Assembly (NCBI GenBank): GCA_937139415.1
Contig: CAKZPS010000040.1
Location: 1 to 47,864 of the forward strand
DNA length: 47,864 nt
From: an uncultured bacterium
GTDB taxonomy: Bacteria; Atribacterota; Atribacteria; Atribacterales; Caldatribacteriaceae
Reading direction: 5' to 3'
The notes below the pieces were generated by a model. It saw nothing but the letters and a program-made list of their open reading frames with translations. It searched no databases and was not told the DNA's origin. Within the stretch, counting starts at the first letter, position 1. Each line of letters opens with the position of its first letter. Position numbers and translations under genes: made by a program. Below, piece after piece: positions 1 to 47,864 of this stretch.

Positions 1-89
1 AGGGAATTACTTGTTCTTGTCTAAGACGGAGATCTTCTTTTTCTCGAAACTCCAACAGTGTCTTGACACTATCATTCTTGGGATTCCTT

Positions 90-119
90 TTGCTCTTTTG
101 AGGGAGAGTATGATACAAT
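90..119 (+). promoter_or_regulatory. Probable sigma-70 promoter of the yebC-ruv superoperon
   Basis: A -35-like TTGCTC (90-95) is followed after 18 bases by TACAAT (114-119), about 40 bases before the yebC start. An overlapping TATGAT at 109-114 could be an alternative -10. A perfect TTGACA at 63-68 lies too far from either -10 to pair with it. Predicted by eye only. Confidence 0.45.
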
Positions 120-161
120 AAAATGTACAAGTCTTCGTGTGAGGATAGGAGCGTTGAAGGT

Positions 162-911
162 ATGTCTGGACATTCAAAGTGGGCACAGATTAAACACAAG
201 AAAGCCAAAACCGACCAAGCTCGAGGCAAAGCCTTTTCGAAACTCATTCGTCTCATTACCGTAGCGGCGCGTCAAGGTGGAGGTAGTATTGAAAACAATG
301 CTCGTCTCCGTTTGGCGGTACAGAAAGCGCGCGAAATGAACATGCCCCAAGAGAATATTGAAAAGGCGATCAAAAAAGGGACCGGAGAATTAGAAGGTTT
401 CGCTTACGAGGAAGTGATTTACGAAGGATATGGGCCGGGAGGGGTCGCCATCATGGTGGAGGCGACTACTGACAATCGCAACCGGACTACTGCCGAACTC
501 CGTCACATTTTCAGTCGTTACGGCGGAAGCTTGGGAGAATCGGGATGTGTCTCCTGGGTATTCGAACGACAAGGACTCATTAGCTTTGAAAAGGACAAGG
601 TCAACGAGGAAGAGCTGACCCTGGTGGCGATTGATGCGGGGGCCCAGGATATTCGTACTACTGAAACTACGATTGATGTGATCATCACGCCTGAAGACTT
701 CGAAACGGTCAAAGAAGCGTTGGAAGGTCAGGGGTTCCGGTACGCAGTGGCCCAGATAAGTATGGTACCTAAAAATACCGTAAGTGTCGAGGGGAAACAG
801 GCCCAGCAGGTTCTTGATCTTATGGAAGCATTGGAAGAACACGACGACGTTCAAGAGGTTTATGCCAACTTCGACATTGCCGACGAGCTGATGGAGTCAC
901 TTAAAGGTTGA
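162..911 (+). CDS. yebC: YebC/PmpR (TACO1) family protein
   Basis: YebC/TACO1-family protein of 249 residues, the usual family length. The diagnostic N-terminus MSGHSKWAQIKHKKAKTD is present; the family binds DNA or ribosomes and has been linked to transcriptional control and to translation through proline stretches. An in-frame ATG at 123 would add 13 residues foreign to the family, so I take ATG 162, preceded by a GAAGG Shine-Dalgarno. It is the first gene of the superoperon and overlaps ruvC by one base (TGATG). A yebC-ruvC neighbourhood is very common in bacteria, which supports the call. The exact molecular role here is not deducible from sequence. Confidence 0.95.
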   Translation: MSGHSKWAQIKHKKAKTDQARGKAFSKLIRLITVAARQGGGSIENNARLRLAVQKAREMNMPQENIEKAIKKGTGELEGFAYEEVIYEGYGPGGVAIMVEATTDNRNRTTAELRHIFSRYGGSLGESGCVSWVFERQGLISFEKDKVNEEELTLVAIDAGAQDIRTTETTIDVIITPEDFETVKEALEGQGFRYAVAQISMVPKNTVSVEGKQAQQVLDLMEALEEHDDVQEVYANFDIADELMESLKG

Positions 912-1420
912 TGAAGGGAGCACCACGGCGGATTTTAGGAATTGACCCGGGTGTTGCTACGACCGGTTGGGGAGTGATTGACTGTCAAGGCAAGGACCGG
1001 GTGGCGGTGGTGCATTACGGTTCCATTATTACCGTTTCGAAAGATGCACGAGGGGAGCGCTTGCTCTCCATTTTTCATGAACTGAGCACGGTCATTAAAA
1101 AGTATGCCCCCCAGGAAGCGGCAGTCGAGGAGCTTTTCTTTAATAGAAACGTAAAAACCGCCCTCTCGGTGGGAGAAGCACGAGGGGTAGCTCTGTTGTG
1201 TGCAACGTTCCATGGGATACAGGTGTACGAATATACACCCCTCGAAGTAAAGCAAGCCATAGTTGGCTATGGGAGAGCGACCAAGTATCAAGTAAGCTAT
1301 ATGGTGGGGCAAATTTTGGGGATTGAGAAGCCTATTACCCCTGATGATACTGCAGATGCTTTGGCGGTTGCTCTCTGTCACGCTTTTTGCAGAGACTTGA
1401 GAGATGGAAATAAATGTTAG
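911..1420 (+). CDS. ruvC: Crossover junction endodeoxyribonuclease RuvC
   Basis: RuvC resolvase, 169 residues. It cuts Holliday junctions symmetrically after branch migration by RuvAB. Visible catalytic carboxylates are Asp12 in GIDPG near the N-terminus, Glu in the AVEELFFNRN segment, and the C-terminal TPDDTADALAVALCHA segment supplying the last Asp pair; this is the RNase H-like fold of the family. I use ATG 911 because it overlaps the yebC stop (TGATG) and gives the normal N-terminus; a TTG at 908 is one codon upstream. The gene overlaps ruvA by 7 bases. All three Ruv proteins are adjacent, so the complete resolvasome is encoded here. Confidence 0.97.
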   Translation: MKGAPRRILGIDPGVATTGWGVIDCQGKDRVAVVHYGSIITVSKDARGERLLSIFHELSTVIKKYAPQEAAVEELFFNRNVKTALSVGEARGVALLCATFHGIQVYEYTPLEVKQAIVGYGRATKYQVSYMVGQILGIEKPITPDDTADALAVALCHAFCRDLRDGNKC

Positions 1421-2001
1421 ATAGTATTCAAGGAAAAGTGATCGAAGTGAAAGATGGAGAATGTGTGGTCGAGAGTGGGGGGCTCGGTTTTCGTCTCTAT
1501 CTCACCCCTTTCAATGTTCCCAAAGAAGGGGAACATCTCCGTTTCTTGCTCCGTTCGTTTTTGCGGGAGAGTGGGGAATTTATCTTCTACGGATTTTTAG
1601 AGGAAAAGGAACGCGCGGTCTTTGACGCTTTACGAGGGGTACGGGGAATTAACCATCGTACTGCTTTCAAAATTCTTTCGCGGGTGCGGTGGGAAGAATT
1701 TGTGGTTTTGGTGGTGCGAGAAGAACTTGCTTTTTTGGAAAGCCGAGGAGGCGTGGGGAGTAAAACTGCCAAACGCTTGGTTTTGGAACTCAAACCGCTT
1801 TTACTCAAAGCAGGTTTTGATGGAGGAATAGAGTTTCCCGAAGTTTTTGAAGAGGCGAAAGAGGTGCTCTTTAGCCTGGGATATAGCGTGAGAGAAGTGA
1901 ACCAAGTGATGGATTCCTTGTGGCATGAATTACAAGGGGAGACGGTAGATGTTGAGGTGGTTATTCGTAAAGCACTCTTGAAATTAGGTGGAGAACGGTG
2001 A
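1414..2001 (+). CDS. ruvA: Holliday junction branch migration protein RuvA
   Basis: RuvA, 195 residues, typical length. It binds the four-way junction as a tetramer and loads RuvB. The OB-fold N-terminal domain starts MLDSIQGKVIEV. Two helix-hairpin-helix motifs follow, LRGVRGINHRTAFKIL (about residues 71-86) and the GGVGSKTAKRLVLELK segment (about 111-127). A C-terminal UBA-like domain III (EEAKEVLFSLGYS) contacts RuvB. The first hairpin has INHRTA where many RuvA proteins have VGPKxA, a mild divergence. The gene overlaps ruvC by 7 and ruvB by 4 bases (GTGA), indicating translational coupling. Confidence 0.96.
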   Translation: MLDSIQGKVIEVKDGECVVESGGLGFRLYLTPFNVPKEGEHLRFLLRSFLRESGEFIFYGFLEEKERAVFDALRGVRGINHRTAFKILSRVRWEEFVVLVVREELAFLESRGGVGSKTAKRLVLELKPLLLKAGFDGGIEFPEVFEEAKEVLFSLGYSVREVNQVMDSLWHELQGETVDVEVVIRKALLKLGGER

Positions 2002-2993
2002 AAAAGGAGAACGGTACTTTCTCGGTTGTCAGACATGAGGAAGAACTTGCCCTTCGTCCTCGAGGTTTGAACGAGTTCATCGGACAGGAAGAAGTGGTCT
2101 CCCATCTCAAAGTGTATATCCAGGCTTCTTTGGCTCGAAAGGAGCCCTTAGACCATGTTTTGTTTTACGGTCCTCCCGGGCTTGGGAAAACCACCCTTGC
2201 CTATATTATCGCTGCCGAAATGGGAGGGAATATCCGCTGTCTCTCTGGTCCTACGATTTCGAGAGCCGGAGATTTGGCAGCTCTGCTCACCTCGATTACC
2301 GAGTATGATGTCGTTTTCATCGACGAAATTCATCGTCTTCCCCGACCCTGTGAGGAGATTCTCTATAGTGCCATGGAGGAGTACACGGTGTACCTCCTCA
2401 TCGGCAAAGGGCCCGGTGCCAAAAGTGTTACCCTGAAACTCCCTCCCTTTACTCTGGTAGGAGCGACTACCCGGATAAGCCTCCTCAGTGCTCCCCTCCG
2501 TAATCGTTTTGGGATCGTAGAGAAACTCAATTTCTATACTCCTCAAGAGCTCTCACATATTGTCGACCGTACGGCGCGTCTTTTAGGTGTTGGTATCTCT
2601 GAAAAAGCGGCATTGGTGGTTGCTTCTCGCTCGCGGGGGACACCGAGATTGGCCAATCGTCTTTTGCGTCGCGTTCGTGATTTTGCCGAAGTCATGGGAA
2701 AACAAGTCATCGATGAGGATTTGGTAGAGCATGCTTTTTCTGCCTTAGGAGTGGATGCCTGGGGATTGAGTACCATCGATCGTAAATTTCTCTCCGCCCT
2801 TGCCTCTCACTATCGGGGAGGACCGGTGGGGTTGGAGAGTATAGCAATGGTTTTGGGAGAGGATGTCGATACTCTGGAAGAAGTGTATGAACCGTTTTTA
2901 CTCACGATGGGTTTCATTGCTCGTACCAAAAGGGGTCGAGTTCTCACCCCCTGTGGATATGAGTATTTGAAGAAGGTGGGTGAACTTGAATAA
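1998..2993 (+). CDS. ruvB: Holliday junction branch migration ATPase RuvB
   Basis: RuvB, 331 residues, an AAA+ helicase motor that pumps DNA through the RuvA-bound junction. Walker A is GPPGLGKTTLA and Walker B is VVFIDEIHRL; the LVGATTR sensor-1 segment and the PLRNRFGI arginine-finger region follow. A C-terminal winged-helix domain ends near residue 325. It begins with GTG overlapping the ruvA stop (GTGA), preceded by a GGTGGAGAACG ribosome-binding region. The first residues (KKENGTFSVVRHEEELALRP) are shorter than the leader of many homologues, but the RPRGLNEFIGQE motif is present. Confidence 0.97.
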   Translation: MKKENGTFSVVRHEEELALRPRGLNEFIGQEEVVSHLKVYIQASLARKEPLDHVLFYGPPGLGKTTLAYIIAAEMGGNIRCLSGPTISRAGDLAALLTSITEYDVVFIDEIHRLPRPCEEILYSAMEEYTVYLLIGKGPGAKSVTLKLPPFTLVGATTRISLLSAPLRNRFGIVEKLNFYTPQELSHIVDRTARLLGVGISEKAALVVASRSRGTPRLANRLLRRVRDFAEVMGKQVIDEDLVEHAFSALGVDAWGLSTIDRKFLSALASHYRGGPVGLESIAMVLGEDVDTLEEVYEPFLLTMGFIARTKRGRVLTPCGYEYLKKVGELE

Positions 2994-3546
2994 GCTTTTG
3001 CTCCATACCTGTTGCGGTCCGTGTGCAACGGCAGTGAACCGCTTCTACGAGGAGCGGGATTTCGCAGTGGTCAATTTCTTTTACAACCCCAATATCCATC
3101 CTTTTGACGAGTATGTAAAGCGCCTTACCACCTTAGAAGAATACCTCGCAAGTACCGGAGGAGTACTCTTTGCCCCGTTACCTTATAATCCCTTGGAGTA
3201 TTTTGCCGTTGTGTCGCCGGACAAACGTTGTGAGTCGTGTTACCGCCTGCGTTTACAAAAAACTGCCGAATGGGCGAAAAAGTGGGGGTTTCTTTTCTTT
3301 GCCACTACACTCACCATAAGCCCCTACCAAAATAGAGTTCGCCTCCTCGAAATAGGGCAGGAGATCGGCTCTCTCGTAGGTCTTCAGTTTGTAGGGGAAG
3401 ATTTGTGTTCTCTTTTCTCTCAGAGTGCGAAAAAAGCGAAAGAGCGAGGATTGTACCGTCAAAACTATTGTGGGTGTATTTATAGCCGATGGGAAGGAGT
3501 GAAGAAACGCCTATGGAAATCTCTTACTGGGCAAGGTTGTTCATAA
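2980..3546 (+). CDS. queH: Epoxyqueuosine reductase QueH (DUF208)
   Basis: QueH-family epoxyqueuosine reductase, 188 residues. It catalyses the last step of queuosine synthesis in tRNA, reduction of epoxyqueuosine, and is the non-cobalamin alternative to QueG. Cysteine motifs expected to hold the iron-sulfur and iron centres are visible: HTCCGPC near the N-terminus, CESCYRLR in the middle and YCGCIYS near the C-terminus. GTG 2980 overlaps the ruvB end by 14 bases; TTG 2986 has better spacing from the AGAAGGTGGG site and is an alternative start. queA and tgt lie 1.5-2.6 kb downstream in the same operon, so three steps of the pathway are together. Confidence 0.92.
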   Translation: MNLNKLLLHTCCGPCATAVNRFYEERDFAVVNFFYNPNIHPFDEYVKRLTTLEEYLASTGGVLFAPLPYNPLEYFAVVSPDKRCESCYRLRLQKTAEWAKKWGFLFFATTLTISPYQNRVRLLEIGQEIGSLVGLQFVGEDLCSLFSQSAKKAKERGLYRQNYCGCIYSRWEGVKKRLWKSLTGQGCS

Positions 3547-3743
3547 TCTTGGGTGTCATTTTTATCGTGGTGGGGATTCTCCTCTTCGTTTTGCCGCGTA
3601 TTCCCGGATTGGCGAAACTCGGGCGCTTGCCGGGAGACATAGTGTATAAGCGGGGCAACGTGACCTTTTACTTCCCCATTGTGACCTCACTCCTTTTGAG
3701 TCTCCTTCTCACTCTCCTTCTCAATTTCCTGTTCCGGCGATAG
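3513..3743 (+). CDS. DUF2905 family small membrane protein
   Basis: Small membrane protein of 76 residues with two hydrophobic helices (about residues 4-28 and 50-74) separated by a conserved-looking loop, GLAKLGRLPGDIVYKRGN, which is the signature of the DUF2905 family. The function of the family is unknown. ATG 3513 gives the usual family N-terminus; an earlier in-frame ATG at 3489 would add eight residues inside queH. It overlaps the end of queH by about 34 bases in another frame and is followed 7 bases later by spoIID. DUF2905 genes commonly sit between ruvB and spoIID or queA in thermophilic Bacillota, matching the context. Confidence 0.85.
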   Translation: MEISYWARLFIILGVIFIVVGILLFVLPRIPGLAKLGRLPGDIVYKRGNVTFYFPIVTSLLLSLLLTLLLNFLFRR

Positions 3744-3750
3744 GTGCACC

Positions 3751-5073
3751 ATGAAGTATTTCTCTCTCCTCGTCCTCGTCGGTGTATTTTTGTGTCTCGT
3801 GGGAGAGATCGGGGGGGCAGACTCACTTGAAGTGGCGGTTGCTCTCTTCCGGGGAGAAAAAGCTGATTTTTCCTCGGATGGTGGCCTGCTCGTGCGCATG
3901 GGGGGAAAAACCTTTGCTGTCCCGCCGAAGAAGAGTGTCCACTTTGAGAAGCGTGGAGAAGAAATTTTTTGGGTGGAGAAAAAGGTAGTCGATTCTTCGG
4001 TGTTGTTGGCTCCCCGAGGGGGAGAATACCTCTTGTGGGGAAAACGCCCCTATCGAGGGAGAATCCTCCTTAAAGTGCATAGGGGGCAGATCTTGGTTCT
4101 CAATCGCCTTTCGCTTGAAGATTATGTGAAAGGGACTATCAAATTGGAAGCCAGCCCTTCCTGGCCGGAAGAGGCTCTGAAGGCGCAGATTGTGGTTGCT
4201 CGAACCTATGCATTGAAAAATCTTGGTCGGCACAAGGAGGAAGGCTTCGATTTTTGTGCCACGGTTCACTGTCAGCGCTACGGTGGGGTGAATGCCGAGG
4301 ATCCACGGAGTAACCACTTGGTGGAAGAGACTGAAGGGATTGTGCTCACCTATGAGGGGAAGTTGGCTTCAGTAGTCTATCACTCGGAGAGCGGAGGATA
4401 CACCGACAGTGCGCTCAACGTGTGGGGGAAGGACGTTCCCTATCTTGTCGCAGTACCCTCTCCGTGGGAGGAGGAGTCACCCCACAAGTCGTGGCAAGTA
4501 GAACTCACGAAGAGTGATATTGAGCGAGCTCTCAAAAGAGGTGGATACTTAGTGGGTTCGCTTGAAGAGGTGCGCTTCATTCCTGGAGATAATGGGCGCA
4601 TGAAGGTGGTGGAATTTATGGCCGGAGGAAAGCAATATACCATTCCCGCCTCTCGTTTTCGGGAAACGGTAGGGGTAGATACCATTTTGAGTACCTGCTT
4701 TCGGGTTACCGTTCGAAAGAAAGGAGAGGAACGGGTGGTTCGAACCCGAAAAGTTGCCCCTCCACCGCGAGAGACCCAGGCTTACCGGGAATGGATGGAG
4801 AGAGATTGGAATCTGGATGACATCATCGCTTTCTTGGAAATGCGCGAACGAGAGAGAGAAGGGAAAAAGGGAGAACTCCCACCGCAAGTCGAGGAAGTCA
4901 CCGAAGTGATCACCGCCTCGGAAGAATACTATCTCTTTGAGGGGAGAGGATGGGGTCATGGTGTGGGACTTTCTCAGTGGGGAGCAGTGGGAATGGCCGA
5001 GCGTGGTTTTCAGTATCCTGAAATTCTCCTCCATTATTTTCCCGGATGTCGTTTGGGTCGAGTGAGGGAGTGA
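3751..5073 (+). CDS. SpoIID/LytB-domain protein (peptidoglycan-active, exported)
   Basis: SpoIID/LytB-family protein of 440 residues. An N-terminal hydrophobic segment (about residues 2-22, ending near GGAD) looks like a signal peptide. The SpoIID domain starts around residue 118 (LNRLSLEDYVKG) and contains IKLEASPSWPEEALKAQ, with the Glu expected to be catalytic in the SpoIID lytic transglycosylase, then ARTYAL. The C-terminal GRGWGHGVGLSQWGA motif is the other hallmark. Between the halves lies a charged insert (about residues 325-385, many Arg/Glu). SpoIID degrades stripped peptidoglycan during engulfment in spore formers, but the domain also occurs widely in non-sporulating bacteria, so sporulation should not be inferred. 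It sits inside the superoperon directly before queA. Confidence 0.9.
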   Translation: MKYFSLLVLVGVFLCLVGEIGGADSLEVAVALFRGEKADFSSDGGLLVRMGGKTFAVPPKKSVHFEKRGEEIFWVEKKVVDSSVLLAPRGGEYLLWGKRPYRGRILLKVHRGQILVLNRLSLEDYVKGTIKLEASPSWPEEALKAQIVVARTYALKNLGRHKEEGFDFCATVHCQRYGGVNAEDPRSNHLVEETEGIVLTYEGKLASVVYHSESGGYTDSALNVWGKDVPYLVAVPSPWEEESPHKSWQVELTKSDIERALKRGGYLVGSLEEVRFIPGDNGRMKVVEFMAGGKQYTIPASRFRETVGVDTILSTCFRVTVRKKGEERVVRTRKVAPPPRETQAYREWMERDWNLDDIIAFLEMREREREGKKGELPPQVEEVTEVITASEEYYLFEGRGWGHGVGLSQWGAVGMAERGFQYPEILLHYFPGCRLGRVRE

Positions 5074-5074
5074 T

Positions 5075-7239
<2,165 letters not shown>

Positions 7240-7254
7240 AAGGAGGATCTTGCT

Positions 7255-7587
7255 GTGAATGTATTTTTCTCTGTAGCGTGGGCAGCAAACCAAACCGCTC
7301 CATCTGCGCCAGCAACACCTACTGCCACGCCTAATGTGTTTGCCCAGTTTCTCCCCCTCATTTTTATCATCCTCATCTTCTACTTTCTCCTCATCGTTCC
7401 TCAGCAGAGACGGCAAAAAGCCCAGCGGGAACTGTGGGAGGGCCTGAAAAAAGGCGATAGAGTGGTAACCGTGGGAGGTATCCATGGGACGATTGCTCAA
7501 GTGGAAGGTGAAGAAGTGCTTCTTGAGGTAGCTAAGGATGTCCGAATTCGCGTTTCTAAGAGCGCGGTAGCATCAAAGAAGTCTTAA
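7255..7587 (+). CDS. yajC: Preprotein translocase subunit YajC
   Basis: YajC, 110 residues. It has one membrane helix (about residues 31-50, FLPLIFIILIFYFLLIVPQQ) followed by the cytoplasmic RRQKAQRELWEGLKKGDRVV and GGIHGTIAQVEGEEVLLEVA segments typical of the family. The N-terminal 25 residues are Ala/Pro/Thr-rich. YajC associates with SecDF and is not essential in well-studied species. Start GTG 7255 is 8 bases after AGGAGG. It lies between tgt and secD, which supports the assignment. Confidence 0.94.
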   Translation: MNVFFSVAWAANQTAPSAPATPTATPNVFAQFLPLIFIILIFYFLLIVPQQRRQKAQRELWEGLKKGDRVVTVGGIHGTIAQVEGEEVLLEVAKDVRIRVSKSAVASKKS

Positions 7588-7617
7588 GCTCTTGCGAGAG
7601 GAAGGAGGCATCATGCC

Positions 7618-8808
7618 TTGAGAAGAATGCTCCCCTGGAGACTATTTGTTGCCTTGGCTTTGATCGTCATATCGGTGGTAGTTATCTTTCCCCTGGGCGA
7701 GAAAATTCGCCTGGGGCTTGATTTAAAAGGTGGTTCGCATATTCTCCTCGAATGCGTTGACACTCCTGAAGCCCCGGCTGATGAGGATGCAGTGCGACGA
7801 GTTTTAGAAATCATTCGTAATCGTATCGACCAATTGGGAGTTGCGGAGGCGGTTATCGCTCGCCAGGGAGAACGGAGAGTTTTGGTCCAGCTTCCCGGAG
7901 TTACCGATCCGCAGCGGGCGGTGGAAATTATCGGAAAAACTGCTCTTTTAGAATTCAAAGATGAGAACGGACAAACGGTGGTCACCGGTGCACACTTAAA
8001 GAGTGCACAAATTCAATATGACCGTTTAGGGCGGCCGACGGTGGCTATTTCCTTTGACGCCGAAGGAGCAAAACTCTTTGCCCAGGCTACGACCTTAAAT
8101 GTGGGTAAACCTTTGGGAATTTACCTTGATGGAACACTGATCTCGAATCCCGTGGTCCAAGAGCCCATTTTAAAAGGGGATGCACAGATTACTGGTCGTT
8201 TTACTCTGGAGGAGGCACAAAACTTAGCCATTCTCTTGCGAGCCGGAGCATTGCCGGTAAAGGTCGAGGTTATTGAAAACCGCTCGGTTGAGCCGACCTT
8301 AGGAAAAGACTCGGTAGAAGCGGGAGTGAGAGCGGCGGCGATTGGGATTGTGCTCGTCTTCATCTTCATGTTTCTCTATTACGGTTCCTTAGGATTAGTG
8401 GCGGATTTGGCCTTAGTATGTTATGTACTCTTCTTCTTGGCTATTTTTGTGGGAGTACGGGCCACGCTCACTTTGCCGGGAATCGCTGGATTTGTCCTCA
8501 CCGTGGGCATGGCTGTTGACGCCAATGTCATCATTTTTGAGCGGATCAAAGAAGAATACCGGGCAGGAAAAACCTGGAGGGCTTCTATCGAAGCTGGTTT
8601 TGAAAAGGCTTTTCGAACTATCCTTGATTCCAATATTACCACCCTCATTGCCGCGGTGCTCTTGTTCTCCTTGGGTTCTGGTCCCATCAAGGGATTCGGA
8701 GTTACTCTGAGCTTGGGAATTCTGTGCAGCATGTTCACCGGTGTATGGGTTACGAGAGTTCTTTTAGAGCTTCTTGCCGAAAAAATTAGGATTAAGGGAG
8801 CAAATTAG
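7618..8808 (+). CDS. secD: Protein translocase subunit SecD
   Basis: SecD, 396 residues, a compact version of an RND-superfamily protein that uses the proton or sodium gradient to help pull secreted proteins across the membrane with SecF and YajC. One N-terminal membrane helix is followed by LGLDLKGGSHILLE, the P1 domain, an exported domain ending near residue 220, and five C-terminal helices containing GMAVDANVIIFERIKEE. The start is TTG 7618, 9 bases after AAGGAGG; an ATG three codons later is too far from that site. It is shorter than enterobacterial SecD because the periplasmic region is reduced, as in many thermophiles. Confidence 0.95.
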   Translation: MRRMLPWRLFVALALIVISVVVIFPLGEKIRLGLDLKGGSHILLECVDTPEAPADEDAVRRVLEIIRNRIDQLGVAEAVIARQGERRVLVQLPGVTDPQRAVEIIGKTALLEFKDENGQTVVTGAHLKSAQIQYDRLGRPTVAISFDAEGAKLFAQATTLNVGKPLGIYLDGTLISNPVVQEPILKGDAQITGRFTLEEAQNLAILLRAGALPVKVEVIENRSVEPTLGKDSVEAGVRAAAIGIVLVFIFMFLYYGSLGLVADLALVCYVLFFLAIFVGVRATLTLPGIAGFVLTVGMAVDANVIIFERIKEEYRAGKTWRASIEAGFEKAFRTILDSNITTLIAAVLLFSLGSGPIKGFGVTLSLGILCSMFTGVWVTRVLLELLAEKIRIKGAN

Positions 8809-8819
8809 GAGGGTAACTC

Positions 8820-9701
8820 ATGGAATTCATTAAGAGTGCGCACATCAACTTTATGGGAGCTCGGCGAGTAGCGTATGTTATTTCCTCGGTGTTGTTGATT
8901 CTGTGCGTGGTGAGTCTTTTGACGCGTGGGCTGAACTACGGAGTGGATTTTGCTGGCGGAACGCTCATGCAGTTTGACTTTGACCGTGAAATTACTCCAC
9001 AAGAAGTACGGATGGTACTCGATGGTCTCAATCTCTCGAAAAGCGTGATTCAGCGTTTTTCGGCCGATGAAGTGGTCATCCGTACGGTAAAAATTGATAA
9101 GAGTACTCAAGACCAGGTTCTCTCTGCACTGCGGGAGAAGTTTGGTGCCGTTCGCCTCACCCGCATCGAAGATATCGGACCGGCAGTGGGTGCAGAACTT
9201 CGCCGCATGGGGATCATTGCTCTTCTTGTGGCCGTAGCTGGGATCCTACTCTACGTGGCTTTTCGCTTTGAATTCCGGCCGGCGGTAACCTCGGTTTTGG
9301 CTTTAATGCACGACGGATTGATTGTCGTCGGTATAGTTTCCCTCTTGGGACGGGAATTCACCGTTCCCATCCTGGCGGCGGTTTTAACCATTTTGGGGTA
9401 TTCTATTAACGACTCCATCGTGGTCATGGACCGGGTTCGAGAAAACCTTGCGGGAAGAAAAAGAGGTGAGGAGTTGGAAGAAATTATCAACCGTAGCCTC
9501 AATGAAACTCTTTCTCGAACCATTAATACCGCACTTACCACCGCTTTGCCCATTTTGGCACTCCTCTTTTTCGGCGGCAAGATGCTCCAGGATTTCTCTC
9601 TCTCCATTCTCGTCGGTCTTTTGGCGGGAACGTATTCCTCCATTTTCGTGGTGAGTGCCTTATGGGTTGATTGGGAGAGAAAGAGTAGAGTACGGAGGTA
9701 A
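8820..9701 (+). CDS. secF: Protein translocase subunit SecF
   Basis: SecF, 293 residues. It has an N-terminal helix, then NYGVDFAGGTLMQFDFD (the SecF counterpart of the SecD LDLKGG motif), a short exported domain, and a five-helix C-terminal bundle with the family signature GYSINDSIVVMDRVREN. It is 11 bases downstream of secD and ends 4 bases before recJ. Separate secD and secF genes and their order are standard. Confidence 0.96.
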   Translation: MEFIKSAHINFMGARRVAYVISSVLLILCVVSLLTRGLNYGVDFAGGTLMQFDFDREITPQEVRMVLDGLNLSKSVIQRFSADEVVIRTVKIDKSTQDQVLSALREKFGAVRLTRIEDIGPAVGAELRRMGIIALLVAVAGILLYVAFRFEFRPAVTSVLALMHDGLIVVGIVSLLGREFTVPILAAVLTILGYSINDSIVVMDRVRENLAGRKRGEELEEIINRSLNETLSRTINTALTTALPILALLFFGGKMLQDFSLSILVGLLAGTYSSIFVVSALWVDWERKSRVRR

Positions 9702-9705
9702 AGGA

Positions 9706-11421
9706 GTGACGAGACGCTGGCAGATCCGCAAGGTAAATAAACACTATCTTTCGCGACTTGCCCAGGAACTCTCTGTTCCCCTTGCGGTTGCTCGGGTGCT
9801 CTTAAACCGGGGGATTACTACTCCGGAAATGGCGTGGGAATTTCTTGACCCCTCTCTTTCGCTCTTGGAGAAGGAATTTCAGAATCTTTCCGGTTTAGAT
9901 CAAGCAGTAAGAATTTTGGATCGAGCGGTCCAGGAACGGAAACGAATCGTTATTTTCGGTGACTATGATGTTGACGGTCTCACCGCGAGCGTGATTCTCT
10001 TTCGCTTGCTCCGACAATTTTCTCCTCAGGTAGAAATTTACCTCCCCAACCGTTTCCTCGAAGGCTATGGGGTTACCGAAAAGGCAGTAGAGACCATTAT
10101 CGAGCGGTATCATCCTGAGCTCCTCATTACCGTGGATTGCGGTATCCGAGATTGGGGAGGCATTGAAAAGCTTCGCCGTGCGGGAATCTCGGTTATCCTT
10201 ACCGATCATCATCTTCCTGATTTTTCTGCTCTACCATGTGCAGAGGCCATTGTCACGGGGTGGGATTTGCATGAACAAACCCTGAGGTTACCTCTCTCTG
10301 GAGCAGGAGTGGCTTTAGCTTTGGCCCATGCCTATGCCGAGTATCGGGGGAGCGGCGTCAACCCCTTAGAAGAGTATCTGTGGTTAGCATGTCTTGGAGC
10401 CATTGCCGACAGTGTTCCTCTTTTGGGAGTGAATCGGGTTATCGTCCGTTATGGTTTACAGGCCATCAATCGGAGGATTCCTTCTGGAGTGGAGGCATTG
10501 TTGGTGGCCAGTGGCTCGAAGAAACGTAAACTCGATGTGGAAGATTTAGAACATGTGATTATCCCTCGCTTGAATGCCGCTGGACGGGTAGAAGATCCGA
10601 GGTCAGCCTTAGAACTCTTTCTTGAGGAGAAAGAGGAGGCACTTCTTTCCCAGGCACAATATTTGCATGAGCTCAACTTGCGTCGTCAAAAAGAAGAAGA
10701 ACGAGTACGTGAAAGTATTATTCGGGAAGAAAGGTATCGACATTTTCTTGCTGATGATATCGTGGTTGTGGCGGGAGAAAATTGGAATATTGGTGTTCTT
10801 GGGATTGTAGCCACGCGCCTTGTCGATTATTGCAGGAAACCGGTGCTCGTTTTGAGTATTGGAGGGGATTTAGCGGTTGGTTCAGGGAGGAGCATCAAAG
10901 GCTTTCATCTTTTGGAGATACTTCGGAAAACCCAGGAAGAACGGGGATTGCTATTCCGTTTTGGAGGACACGAAATGGCGGTGGGCCTTCGCTTGCATCG
11001 TGACCGGGTTGCAGCTTTTCGCGATTTTATTAACGAGCGGTTTGGAGCCGAGGCGCGCCGTATTTGCGAAGTTCGCGAAGGTCTTGTCGTTGATGCCCTC
11101 CTCGATTTGCAAGAAGTGAACGAAAAATTTTTGCAGTATGTGGAGCGTTGCCAACCTTTTGGAGAGCGAAACCCTCGTCCGCTCTTTGCGGCACTGAATG
11201 TCTCTTTGATCAATCAGTGGAGTTTTGGAAAGAGACGGGAACACTTGGGATTTGTGGCTGCGCAAGATCGGGGGAAGCGCGAAGTAGTCATCTTTGGAGG
11301 AAGAGAGAGAGCCCAGGAGCTCTCTCGCAGTATGGTAGTAGATCTGGCTTTCCAAGTCGAGCGAGATTTTTTTTCTCAATATCCCTATCTCAAGGTGTGT
11401 GATTGGCGAATCAAGAAATGA
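9706..11421 (+). CDS. recJ: Single-stranded-DNA-specific exonuclease RecJ
   Basis: RecJ, 571 residues, a 5'-3' single-strand exonuclease of the DHH phosphoesterase superfamily used in recombination and repair. Motifs are IFGDYDVDGLTASVILFRLL (motif I), LLITVDCGIRD, VILTDHHLPD (the DHH motif), AGVALALAHAY, the LACLGAIADSVPL segment and IIPRLNAAGR. The DHHA1 domain contains SGRSIKGFHLLEIL and FGGHEMAVGL. I choose GTG 9706, which lies 7 bases after GGAGG; an earlier in-frame GTG at 9655 would overlap secF by 47 bases and add residues without family similarity. It is followed 12 bases later by apt. Confidence 0.95.
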   Translation: MTRRWQIRKVNKHYLSRLAQELSVPLAVARVLLNRGITTPEMAWEFLDPSLSLLEKEFQNLSGLDQAVRILDRAVQERKRIVIFGDYDVDGLTASVILFRLLRQFSPQVEIYLPNRFLEGYGVTEKAVETIIERYHPELLITVDCGIRDWGGIEKLRRAGISVILTDHHLPDFSALPCAEAIVTGWDLHEQTLRLPLSGAGVALALAHAYAEYRGSGVNPLEEYLWLACLGAIADSVPLLGVNRVIVRYGLQAINRRIPSGVEALLVASGSKKRKLDVEDLEHVIIPRLNAAGRVEDPRSALELFLEEKEEALLSQAQYLHELNLRRQKEEERVRESIIREERYRHFLADDIVVVAGENWNIGVLGIVATRLVDYCRKPVLVLSIGGDLAVGSGRSIKGFHLLEILRKTQEERGLLFRFGGHEMAVGLRLHRDRVAAFRDFINERFGAEARRICEVREGLVVDALLDLQEVNEKFLQYVERCQPFGERNPRPLFAALNVSLINQWSFGKRREHLGFVAAQDRGKREVVIFGGRERAQELSRSMVVDLAFQVERDFFSQYPYLKVCDWRIKK

Positions 11422-11433
11422 GGGAGGATGGTT

Positions 11434-11946
11434 ATGGACCTTGCTTCTTACATCCGTAATATTCCTGATTTTCCCCGTCCGGGGATTCAATTCAAAGATG
11501 TAACCACACTCTTGAAAGAGAAAGACGCTTTTCGTGTTGCCATTGATCAGTTGGTAGAAATTTTCCGCAAGGAGTCTCTCGATCTTGTGGTAGGTATTGA
11601 AGCGCGAGGTTTCATCGTCGGAGCGCCGGTGGCGTATCTTCTCCATTGTGGATTTGTGCCGGTGCGCAAAAAGGGAAAACTGCCTGCTGCCACCTTAGCC
11701 AAGACTTACACCTTAGAGTACGGTTCGGCGACCTTGGAGATTCACCGTGACGCTATTACTCGGGGACAGCGGGTGCTCGTGGTCGATGATCTTTTGGCTA
11801 CCGGAGGAACCACTAAGGCGGTATGCGAGATGGTGGAAGAGTTAGGGGGGAATATTGTTGCAGTGAGTTTCGTTATAGAACTTGAAGCCTTACGAGGACG
11901 AGACAAGCTCTCTCGTTACCCGGTGTATTCTCTGGTAAAACTCTGA
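11434..11946 (+). CDS. apt: Adenine phosphoribosyltransferase
   Basis: Apt, 170 residues. It salvages adenine to AMP using PRPP. The family N-terminus DLASYIRNIPDFPRPGIQFKD, GIEARGFIVGAPVAY, the VPVRKKGKLP flexible-loop region and the PRPP-binding VLVVDDLLATGGTTKA loop are all visible. Start ATG 11434 is spaced 6 bases from GGGAGG; the ATG at 11428 directly abuts that site and is unlikely. The apt-rel pair is a frequent neighbourhood in Gram-positive genomes. Confidence 0.96.
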   Translation: MDLASYIRNIPDFPRPGIQFKDVTTLLKEKDAFRVAIDQLVEIFRKESLDLVVGIEARGFIVGAPVAYLLHCGFVPVRKKGKLPAATLAKTYTLEYGSATLEIHRDAITRGQRVLVVDDLLATGGTTKAVCEMVEELGGNIVAVSFVIELEALRGRDKLSRYPVYSLVKL

Positions 11947-11994
11947 GGAGAGAAAGTACGTGTCAAGCGTAGCGGGGTAGAAACCATCGATGGT

Positions 11995-14142
11995 TTGATC
12001 AACAAGGTTAAAGAATACCACCCCACTTGCAACGAGGCGCTCATTCGGCGGGCATATGAGTTTGCCGCTCAGGCTCACGAGGGACAGATGCGTCTCTCCG
12101 GTGAGCCTTATATTTTTCATCCTCTGGCGGTGGCCCTCATTTTGGCCGAGCTCAAAATGGACGAAGTGAGTATTGCTGCGGCTTTACTTCACGATGTTTT
12201 AGAAGATAGTGCCGTTACCCACCAGGAGATCGAAGCTCAGTTCGGGAACAAAATCGCTGCCTTAGTGCAGGGGATGACCAAGCTCAATATCGATTTGGGA
12301 ACTCCGGCCAAAGAGCGGGAGGTAGAAAATTACCGTCGCATGCTTTTGGCAGTAGCTGCTTCGCAGGAGCTGCGACTCATCATCATTAAATTGGCCGATC
12401 GTCTCCACAACATGCGGACCCTCAAGTATCAGTACCGGGAAAAAAAGGAAGAGATTGCTCGGGAGACTTTGGAAATTTTTGCCCCTATTGCCCATCGTTT
12501 GGGGATTAATACCATCCAGGTGGAATTAGAGAATTTGAGCCTCTTTTTCCTTGATCCAGAAGCGTATTGCACCATTCAGCGGGGTGTGGAACGTTTACGA
12601 AAAGACCGAGAGGCTCTGATTGAAGAGGCGAAGATAGTTTTGACCGAAGAGCTCAAGCGGGTGAGCATCAAAGCAGAAATCCAAAGCCGTTTCAAACACA
12701 TTTACAGTATTTATAAGAAACTCCGTCGACAGAATCTTGCCTTAGAGGATCTCCACGATTTGGCAGCCATGCGGGTGATCACGAATACCAAGGATGAGTG
12801 TTACACCGTTTTGGGGATTGTTCACGATTTGTGGGTCCCGGTGGTTGGTCGTTTTCGCGACTATATCGCGGTGCCGAAATCCAATCAGTACCAGTCCCTC
12901 CATACCACAGTTATCGGACCGCGAGGTTTTCCCATGGAAGTACAGATTCGGAGCTGGAATATGCACTACGTTGCCGAATACGGTGTAGCTTCTCATTGGC
13001 ACTACAAGGAAGGGAAGGCTGCTAAAGAACAGAGCACTTTCGATGCCCACATCAGCTGGCTCAAGCAACTGCTCGACTTGGAACAAGACCTGCAGAGCGC
13101 CAGCGAATTCATGGAGAGTCTCAAGATCAGTCTATTCGATGACGAAGTGTACGTTTTCACTCCCCGCGGCGATCTCAAAACCCTGCCTCGGGGTGCCACT
13201 CCAATCGATTTTGCCTACCTCATCCATACCGAAGTAGGCAATAGTTGTGTCGGTGCCAAGGTCAATCACCACATGGTACCCTTGAGCTACGAATTGAAGA
13301 GTGGTGACATTGTGGAAATTATTACCTCTCGTTCTGCTTCCGGTCCTACGCCGGAGTGGTTGAAATTTGCTAAAACCCCCGGGGCGAGGAATAAAATTCG
13401 TGCCTTCTTGCGCAAGAAGAATCGAGAAGAGAATCGAGAGAAAGGTAAGGTTACCTTTGAACGGGAATTGAGTAAATACCCATTGAGCCCGGAAGAAAAG
13501 AGTCTCTTTGCCTCCAATCTCGACCATTTCATGAGAGAGAATCACCTGGAGAGTCTCGATGATCTCCATGTGGCGATTGGTGAAGGACGATATAAAGCAC
13601 GGAAACTGGTGAACCAATTGATTCCTTACGCCATTCGAAAGAAGTGGCAGGAGAGTCACAAGGCCATTACCAAACCTGTGAAGCGGGAAGAAGAGAGCGT
13701 GCTCATCCAAGGGACTTCAGGAATCGAAGCCCGTTTAGCACGTTGCTGTACCCCGGTTCCCGGGGATAGCATTGTTGCCTTTGTGACTCAAGGGCGGGGT
13801 ATTACCGTTCATCGCAGTGATTGTCTCAATCTACAGCATCTTTCCGGTAACGGGCGATTCATCGAAGCGACCTGGAAACCGGGTTTAACCCTCGCCTTCA
13901 ATGCCGGTGTGATCGTGGAAGCTTTAGATCGACCCCGGCTCCTTGCTGACGTTACCGGAGTGGTAGCCGGATGTCAAATGGAGATCCGGGCAGCAAAGGC
14001 GCGCACGGTCGGTGATGAAGCCCATATCTATCTCCTCTTGGAAGTGCATGACAAAGAGGAATTGGATACTCTCTTCCGGGAATTACGTCGGGTTGCCAAT
14101 GTGAAACACGTTCGGAGAGGTGGTGCGTTCTACCTGAAATGA
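11995..14142 (+). CDS. rel: Bifunctional (p)ppGpp synthetase/hydrolase (RelA/SpoT homologue)
   Basis: Long RSH protein of 715 residues that makes and degrades the stringent-response alarmone. Domains in order are an HD hydrolase domain ([15 protein letters not shown], then [10 protein letters not shown] and [10 protein letters not shown]), a synthetase domain ([15 protein letters not shown], then [11 protein letters not shown] and [13 protein letters not shown]), a TGS domain ([20 protein letters not shown]), a zinc-finger/helical region with [10 protein letters not shown], and a C-terminal ACT domain. Because the HD motifs are intact, hydrolysis is expected as well as synthesis. TTG 11995 is the only in-frame conventional start but has no Shine-Dalgarno; a good site and GTG at 11960 lie one frame away (see findings). 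It overlaps dtd by ATGA. Confidence 0.95.
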
Positions 14143-14594
14143 GAGCAGTAGTGCAACGGGTATCTCGTGCCGCAGTTCGAGTAGACGGAAAAGTGGTGGG
14201 AACAATCGACAAAGGAGTGGTGGTGCTCTTAGGTGTAGGCAAAGAGGACACCGAAGACGATCTCGCCTTCATGGTGCGTAAAATTCCTCACTTGCGTATT
14301 TTCGAGGACGAGGCAGGAAAAATGAATCGCAGCCTTCGGGAAATAGGAGGAGCGATTCTCTGTATTTCCCAATTCACCCTTTACGGGAATTGTCGACGAG
14401 GGTTGCGTCCCAGTTTTGATGAAGCGGCTCCTCCCCCCTTAGCGCTTCACCTCTATGAAAAGTTGGTGGAGCGGTTACGCCAAGAGGGTTTGGCGGTGCA
14501 ACAAGGACAGTTTGGAGCAATGATGGAAGTGGAATTGGTCAACGATGGACCGGTGACCATCCTCTTAGATAGTAAAGAAAGGAGAAACTCATGA
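14139..14594 (+). CDS. dtd: D-aminoacyl-tRNA deacylase Dtd
   Basis: Dtd, 151 residues. It hydrolyses D-amino acids mischarged on tRNA. The N-terminus [17 protein letters not shown], the SQFTLYG motif and the NDGPVT motif (cross-subunit Gly-Pro of the active site) are present. It overlaps the rel stop by 4 bases (ATGA) and the next gene in the same way, so translation of rel-dtd-hydrolase is likely coupled. rel-dtd adjacency is common in Bacillota. Confidence 0.96.
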
Positions 14595-15247
14595 ACTTCA
14601 CCATAACCTCGTTCGTTTTAGGAGATTTTCTCACCAATACCTATCTCCTCGTTTGGGACAAAGAGGCACTCCTCGTCGATCCGGCGGTGCCTTCCGAACG
14701 AGTGTATCGCTCTATCCAGGAACAAAGCCTGGATGTGCGTGCCATCGTAAATACCCACGGTCACATCGACCATATCGGGGGTAACACCTTCTTCAAAGAA
14801 CGTTTCCCTGAAGCCCAACTCCTCGTTCACGAAAATGATTTGCGCTATCTCGATACCCCGGCTTTGAATCTCTCTGCCGAAGTTTCAGCTCCTTTTCTTT
14901 CACCCATTCCTGATGGAGTGTTGCGTGGAAAAGAAGGAGTGGTGATAACCATGGGAGAGAAAACCATTCGTTTCATTTTGACCTCGGGACATACCCCGGG
15001 AAGCACATGTCTCTACTGTCCTGAAGAGGAATGGCTCCTCTCGGGGGACACACTCTTTGCCGGATCGGTGGGGAGGGTTGATTTACCCGGGGGTTCGTTT
15101 GTGGACCTTGTGGCTTCCCTGGGGGAGCTTTTCGAGCGATTTCCCGATTCCACTATCGTGTACCCCGGTCACGGTCCCTCGACCACTATGGGTAGAGAGC
15201 GAGAGGGGAATTTCTATTACTTAGAATACGTTGCCTCTCGCTCGTAG
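14591..15247 (+). CDS. Metallo-beta-lactamase-fold hydrolase (glyoxalase II-like)
   Basis: MBL-fold hydrolase of 218 residues in the YcbL/GloB-like group. It shows the metal-binding [11 protein letters not shown] motif, [11 protein letters not shown] with a metal-ligand His, [13 protein letters not shown] with the bridging Asp, and a C-terminal [13 protein letters not shown] His. The likely substrate is a thioester such as an S-acyl-glutathione or related thiol, but this is not deducible here. It overlaps dtd by 4 bases (ATGA), and this linkage after rel-dtd recurs in Clostridia. It is the last gene of the superoperon; its stop lies only 8 bases from the stop of the convergent mutase gene, leaving no room for a normal terminator. 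Confidence 0.88.
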
Positions 15248-15255
15248 CTGGATTT

Positions 15256-16605
15256 TTAAACGCTCTGAATGATCTCAAGATATTTTTGCACTAAGTGCGT
15301 GGCCTTTTCTTTTTCCCGGGCTTCGGCGAAGAGACGCACCAGGGGTTCGGTACCCGAAGGACGGACGAGAACCCAACTTCCATCGTCTAAGATGACCTTG
15401 TACCCATCAATGGTGAGGCGATTTTTCTCCTGAGCGGTGATTCTTTCAATATGGGCTAAGATTTTGTCCTTCTTTTCCGGATCGACGGTAATCTTGGTCT
15501 TTACTTGATAGCGGAGCGGAAGGCTTTGCAAAATTTCACTCAATGGCTTCTCGTATTTGGCCATGACGTGGAGGAGGTAAGCGGCAGCCATGGCTCCGTC
15601 TCTCCCCCATACGAAATCGGGGAAGATCATCCCTCCGTTTTCCTCACATCCGAAAATACCCCCCTTTTCCATGAGGGCTTTGGCAACAACCAAATCTCCC
15701 ACCGCGGTGATGACTACTGTACGACCATGCTGTTCGGCAATGTCTTGGAGCATGTGCGTAGTGGCTACCGTGGTAACAATGGGACCGGGGTGAGGCTTCA
15801 TCGATAATTCCCGAGCGACCAAGCTCACACTCCAGTCTCCGGGAACAAACTCGCCCTTTTCGGTAATCACGATGAGACGGTCTCCATCACCATCTTGGGC
15901 AAGTCCCAGAGCGAAGTCTCCGTGGCGGATCAACGTGGTGAGATCAACCAGGTTTTCGGGAGTCGGTTCGGGATTTCGTCCGGGGAAGCGTCCGTCGGGA
16001 TGGGCATTGAGGCTGACTACCCGGCATCCCAATTCACTCAAAAGATAAGGAGTAATGAGAGCAGGAGCGCCGTTTGCACAGTCTAACACCACGCGAAAAC
16101 GGCCCTCACGGATCGCTCTTCCGTCTACCCGTTCCATGATGGCACGAATATAGTCGAAACGGATATCTCGTTTTTCCGTCTCTTGAGGGATATTCTCCCA
16201 TGAGACCCGGCAGAACGACTTTTTGAAGTATAGGTCTTCTACCTCTTTTTCCTTGTCTCGGTCTAACCCCTTGCCGCTCTGTTCCATGAATTTTATCCCG
16301 TTCCACTGGGGAGGATTGTGACTTGCGGTAACCATGGCTCCCCAAGCGTTCCACTGTCGGCATGCCCACTGTAGCGCCGGAGTAGCGGTGACACCCAATT
16401 CCATGACTCGACATCCCACCGAGAGGAGCCCTGCAACGACGGCGTGATAAAGCATTTCACTGTGTTTCCGGGCGTCTCTCCCTACGGCAATCATGCCTCC
16501 TTGAGTAAAGGTTCCAAAACTTAAGGCGAGCTCGGTAGCCATTTCCGGGGTGAGCACATCGTTGGCCACTCGGCGTATCCCGAAGGTACCAAAAAGCTTC
16601 TCCAT
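15256..16605 (-). CDS. Phosphohexomutase (phosphoglucosamine mutase/phosphomannomutase family)
   Basis: Alpha-D-phosphohexomutase of 449 residues. N-terminal FGTFGIRRVAND, the phosphoserine loop VTASHNPPQWNGIKF (Ser is the phosphate carrier), the metal loop DGDGDR, the sugar-binding loop CEENGG and the phosphate-binding RPSGTEPLVR are all present. Similar length and loops occur in GlmM (glucosamine-1-phosphate, peptidoglycan precursor) and in archaeal-type phosphomannomutase/phosphoglucomutase, so substrate is left open. AAAGGAGG lies 8 bases before the ATG. It is transcribed away from the ANTAR gene and converges on the hydrolase gene. Confidence 0.9.
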   Translation of the reverse strand: MEKLFGTFGIRRVANDVLTPEMATELALSFGTFTQGGMIAVGRDARKHSEMLYHAVVAGLLSVGCRVMELGVTATPALQWACRQWNAWGAMVTASHNPPQWNGIKFMEQSGKGLDRDKEKEVEDLYFKKSFCRVSWENIPQETEKRDIRFDYIRAIMERVDGRAIREGRFRVVLDCANGAPALITPYLLSELGCRVVSLNAHPDGRFPGRNPEPTPENLVDLTTLIRHGDFALGLAQDGDGDRLIVITEKGEFVPGDWSVSLVARELSMKPHPGPIVTTVATTHMLQDIAEQHGRTVVITAVGDLVVAKALMEKGGIFGCEENGGMIFPDFVWGRDGAMAAAYLLHVMAKYEKPLSEILQSLPLRYQVKTKITVDPEKKDKILAHIERITAQEKNRLTIDGYKVILDDGSWVLVRPSGTEPLVRLFAEAREKEKATHLVQKYLEIIQSV

Positions 16606-16621
16606 TTGGGAACCTCCTTTC

Positions 16622-16651
16622 TTGGTTTTGCTGAGCTTGGGGTGCTATAAT
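16622..16651 (+). promoter_or_regulatory. Probable promoter of the GAF-ANTAR gene
   Basis: TTGGTT (16622-16627) and a perfect TATAAT (16646-16651) are separated by 18 bases in the divergent gap between the mutase and the ANTAR gene. The predicted transcript would start about 45 bases before the TTG start codon. Confidence 0.5.
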
Positions 16652-16703
16652 AACTTGCAATACTCTCATTATAGACGATTTGAGGGGAGAGGAGGTAGTT
16701 TCT

Positions 16704-17390
16704 TTGGAAGAAAAGTTGGAAGCAGTGGCGCGGATTGGAGAACTGATTACTTCCGATCTCTACTTTGAGGACATTCTCCGTCTCATCGTGACCATGACCG
16801 CACAAGTGATGCATTCGAATTTGTGCTCGCTCATGCTCTTCGATGAGAAAAAGAAAATTTTAGAGCTCAAGGCGACCCAATCGGTCAGTGAGGCCTACGC
16901 CAAAAAGCCACCTCTTCGCTTGGGTGAAGGTGTGGCAGGTATCGCCGCCTTAGAGAAAAAGGCCATCATTGTGAAAGATGTTCAGGAGGATCCTCGGTAT
17001 GTGAATAAAGACATCGCCATCCGAGAGGGATTACGTTCCTTGGTGAGTATTCCCCTCGTGGTGCGGGGGAAAGTCATTGGAGTCCTCAATCTTTACACTC
17101 CTGAGCCACGTGACTTCACCAGTGAGGAGATTCAACTCCTCACCGCTATCGCCAGTCAAGCGGCGATTGTTATCGAGAATCAGAGATTGCTCCTCGAGAG
17201 CCAAGCGGTGAAAGAAGAGCTTGAAACTCGTAAGAAAATAGAGCGGGCCAAGGGTATCCTCATGCAGGAGTTCGGTATCAGTGAGGAAGAAGCATACCGC
17301 CGTATTCAGAAGTACAGCATGAATACCCAAAAGAGCATGAAAGAGATCGCCGAGGCACTCATTTTAGCGTGGGAAATGAAAAAGAAATGA
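16704..17390 (+). CDS. GAF-ANTAR domain regulator (RNA-binding antiterminator)
   Basis: Regulator of 228 residues. An N-terminal GAF sensor domain (about residues 10-165: EEKLEAVARIGELITSDL, LRLGEGVAGIAALE, SIPLVVRGKVIGVLNLYT) is joined by a short helix to a C-terminal ANTAR domain (IERAKGILMQEFGISEEEAY through MKEIAEALILAW). ANTAR domains bind paired hairpins in nascent RNA and prevent termination. Start TTG 16704 is 8 bases after GGAGG; an in-frame TTG at 16680 lies upstream of that site. The gene is monocistronic, reads toward znuB and overlaps its 3' end by 27 bases. Ligand and target RNA are unknown. Confidence 0.9.
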   Translation: MEEKLEAVARIGELITSDLYFEDILRLIVTMTAQVMHSNLCSLMLFDEKKKILELKATQSVSEAYAKKPPLRLGEGVAGIAALEKKAIIVKDVQEDPRYVNKDIAIREGLRSLVSIPLVVRGKVIGVLNLYTPEPRDFTSEEIQLLTAIASQAAIVIENQRLLLESQAVKEELETRKKIERAKGILMQEFGISEEEAYRRIQKYSMNTQKSMKEIAEALILAWEMKKK

Positions 17391-18161
17391 TCCTCCGAAG
17401 ATACCGGCTCCCAAGAGCACGATGGTCGCTCCTGAAGGGGTGTTAAGAAAGTAAGAGAGGATGAGTCCTCCCAGGGAGGAAATAAGGCTCACGGTGAGGG
17501 CCAAGAAAGTTACCCCTTTCATGGTTCGAGCTATGCGTAGCGCAGTGGCGGCGGGGAGGACGAGGAGAGCCGAAACTAAGATGATGCCCACCACGCGAAT
17601 AGAGACGACAATCACGAGAGCCACCAGGGCGGTAAAGAGGTAGTGGAAAGCCTCGGCAGGAATTCCCGAAGCTTTGGCCGTTTCGGGATCAAGAGTGGTG
17701 ACGGTGAGCTCTTTGAAGAAAAAGAGTACCAAGAAAGTGGCGATGGAACCGACCCAAGCAGTGACAATGAGGTCAAATTGGGTTACGGCGAGAATACTCC
17801 CGAAGAGATAACTGAAGAGATCCACACTATATCCCTTGGTAAAACTCATGAAGAACACCCCTAAGGCCATGGTGCTCGCATAGAGAATACCCACTACCGT
17901 ATCCTCCTTGAGGATGCTTTTCTGGGTAATGATGCTTACGCTGATGCCTACAAGCACGCAGAATACCATGGCGGTCATAACCACGTTGATGCCGAGGAGG
18001 TATCCCAAGGCTACACCGCCAAAGGCAGCGTGTGAGATTCCTGCGCTCACGAAGGAGAGGTTTCTGAGTACCACGAAAACTCCCAAAAGGGCACACAGTA
18101 CGCCGATCATGGCACCCTCAAGGAGAGCGCGCTGCATGAACCCAAAACGGAGGAATTCCAT
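17364..18161 (-). CDS. znuB: Zinc/manganese ABC transporter permease (ZnuB family)
   Basis: ABC-3 family membrane permease of 265 residues with about eight hydrophobic helices. The segments GVFVVLRNLSFVSAGISHAA and GIILVSALLVLPAATALRIA are characteristic of ZnuB/MntB permeases. It is the last gene of the znuA-znuC-znuB operon, starting 3 bases after znuC. Its final 27 bases overlap the end of the convergent ANTAR gene. Whether zinc or manganese is carried cannot be decided from the permease. Confidence 0.9.
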   Translation of the reverse strand: MEFLRFGFMQRALLEGAMIGVLCALLGVFVVLRNLSFVSAGISHAAFGGVALGYLLGINVVMTAMVFCVLVGISVSIITQKSILKEDTVVGILYASTMALGVFFMSFTKGYSVDLFSYLFGSILAVTQFDLIVTAWVGSIATFLVLFFFKELTVTTLDPETAKASGIPAEAFHYLFTALVALVIVVSIRVVGIILVSALLVLPAATALRIARTMKGVTFLALTVSLISSLGGLILSYFLNTPSGATIVLLGAGIFGGSFLFHFPR

Positions 18162-18164
18162 TTT

Positions 18165-18971
18165 CTACTCCCTTTCTTCGTTTTCTTGCCGGCCGTGAGG
18201 AGACTTTTTGACTACGATATGGGGAATTTCCCCGTGGTGGAAGAAAGCAACTTCTTTGCCGTACATGGTTTCCAAGGTTTCGGCACTGATGACTTCTTCC
18301 GGTCGATCGTGACACACCAGGGTTCGGTTTAAGCAAGCAATGGTATCGGCATATTGGGCGATCACTCCTACGTCGTGAGAGACGACGATAATCGTAGTTT
18401 TGGCTTCACGGAGGGTGAGTAAGAGTTCGTATAAACTCTCACTCCCCTTGGGGTCGATAGCAGTAGTGGGCTCGTCGAGGAGGAGGAGCCGAGGTTGACT
18501 CACCAAAGCTCGTGCAACAAGCATTCTCTGCCACTGTCCACCGGAAAGCTCGCGAATCGGCTTGGAACGTAGAGGGGTTAAATGGACCTTGGAGAGTACT
18601 GCTTCAACTGCTTGGTAATCCTGAATTCGCGGTTTTTTCCCCATGCCGATGAGAGGATAGCGCCCGGTGAGGATGAATTCCTCTACGGTGATGGGAAAAT
18701 AACGATTAATAGTATTACCTTGCAGTACATAACCGATTTGGGAGCGCAATTCTCCCAATTTTTGTACCGGACGGTTGAAAATAGTGATGGTTCCCTCCTT
18801 GAGAGGTAAGAGACCCAAAATGAGTTTGAGTAACGTGGTCTTCCCTGCTCCATTCGGACCAATCAGGGCTAAAAATTCTCCCTCTTTTACCTGGAGGGTT
18901 ACTTCCTCTAAGACCAACGTCTTTTGATAGCGAAAGGAAACACGGTCAACGGAAACGGCCAATGGTGTCAT
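18165..18971 (-). CDS. znuC: Zinc/manganese ABC transporter ATP-binding protein (ZnuC family)
   Basis: ABC ATPase of 268 residues. Walker A is GPNGAGKTTLL, the Q-loop region reads GYVLQGN, the signature is LSGGQWQRMLVARAL, Walker B is LLLLDEPTTAID, and the H-loop is VSHDVG. The C-terminal tail after about residue 235 includes HHGEIPHIVVKK with a few histidines, which may reflect metal handling. It overlaps znuA by 4 bases and is followed 3 bases later by znuB. Confidence 0.92.
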   Translation of the reverse strand: MTPLAVSVDRVSFRYQKTLVLEEVTLQVKEGEFLALIGPNGAGKTTLLKLILGLLPLKEGTITIFNRPVQKLGELRSQIGYVLQGNTINRYFPITVEEFILTGRYPLIGMGKKPRIQDYQAVEAVLSKVHLTPLRSKPIRELSGGQWQRMLVARALVSQPRLLLLDEPTTAIDPKGSESLYELLLTLREAKTTIIVVSHDVGVIAQYADTIACLNRTLVCHDRPEEVISAETLETMYGKEVAFFHHGEIPHIVVKKSPHGRQENEERE

Positions 18972-19882
18972 GGCGAAGTGAAACCTTGGAGAATGGCGGT
19001 AAGATTTTGTTTCATGAGTTCGAGGTATGGCTTTTCCGGGAAAGAACCCAGGGGGTCTAAAAGGATGATCGTAGCCCCCGTCTCTTGAGTGAGGAGTTGA
19101 GCAAGTTTTTGGTTGAACTGTACTTCGGCAAACACCATCTTCACTCCTTCCTCGCGCATGAGGGTAATGAGTTGGGCGATCTCTTGGGGGGTCGGTTCAC
19201 GCTCCGGCGCTCTTTCGATGACCCCCTTGAGTTGTAAACCGTAGTCACGGGCTACGTACGACCAGGCATTGTGGGAAGCAACAAAGGCGCGGTTCCTTAG
19301 GGAGGCAAATTTCTCCCGGAAATACTCGTCTAATTCTTGCAAGCGACGGATGTACCTTGCAGCGTTCTCTTCGTAAACTGTCTTCCCCTCCGGATCGATT
19401 TGGGTGAGGGCCTTAGTAATGGTTTGAACGATTCTTTGCGCATTCCGGAGCGACACCCATACATGGGGATCGGGGTAACCGACCTTTTCGTCTTCCTCCT
19501 CATGCTCACCCTCTTCTTCCCCATGGGAATGCCCAAAGACATCGGTGAGAACTTCTATTCCTTCACTCACCGAAAAAACGGCTTTCGTCTTCTTCAAATC
19601 CCCGAGGAGTCTCTCGAACATGGTGTCAAATCCGAGACCGATCAAGAAAATCGCCTGGGCCTCCTCTAATTTCTTGACCTCTCCCGGAGTGGGTTCGTAG
19701 GCATGGGGATTCGCTCCGTTCGGGATGAGCTGGATCACTTTCACCCGTTCTCCACCCACCTCGTGAATGAGACTACAAAGAGGCGCGATCGACGCTGCTA
19801 CCGACAAAGGGAGTGCCCAAGCAGAAGAGAGAAAAAAGATGAGGGAGAGTGCGATACCTCCGAACATTCCTCTCCAATTCAT
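18968..19882 (-). CDS. znuA: Zinc/manganese ABC transporter substrate-binding protein (ZnuA family)
   Basis: Cluster A-I metal-binding protein of 304 residues. It has an N-terminal signal peptide (hydrophobic residues about 6-24, AxA-type site near SSAWALPLS). The family segment NGANPHAYEPTPGEVK contains the first metal-ligand His; VASHNAWSYVARDYGL and VFAEVQFN supply later elements. A His/Glu-rich loop, FGHSHGEEEGEHEEEDEK (about residues 115-133), is the variable metal loop of ZnuA proteins and favours zinc over manganese. First gene of the operon. Confidence 0.9.
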   Translation of the reverse strand: MNWRGMFGGIALSLIFFLSSAWALPLSVAASIAPLCSLIHEVGGERVKVIQLIPNGANPHAYEPTPGEVKKLEEAQAIFLIGLGFDTMFERLLGDLKKTKAVFSVSEGIEVLTDVFGHSHGEEEGEHEEEDEKVGYPDPHVWVSLRNAQRIVQTITKALTQIDPEGKTVYEENAARYIRRLQELDEYFREKFASLRNRAFVASHNAWSYVARDYGLQLKGVIERAPEREPTPQEIAQLITLMREEGVKMVFAEVQFNQKLAQLLTQETGATIILLDPLGSFPEKPYLELMKQNLTAILQGFTSP

Positions 19883-20400
19883 ACCATGTCACCCCTTTGT
19901 ATCCTCATACACTTCAACCTTTGAATTGTATAACAAAAAGGGAAAAGAGAGAATTCCTTTTCTGAGGAGTGATTCGATATCTTTTCGGAAAATATTTTCG
20001 GGAAAAATTTTCTTAATCCTTTTTCTCTAAATGTCTCATGTGAGATTATATGACCAATTTACCTCCTTTGGCAAAGAAATCGAATCATCGTGCTCATTTT
20101 CGTTTGACCTGGAGATGTCTTGAAAATGGAGAAACCCGAAGGAGGAACGTGACCGGAGGGGTAAAAAGACACCAAAATTGTCATCACGTACAGGTTTTTA
20201 TGCCGTAGCAATTTGGCTGAAGACCGTTACGAAGAGGTGTATTCCACGTGGTGGTACTCTCCTGTGTAAATATCTGTTTCAAACATTAAGTCGAAAGTAC
20301 CCAATGAGAGAGGATCTCAGGGAGACTAAGGAGAAACTTGGGAAATACTTGTGCGAAAGAAACTATTTCAAATTCTACATATGTTGCCCTTAGAGTACCC

Positions 20401-20429
20401 TTGACAAAGGAGAAATCGTGTTGTATATT
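20401..20429 (+). promoter_or_regulatory. Promoter of the lacI-opp-fucosidase operon
   Basis: A perfect -35 TTGACA (20401-20406) and a near-perfect -10 TATATT (20424-20429) are separated by exactly 17 bases. The predicted transcription start near 20436 falls inside the adjacent dyad, as expected for a LacI-repressed promoter. Recognised by eye. Confidence 0.75.
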
Positions 20430-20434
20430 GAGAA

Positions 20435-20454
20435 AAATTATTGCGCAAAAAATT
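20435..20454 (+). promoter_or_regulatory. Putative LacI-family operator
   Basis: An imperfect palindrome is centred on TTGCGCAA (20441-20448), with AT-rich arms AAATTA and AAAATT that match at four of six outer positions. A central CG in an AT-flanked dyad is typical of LacI-family operators. It overlaps the predicted transcription start, so it would repress by blocking initiation. Inference from position and symmetry only. Confidence 0.55.
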
Positions 20455-20501
20455 TCTTAGAACTTATAGCCCTAGATATGTAAGACGGGGAGGAAGAACC
20501 T

Positions 20502-21593
20502 ATTAAGGGTGATCTTGAAAAGTGGAGAAATAAAAAGAAACCCACAATCAGTGATGTGGCAAAGTTGGCAGGGGTTTCTCCTTCGACGGTGTCACACGTA
20601 CTCAATAAGACTCGTTTCGTTGCCCCAGAAACTGAAAGAAAGGTCTTAGAAGCGATTAAGCTGCTCAGTTACAAAAAACATTCGCCTTTCGCTGCATTGC
20701 AAGATCAAAAGCTGCGGGTCATTGGTTTTATTATTCCTCAAATACACAACGTCTTTTGGTTACGTATTATTCGTTCTCTGGAATTCCATCTTTCGCAATA
20801 CGGCTACCATCTTTTTTTGGGATGTAGTTATGGTAACCCAGAGCGAGAAGTTGAACTTGTCGAGACGATGCGTCAAAGCGGTATAGAGGGAGTTATTGTA
20901 GCTACATGTCTTAATAGTTTGGAGACCGATCTTCCCTCGGTTTTTCGAGAGGAATTACTCAGATTTCTAAGCGAACAAGCTGTTTTTCTCGACACTGCTC
21001 CGTTGAATAGTGATCTTGACTTCGTAGGAGTAAATAACGAAGAAAGTGCTTATCGTCTGACTAATTTACTTATTGAAGCAGGATGTAAAAAGTTGGGTAT
21101 GATTAACGGTGAACCAACCATGCTTACAGCACGAGAACGTGCTGCGGGATTTTGGCAGGCAGTACGAGAAAAAAACTGTGAAGTTCGGGAAGAACATATC
21201 TTTTTAGGGAAGGGCTTGAGTAAAAAGGTAGGTATTGAGGGAGGGAAAAAATTTTTATCCCTTCTTGATCCTCCTACTGGGCTCTTCCTTGCGAGTGGAA
21301 ACATCACGGTAGGTTTTTTGGAAGCGCTTCGCAACAAAAAGATCACCCTGGAAAACGGACCCTGTATTGTTGGCTTCGATGACATCGAATGGACACCAAC
21401 CATTGAGCCCTTCCTCACCTGTGCGGTTCAGCCGGCCTGGGACATGGGTGAAGAAGCGGTAAGCTTGCTTTTGGATAAGTTGAATGGTGACCGCCGTGGA
21501 GCGGCGCGAGAAGTGCGTCTGAAGTGTGAAATCCTGGTGCGAAGATTGTGGCAGAAAGAAAGAAAAGATAAAAGCGATGAATCTAAGGATTGA
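20502..21593 (+). CDS. LacI-family transcriptional regulator
   Basis: LacI-family repressor. The helix-turn-helix is PTISDVAKLAGVSPSTVSHVL, followed by the hinge region APETERKVLEAIKLLSY and a periplasmic-binding-protein-like sensor domain (RVIGFIIPQIHNVFWLRIIR, GVNNEESAYRLT, GFDDIEWT). Strikingly, no ATG, GTG or TTG precedes the helix-turn-helix in frame: the first in-frame stop is TAA 20481, and the only GTG (20556) lies inside the DNA-binding helix. GGGGAGG at 20487-20493 sits 8 bases before ATT 20502, which I take as the start (363 residues). The gene leads the fucosyl-oligosaccharide operon and probably represses it until an oligosaccharide or fucose-derived ligand binds. Confidence 0.85.
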   Translation: MKGDLEKWRNKKKPTISDVAKLAGVSPSTVSHVLNKTRFVAPETERKVLEAIKLLSYKKHSPFAALQDQKLRVIGFIIPQIHNVFWLRIIRSLEFHLSQYGYHLFLGCSYGNPEREVELVETMRQSGIEGVIVATCLNSLETDLPSVFREELLRFLSEQAVFLDTAPLNSDLDFVGVNNEESAYRLTNLLIEAGCKKLGMINGEPTMLTARERAAGFWQAVREKNCEVREEHIFLGKGLSKKVGIEGGKKFLSLLDPPTGLFLASGNITVGFLEALRNKKITLENGPCIVGFDDIEWTPTIEPFLTCAVQPAWDMGEEAVSLLLDKLNGDRRGAAREVRLKCEILVRRLWQKERKDKSDESKD

Positions 21594-21612
21594 GAAATCA
21601 AGGAGGTGAGAT

Positions 21613-21726
21613 GTGTCCCTGGAAAGCAAGTTTCTCCCTTTCCGTTGGGACGGTAGGTATGTCCGTTTTGTGGTACCTGAAGTGGAGGGACACTCAATGG
21701 TTGTGGTGAAACGAAAGGAGGAGTGA
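21613..21726 (+). CDS. Small ORF coupled to the transporter, 37 residues
   Basis: A GTG (21613) 5 bases after AAGGAGGTGA opens a 37-residue frame whose stop TGA (21724-21726) is 2 bases before the binding-protein start. The peptide has alternating beta-like polar and hydrophobic residues (FRWDGRYVRFVVPEVEGHSM) reminiscent of the last strands of a C-terminal beta-sandwich domain in glycoside hydrolases. It could be a genuine small protein, a translational coupling leader, or the remnant of a deleted glycosidase. No family is recognised. Confidence 0.4.
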   Translation: MSLESKFLPFRWDGRYVRFVVPEVEGHSMVVVKRKEE

Positions 21727-21728
21727 AG

Positions 21729-23612
21729 ATGAGAATTGGGAGACTGTTTGTAATTCTTTTGGTGGGGATGGTGTTAGGTTGTTGGTGTGCTGCTGCTTTC
21801 GCTCAGCCTCGCGAACAGACATTGATCCACGACATGCTTGGCAGTGTAGTGGGTACACCTGACGATTTCAATACTTGGGCCGGTTGGAGATGGCCACACA
21901 GAGGATTGCACCAATACTGCTTGGAGCCGCTGTGGATTGCTGAACCCGCTACCGGTGAGATATTGCCTCTGCTCGCAAAGGAGTGGCCACCGTCGTACAA
22001 TAAAGACTTCACGAAAATGACAATTCGTCTTCAGGAGGGCATCGCCTGGAATGACGGCGTACCATTCACTGCTGACGATATTGTCTTTACCGTTGAGCTT
22101 CACAAAAACACTCCGGAGCTCCTTATGCATGGGCCCATTGCCGAATATGTGAAAGAGATTCGAAAGCTTGACGACTACACGGTTGAAATAGAGCTTTCAA
22201 AGCCCAACTCTCGGTTCCACGCCTATCTGCTCGACCGATGGGGAGCCTTAAGACCAATGCCAAAACACGTTTTCGAAAAGATTGAAGACCCTGTGAAGTT
22301 CAGCTTCAACCCACCGATAGGTACCGGACCATACAAGTTACATTCCTACGATCCATCCGGGTACTGGACCACTTGGGTGAAGCGAGAAGACTGGGACAAG
22401 AGTGCCACAGGAAAGCTCTATGGAGAACCAAAACCCGTGTACATCACTGCCCGTGATTTCGCGTCAGAAGAGGCCAGGATTCTTGCTCTTATGACGGGCG
22501 AGCTCGATATGGCGTTCCTCTCGGTTGAGGGTATGAAAGCAGCAATGAAAGCACCGCACGTGAGAACATGGCGGCGTGAGTGGCCTTGGAACTGCAATAT
22601 CGACCCCTTTGTACCGGGAATCGTCTTCAACAACCTCAAGCAACCCTACAGCATCAAAGAGGTGCGATGGGCTCTTGCTCTGGCGATCAACATTGAGGAG
22701 TTCATGAGTGTAGCCGTCGACTTCATGGCTCCGGTAAGCCCAATCCACCTTCCCCCCGTTCCAGCCTATGAAAAAGCATACTTTGGGCCGATGCTTGAGT
22801 GGTTACGTGATTTTGAGTTGGACTTAGGCAATGGTGAGAAGTTTAAGCCTTTTGATACGGAAGTGCCCTTTAAACTTGCAGAGGCTGCGAAGAAAAGAGG
22901 TTATCCCGTTCCGGACGCCCCCGAGGCGATTCGATCCATATTTGGAGTTGGGTGGTGGAAATATGCTCCCGATATTGCGGAAAAGCTCCTCAAAAAACAC
23001 GGGTTCTATAAGGACGAATTTGGCAGGTGGCGTCTTCCCGATGGAACTCTTTGGACCATTCAGCTTTTGAGCACTTCTGATCCCGGGACTTTCGAGCACA
23101 GGACCATGCTGGGAGCAGCTGACCAATGGCGGAAGTTCGGTATAGGGGTAGAGACTTGGACTCCAGTGGGATTCATCACTCTGAACTTGCTTGGTGAGTT
23201 TGACGTCTCAACCACGTGGACTGCGCTCGAGCCATGGGGCGCTGGTGTGGACCTTTACCGCACGCTTTGGCCCTTCCACTCCTCGCAAGTGAGGCCAATA
23301 GGCGAGTACGTTGCTAACGCTCCAGGTGGTGCTGCACGCTGGTCGGATCCACGAATGGATGACATCATCGGGCGTATGGAAGCAGTCGATATATCTGATG
23401 AAGAAACCACTGTTACCCTCGGCCTTGAGGCATTGAAAATTCTCGTTGAAGAAATGCCCACGGTTCCTATATATGGTGGAATTGCCTTCCTGGCGTGGAG
23501 TGAGACGTACTGGACGAATTACCCTGGTGCTGAGAATCTCTATCCTAATCCTTGGCATTGGTGGCCCAACTTCAAGCTCGCTTTGCCTTTCTTGAAGCCA
23601 GCGAAAGAGTAG
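21729..23612 (+). CDS. ABC transporter substrate-binding protein, family 5 (oligopeptide/oligosaccharide)
   Basis: Solute-binding protein of 627 residues, SBP_bac_5 type. A signal sequence occupies about residues 1-28, ending AAAFAQ; a Cys at GMVLGC could alternatively be a lipobox. Family segments are the EPLWIAEPATGEILPLLAKE region, FTKMTIRLQEGIAWNDGVPF and TADDIVFTVEL near residues 95-125, and a large second domain. In hyperthermophiles such as Thermotoga, proteins of this class next to glycosidases bind oligosaccharides rather than peptides. The neighbouring fucosidase suggests a fucosylated glycan ligand, by inference. ATG 21729 is about 6 bases after AAAGGAGGAG; the GTG at 21723 overlaps that site. 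Confidence 0.88.
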   Translation: MRIGRLFVILLVGMVLGCWCAAAFAQPREQTLIHDMLGSVVGTPDDFNTWAGWRWPHRGLHQYCLEPLWIAEPATGEILPLLAKEWPPSYNKDFTKMTIRLQEGIAWNDGVPFTADDIVFTVELHKNTPELLMHGPIAEYVKEIRKLDDYTVEIELSKPNSRFHAYLLDRWGALRPMPKHVFEKIEDPVKFSFNPPIGTGPYKLHSYDPSGYWTTWVKREDWDKSATGKLYGEPKPVYITARDFASEEARILALMTGELDMAFLSVEGMKAAMKAPHVRTWRREWPWNCNIDPFVPGIVFNNLKQPYSIKEVRWALALAINIEEFMSVAVDFMAPVSPIHLPPVPAYEKAYFGPMLEWLRDFELDLGNGEKFKPFDTEVPFKLAEAAKKRGYPVPDAPEAIRSIFGVGWWKYAPDIAEKLLKKHGFYKDEFGRWRLPDGTLWTIQLLSTSDPGTFEHRTMLGAADQWRKFGIGVETWTPVGFITLNLLGEFDVSTTWTALEPWGAGVDLYRTLWPFHSSQVRPIGEYVANAPGGAARWSDPRMDDIIGRMEAVDISDEETTVTLGLEALKILVEEMPTVPIYGGIAFLAWSETYWTNYPGAENLYPNPWHWWPNFKLALPFLKPAKE

Positions 23613-23621
23613 AAAGGAGTT

Positions 23622-23666
23622 ACAAGACCGCTACTCGGGAGTTCTTTCCCCGAGTAGCGGTCTTGT
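23622..23666 (+). promoter_or_regulatory. Perfect stem-loop between binding protein and permease genes
   Basis: Two 18-base arms (23622-23639 and 23649-23666) are perfectly complementary around a 9-base loop. No T-run follows, and the permease Shine-Dalgarno GGGAGG begins a few bases later. Such hairpins after a binding-protein gene usually stabilise its mRNA or act as a partial terminator, giving more binding protein than permease. Confidence 0.75.
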
Positions 23667-23680
23667 GGGAGGATTAAAGG

Positions 23681-24691
23681 ATGATGAAATTCTTAAAAGA
23701 ATATTTGGTGCCGAGGTTAATACAGTACTTTTTTGTGGTCTTTCTGGGTTTAACCTTGGTATTTTTTGTCCCTCGGCTGTTGCCCCAAGACCCGATTCGG
23801 GAAATCGTTGGCCAGTTTCAGCAGCATGGTGCAGGGCTTGACGCAAAAACTGTGGAGACCATGGTAGCTACCTTTCGGGAACTTTTTGGCCTGTCGGGGT
23901 CTTGGCACGAGCAGTATTGGTCTTTTTGGAAACGCATCATACGTTTTGATTTCGGTCCGTCCTTCTTTCGGTTTCCTACCCCGGTTTCGGAGCTCCTTTT
24001 GCGCTTTCTTCCCTGGACTTTGTGGATTATGCTCACCTCTACCTTTTTGGCTTGGCTTTTGGGAAACATTATTGGGGGTATCGCCGGATACTTCCCCGGT
24101 CGTCGTTGGTCGAGGCTTTTGGATGTTTTCAGTGTGGCAGTACGTCCTATCCCCTACTACACATTCGGGCTTATTCTCCTCATCTTTTTTGCCTACACTT
24201 GGAGGTTATTCCCCTTGGGAGGAGGAGTGAGCGTGGGAAGGAGCATAACCTTTAGTGTCGCTTCCTTAATAGATATTTTGCGACACTCCTTTTTGCCCAT
24301 GCTCACCTTGCTCGTTCTCAACGGCGTGGGTTGGTACCACCAAATGAAGCTTCTTGTGCAAAATGTGAAAGGTGAAGACTTCGTAAGATATGCTAAAGCT
24401 GGGGGAGTGAAACCTTGGTGGGTTATTTCCCAGTACGTCCTTCGGAACGCCATGCTCCCTCAAGTAACCGGGTTGGCCTTGGCCATAGGACAAAGCTACT
24501 CGGCAGCCATTATAGTGGAGATTGTTTTCTCCTATCCTGGCGTAGGGACGCTCCTCTATGAGGCGATTGCCAGAGCCGATTACAATCTCATTATGGGTAT
24601 AGCGGCGGTTTCTATTCTGACCGTCAGTACCTTAGTTTTGATTGTGGACCTTATCTATCCTCTTTTAGACCCGAGAGTACGATACCGATAG
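23681..24691 (+). CDS. ABC transporter permease, DppB/OppB type
   Basis: Inner-membrane permease of 336 residues with about six helices. Family features are the N-terminal LIQYFFVVFLGLTLVFFVPR, the EAA-like cytoplasmic loop ARYAKAGGVKP-type segment seen as YAKAGGVKPWWVISQYVLRN, and the C-terminal VEIVFSYPGVGTLLYEAI typical of DppB/OppB. It pairs with the next permease to form the channel. Start ATG 23681 lies 8 bases after GGGAGG; ATG 23684 is equally possible. Confidence 0.9.
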   Translation: MMKFLKEYLVPRLIQYFFVVFLGLTLVFFVPRLLPQDPIREIVGQFQQHGAGLDAKTVETMVATFRELFGLSGSWHEQYWSFWKRIIRFDFGPSFFRFPTPVSELLLRFLPWTLWIMLTSTFLAWLLGNIIGGIAGYFPGRRWSRLLDVFSVAVRPIPYYTFGLILLIFFAYTWRLFPLGGGVSVGRSITFSVASLIDILRHSFLPMLTLLVLNGVGWYHQMKLLVQNVKGEDFVRYAKAGGVKPWWVISQYVLRNAMLPQVTGLALAIGQSYSAAIIVEIVFSYPGVGTLLYEAIARADYNLIMGIAAVSILTVSTLVLIVDLIYPLLDPRVRYR

Positions 24692-24700
24692 CCCCTTGAG

Positions 24701-25546
24701 GTGGTGAAGGATAAGGTGTTTTGGAGAAACTACGACTATAAACTTACCTTAGGTGTTTTTTTTCTTCTATCGCTTTTGGTGTTAGCTCTCTTATCCTTTT
24801 TCTCGCCCTACGACCCGGTGAAATGGCTGCAGGTACAACGGGATCTCCCTCCCTCTTGGCCCCATATCCTGGGCACTAATTCCAAGGGGCAGGATGTTTT
24901 TTGGGAGGCGACTTTTGCGATACGGAACTCCTTGATCATTGCTCTAATCGCTGCCTCGGTTTCCCGAATCATCGCCTTGGTGGTTGGATTTGTGGCGGGG
25001 CACAAAGGAGGAACGGTTGACAGAATGGCCATGTCTTTAACCGATGGTATCTTGGTTTTGCCTCTCATCATGATGCTCGTTCTTGTAGCTTCCATCATGA
25101 AGGGGAAACTGGAACTCTGGGGGTTAGGCATTCTTCTGGCCTTTTTTGGGTGGCCATGGGATGCGCGAACCATACGGGCGCAGGTTTTGAGTCTTCGTGA
25201 GCGTGACTTTACAAAGACTTCCATCCTCTCTGGAAAGGGAACTCTGGCCATCGTGTTCGGAGAGTATTTCCCTCATATTACCCCTCTTCTTTTTTCTACC
25301 GTCCTCAATAATATGACCTGGTCCATTTCTTCAGAAATTACCTTAGCGGTTTTGGGACTGAACCGACTCGAGGTTCCTACCCTGGGAACCATGTTGTATT
25401 GGGCCATCCGTCGCCAAGCTCTGCTTTTAGGGTATTGGTGGTGGGTGTTTACGCCTGTTGCCCTTACCATTATCTTGCTCATAGGTCTTTACTTTGTGTC
25501 CATAGGTCTTTGCGAAAGTGGAAACCTCACTCTCAGTAGAAAATAA
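24701..25546 (+). CDS. ABC transporter permease, DppC/OppC type
   Basis: Second permease, 281 residues, about six helices. DppC/OppC features are the N-terminal FFSPYDPVKW segment, HILGTNSKGQDVFWE (compare LGTDxxGRDVxSR in the family), the EAA-like loop REFTKTSILSGKG-type region seen as RERDFTKTSILSGKGTLAIV, and EITLAVLGLNRLEVPTLGTM near the C-terminus. GTG 24701 is the first start; GTG 24704 or 24716 would also fit the weak Shine-Dalgarno. It follows the first permease after 9 bases. Confidence 0.88.
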   Translation: MVKDKVFWRNYDYKLTLGVFFLLSLLVLALLSFFSPYDPVKWLQVQRDLPPSWPHILGTNSKGQDVFWEATFAIRNSLIIALIAASVSRIIALVVGFVAGHKGGTVDRMAMSLTDGILVLPLIMMLVLVASIMKGKLELWGLGILLAFFGWPWDARTIRAQVLSLRERDFTKTSILSGKGTLAIVFGEYFPHITPLLFSTVLNNMTWSISSEITLAVLGLNRLEVPTLGTMLYWAIRRQALLLGYWWWVFTPVALTIILLIGLYFVSIGLCESGNLTLSRK

Positions 25547-25558
25547 GGTGAAACCATA

Positions 25559-26548
25559 ATGGCCACCGTACTAAAGACTCAGGATTTACAAGCAGGGTAC
25601 CTCCTTTTGACTCCTTATGGGGAGAGAGCTATACTTGCGGTTAACGGGGTAAACATAGAGATTTTCCATGAGGAGATCTATGGCATCGCCGGTGAAAGCG
25701 GCTCCGGCAAGACCACCCTCCTGAAAACGCTTTTTGGAGAGGTGGAGGTACCGCTTCGAGTCTTGGGGGGCAAGGTGTACTATTCTTTTGGGAATGAGTT
25801 CGTCGATGCCCTCCTCTTAAAGGAAGAGGAAAAGAGGCGCATCCGTTGGCGATACATCTCCTATATCCCTCAAGGCTCAATGAGTGTTTTTAATCCGGTT
25901 AAGCGGATTCACAGCACTTTTTTAGATTTTTTGAAGAGTCACGTTGAGGGAAAGGTCCAAGAGGAACTCTTTGAGTTGGTTAAAAAACACGTTAGTGCTT
26001 TGGGGTTACCAACCAAGGTACTGAGCGCTTATCCTCATCAGTTGTCGGGAGGAATGAAGCAGCGGTTGGCCATTGCTCTCGCTACCATCCTTAATCCCAA
26101 GGTAATACTCGCCGATGAGCCTACTACCGCCTTGGACGTGGTTGCCCAGAGAGCGGCGATTCAGCTTCTGAAGGACATTCAAAGGGAATACCGCAATACC
26201 ATCGTCATCGTTACTCACGACATGGGTATTCATGCCCATATGACCCATCGATTGGCCATAATGTATGCCGGAAGAATTGTGGAAGAGGGACCAACCTCCG
26301 TGATTCTTGACCAACCTCTCCACCCTTACACCCAGTACCTCATCGGTTCCTTGCCCACGATAGGTGACAAGACCTTCAGGGATAGCGTTCCCGGTGCGCC
26401 TCCCTCTTTTCTTGATTTGCCTCCTGGTTGTGCTTTTCATCCCCGATGTCCCCAAGTCTTTTCGGTATGCAAAACTCAAACACCGGAACTTGTAAACGTT
26501 GATGAGAGGCGTAAGGCAGCGTGTTGGCTTTGGATGGAGAGGGGGTGA
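25559..26548 (+). CDS. ABC transporter ATP-binding protein, DppD/OppD type
   Basis: ATPase of 329 residues. Walker A is GESGSGKTTLL, the Q-loop is YIPQGSMSVFNPVKR, the signature LSGGMKQRLAIALA, Walker B VILADEPTTALD and the H-loop VTHDMG. The C-terminal oligopeptide-transporter extension has the CAFHPRCP...C cysteine cluster that in DppD/OppD proteins can hold an iron-sulfur cluster. It is followed 4 bases after its stop by its partner ATPase. Confidence 0.92.
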   Translation: MATVLKTQDLQAGYLLLTPYGERAILAVNGVNIEIFHEEIYGIAGESGSGKTTLLKTLFGEVEVPLRVLGGKVYYSFGNEFVDALLLKEEEKRRIRWRYISYIPQGSMSVFNPVKRIHSTFLDFLKSHVEGKVQEELFELVKKHVSALGLPTKVLSAYPHQLSGGMKQRLAIALATILNPKVILADEPTTALDVVAQRAAIQLLKDIQREYRNTIVIVTHDMGIHAHMTHRLAIMYAGRIVEEGPTSVILDQPLHPYTQYLIGSLPTIGDKTFRDSVPGAPPSFLDLPPGCAFHPRCPQVFSVCKTQTPELVNVDERRKAACWLWMERG

Positions 26549-26552
26549 GGTT

Positions 26553-27500
26553 ATGTCGGTGTTGTTGGAAGTCGATCGGCTCACCAAGGTTTACTCCTTA
26601 GGTAATTTTCTTTCCCGTCTCAAAATCGTGGCGGTTGACAATGTCTCCTTTTCTGTAAAACCTGCAGAGGTTTTTACCTTGGCCGGTGAGAGCGGCTGTG
26701 GGAAAACCACTACCGCCCGGCTCATTCTGGGTTTTGAATATCCTACTTCTGGTGTCATACGTTACAGAGGCAAAGAGGTTGAGGGGTTACAAGGGAAAAA
26801 ATGGTGGTTTAAGGAAGTTCAAGCGGTCTTTCAGAACCCCTTTGAAACCTTTAACCCCCTTAAAAAGGTAGAGAGTTACTTCTTTGCCACGGTTTATAAC
26901 TACGATTTAGCTGATTCTAAAAGAGCTGAAAGGTTTATTGATGAGAAACTACAGGCGGTGGGGCTCTCTCTGCAAGAAATTTGGGGAAAACGTCCCGGTG
27001 AGCTCTCCGGGGGACAACTGCAAAGAGCTTCTATCGCCCGAGCTTTGCTCACCAATCCCTCTTTACTCATTGCCGATGAGCCCGTTTCTATGGTAGATGC
27101 TTCTTTGAGGATGTCCATCGTCAACTTGCTCCGGAAGCTGTGCGATACTTTCGGTTTGAGTGTGATTTACATCACTCATGACTTGGCTACTGCTTACTAT
27201 ATCAGCAATAGGGTGGCCATCATGTTTCGAGGCACTGTTGTGGAGATGGGACCGGCCGAGATTCTCGTCCACCCGAAGCACCCTTATACGAAGTTACTCC
27301 TTCAGTCGATCCTCATGCCCAAACCCAAGGAGGAAAAAGAGGAAAAGAGGGTATCGGTCTTCGAAGAGGAAGAGGAGTACCTCCAGAAAGGGTGTAAGTT
27401 CGTGCTCCGATGTCCTGAGGCTATGGAGGTGTGTGAGAGGGAGGCTCCTTGCGACCTCTTTGAGGGGGAAACGATGGTGAAGTGTCATCTCTATCGGTAA
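26553..27500 (+). CDS. ABC transporter ATP-binding protein, DppF/OppF type
   Basis: Second ATPase of the importer, 315 residues. Walker A is GESGCGKTTTA, the Q-loop is AVFQNPFETFNPLKKV, the signature LSGGQLQRASIARAL, Walker B LLIADEPVSMVD and the H-loop ITHDLA. The C-terminal Cys cluster (KFVLRCPEAMEVCEREAPC) matches the family extension. ATG 26553 with GGTGAGG upstream gives the normal N-terminus; an in-frame ATG at 26499 lies inside the preceding gene. With the first ATPase, two permeases and the binding protein, the transporter is complete. Confidence 0.92.
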   Translation: MSVLLEVDRLTKVYSLGNFLSRLKIVAVDNVSFSVKPAEVFTLAGESGCGKTTTARLILGFEYPTSGVIRYRGKEVEGLQGKKWWFKEVQAVFQNPFETFNPLKKVESYFFATVYNYDLADSKRAERFIDEKLQAVGLSLQEIWGKRPGELSGGQLQRASIARALLTNPSLLIADEPVSMVDASLRMSIVNLLRKLCDTFGLSVIYITHDLATAYYISNRVAIMFRGTVVEMGPAEILVHPKHPYTKLLLQSILMPKPKEEKEEKRVSVFEEEEEYLQKGCKFVLRCPEAMEVCEREAPCDLFEGETMVKCHLYR

Positions 27501-27527
27501 AGGACCGCAGAGAAAGGAGGATGGAAG

Positions 27528-28904
27528 ATGGGTAAGATTTTTCGACCTACCTGGGAATCGGTGAAGAAGCACGGGTGCCCCTCCTGGTACGAAGAGGCCA
27601 AACTGGGAATCTTCATTCACTGGGGATTGTACTCAGTGCCGGGATGGGCACCCACGAGTGGGGAATTGGGAGCAATTCCCTGGGAAAAGTGGTTTACCGT
27701 AAACCCTTACGCCGAGTGGTACGAAAACACCCTGCGGATTGTGGGGAGTCCCACTTTTTCATACCACCAAAAAACCTACGGAGAAGATTTTCCCTATGAG
27801 CGATTTGTGGAGGAGTGGAAGGCAGAGCATTGGGACCCCACAACGTGGGCGAAACTCTTTCGGGAAATAGGGGCACGGTATGTGGTGCTCACCACGAAGC
27901 ACCATGAAGGGTTTTGCCTTTGGCCGAGTGAGTACAGTGATTTTACGGTACACAGGAGGGGGCCACGGCGGGATATCGTAGGGGAGTTAACGGAAGCAGT
28001 ACGTAGAGAGGGGTTGCGGATGGGGTTGTACTACTCAGGGCTTCTGGATTGGCATTTCACCCACGAACCGATTAGGATTTTAGAGGACTTGTGGACTCTT
28101 TACCCCCAAACTTACGCCTACGCCGATTACGCCTATGACCAGTGGGTAGAGTTGATCGTGCGTTACCACCCCGACATCCTGTGGAACGATATCGGTTGGC
28201 CCAAAAAGGGAGAAGATTTTCTCCCTTATCTCTTCTCCTTTTACTACAACTTTTGCCCTGAAGGGGTAGTGAACGACCGTTGGGCGGTTCCCCCGGTGAA
28301 AGAGACGAAGTGGGCCGATTACCGTACAGCCGAGTACCTCTTGAATCGCCCAGAAACCATTGTCCCCTATAAATGGGAGATGTGTCGCGGGTTGGGTTTT
28401 TCCTTTGGTTATAACCGCAACGAAGGCGAAGAACACGTCATCTCTTTGAAGGATCTTGTCATGCTCCTGGTGGATGTGGTGAGTAAAAACGGTAACCTCC
28501 TCCTCAACGTCGGTCCCAGGGCGGATGGAACTATCCCCGAGATACAAGTAGAGCGACTACGGGGATTGGGGAAGTGGCTTGCGATAAACGGGGAGGCGAT
28601 TTTCGCTACCCATCCTTGGGTAAGAGCAGAAGGCACTACTGCGGAGGGCATTCCTCTCCGCTTTACCGAACGGGAAGAACATCTCTACCTTATTCTCTTG
28701 GGGGAAGTAGAACAGGATACGTTACGCATTCCCTCTCTCCTACCTAAGGAGGGGATGGAGGTGAAACTCTTGGGGGAAGAGAGGAGGGTGGAATGGAAAA
28801 AGGAGGAAGAAAACCTCTTCTTCCTTTTCCCTTCGGGATGGAAAGAGCAGATTTTCCTCTTTCCCGTACTTCGCTTGACTCCTCCACCTCTCTTTTCTCC
28901 TTAA
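27528..28904 (+). CDS. Alpha-L-fucosidase, glycoside hydrolase family 29
   Basis: GH29 retaining alpha-L-fucosidase of 458 residues. The (beta/alpha)8 domain opens with WYEEAKLGIFIHWGLYSVPG, then YVVLTTKHHEGFCLWPS. The catalytic nucleophile is expected to be Asp221 in ILWNDIGWP, as in Thermotoga maritima fucosidase. NLLLNVGPRADG closes the barrel, and a C-terminal beta-sandwich ends the protein. There is no signal peptide, so it acts in the cytoplasm on imported fucosides. The ATG lies 8 bases after AAAGGAGG and 27 bases after the transporter ATPase stop, consistent with one operon. The acid/base residue was not assigned. Confidence 0.93.
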   Translation: MGKIFRPTWESVKKHGCPSWYEEAKLGIFIHWGLYSVPGWAPTSGELGAIPWEKWFTVNPYAEWYENTLRIVGSPTFSYHQKTYGEDFPYERFVEEWKAEHWDPTTWAKLFREIGARYVVLTTKHHEGFCLWPSEYSDFTVHRRGPRRDIVGELTEAVRREGLRMGLYYSGLLDWHFTHEPIRILEDLWTLYPQTYAYADYAYDQWVELIVRYHPDILWNDIGWPKKGEDFLPYLFSFYYNFCPEGVVNDRWAVPPVKETKWADYRTAEYLLNRPETIVPYKWEMCRGLGFSFGYNRNEGEEHVISLKDLVMLLVDVVSKNGNLLLNVGPRADGTIPEIQVERLRGLGKWLAINGEAIFATHPWVRAEGTTAEGIPLRFTEREEHLYLILLGEVEQDTLRIPSLLPKEGMEVKLLGEERRVEWKKEEENLFFLFPSGWKEQIFLFPVLRLTPPPLFSP

Positions 28905-29298
28905 GAGGTTCGGGAGTGTTTATTTCCCCTGGGTAATCACCACGAAAAATGGTACATCGATACTGGTTGCGAAGCACATGACTGAGTGCAAGGGAAAATG
29001 AAGCCATTAAGGTAGACAAGTGGAGGGAATTCGCCTATAATAGGTAAAAGGAAGGAGTTATCAGGTCAAGTAACCATAGAGATCAATGGGAAATCCAGTT
29101 TCTCCGAGTTCATCAAGGTATTGGAGTTCAGCTACAAATTCCCGTACCAGATAATGAGTAGGTCGCGCAAGGTTTTAGAGTTCATAGGGGTGTCTTGCCC
29201 CCAAGCCACGGAGACAGAACGGATGTCTGAAGCAACGTAAAATCCAGGTGATGCGCGGGATGTGCGCGCGATCTGAAAAAGAGAAAAGGAAGGAAAGA
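28905..29298 (+). other. Gene-poor stretch between fucosidase and membrane protein
   Basis: About 390 bases with no recognised gene. It contains a good promoter (29013-29041). Downstream of it, about 29066-29239 on the + strand, runs an open frame without a usable start codon (it includes SFSEFIKVLEFSYKFPYQIM), while the minus strand of the same DNA has an open segment reading HYLVREFVAELQYLDELGET. One of the two may be a decayed gene; I recognise neither. Confidence 0.35.
29013..29041 (+). promoter_or_regulatory. Probable promoter upstream of the membrane-protein gene
   Basis: TAGACA (29013-29018) and a perfect TATAAT (29036-29041) are separated by 17 bases. The first supported gene downstream starts 258 bases later, leaving a long leader of unknown role. 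Confidence 0.55.
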
Positions 29299-30174
29299 AT
29301 GAAAGAGAGCGTTCGCAAGGAATTTCTTGGCTTTGCCGGTCGGGTCATACTCATTCACACCGCTTCTTATTTCCTTTTCGGGATCATCATGTCCAACCTC
29401 TTTGACTATAGGACACTTTTCCGAGCAGAGGTGATCAGAAACTTTATGCGCCCTATGGACTCTCCTTATGTCTTCTTTGGTCCCTTCCTCCAACCCCTTC
29501 GAGGTCTTCTTTTCGCCGTGGGACTGTGGCCACTGCGAAGGGCTATTTTCGAGAGTAAGCGTGGATGGCTTATCCTGTGGAGTATTTTCGTTATATTCGG
29601 CATCCTCTCCCCTCCCGCTGCTGCTCCCTCTTCTCTCGAGGGGGTCATTTACACTCAATTGCCGCTTTGGTATCACTTGATCGGCCTTCCCGAGATTACG
29701 CTGCAAACACTCACTTTTTCTCTTCTCCTCTATTGGTGGGAACAAGCACGCTCTGGCAAAGCTTCACTGCAAGAAGTAAAGCCTAAGGGCAGGTGGACCT
29801 TAGAAGCGGGAAAAGCGGCGATGATTGCTTGTTTGGCTTACCTTGGTTATGCGGTTGGGAGTATTCTGAGCGCGCTCATTGCTCGGGCGAAGATAGACAT
29901 GGAGGCTGCGGCCTCGGATTGGCGAACTCAAATGATGTTCGTGGTTGCCTTCGTGATGAACACAGTGCTCATCTTCTTCATCGCAAGAAAATGGGTCAGG
30001 AGCGAGATCGCCTTGGGTTACATTTTCCTCCTCTTCTGGGGAGTTGACACGGCGGTGATACTGCTCTACCAGTTCATTTTCCTCTCGCCTATGCCGTTGT
30101 TGCTTGCTTTCCTTGTGGGTTTCTTTCCCGCCATCATCATTACCGGTAGTATGCGCTTGAGTTATAAGACATGA
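29299..30174 (+). CDS. Hypothetical multi-span membrane protein
   Basis: Protein of 291 residues with about seven hydrophobic helices: near residues 14-32, 60-80 (with PLRGLLFAVGLWPLRR), 86-108, 115-135, 175-195, 215-235 and 245-280. No domain is recognised. Short charged loops and the absence of a signal peptide suggest an integral inner-membrane protein. ATG 29299 has AAGGAAGGAA just upstream; an ATG at 29248 would add a highly charged extension without membrane character. It lies between the fucosidase and a dead QueG-like gene; a tie to sugar metabolism is not shown. Confidence 0.7.
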   Translation: MKESVRKEFLGFAGRVILIHTASYFLFGIIMSNLFDYRTLFRAEVIRNFMRPMDSPYVFFGPFLQPLRGLLFAVGLWPLRRAIFESKRGWLILWSIFVIFGILSPPAAAPSSLEGVIYTQLPLWYHLIGLPEITLQTLTFSLLLYWWEQARSGKASLQEVKPKGRWTLEAGKAAMIACLAYLGYAVGSILSALIARAKIDMEAAASDWRTQMMFVVAFVMNTVLIFFIARKWVRSEIALGYIFLLFWGVDTAVILLYQFIFLSPMPLLLAFLVGFFPAIIITGSMRLSYKT

Positions 30175-30577
30175 AGTTACCCCAATTCTCAGCGTGCTTT
30201 CTTGAGAGTTTTCAGATGGCATTAGTTGGTTAGTTCCTTTCGAACTCCTTCCCTTTTTAAAGTTGAGGAAGGGATTTCAGGAACTCACCAGGTACGATGG
30301 CAATGCAACCAATGGGCTGATGAGAGCGACTCTGTTTTCAAAAACTTGCCTATGTGGGCGAGAGAATCTAACGAGAGAACTGTCTTTTTCGCCCAGGGCA
30401 AAGAGGGTATGGGAGCCATAATCTTGAGGATATTGACACTTTGTTTACCCCAAAGTGTATACAATAGTCTCCTGGAGGGGGTGAAGGCAAGAGACCGGAA
30501 TTTATCTCTTCGAACAAGGCCAGAGTTATAGGTCCTATCGATTTGGTTGCTTGATTTTCCTCTATTTTGGTCTTGCT
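30175..30577 (+). other. Gene-free stretch with an orphan promoter
   Basis: About 400 bases between the membrane protein and the convergent QueG-like pseudogene. The arms CCTTCC and GGAAGG around 30247-30275 might form a weak hairpin. A promoter with an internal dyad (30433-30463) points rightwards but is followed only by a 16-codon frame before it enters the antisense strand of the pseudogene. No supported gene is seen. Confidence 0.4.
30433..30463 (+). promoter_or_regulatory. Orphan promoter containing a perfect inverted repeat
   Basis: TTGACA (30433-30438) and TATACA (30458-30463) are 19 bases apart. Between and overlapping them lies a perfect 8-base inverted repeat, ACACTTTG (30436-30443) and CAAAGTGT (30451-30458), with a 7-base spacer, placed like a repressor site. 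GGAGGGGG follows at 30474 next to GTG 30481, but the frame ends after 16 codons. Confidence 0.5.
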
Positions 30578-31316
30578 CTATGTTTCCTTTCTTTGTCGCG
30601 CAAGAGATGTCTGTGTCCAGGGACAAACGAGGATGCAGATTCCACAGATGGTGCTCGTGATTAGCTGAGTTTTTGGCCGTTTGGAAACAAAGGGAGGCAT
30701 TGAAGTAGGCTTCGCGAGGAAGGGTTATCTCCCAAACTTTCCCCGAAAGAGCACTGCCGGGACAAACCTCAACACGGCGAGAACAAGTGCCACATTGGCT
30801 GTGGGTAATAGGGATACCTGTGGGAAGGGGACAATCGGTGAGAACCGAGGTGGGACGGACAGCGCTTCCATACTTTTGCGTGACCAAGAGAGCCGATTTC
30901 CCGATCCATCCTAAACCAGCTCGTGTAGCCATGGTTTTGTGGAGAAGAGGAGTGGAGAAAGTGTCAGGGTCGAAATCCTCGCTTGTCGGCTCGAGTACCT
31001 TCGCTCGATACCCATAGTGATGCAAGAGTTGCACAACTACTTTTCCGAGAGAAGAGAGGAACTCGTTTGCCTTTTTATATTCGGTAAAATACTCTCCAGT
31101 GGGTCCATTCTGGAGAGAGGCGATAGCCGATGGTTTTAGGGCAACGGCGATGGAAAGATCGTAAGGGAAGCCATTTCTTGAGTGGTGGGGAAGGTTTTCC
31201 AAGCTTGCAAAACCGACCAAAGAAGCTCCTTGGTCACGAGAAGCGGGTGATTTCTTGAATTTTCCCTTCCATGGCGTGCAACACCTCTCTTCATTCTTTT
31301 TCTTGCGGCCTTCCAT
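30578..31316 (-). pseudogene. Double-4Fe4S QueG-like protein, frameshifted
   Basis: Remnant of an epoxyqueuosine-reductase-like double-cluster ferredoxin protein (DUF1730/QueG-related, short form without the HEAT repeats). The first part reads normally (ASLVGFASLENLPHH, then LATRAGLGWIGKSALL-type segment seen as TRAGLGWIGKSALLVTQKYG, and the first cluster CGTCSRRVEVCPGSAL). An extra base in an A5 run (on +, T5 at 30670-30674) then shifts the frame. In the next frame the second cluster CGICILVCPWTQ appears and ends at a natural-looking TAG (30578-30580). One base restored would give a nearly full-length protein. The function is not queuosine synthesis for certain: the intact queH already covers that step. 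Confidence 0.85.
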
Positions 31317-31322
31317 CCCTTA

Positions 31323-32555
31323 TTATGCGAAAGCGTGAATGATTCTCCCGATATCGATCTGATTCCCTAAGGTTTTCCTCTCCAATTCTCTGAAAATATT
31401 CGCTTTGGCTTCGAGAAGGTGGGGCGAGGCGATGCCGTAGGTAATAGAATAGTAGGCTTCCAAGAAGGCGGCCAAGCGATCCCCGATTTTGATCAGTTTC
31501 CCGTCCAGGGGGTGGTATTGGTCAGTGTTGTACTCTTCAGGGACTAAATCACGCTCCAACTTTTTGAGCCCCTCTTGGGGGTGGATGATCTTGGTGCTGA
31601 ATTCGTCCTGGGTGAAGTAGAGAATTTCTTTCCCCCAGTTTTCCTGCAGGAGTCCGAGGAGCTTGATGTGCAATTGTTTCTCTTCTTCCTCCTTGATCAG
31701 GGTTTCTAAATCCCCCAGGGCTCTCTTTATTGGGGAGATGATATCTCGGGTGAGGGCTTCGGGGAGATCGTGGAAGAGAGCGCCATACCAATTATTGTAG
31801 ATCCTTTTTGGACAGGGTTTTGGTTCTAAGAGCAAGGAAAGGAAGAAACTAAACATAGCCACGATGAGCATATGCCCGAGAACAGAGGTTTTAGGAATTC
31901 TCTCGATGTGAGCCCATCGCTCCTGGAAACGGAGTTCACCGCACAGGTCGATGAAATTGCGGAGATTCTTCTCTAGATACAGGATTTTTTTGACCCCGCT
32001 CAACTCCAAGTGTTTGGCGATTTGCGATTGAATCTCCTCTCTGGTTTGGTCTATCCCAAAGAGAGGAGGGCTGAAATGGGTGATGATGTTGAATTCCCAT
32101 TGAGTGGCTAAGAAGTGGGCGGCATGGAGAATTTTGAGTTCAAGCGAGGTTTTCATCTCTTCTTCTTGCGGGGAAGAGATGAAGGTGAGAAATCGCTGGT
32201 AAAATTCTTGAGAGAAGGCTACTAAACTCTCTTCCATTTCCCTGCGAATGTAATCGTTAAGTTTCTCTCTGGCTCTCTCTTGAGCCATCAGAGAGTGGTA
32301 AATCTGGGGTTTTAAGTCGGTCAAGATGGTGCGCTGAAAATACTGAAAAATGCCGTATTCGATCATTTTCTGCCAGTCGATGGGGTGTTGTTCTTCATCC
32401 TCTTCGATCTTGGCTAAGACCCAAGCGATAATCATTTTGTGGGCTTGTTTGTCGAGTTCGGTGAATTGCATGGGGCGGATTTGGTCATTCCACCGCTTGA
32501 GGCTGGCAGGTTGGAAAATCTTTTCGATCAGCGCTTTGGTAATGGTTCCCCTCAT
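31323..32555 (-). CDS. HD-domain phosphohydrolase (YfbR-like)
   Basis: Protein of 410 residues. The recognisable part is an HD domain with the metal-binding His in GHMLIVAMF and the HD pair in GALFHDLPEALTRDI, then a downstream Asp in LIKIGDRLAAFLEA. These resemble YfbR/YedH-type nucleoside 5'-monophosphate phosphohydrolases, but those are about half this length; the first 200 residues have a second helical region (LKILHAAHFLATQWEFNIIT) of unknown role. Start ATG 32555 is 7 bases after AAGGA; GTG 32573 is an upstream alternative without a site. The gene is intact although both flanking genes are broken. Substrate unknown. Confidence 0.8.
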   Translation of the reverse strand: MRGTITKALIEKIFQPASLKRWNDQIRPMQFTELDKQAHKMIIAWVLAKIEEDEEQHPIDWQKMIEYGIFQYFQRTILTDLKPQIYHSLMAQERAREKLNDYIRREMEESLVAFSQEFYQRFLTFISSPQEEEMKTSLELKILHAAHFLATQWEFNIITHFSPPLFGIDQTREEIQSQIAKHLELSGVKKILYLEKNLRNFIDLCGELRFQERWAHIERIPKTSVLGHMLIVAMFSFFLSLLLEPKPCPKRIYNNWYGALFHDLPEALTRDIISPIKRALGDLETLIKEEEEKQLHIKLLGLLQENWGKEILYFTQDEFSTKIIHPQEGLKKLERDLVPEEYNTDQYHPLDGKLIKIGDRLAAFLEAYYSITYGIASPHLLEAKANIFRELERKTLGNQIDIGRIIHAFA

Positions 32556-32937
32556 CGGAATTTCCTTTTTCACCTATAAATCATGCCCTCATATCTCACA
32601 GGTATTATATTCTTTCGGTGACAAGCCTGAAAAGGGAGGAAACGACATCTCTTCCAGAGAGGCTCTTTCTCCTTCCGAAAAAATTGGTTGTTGCTCTATT
32701 TCTCATGGTTGAAAAGATGGAATGCCATTCATGGTGGCCAATTATTTCTCTATCCTTCCTGGGAGGTAGTTTTAGAAGCGGAGTGGAAAAGGGGGTTGGT
32801 GGATGCCAGGAGGGAAAAAAGTTTCTTTCCCAACCGCTCTTTTGATTTTGAGGTTGATACCTTCGCTTTGCTCAAGAGGCCCCTTAGGGGGAGAAGATAT
32901 CTCCTCCCGTGATTTCCTTAAGGTGGTCACAGTATTT
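32556..32937 (-). other. Gene-free stretch between HD gene and dead serpin, with a hairpin
   Basis: About 380 bases. Beyond the serpin stop, reading on the minus strand, a stem-loop with arms 32889-32896 and 32901-32908 (8 base pairs, one G-U in RNA) could have ended serpin transcription; no T-run follows. An open stretch on the + strand (about 32688-32912, containing SWEVVLEAEWKRGLVDARRE) looks protein-like but has no Shine-Dalgarno and no family I recognise. Confidence 0.35.
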
Positions 32938-34107
32938 CTATTGGGGACTTGTTACTATGCCTAAGAAGAGATAGACACCGCTTTTTTCCCCGCGAATAAC
33001 GGGGAGAAAGGGATGGTCCACCACCATGCTGAAGGGTTTTTGAGCAGGGAGAGCGGCGGTGAGATTCACTACTATCGAGGTAACCCACTGGCTTTGGTTC
33101 CTTCTTCATTCACTTCAATTTTGGCCTTGTGTTTGGCTTCGCTCAAGAAGGCTTGGTAGGGAGGAGGAACGAGATTGCCGAGATTGGACCGAATGGGGTC
33201 AAAAACCTCTTTGATGCCCATAGTTTTGAGGATTTCGTTGAGGATGCTTTCGTACTCAATGGTAAAACGAGGGAGGGATATGCTCCCCTCTTCGAAAATC
33301 GAGCAGATAGAGGAGGTTTTCGCATTCTCCCTTTTCCCGGGGAAGGAAAATGTACATCTTGGCCTCACCCTCACCATAGGAGAGAGTAATGACCTGGAAA
33401 TTTTCATCTTCCCAGTAGGGAAATGTACCACTTTGGGTCATAAAGGGGAGATCCAAAGACTTACCATCGTAGCCGAAAAAGGGGCGGTTAACGGTATGAC
33501 GAGGATGAAAAGGTGAACTTCACCAACCCTTAAAATATATGGCACTCAGAATGACTAAAATACTCTCCCGGTCCAATCGATCGAGAATGTTTTTTCACTT
33601 GTCCTCCCGTTTTTTCTCCTACCCATTGGTTGATCTCTTTGAGGGTTTGAGGATGGGAAAAGTCACGGGCAAAGGTTTCTGCGCTGAAGAAACGCTGTGC
33701 TTCTTCTCCGAAGGAAGATAATAGAGGGAAATCTTCTCTCATCCACAACGATTGAGCCAGTGAGAGGTTTGTAGTAGACTGCAGAGTATTGAGGGTATTG
33801 AGGAGAGCGTCATAGTTCTCTTTGAGGTCCCCGCAAGCTCTTTTACCCCTAACATTTCCTCGATTTCTCCCCGGGTCGTTTCCATGGCGCCGTTACCAAG
33901 AAGCGCAAAAGCGAGATGGATACTCAAGGGAGAGGAAAAGAGATTTTCTTGTCTATCCCAGGCGGCTCGAGCAAAGCGCAGACCAAAATCGTTAATCATC
34001 TCGGTTAGTTCTTTTCCAGTGGCGGTTTCTCCAATTAAAGCAATGATTAGAAAACACCCCAAAAACACGACTACGGAGAAACACTCTAACCTCAGAGATT
34101 TCTTCAC
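32938..34107 (-). pseudogene. Exported serpin (serine protease inhibitor), multiply broken
   Basis: A full-length serpin can be read across frames. It starts at GTG 34107 with a signal peptide, then NLFSSPLSIHLAFALLGNGA (the serpin NxxxSPxSI segment), LWMREDFPLL, ILSAIYFKGW, MTQSGTFPYWEDENFQVI, KAKIEVNEEGTKAS (hinge) and PFSMVVDHPFLPVIR with GVYLFLGIVTSPQ at the C-terminus. Frames change at 33829-33832 (G run short by one), 33590-33595 (A run long by one), 33295-33298 (T run long by one) and 33084-33086 (G run short by one), and there is an in-frame TGA at 33520-33522. Restored, the reactive loop would read roughly SGVTSIVVNLTAALPAQ, with Thr-Ala as a candidate P1-P1' pair. It follows the exported MBL gene after 4 bases. 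Confidence 0.88.
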
Positions 34108-34111
34108 GCTC

Positions 34112-34852
34112 TCACTCTCTTTTTGGGTATTCGAGGATCCAGATTTCCGTTTGCTGAGGGAGGGTATCTTTGGTTATCATTATCCCATGTCCTTTTTTGT
34201 GGATGGGGAATCCTTGCACGAGTGAGAGAAACTCTTCTATTGGGGCAATTGGCCATGTCGCGGTTACCTCGGTTCGGTAATGCATGGGGATGACGACGGC
34301 CGGTTTGAGTTGGGCAACCATCGCTTGTGCTTCCTCGGGGGTGATGGTGTAGTATCCACCCACCGGGAGAAAGAGAATACTTACCACGCCAAGATTCTTG
34401 ACTTCCTCAAGAGTGAGACGGGTTCCTAAATCTCCAAGATGGACAATCCGCATTCCCTCCCCTTCAAGGACAAGTAGAGTATTTTTCCCTCGTAATTTCC
34501 CTCCCTGATCGTCATGGTAGGAAGGGAGATTGAAGAAGCGAACCTCTCCGAGGGTCTCGACAAAAAGGTTCCACTCGGCACCATTATTCGTGGTTCCTGC
34601 AAGAGTCACGACTTCCTTCCCCAAAAAGTCGGGGTTGTAGTGGTCGGGGTGTTCGTGGCTACTCAAGAGGAGGTCGGCTTCTTCCTGGGGAGGAGGGTAA
34701 CCGAGGGAAGAAGAAAAAGGATCAAGGATTACCCGCAAACCACCGGCAAAGCGGAGGAAAAAGCCAGAATGCCCGAGATACTGGATTTCCAGAGAAGAAG
34801 CGGGAAAGGTGAGGCAAAAGACGCCAAGAAAAAGATAGATGAGAATGCGCAT
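34112..34852 (-). CDS. Exported metallo-beta-lactamase-fold hydrolase
   Basis: Protein of 246 residues with an N-terminal signal peptide (MRILIYLFLGVFCLTFPASS). The MBL core resembles the UPF0173/UlaG-like group: LEIQYLGHSGFFLRF, LSSHEHPDHYNPDFLG (HxHxDH), VHLGDLGTRLTLEEV (metal Asp) and PMHYRTEV (metal His). The substrate is unknown; most members of this group are cytoplasmic, so export is unusual. ATG 34852 is 9 bases after GAGGAGG. It is the first gene of a two-gene unit whose second gene is the dead serpin, also with a signal peptide. An upstream GTG at 34861 directly abuts the Shine-Dalgarno. Confidence 0.85.
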   Translation of the reverse strand: MRILIYLFLGVFCLTFPASSLEIQYLGHSGFFLRFAGGLRVILDPFSSSLGYPPPQEEADLLLSSHEHPDHYNPDFLGKEVVTLAGTTNNGAEWNLFVETLGEVRFFNLPSYHDDQGGKLRGKNTLLVLEGEGMRIVHLGDLGTRLTLEEVKNLGVVSILFLPVGGYYTITPEEAQAMVAQLKPAVVIPMHYRTEVTATWPIAPIEEFLSLVQGFPIHKKGHGIMITKDTLPQQTEIWILEYPKRE

Positions 34853-34911
34853 CTTTTTCACCCTCCTCTTGCGGAAAATTGTACCTTTTTCATGGGCAAA
34901 AAGCAAGGAAG

Positions 34912-34938
34912 GGGTAGCTTGAGGAGGCTACCCTCAAG
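34912..34938. repeat. Two overlapping, mutually exclusive stem-loops
   Basis: GGGTAGC (34912-34918) pairs with GCTACCC (34927-34933); the alternative CTTGAG (34918-34923) pairs with CTCAAG (34933-34938). Both cannot form together. They lie about 60 bases upstream of the exported MBL gene (minus strand) and 45 bases upstream of the fucI promoter (+ strand). Confidence 0.4.
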
Positions 34939-34983
34939 TGTAATGCAACCGATATCAAAAATTTGTCCAGAAAAAGAAAACTA

Positions 34984-35012
34984 TTGACGAGAGGGAAGAA
35001 GTTGCTTAAAAT
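34984..35012 (+). promoter_or_regulatory. Promoter of the fucI-CUT2 transporter operon
   Basis: TTGACG (34984-34989) and TAAAAT (35007-35012) with exactly 17 bases between them. The predicted start near 35019 leaves a leader of about 150 bases before fucI, space for a repressor site or RNA control that I could not identify. Confidence 0.6.
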
Positions 35013-35167
35013 GAAAAATATCAAGTCATTCGGGATGATTGGTTCTCAGAAGTGGTGGGAGTTTTCCGCAGCTTTTTTCGGGATCAAGGGGTAGAAAAAT
35101 TAAATCCATTGCCTATCAAGAACGGCAAGTATTTCCATCTTTTCATTTCTTCGAGGAGGCACAAGTT

Positions 35168-36982
35168 ATGGCTCAAGAGACGGTAAGAGTGTGGAGGGGC
35201 GAAAAACGTTTTGTGGAAGATTACCCCAAAATTGGTATTCGCCCTACGATCGATGGACGGTATGGCGGAGTGCGAGAAGCCTTAGAAGGTCAAACCATGG
35301 CTTTAGCACGGAAAGTGGCAGAACTTTTGGAACAAAACCTCTTTCTCCCCAATGGCGAGAGTGTACAATGCGTGTTGCCGGAGCATTGCATTGGAGGTGT
35401 GGTCGAGGCGAGAATGGCCGATGAATTCTTTCGGAAAGCGGGAGTGGGAGTGTCTATAACTGTAACCCCCTGTTGGTGTTACGGTTCAGAGACCATGGAC
35501 ATGACTCTCGATATCCCTAAGGCAGTATGGGGATTCAACGGTACGGAACGCCCCGGTGCAGTGTATCTTGCTGCTCTTTCTGCGGCCCACAATCAGAAGG
35601 GTTTGCCGATTTTTAAGATTTACGGGCAAGACGTCCAGGATAAGGATGATACCACCATTCCCCAGGATGTGGAGGAAAAACTGCTCCAGTTTGCTCAGGC
35701 GGCGTTAGCAGTCTCGATCATGAAGAATAAATCCTATTTATCCATCGGCAACGTCTCCATGGGAATTGCCGGTTCTATTGTTAGCCCAGATTTCTTTGAA
35801 GATTACTTGGGTATGCGGGTAGAATACGTGGATATGTCGGAAATTATCCGACGTGTGGAAGAGAAAATCTATGACCAAGAAGAGTTAGGACGGGCACTTG
35901 CGTGGGTGAAAAAGTATTGTCAAGAGGGAATTGACATCAATCCACCCGAGAAAAGAGTAAGTGCGGCGAAAAAGGAAGAAGTATGGCGCTTTGTGGTTAC
36001 CATGGCGCTCATCACGCGGGATCTCATGGTGGGAAACCCCAAACTCAAGGAGAAGGGGTATCCCGAAGAGAGTAGGGGACATAATGCCATCGCTGCCGGT
36101 TTCCAAGGACAGAGACACTGGACGGATCGCTTCCCCAACGGGGATTTCATGGAGGCGATTTTGAGTTCTTCCTTTGACTGGAACGGCTTACGCCAGCCCT
36201 ACATTCTCGCTACCGAGAACGACGCCCTCAACGCGGTATGTATGCTCTTCGGTAACCTCCTCACCCATACTGCTCCCGTTTTTGCCGATGTGCGTACCTA
36301 CTGGAGCCCGCGGGCTATCGAGCGGGTGAGTGGTTGGCGTCCCGGGGGACGGGCCAAAGAGGGTATCATCCATCTCATTAACTCCGGTGCTGCAGCCTTG
36401 GACGGTACCGGTGAAGCGATGCGTGATGGGCAACCGGCGATGAAGCCCTTTTGGGAAATTACCCCTGAGGAGGTCGAGAAGTGTTTAGCGGCAACCCGTT
36501 TCTGCTATGCCGACTTGGGGTATTTCCGGGGAGGAGGATTCTCCACCCAGTTCACTACTCGGGGAGGGATGCCAGTGACCATCTCCCGTTTGAACTTGGT
36601 CAAGGGCTTAGGACCAGTTCTCCAGATTGCTGAGGGGTATACAGTGGAGTTGCCCTCTCACGTCCATGAAATCCTCAACGAGCGCACCAGCCCTACTTGG
36701 CCCACCACTTGGTTTGTGCCCAAGCTCACCGGTAGGGGGGCCTTCCGAAATGTCTACTCGGTGATGGAAAACTGGGGAGCGAACCACTGTGTCGTTACCT
36801 ACGGGCATGTGGGCGACCTTTTCCTCATCTTAGCTTCCATGCTACGCATCCCGGTGTGCATGCACAACGTGGAGGAGGAACGTGTCTTTCGTCCCAGTTT
36901 GTGGAGCATGTTGGGGACTTTGGATCTTGAGAATGCCGATTTCCGTGCTTGTAGCTTGTTAGGGCCACTCTATAAAAAGTAA
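35168..36982 (+). CDS. fucI: L-fucose isomerase
   Basis: FucI, 604 residues (E. coli 591). It interconverts L-fucose and L-fuculose using manganese. Residues aligning by eye with the E. coli active site are Glu350 (in [10 protein letters not shown]), Asp374 (in [10 protein letters not shown]) and His540 (in [15 protein letters not shown]). Other family segments are [54 protein letters not shown] and LHVHEILN-type [20 protein letters not shown]. Start ATG 35168 is 8 bases after GAGGAGG; in-frame codons before it add unrelated residues. It heads an operon with a sugar ABC transporter 14 bases downstream and complements the GH29 fucosidase encoded 6 kb upstream. Confidence 0.95.
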
Positions 36983-36996
36983 GTGGAGGAGAGAGG

Positions 36997-38532
36997 ATGA
37001 ACGAGAGTTCGCGCGAGCCGTTGGTGCTCATGGAAGGAATTGAAAAGCACTTTCCCGGGGTGTACGCGCTACGGGGATGTCGTTTTGAGTTATTCCCCGG
37101 GGAAATCCACGCTTTGGTGGGAGAAAACGGTGCAGGTAAATCGACCTTAGTAAAAATTCTCACCGGCGTGCACCCTAAGGATGCAGGGAAAATCCTTCTC
37201 CGAGGCGAGGAGATGGATATTCCCAACCCCCGAGTGGCGCAGGAGATGGGGATTAGTATTGTGTTTCAAGAATTTAACCTCATGCCTCATCTCACCGTGG
37301 CGCAGAATATCTTCATCGGTCGTGAGCCTCGACGGAAAGGGATGTCTTTCTTCATTGACGAGGAAGCCATGAACCAAAAAACTCAAGAGCTCTTGGACAT
37401 GCTGCACATGAACATCAATCCCCGTACCAAGGTGAAAGATCTTACCGTGGCCAAGCAGCAAATGGTCGAGATTGCCAAAGCTCTCTCCTTTAACTCTGAT
37501 GTCCTCATCATGGACGAACCCACCGCTGCTCTGAGTGAGGGAGAAGTCGAGGAGCTCTTTCGTATTTTGCGCAAACTTCGTGATCAAGGGTTGGGGATTA
37601 TTTACATTTCCCATCGCCTCGAGGAGCTCCACCACATTGCCGACCGGGTGACGGTGATGCGCGACGGTCAATACATCGGTACCGCGTGCATGGAAGACAT
37701 CACCATCGACCAAATTATTAGTATGATGGTGGGGCGAGAGATATACGAAACCTTGCGCGAACGTCGAACTTCGGAGAGTGAAGTAGTGCTCGAGGTGAAA
37801 CATTTATGGCGAGATAAGGACATAAAAGATGTCAGCTTTGCCCTTCGCAAAGGAGAAATTCTCGGTTTTGCAGGCTTGGTCGGTGCAGGGAGGACCGAAG
37901 TGGCACGGGCCATTTTCGGTGCCGATCCCTTAGAAGGAGGAGAAATCTACATCCGTGGGCAGCGAGTCCACATTAAGAGTCCTGCCGATGCCATCCGTCA
38001 CGGCATTGCTTACCTCTCCGAGGATAGGAAGCGTTATGGATTGATGTTGGGTCTTGATGTGGCCAGTAATATGATCCTCCCCTCCATTCGTGATTTCTTG
38101 GGGGTAGCGGGGTTAGTGCGCGACCGGAAGGTTCAGGAGATGTGTGAAAAGTACGTGGAAAAGCTACGTGTCAAAACACCCAGTTTGGTGCAGAGAGTGA
38201 AGAACCTCTCCGGGGGAAATCAGCAGAAAGTGGTCATCGCTAAATGGCTCATGAAAAATTGCGATATACTCATCTTTGATGAACCAACCCGAGGTATTGA
38301 TGTCGGAGCAAAAAATGAAGTGTATAAAATCCTCAACGAACTCGTTCACGAAGGGAAATCGATCATCATGATTTCTTCTGAACTTCCGGAGATCTTGCGT
38401 ATGAGTCATCGTATTGTGGTAATGTGCGAGGGGAGAGTAACGGGAGAGATCAACGCCGACGATGCTACTGAAGAATTGATTATGAAATATGCTACCACTC
38501 GCGAAGAGAGTAGAAGCTTTGCTTTGGTGTAG
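36997..38532 (+). CDS. Sugar ABC transporter ATPase, tandem domains (RbsA/MglA type)
   Basis: CUT2-type ATPase of 511 residues with two nucleotide-binding domains. The first has Walker A GENGAGKSTLVKIL, a DLTVAKQQMVEIAKAL signature region and Walker B VLIMDEPTAALS. The second is degenerate at Walker A (GLVGAGRTEVARAIFG) but has LSGGNQQKVVIAKWL and LIFDEPTRGIDVG, as usual in this class. It energises import of a monosaccharide. ATG 36997 follows GGAGGAGAGAGG. Its pairing with fucI suggests L-fucose as a substrate, but CUT2 ATPases do not reveal specificity. Confidence 0.93.
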   Translation: MNESSREPLVLMEGIEKHFPGVYALRGCRFELFPGEIHALVGENGAGKSTLVKILTGVHPKDAGKILLRGEEMDIPNPRVAQEMGISIVFQEFNLMPHLTVAQNIFIGREPRRKGMSFFIDEEAMNQKTQELLDMLHMNINPRTKVKDLTVAKQQMVEIAKALSFNSDVLIMDEPTAALSEGEVEELFRILRKLRDQGLGIIYISHRLEELHHIADRVTVMRDGQYIGTACMEDITIDQIISMMVGREIYETLRERRTSESEVVLEVKHLWRDKDIKDVSFALRKGEILGFAGLVGAGRTEVARAIFGADPLEGGEIYIRGQRVHIKSPADAIRHGIAYLSEDRKRYGLMLGLDVASNMILPSIRDFLGVAGLVRDRKVQEMCEKYVEKLRVKTPSLVQRVKNLSGGNQQKVVIAKWLMKNCDILIFDEPTRGIDVGAKNEVYKILNELVHEGKSIIMISSELPEILRMSHRIVVMCEGRVTGEINADDATEELIMKYATTREESRSFALV

Positions 38533-38560
38533 AGAGTACAAGGTATTGGAGGTTTTGCCG

Positions 38561-39544
38561 ATGGAAGTGGCAGAGCGAACTCGATACGTCCGTAGGGAAG
38601 CGTTGCGTCAGGTATTGATGTTTGGTAGCCTCTTCATCTTGGTGGTCTTTTTCTCTTTCGCTTCGCCTTACTTTTTCACCTTTCAAAACATCATCTCCAT
38701 TATTCTGGCTACCTGCGTGAACGGAATGCTTGCTTTGGGGGTCACCTTCGTGATTATTAGCGGAGGGATCGACCTTTCCATTGGTACGGTGATGACCTTA
38801 TCAGCAGTAATGAGTGGGGTGTTCATCACCTATTGGGGGCTTCCGGTATGGTTGGGAGTTCTTGGAGGAGTAGGCACTGGCGTCCTGTGCGGGACCATCA
38901 ACGGGACGGTAGTCTCACGGATGAAACTCCCGCCCTTCATTGCTACCTTAGGGATGATGATGATTGCCAAAGGACTGTCATTGGTGATTTCGGGAGCGGT
39001 ACCGATCTACTTTTTGAATACTCCCAGTTTCTTCCAGATTTCTATGGGATCGCTCCTCGGGAAAATCATTCCCGGTCTTGATGTCCCTAACGCCATTCTC
39101 ATTTTCATCGCTGCGACCATCATTGCGGGGATCGTCTTATTTCGTACCGTTCTCGGCCGTTATGACTTCGCCATCGGAAGTAATGAGGAAGCGGCCAGAC
39201 TCTCAGGGCTCAAGGTAGATCAATGGAAAACGGTTATTTACGCCCTGTGTGGCATGTTTGTAGGAATGGGTGGGGTCATGATGGCTTCCCGTCTCAATTC
39301 TGCCCAACCGGCCTTGGGCCAGGGTTATGAACTTGATGCTATTGCCGCAGTGGTCATAGGTGGAACTTCCTTGAGTGGTGGAGAGGGTTCGGTGGTCGGG
39401 ACAGTGGTGGGGGCACTGATCATGAGTACCTTGGTGAACGGCTTGCGTATTCTCTCCGTTCCCCAAGAGTGGCAAATTGTGGTGAGCGGTATTATCGTCA
39501 TCGCTGCCGTCTATATGGACATTGTCCGCAGGAGGCGAGGATAA
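38561..39544 (+). CDS. Sugar ABC transporter permease (RbsC type)
   Basis: CUT2 permease of 327 residues with about nine helices. Family segments are the MLALGVTFVIISGGIDLSIG region (about residues 60-80), MKLPPFIATLGMMMIAKGLS, the YDFAIGSNEEAARLSG cytoplasmic loop and the ELDAIAAVVIGGTSLSGGEGS segment near the C-terminus. ATG 38561 lies 8 bases after TTGGAGG; an earlier start at 38489 would overlap the ATPase and add a non-membrane tail. It forms the channel for the adjacent ATPase and binding protein. Confidence 0.92.
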   Translation: MEVAERTRYVRREALRQVLMFGSLFILVVFFSFASPYFFTFQNIISIILATCVNGMLALGVTFVIISGGIDLSIGTVMTLSAVMSGVFITYWGLPVWLGVLGGVGTGVLCGTINGTVVSRMKLPPFIATLGMMMIAKGLSLVISGAVPIYFLNTPSFFQISMGSLLGKIIPGLDVPNAILIFIAATIIAGIVLFRTVLGRYDFAIGSNEEAARLSGLKVDQWKTVIYALCGMFVGMGGVMMASRLNSAQPALGQGYELDAIAAVVIGGTSLSGGEGSVVGTVVGALIMSTLVNGLRILSVPQEWQIVVSGIIVIAAVYMDIVRRRRG

Positions 39545-39611
39545 AGAGAGGCTCTTTCTTCCGCAAGGGAAGAAGGAATAGAAAAATCACATGAAAGGAG
39601 GAGTAAGGATC

Positions 39612-40559
39612 GTGAAGTGGTCCAAAGGAGTAGTAGGTTGTCTCGTTTTCAGTGTGGTTCTTCTCTTTGGTTTGGTGGGGGCACAGGAGTCTTATTACAT
39701 TCCCATGATTTCCAAGGGTTTCCAGCATCAATTCTGGCAAGCGGTGAAACAAGGAGCAGAGCAAGCAGCAAAGGATCTGGGTGTTACTATTACTTTTGAG
39801 GGTCCCGAGACCGAAGCCATGGTAGATAAGCAAATCGAGATGTTGCAAGCCGCTCTGGCGAAGAAGCCTAATGCCATCGGTATTGCTGCACTGGATAGTA
39901 AGGCAGTAGTACCTTACCTCGAGAAGGCTCGCGAGATGGGTATTCCCGTCGTTGGTTTTGACTCTGGTGTAGAGAGCGATATTCCGGTGACCACGGTAGC
40001 TACCAACAACATCGAAGCCGCAGGGTACGCTGCCGATAAGATGGCCGAGCTTATCGGTGGCGAAGGAGAGGTAGCCGTCATTGTTCATGACCAAACCAGC
40101 CGTACCGGTATTGACCGTCGAGATGGCTTTGTGAGCCGAATCAAGGAGAAATATCCTAACATTAAGATTGTGGACGTTCAATACGGTGGTGGGGACCATT
40201 TGAAATCGGCTGACTTGGCTAAGGCAATTATCCAAGCTCATCCCAATCTCAAAGGGTTCTTCGGGGCCAATGAAGGTTCAGCCATCGGTGTGCTCCTTGC
40301 AGTGAGGGAACTCAAGAAAGAAGGGCAAATCGTCATTATCGGATACGATTCTGGGAAGCACCAGATTAATGCTATTCGCGAAGGAATTATGGCTGGTGCC
40401 ATCACCCAGAATCCGGTAGGGATGGGTTACATGGCGGTAGAGGCTGCCGTGAAAGCCATTAAGGGTGAGCAACTCCCCAAGGAAATCGATAGCGGCTTCT
40501 ACTGGTACGATAAGACCAATATTGACGATCCCAAGATCAAGGCGGTTCTCTACGAATAA
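39612..40559 (+). CDS. Sugar ABC transporter substrate-binding protein (RbsB/CUT2 type)
   Basis: Periplasmic-binding-protein fold, Peripla_BP_4 family, 315 residues. A signal peptide covers about residues 1-24 (VVLLFGLVGAQES). The mature part has FQHQFWQAVKQGAEQAAKDL, QIEMLQAALAKKPNAIGIAA, GIPVVGFDSGV and IVIIGYDSGKHQINAIREG, typical of ribose/galactose/allose-type binding proteins. GTG 39612 is 8 bases after AAAGGAGGAG; the ATG at 39591 precedes that site and is unlikely. It is the last gene of the operon and is followed by a strong terminator. The ligand is likely a monosaccharide released or imported with fucose; not proven. Confidence 0.92.
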   Translation: MKWSKGVVGCLVFSVVLLFGLVGAQESYYIPMISKGFQHQFWQAVKQGAEQAAKDLGVTITFEGPETEAMVDKQIEMLQAALAKKPNAIGIAALDSKAVVPYLEKAREMGIPVVGFDSGVESDIPVTTVATNNIEAAGYAADKMAELIGGEGEVAVIVHDQTSRTGIDRRDGFVSRIKEKYPNIKIVDVQYGGGDHLKSADLAKAIIQAHPNLKGFFGANEGSAIGVLLAVRELKKEGQIVIIGYDSGKHQINAIREGIMAGAITQNPVGMGYMAVEAAVKAIKGEQLPKEIDSGFYWYDKTNIDDPKIKAVLYE

Positions 40560-40571
40560 GGAGGAGAATAT

Positions 40572-40608
40572 AAGAAAAGCCCTCTCCTTAAAGGAGAGGG
40601 CTTTTCTT
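40572..40608. terminator. Bidirectional rho-independent terminator
   Basis: Perfect inverted repeat with 18-base arms (40572-40589 and 40591-40608). The core is GC-rich (GCCCTCTCC) and the arms end in A- and T-rich tracts on opposite sides. It lies between the end of the sugar transporter operon (+) and the convergent DUF2207 gene (-), so it can serve both directions. Confidence 0.9.
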
Positions 40609-40662
40609 CTTAAAGAACTTCCATCCCTACGCGGGGAAGGGTAGCGTCGGAGAAAGTCTCTC

Positions 40663-42474
40663 TCAAAATGCGCCTCCTCTCCCTCCGCCTGAACCCCTTC
40701 CTACTCCTCCACCTCCCCCCGAGAAGCCTCCTCTGAAACTACCCCCTTTCGTTGAAGTAGAACGAGTTACCGACGCCATAGCCGCTTGGTGTACGCCCAC
40801 TATTTCCCGACCGAGAAAATAGGGGAAAGGGGTATAGAAAGAGCGGTGTGTACTCTCTCTCTCCCATACTTCTTGGGGTACCAAGCGCTGTAAGTGATAG
40901 CGTACGGTATCAGCGATCCCTAAGGCTGTGGCGTAAATGAGATAGTGCTCCCAGAGGACAATCGACTCGGGTGGTTTTTGGGAAAGGAGGGAGAAGTCAC
41001 TGAGAAAGCGGGCAAAATTCTGCCACTTGCGCGTATATTCAAGACCTTGGGAAGTGAACCGGCCGAAAACGGTTTTGGGGAGCATGAGGATAGCTCCTCC
41101 TCCAAAGAAGAGGAGTGCTGAGACGATGGTGAGGAAGGGAACTAAGTGAGCGCTTTGAAGGCTTAGTGCGCCGAGTACGCCTATGGGGAAGAGCATCATG
41201 AGAAGGGCGAAAAACTTGGCTACGATGTTCACCCCGAAGCGGAAGTAACGGCGCTTTCTCATGGTTTGGAAAACGTTTTGTTGGTATCGACTCAGGGCGG
41301 TGTTGAAGAATCGGGCTTTGGCGAGGGAGCTCTCTATCTTTTTTCGGAGTTCGGCGAAATCGAACACCCCGTCGGATGAAAACTGGGTGAGGAGAGTGAG
41401 GAATTCTCTTTCTGAGGGAGAGAGGTGAGGAGGGGTAGCTTGAGTCTTGAGGACAATACCTTTCTTCTCCCCCGCTTCTTGAAACTCAATCAATCCCAAC
41501 TGGTAGAAGCGGAGGAGCACTGCCGACATCCCGTCGGCATCTACTCTCCCACCAAGGTTTTTCACTATGCCGTTGACGAGATCCGGAGGATCGTCATAAG
41601 GCAACTCTCGTTCGTAAATGCCTTGGTAGGCAATCCGCGGCTCTCGACCTCCTAAGAGAAAGAGGAGGGCGAATATTCCTCCACTGACAAGCAGGATAAT
41701 GACCCACATCAAGATATCTTTTCGTACACTGCGGGAGTATTCCTCCTCAATGCTCTGTATTTCGCTTTTCAAAAGGGTAGGGTTCTCTACTGCATAGGGC
41801 ATGTTCTTTTGGGGGGCAAAGAGGAAACGCGCCTCGGCAAAAGCCTGAGGAGGAAGCCTACGGGCAGTGAGAGTAATCCGATTCCCTTCTCTCTCTACTT
41901 TCGTAGCCGGATGAGGATAAACGGCTTGTACCTCCAGAGACTCGGGGAAGATAAAAATACCCTGCACTTCCTTGGCGGGGGCATCCCACTGTCCCCAGAA
42001 TTGGCGAAAGAGTTGGGCAATCTCGGGACCGTTCTCCACCACCCCTCGCACTACGTACTCTACATGGAGGATGACCTCGGGGTATTCTTGGGGGTTGAGA
42101 CGGATATTGCTCCCATAGGGTACAAGCCACACCCGAGCAGAGAATCCCCCCTCGTCCAGAGAGAGGAACTCCACTTTTTGGGTTTCGATTTTTTCCGTCC
42201 ACAGGTTGACGCCGTGGAAGGTGACATATCTCTCGGGGGTAATTTCCCGGAAGAGACCCCGAAAGGGTTTGCGCATCTTGTAGTGAATGGTCTCATGCAC
42301 TTCCATCTCCCCCGAGGGGAGGAGCCGCTCTTCGATGGTAGCTTTTTCAATGGAGTAGAGAGAGCGAAAATACCAAAGAAAAAGGGGGTTTCCGCCACCA
42401 TACTGGATCCCCACAAAAAGGAGAAGAAGCACTATTCCTCCAATAATCCGTCCGATAATCGCCTTTCCCCTCAT
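40663..42474 (-). CDS. DUF2207 domain membrane protein
   Basis: Predicted membrane protein of 603 residues of the DUF2207 family. An N-terminal hydrophobic helix (about residues 8-24) is followed by an extracytoplasmic beta-rich domain (MRKPFRGLFREITPERYVTF is the family segment), a helix near residues 250-275 (ILMWVIILLVSGGIFALLFLL), a cytoplasmic region and two further helices about residues 405-450. It ends in a Gly-rich tail (FSGGGGGVGRGSGGGRGGAF), a family trait. Function unknown. It is flanked by the strong terminator downstream and a broken cyclase gene upstream, is intact, and its upstream region runs into the end of that pseudogene. Confidence 0.85.
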   Translation of the reverse strand: MRGKAIIGRIIGGIVLLLLFVGIQYGGGNPLFLWYFRSLYSIEKATIEERLLPSGEMEVHETIHYKMRKPFRGLFREITPERYVTFHGVNLWTEKIETQKVEFLSLDEGGFSARVWLVPYGSNIRLNPQEYPEVILHVEYVVRGVVENGPEIAQLFRQFWGQWDAPAKEVQGIFIFPESLEVQAVYPHPATKVEREGNRITLTARRLPPQAFAEARFLFAPQKNMPYAVENPTLLKSEIQSIEEEYSRSVRKDILMWVIILLVSGGIFALLFLLGGREPRIAYQGIYERELPYDDPPDLVNGIVKNLGGRVDADGMSAVLLRFYQLGLIEFQEAGEKKGIVLKTQATPPHLSPSEREFLTLLTQFSSDGVFDFAELRKKIESSLAKARFFNTALSRYQQNVFQTMRKRRYFRFGVNIVAKFFALLMMLFPIGVLGALSLQSAHLVPFLTIVSALLFFGGGAILMLPKTVFGRFTSQGLEYTRKWQNFARFLSDFSLLSQKPPESIVLWEHYLIYATALGIADTVRYHLQRLVPQEVWERESTHRSFYTPFPYFLGREIVGVHQAAMASVTRSTSTKGGSFRGGFSGGGGGVGRGSGGGRGGAF

Positions 42475-42516
42475 AGCATGAGACCTCCGTTCGGCTTTTC
42501 ACCATTATACCATTGC

Positions 42517-44139
42517 TCAGGATCCCGTTTCGTTTTCCATTTGTGGAGGATGAAAGACACTGGATTCCCTCTCCGGTTCTTGCGCGTAGAGGCAAATACG
42601 ATTTCGCCCTTTTTCTTTCGCTTTGGTAGAGAGCTCGATCGGCCCAGCGGAGGAATTCGGAGAGAGAATGAATGTCGTTTTGGTAGACGGCCACCCCGGT
42701 GCTCATAGTGATTTGGATCTCGTGTTCTCCAACCGAGAAGAAGTGGGTGGCAGTTTTCTGGCGGAGCCGTTCCGCTAAATGTTGGGCTTGTTCTCTATGG
42801 GTTTCGGGAAGGAGCAGGGCAAATTCCTCTCCTCCTAAGCGTCCGAAGAGGTCAATCGAGCGAAGTTCCTGGGCAATGAGCTGGGAAAAATCCCGGAGGA
42901 CGAGGTCCCCTGCTACGTGGCCAAATTGGTCATTGATCCTTTTGAAGTGGTCGAGGTCAATGATGACGAGCACCAGGGGGCGATGGTAACGCTGAGTGCG
43001 GACAAGCTCATTCTGGGCTAATTCCATAAACACACGGCGATTCTACACGCCAGTTAGGCTATCGTGCTCGGCAAGGTAACGGAGCTCTTCAAGAAGTTGG
43101 TATCGCTCAGTGACTTGCCGTAGGTACCAAGCTATACCGATCCTTTGGCCTCTTTTTCCGGTGACTGGAACCTGTGAAACTTCGTAAAACTTAGGTCCTC
43201 CTTCTTGAGGGAACGAAAAGGGTTCGCCTCGGTTGTCTTGGTTTTCCCAGTAGTTATATAGACCGGGGAGGATAGAGTCGAGGTGTTCCCCGAGAGAGCT
43301 ACGAGAGAGCCGAGGAACAAAGGAGATCGCGGCAGGATTGAAGTCGACCATGGTATTTCGCAGATCGGTGATGATAATCCCGTCTTGGAGATGCTCGAAA
43401 ATTTGCTCGCGGGCGACCGGAGAGAGGTCGAGGAAACCGATTTTGATAGTTTCTGAGGCGATGACGATGGTAAGAAAGGTAACGAGGAGGGGGCCAAGGT
43501 CGATCTTCCAAGGGAAAAATCAAAACGGTACAAAATGACAGCAAATATGGTACTCAAGGCAACGGAGAACATGATTCTTGCCCGGCGACGGAAAAAGAGA
43601 GAAACTCGAAGGGCATGGAGACCATAGAGGAACAGAGCTCCCAGTAAGGCGCTCACTGACCATCCGGTGGCAGAGAGGGAGAGCGGTCCTCGTTCTATGG
43701 AATGCACCGGGAAACCTCCTTGCATTTCCACCGAGAGGGAAGAATAGAAGAGGCGATGCCAATCATTACTGAACACTGCTCCCACGATGAAGAGTGATAT
43801 TCCCAGAGAGAGTGGGAAGAACCATCTTTTCACCCGGGGTAAGGTTTCGGTGAAGGTAAGAGCAAGCCAGAGAAAGGCCAAGGGCAAAAAGGCCAAACCG
43901 AGGAACTCGATTGCGAACCAGGTACGTACAAAACGAAAGTCGGAGCACATGCTCTCAAAGGCACGGCTAAAGGCATACACCGAGGAGGCGAAAGCCCAAG
44001 TGGCAAAGGGCCAAGCAGTAGGAAGAGAACGTACCCGGCTGGTTGCAAGAAGCCCTAAGGCGAAAGCCAAGATAGCCGAAAGGAGGCATATGATGCTATA
44101 AGAAAGTCCATAATCCACGGCAGGAAGTTCTCCTCCCAT
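42517..44139 (-). pseudogene. 7TM-PAS-GGDEF diguanylate cyclase, broken
   Basis: Reading across frames gives a signalling protein of about 540 codons. The N-terminus is a seven-helix membrane sensor (HisKA_7TM type), then a PAS domain (DGIIITDLRNTMVDFNPAA) and a GGDEF domain with DLDHFKRINDQFGHVAGD, the active-site RLGGEEF (GGEEF at 42831-42845) and ADRALYQ near the end. Three lesions: a T run short by one (+ coordinates 43515-43519), an in-frame TAG (43043-43045) in the LTGVxNRR motif where Tyr is expected, and an extra base at 42622-42624, after which EKGRNRI and a TGA at 42517-42519 end the natural frame. c-di-GMP synthesis by this copy is therefore lost unless these are sequencing errors. 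Confidence 0.85.
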
Positions 44140-44479
44140 TTTCCCTTATCGCTTCGGTTATCGTAGTTACCCTTGAGGAAAAGGGTCTCACGATGCACGT
44201 GGCCGAAGGAAAGGGATGCACTCCTTATTTAGTATACAATTTGCAAGAGGAAAAGAGAAGGGTTAGTTTTTCTTACCCCTGAGTTAGTGTCAAGAGAAAT
44301 GAAGTACTTGGGGAGACAAAAAAGAGAAGTTTTTATCCTTACTATTGAGCACAACACCCCAATCGGAAAAAAGACCCTGTGCTGCTATGAAGGGTACCGA
44401 AAAGAGGAGGAAAAGCCGTCCTATTTTTAAGGACTCTCCTCATTTTGAGCGCATTCTTCCATTTCCTCTTTCTCAGAAA
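44140..44479 (-). other. Gene-free stretch upstream of the dead cyclase
   Basis: About 340 bases between the 5' end of the dead cyclase and the edge of the IS3 remnant. On the minus strand a -10-like TATACT (44231-44236) might belong to the cyclase promoter but no clear -35 faces it. Nothing else is supported. Confidence 0.35.
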
Positions 44480-45736
44480 TGGACTTCCCCCCAAAAAGTG
44501 GAGGCATGAAAAAGCAACAACCCATTCTCTCCTCTCATGCGATCTCTTTTCAAATTCTCTCGACTCGGGTATCCCAAGGCTCATGGGAGACGAACACGAT
44601 TGTAGAAGTATTCAATGTACTCAAAGAGACTGCTTTGAGCTTTTTCTTTGGTGCGGTATCGTTTGTGATTCGAAAGTTCCTGTCTTCAAGGTTTTGAAGA
44701 AGGACTCTATTCAAGCATTATCATAGCAATTCCCCTTTCGACTCATACTGGGAAGGAAGCCGTGTCGACGAAGGAGGGTTTAGAGGGGAGCGCTGGCATT
44801 CTGTTTTCCTTGATCAGAATGGAAAATTCAGGAAAGTTCGGGTCTTCTCCTCTCAATGGATCTCCGCAGGGCCGTACATACCAAATCATGAGAGAAGCTC
44901 AAGCCTTTCGACCAGCCTCCTATCCTTCGAGAAAAGAGGTCCAAGATGGTAACGAGGTACAACCATTCTTATTGGGTGGGGAGAGAGGTGAGGCGAGAGA
45001 CTCAAGCCTCGTGGGAGAGTCGACGAGGGAGTTTCACGGAGGAGGTTTTCAATGAGTGGATACCGATGAGTTGATTGGGAGTTACTCGGTAAGGAGGGGC
45101 GCTCCCTGCTCCTCTTCCCTGTTTTTTCATGAGGCGGCCACTCACTTCTCACCACAAGAAAAACCGTGTTGGTGGAGTCATCTTTTCACCTTAAGACTTC
45201 CATACCGTTTCCCATGGAGATGGAAGTGAAGACGGAAAGAGCGCCAATCTTTCCTACTCCTCCTCTCTCTTTGATTGTTCCCTCCTTCGAAAGGCAGAGG
45301 AACCGCTCACCGAAACCTTTTGAGACGGTGCACATCCACTCCATGCGAACATGAAAAACGGTAGTGCTCTATAACCGGAACTCCATGGCGGTGTTTGGAA
45401 GAAGTGATCACGTACTCTTTTGAGGATCTCTCGTTCTTCGGTAACCCGTTGGAAGTCTCTCCCCTTGACGCATAGAGGCATCCTCTCTTCTTGAGCTTCC
45501 CTTTACCAGGGAAAGGTTGGTGGGGTTCCTCTCCTCAGGCTCTCTTCCCCTGGTGCATGAGATTCGCTCCGATACCAAAGTTCTTGGCTACCCGAGCTAC
45601 GGAATGACCTTCTCCTTCGATGAGACGAAGAATTTCTCACTTCAATTCCTGGTCGTACTTCCTTCTCTCCATTTTGAACATCCCCGTTCACTATATACTC
45701 TCTTTTCTTTGCCTCTACGAAACTGGGGAAATTCCA
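44480..45736 (-). mobile_element. Decayed IS3-family insertion sequence
   Basis: About 1257 bases, normal IS3-family size. The ends are imperfect inverted repeats beginning TGGACTTCCCCCC (+ at 44480) and TGGAATTTCCCC (minus strand from 45736), which also share GTrGAGGCA about 18 bases in. Between them, on the minus strand, lie fragments of OrfA and OrfB (listed separately). Flanking bases do not show an obvious short target duplication, in keeping with an old insertion. Confidence 0.8.
44530..45670 (-). pseudogene. IS3-family transposase OrfA/OrfB remnant
   Basis: OrfA starts at ATG 45670 (MERRKYDQELK, stop, EILRLIEGEGHSVARVAKNF), the usual helix-turn-helix of IS3 OrfA, with FPGKGKLK and TEEREILKRV in other frames. 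OrfB is visible as AWSGCAPS, KRYGSLKVKR, the second catalytic-Asp segment EWLYLVTILDLFSRRIGGW (44912-44972), SMSRKGNCYDNA (about 44714-44752) followed by ESFFKTLKT, and SLFEYIEYFYNRVRL near the end. Several TGA codons and frame changes interrupt both, so no functional transposase remains. Confidence 0.85.
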
Positions 45737-45816
45737 CATTTGGGTCTTTACGAAAGGGAGGTTCACCTTGAAGCCGCAAGAGATAATCTCCAGTACTCAA
45801 AATAAGGAGGCGTACA

Positions 45817-45957
45817 ATGAGAGAAGACCTTTCTTTTGTGCTTTGGGAGAGAAGCTTGAGAGGAGGAAAAAGAGGAGGGTCTCCAAGTGTATCGCCGATG
45901 TTAAACCAATTGCTTGACAAAAAATTGAGTTATGCCACCCTCTATTCAAGAGTTTAG
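45817..45957 (+). CDS. Small ORF upstream of the second lacI gene, 46 residues
   Basis: ATG 45817 lies 6 bases after AAGGAGG, a consensus Shine-Dalgarno. The 46-residue product is Arg/Gly-rich in the middle and ends SPMLNQLLDKKLSYATLYSR. I recognise no family. The frame ends at the start of the operator-like dyad in front of lacI. It may be a real small protein, a truncated 5' end of a lost gene, or chance. Confidence 0.35.
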   Translation: MREDLSFVLWERSLRGGKRGGSPSVSPMLNQLLDKKLSYATLYSRV

Positions 45958-45970
45958 TTTAACGTTTAAC
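45957..45970 (+). promoter_or_regulatory. Putative LacI-family operator upstream of the second lacI
   Basis: GTTTAACGTTTAAC is a near-palindrome centred on AACGTT (12 of 14 positions symmetric), the shape of LacI-family operators, about 18 bases before the regulator's start. A TTGACA at 45914-45919 lies upstream, but I find no -10 at proper spacing. Autorepression is an inference. Confidence 0.5.
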
Positions 45971-45987
45971 TTAGTTTGTGTGGAGCT

Positions 45988-47046
45988 ATGTCTTCGACTC
46001 AGAGTAGAGAAGAGCAGCCCAAATGTGTAAATCTTAAAGTAGTCGCGCAGTTAAGTGGAGTGTCAATCGCCCCTGTTTCAAACGTTATAACTGGTAGGAA
46101 GTATGTAAGTCCAGAGGTAACCCAAAGAGTTCTCGAGGTCGTTCAACAGGTTGGATATACCCCAAATCAGATTGCGCGAAGTTTGAAAAAGAGAAGGACC
46201 ACTTTTCTAGGTGGCATGGTTCCTGATATTACAAATCCATTCTTTGCTGAGATCGTGAGAGGCTTGGAGAGCGTTGCTCTGGAGAATGGATTTCAAATGT
46301 TTCTTTATAATACCGACGGAGATGTCTCGCGTGAAAATACCATTCTTAAGTCTTTTATTGAACACCATGTGGAGGGTATCGTTAACGTCGCTCCACGGAT
46401 GAGTGAGGAAAAGTTATATTCTTTTGTCAAATCAAGATTGGTCCCTATGGTAGTTGTTGACCGCCCTGTTTCTTTTGATGATCCATTTTTCGGCTTAGTC
46501 TATACTGATAATGTTACGGCTTCCTCTAAATTGGCGCTTCATTTCTTGCAAAAGGGACATAAGTCCTTTGCCTGTTTAGCCGGACCCTTAATTGTTCTAA
46601 ACGTTTGTGATAGAATTAGTGATTTTGTCGGTGAGCTTCGGCGCTTATCTGTTCCTCAAAGTAGCATCTTCGTTCTTTACGGTGAATTTAAGTTTGAGAG
46701 TGGTTTCCGACTGATGGAGGAATTACTTGAGTTTGAGAATCGACCTACGGCGGTATTCGCATGCAACGACCTCATGGCATGGGGGGCGATGGAAGCTGCG
46801 AAAAGAAGAGGGTTTTCCATCCCTAAAGATATTGCAATTGCTGGTTTTGACAATGTGTTTTTTGCCGAGTTGATGAATCCAAGCTTAACCACAATAAATC
46901 AGGAGAAATTTGGAGCCGGTGTCATTGCAACTCAAATATTGTTGGAAATAGTTAATGCACGGAAGGGGAAGGTCCCGATCGGTGCAGAGAGTTTTGTGCG
47001 AAAAGTGACCCTTCAGGCTGATTTAATTCAAAGGGAGTCAACATAA
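45988..47046 (+). CDS. LacI-family transcriptional regulator with unusual recognition helix
   Basis: LacI-family protein, 352 residues from ATG 45988 (TTG 45976 is an alternative; neither has a well-spaced Shine-Dalgarno). The DNA-binding domain reads VNLKVVAQLSGVSIAPVSNV, followed by YVSPEVTQRVLEVVQQVGYT and the hinge NQIARSLKKRRT. Two positions are odd: KVVA where most have KDVA, and IAPVS where most have xATVS, putting Pro into the recognition helix. The sensor domain is normal (GGMVPDITNPFFAEIVRGLE, VYTDNVTASSKLALHF, AVFACNDLMAWGAMEAA, AIAGFDNVFFAELM). It is followed 11 bases later by a btpA-like gene that has been cut by an IS; such pairs usually belong to sugar operons. Confidence 0.85.
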   Translation: MSSTQSREEQPKCVNLKVVAQLSGVSIAPVSNVITGRKYVSPEVTQRVLEVVQQVGYTPNQIARSLKKRRTTFLGGMVPDITNPFFAEIVRGLESVALENGFQMFLYNTDGDVSRENTILKSFIEHHVEGIVNVAPRMSEEKLYSFVKSRLVPMVVVDRPVSFDDPFFGLVYTDNVTASSKLALHFLQKGHKSFACLAGPLIVLNVCDRISDFVGELRRLSVPQSSIFVLYGEFKFESGFRLMEELLEFENRPTAVFACNDLMAWGAMEAAKRRGFSIPKDIAIAGFDNVFFAELMNPSLTTINQEKFGAGVIATQILLEIVNARKGKVPIGAESFVRKVTLQADLIQREST

Positions 47047-47057
47047 GGAGGTAGGGT

Positions 47058-47220
47058 ATGAGCATAACAGAACATAGTTTATTGCAAATATTTCTAAAAA
47101 AGCCCATTATCGGCATGGTCCATCTTCGTCCCTTACCGGGATCTCCTCTCTACGATCTTCTAAGCTTAAATATGCAAAGGATAACCCAGATAGCAATTGA
47201 GGAAGCACAGAAATTAGAGG
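47058..47220 (+). pseudogene. BtpA/SgcQ-family gene, truncated by an insertion
   Basis: AAGGAGG precedes ATG 47058 by 6 bases. About 54 codons match the N-terminus of the BtpA/SgcQ TIM-barrel family, especially KPIIGMVHLRPLPGSPLYD and IAIEEAQKLEA. Family members run to about 270 residues, continuing with a GGVDGI-type segment, but here the match stops abruptly at about 47220. From there the DNA belongs to an IS256-family element. SgcQ/BtpA genes lie near sugar transport and kinase genes; the function of the family is not settled. Confidence 0.75.
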
Positions 47221-47864
47221 CAGTGTATCGTATTTTGGGTAGACATCCGAATAAAAGAAAAAGAGACCTCCTGATCGGTAAAATGGAAGGCCAAAACCTG
47301 AAACCACCAATTACCCAGGAGGCGGTGTCACGAGATTGAAAAGCCCAAAGAGTCCATCAAGATTCTCTCCTGAAGAGAGAAAAGGAACTCAAAGTGCTCC
47401 CAGAAAGAAGAAACAAAAAGGGGGGTGAAGGAAAGTCCGGAAGACCATGGCCTCCTTGGAAAGAGAAAAGAATGGCTTCTCTATGAGAAACCAGGAGATG
47501 AGAAACCTGGCAATACCCAGAACGAGGAAGGAGGGATTTCCTCCCTCCTCTTGAGAACCCTCTCTCCCTTAAGAGGAAGTGGTGAAAGCCTTATACCAGG
47601 GAGGATGCTCAACCCAAGATTCCGCTTTCACCTGGAGAGCCCTTCTTGAGGAGGACTCTCCAGGATGGATTTCCTCGGTTACCGGTGGGGGGAAGGAGAG
47701 AGAGAAGTGGTACCAGAGACCTCTCCCCCAGTGGGACCCCCTCCTCTTTGGGGATGGAGTGGCCCTCAAGGTGAGGGGAGACACCGCAGATCATGCGCTG
47801 GTCTCCCTGACCCTTGGGGATCGATGGAGGAGGGTATCGAGAGGTCTATCCCCTGGTGATTCTC
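47221..47864 (+). mobile_element. IS256-family insertion sequence, left part, runs off the window
   Basis: The element interrupts the btpA-like gene; its left end should lie at about 47221, where the btpA match stops and CAGTGTATCG begins. A decayed IS256-family transposase follows on the + strand. The right end, the other terminal repeat and the target duplication are outside the window, so the exact boundary is approximate. Confidence 0.65.
47284..47864 (+). pseudogene. IS256-family (mutator-type) transposase, decayed and partial
   Basis: Reading across frames from ATG 47284 gives N-terminal helical sequence (HQDSLLKREKELKVL), a KPGNTQNEEGG-type segment in another frame, then VVKALYQGGCSTQDSA, LLEEDSPGWISSVTGG, KWYQRPLPQWDPLLFGDG and VALKVRGDTADHALVSLTLG, the region of IS256-type transposases holding the first catalytic Asp (LDGV in intact relatives; here GDGV). 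An extra G at 47816-47819 then shifts to IDGGGYREVYPLVIL. In-frame TGA codons also occur (near 47337 and in the 47480-47490 area). The gene continues past the window end. It is not functional as read. Confidence 0.75.

Follow-up and report, generated by a model that had tools for sequence, protein, structure and literature searches.

The gene at positions 20502-21593 of the window, a single contig of 47,864 bases, encodes a sugar-type repressor of the LacI family and probably begins at the ATT codon at 20502. The gene has an open frame and a helix-turn-helix (HTH) domain, no canonical start codon precedes that domain, and a ribosome site stands in front of the ATT; elsewhere in the lineage, too, ATT and ATC stand at the start position of genes. 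The genome to which the contig belongs comprises 2.32 Mb in 76 contigs. The features of the repressor gene are as follows.

20481-20483, forward strand: in-frame stop codon TAA, which bounds the open frame
20487-20493, forward strand: Shine-Dalgarno sequence GGGGAGG, eight bases before the ATT
20502-20504, forward strand: proposed start codon ATT, with a ribosome site at the 74th percentile and the architecture of the ATT starts found in the lineage
20502-21593, forward strand: LacI-family repressor gene, 363 amino acids counted from the ATT, recognised by Pfam, the open frame and orthologues
20515-20517, forward strand: TTG in the +1 frame, the rival start, usable only with a frameshift of one base ahead of the HTH (the A run at 20532-20536 is one possible place)
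20544-20675, forward strand: LacI HTH domain (PF00356), residues 15-58 counted from the ATT
20556-20558, forward strand: GTG, the first canonical codon in frame, inside helix 1, without a ribosome site

The original prediction held that no ATG, GTG or TTG lies between the stop codon and the HTH, and this was borne out when the frame was read. The codons after the TAA are GAC GGG GAG GAA GAA CCT ATT AAG GGT GAT CTT GAA AAG, followed by TGG AGA AAT AAA AAG AAA CCC ACA ATC AGT GAT, and the first canonical codon is GTG 20556; the frame remains open through to the TGA at 21591-21593. The Shine-Dalgarno sequence was likewise found exactly where it had been placed. Pfam matched PF00356 to the HTH with 56.4 bits (cut-off 27, E 2.5e-15) and, behind it, PF13377 (E 9.1e-17), a periplasmic-binding-protein-like ligand domain. 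The gene thus combines the N-terminal LacI HTH and the ligand domain of the LacI family, and it resembles infC in having a required domain with no canonical in-frame start upstream of it and a strong Shine-Dalgarno sequence at the usual spacing. A mechanical list of open reading frames starts the protein at GTG 20556, within the first helix of the HTH. Translation from this codon, which would leave the DNA-binding domain incomplete, is highly improbable: although it is the first canonical codon in frame, it scores -2.15 in the model described below (3rd percentile), and a start there would truncate PF00356 and cost the protein part of helix 1, a helix that both orthologues have. We discarded it as a start for want of a ribosome site.

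Candidate starts were scored with a ribosome-site model trained on 61 stretches of the same genome (1.03 Mb, window included) holding 790 genes, 787 of them with a chosen start; the model selects its own training starts. At most real starts a AAGGAGGT-like site is found 5 to 8 bases before the codon. The 16S rRNA of the relatives G002 and G017 ends in GGATCACCTCCTTTCT; a 16S gene was not found in the genome itself. ATT 20502 scored 4.33, which corresponds to the 74th percentile of the 787 starts and was reached at 0.42% of 2361 random positions within genes, at 0.62% of 11805 upstream positions and by 0.69% of 2886 ATT, ATC or ATA triplets upstream of genes, giving a likelihood ratio of about 21 against the upstream background. 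In an earlier model built on 161 genes the same codon stood at the 63rd percentile, and 0.9% of random positions matched it. When the leader was shuffled 4000 times with its dinucleotides preserved, 2941 of the shuffled leaders had no in-frame canonical start, and an equally good in-frame ATT, ATC or ATA appeared in 11 of these. Folding of the leader gave no unusual structure (z 0.73). Among the other codons nearby, GTG 20522 scored 1.58 and ATC 20547 scored 0.03.

We also considered whether TTG 20515 (or GTG 20509), in the +1 frame and not named in the original prediction, could be the true start, one base having been lost before the HTH through assembly error or a real mutation. The N-terminus read across such a shift, MKSGEIKKKPTISDVAKLAGVS, looks like an ordinary LacI start, and the one from TTG 20515 has a length closer to that of the orthologues. 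An indel close to a single start is conceivable too, since this assembly contains 14 frameshift junction rows, some of them probably a single event, in 431 kb of homology-covered sequence (204 kb of G014 gave 2 rows). However, the ribosome site of TTG 20515 is poor (score -0.33, 13th percentile, likelihood ratio 0.5), that of GTG 20509 scores 1.11 (likelihood ratio 1.8), and canonical starts that are open, out of frame and no worse than TTG 20515 turned up in 395 of the 2941 shuffled leaders. It is because of the poor site and the shuffles that we regard this explanation as unlikely; it would moreover turn the spacing of GGGGAGG, eight bases and ATT into a coincidence, and the remainder of the gene is open. 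A further reading is a start at TTG 20515 with the A run causing slippage or a programmed -1 frameshift; in its favour, the relA gene of the window (see below) has an arrangement that shifts in the same direction. This is highly improbable, as the run has only five A, with no stop codon, no in-frame classic slippery heptamer and no conservation, and the same poor ribosome site would have to serve.

Orthologues of the repressor were sought in 61 genomes and, at a stricter cut-off, in 50 of the phylum. Two true orthologues were found besides the gene itself: that of G002 (L038/L009, 69% identity) starts with GTG behind a Shine-Dalgarno sequence of its own, and that of G014 (L010, 54% identity) starts with ATG. 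Helix 1 is present in both. Since these codons are GTG and ATG, the start codon is not conserved in lacI, and the codon comparison that had been proposed as a check does not find the ATT kept; the leaders cannot be aligned by eye. A conserved class of start codon is found in the secretin, Rrf2 and infC genes described below and not in lacI. None of the 61 genomes searched was a second one of the same species or genus. The canonical orthologues would fit a gene that is, or recently was, an ordinary ATG gene whose start has been mutated or misread, and the same ribosome site would serve it. We hold this to be very unlikely: the lineage offers good support for ATT starts, so that no error needs to be invoked, and a real mutation of ATG to ATT would still leave ATT as the present start.

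The rarity of the arrangement was gauged on a collection of LacI HTHs drawn from the genome itself, from related genomes and from one Bacillus contig, in which 109 rows were obtained and 5 off-target alignments removed (L022 (137), L036 (236), L117 (181), L128 (26) and L154 (53)). No ATG, GTG or TTG was present within 25 codons upstream in 3 of the 104 HTHs, namely the window gene, L158 (with a CTG in place) and L151, where the frame spans only 85 amino acids. Some LacI genes will have been missed because the HTH model grew from a single seed. L158 (G003:C13, around 31671) is itself a LacI-family gene with no ATG, GTG or TTG before its HTH and a CTG behind GGAGGTGA; a possible counterpart in G000 (L132, judged by eye) has ATG.

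Codons of the AUU type were then found at the start position of three other genes of the lineage, two of which are represented here by the following loci.

L080, 13424-15154, reverse strand: secretin gene (with L281-L295), ATT at the start position
L213, 6636-7073, forward strand: gene for an Rrf2-type regulator (with L251-L259), ATT or ATC at the start position

The secretin was matched in 18 of the 25 genomes searched, and 16 of these were read (G000-G007, G010 and G012-G018), the copies in G011 and G024 being split. In 16 of 16 genomes an ATT lies eight bases behind the Shine-Dalgarno sequence (GGGAGGGA site), and in none of the 16 is there an in-frame ATG, GTG or TTG between the upstream stop and this ATT; within the 25 codons after it an in-frame canonical codon occurs in 14, at varying places. 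The secretin start and the end of the gene before it overlap, in different frames. In the nine loci whose frames were compared (G000 included) the A of the ATT falls on a third codon position of the upstream gene, in a codon that otherwise varies; in the table of all 16 loci the A at the third base follows by construction, the ATT having been selected, whereas the presence of an ATT in all 16 is unforced. In other orders of the phylum, a secretin homologue was found in 12 of 22 genomes, matching from about query residue 140 on, with N-termini that cannot be aligned with the query; one of the 12 loci is cut off, and in all 11 readable ones an ATG lies in frame close to a Shine-Dalgarno-like site.

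The Rrf2-type regulator was matched in 20 of 25 genomes and read in 19, a weak match in G007 and second matches (L270-L279) being left out. Its start position holds ATT in nine genomes (G000, G001, G002, G004, G005, G009, G011, G014 and G016) and ATC in one (G003), all of them from the families f1 and f4. In the nine genomes of f2 and f3 the same codon is ATG (G012, G013, G015, G017, G019, G020, G023 and G024) or, in G018, GTG. No canonical codon lies between stop and start in 8 of the 10 ATT or ATC genes; the exceptions, G003 and G005, have in-frame canonical codons at most 5 codons upstream of the start, close to the Shine-Dalgarno sequence. For infC, matched in 24 of 25 genomes, the 23 loci read all carry ATC (17) or ATA (6) eight bases after a GGAGG-like site; G019 did not fit the pattern. 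A start directly after GGAGGCG (ATA 17, ATT 5, GTA 1) was tried and rejected, the codon two further on having the usual spacing. Taken together, the secretin, Rrf2 and infC genes make it very likely that AUU-type starts are real in this lineage and maintained by selection. The window repressor shares their architecture of GGGGAGG, eight bases and ATT. The ATT start originally predicted is thus a probable one for the repressor gene, best supported by the strength and spacing of its ribosome site and by the conserved ATT, ATC and ATA starts in other genes of the same genome and its relatives.

Such starts are few, since a survey of the 1.03 Mb that disregarded codon identity found ATT at the best ribosome positions 6 times against 6.9 expected, i.e. 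no general excess. A blind search for genes without a decent canonical start returned 39 with a good ribosome site at some other codon, which was ATT in 4, AAA in 4 and TTA in 3; this is weak by itself, and two of the ATT cases, Rrf2 and the secretin, became strong once orthologues were read. In 13 of 125 orthologue pairs a canonical start backed by a fair ribosome site was lacking in both genomes; a strong ATT in both members of the pair was seen for the secretin alone. An ATT candidate at L086:1119, in a gene resembling uroporphyrinogen decarboxylase, and a CTG candidate in the gene preceding it were discarded as support, this contig end having several frameshift junctions. The same end (L086 1-5000, G000 C63) shows a run of broken or start-less genes, a sign of low assembly quality or of decay. 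At L208, around 10306-11248 on the reverse strand, a regulator-like gene has a likely TTG start that enters a G run out of frame with the body of the gene, through a frameshift, slippage or an error.

The surroundings of the repressor gene bear on its possible regulation.

20401-20429, forward strand: sigma-70-like promoter, TTGACA-17-TATATT, 11 of 12 consensus matches
20443-20456, forward strand: operator-like GCGCAAANNNTTTC, a putative autoregulatory site just 3' of the -10 element
21723-26548, forward strand: ABC-transporter-like downstream genes, comprising a substrate-binding protein (21723-23612), two permeases and an ATPase

Promoter-like sites number 3 in the region against 2.5 expected, which makes the promoter weak evidence alone. 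The L038 orthologue has, by eye, TTGACT-17-TAGAAT at the corresponding place, and an exact GCGCAAANNNTTTC at 2966-2979, equally placed with respect to the promoter; these two operator-like sites are the source of the pattern. Other exact matches occur at 42261-42274 of the window and at 2956-2969 of L038, both on the minus strand. As L038 shares both the promoter layout and the site behind the -10 element, transcriptional autoregulation is suggested. The functions of the downstream genes were named from the look of the listed reading frames, and the transporter operon is the likely regulated target.

AUU use in the repressor gene, its low yield, its autoregulation and its target are what we infer from this arrangement. 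The strong GGGGAGG, at the distance usual in this genome, would recruit the ribosome to ATT 20502, where the initiator tRNA would start inefficiently on AUU and keep the repressor level low. The repressor would probably be autoregulated through the operator-like site just after its own promoter and probably control the downstream transporter operon. The infC gene is the textbook case of an AUU-type start, and the feedback by IF3 is specific to it. The analogy with infC drawn in the original prediction stands in that infC also lacks a canonical start here; translational autoregulation of the repressor is not expected from it. IF3 is encoded in this genome, and what is to be expected for the repressor is instead that its level is low and depends on the fidelity of IF3; autoregulation, if present, would more likely be transcriptional, via the putative operator.

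The repressor would be a further member of the known genes with AUU starts, its interest raised by the recurrence of AUU-type starts in the lineage. The E. coli pcnB gene, which does not encode a transcription regulator, is reportedly a second case of a chromosomal AUU start, one that keeps expression limited; it resembles the repressor in its AUU and differs in its function. According to PMC5472188, IF3 represses non-canonical starts, the infC start is ATT in E. coli and ATC in Streptomyces, and Streptomyces sigR has an IF3-repressed GTC start. Like the window repressor, infC has an AUH codon behind a strong Shine-Dalgarno sequence; unlike it, infC is under translational autocontrol by its own product and its codon class is conserved, whereas the repressor orthologues are canonical. 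The sigR gene is likewise a regulator held low by a non-canonical start, though the codon is GTC and the product a sigma factor. In PMC13009471, cvfC1 (AUU) and ccpN (AUA) of S. aureus, the latter a regulator and the former possibly one, have strong extended Shine-Dalgarno sequences, and in poor medium their reporters reach about 10% of the level obtained with AUG. They belong to other families, and their starts were shown by ribosome profiling and reporters, while ours is deduced. The GTG start of E. coli lacI is described in PMC11445065 as giving less repressor, higher basal operon expression and faster adaptation to lactose; this too is a LacI-family repressor with a weaker start, but GTG is accepted by gene finders and AUU is not. 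No report of AUU starts in LacI, Rrf2 or secretin genes was found in searches of the open-licence PubMed Central literature.

We lean slightly towards a broader reading, in which this order would keep a set of genes (infC, the Rrf2 regulator, the secretin and perhaps some relA) on selected AUU, AUC or AUA starts with strong Shine-Dalgarno sites, as a general, IF3-tied way to hold regulators and secretion parts low, with the window repressor as a recent recruit. A conserved AUU in the secretin and Rrf2 genes would add to the few AUU genes known so far and makes testable the question whether weak initiation, policed by IF3, sets regulator levels across a lineage. Since gene finders work from ATG, GTG or TTG, repressors of this kind lose their DNA-binding N-terminus in annotation or are labelled as broken.

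The window also contains a relA/spoT-like gene (11947-14139, forward strand) whose conserved part is not preceded by any canonical start in frame; a TTG lies just inside this part. A GTG with a Shine-Dalgarno sequence in the +1 frame opens a short reading frame (11960-11980) ending in GCG GGG TAG, relative to which the main frame is -1. A short frame ending in NNG-GGR-TAR was present in 14 of the 14 genomes read from f1, f2 and f4, G004 having no match. This recurrence makes an assembly error unlikely, and we dropped the gene as evidence of assembly indels. The arrangement makes relA a candidate for programmed -1 frameshifting at a stop codon, recalling prfB, in which the shift is +1. No in-frame canonical codon lies upstream in 10 of the 14; its presence in G001, G002, G005 and G012 weakens the case for frameshifting, and part of the conservation of the short frame may reflect the residues Gly-Val-Glu. 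Four relA genes of f3 (G015, G017, G020 and G024) have an in-frame ATG. The orthologues L330 and L333 (G018, G021) and L336, L337, L340 and L342 (G037, G032, G028, G046) have no in-frame canonical codon upstream either, and each carries an ATT (ATT AAA GTC GTA; ATT TCT CAx) behind a Shine-Dalgarno-like site.
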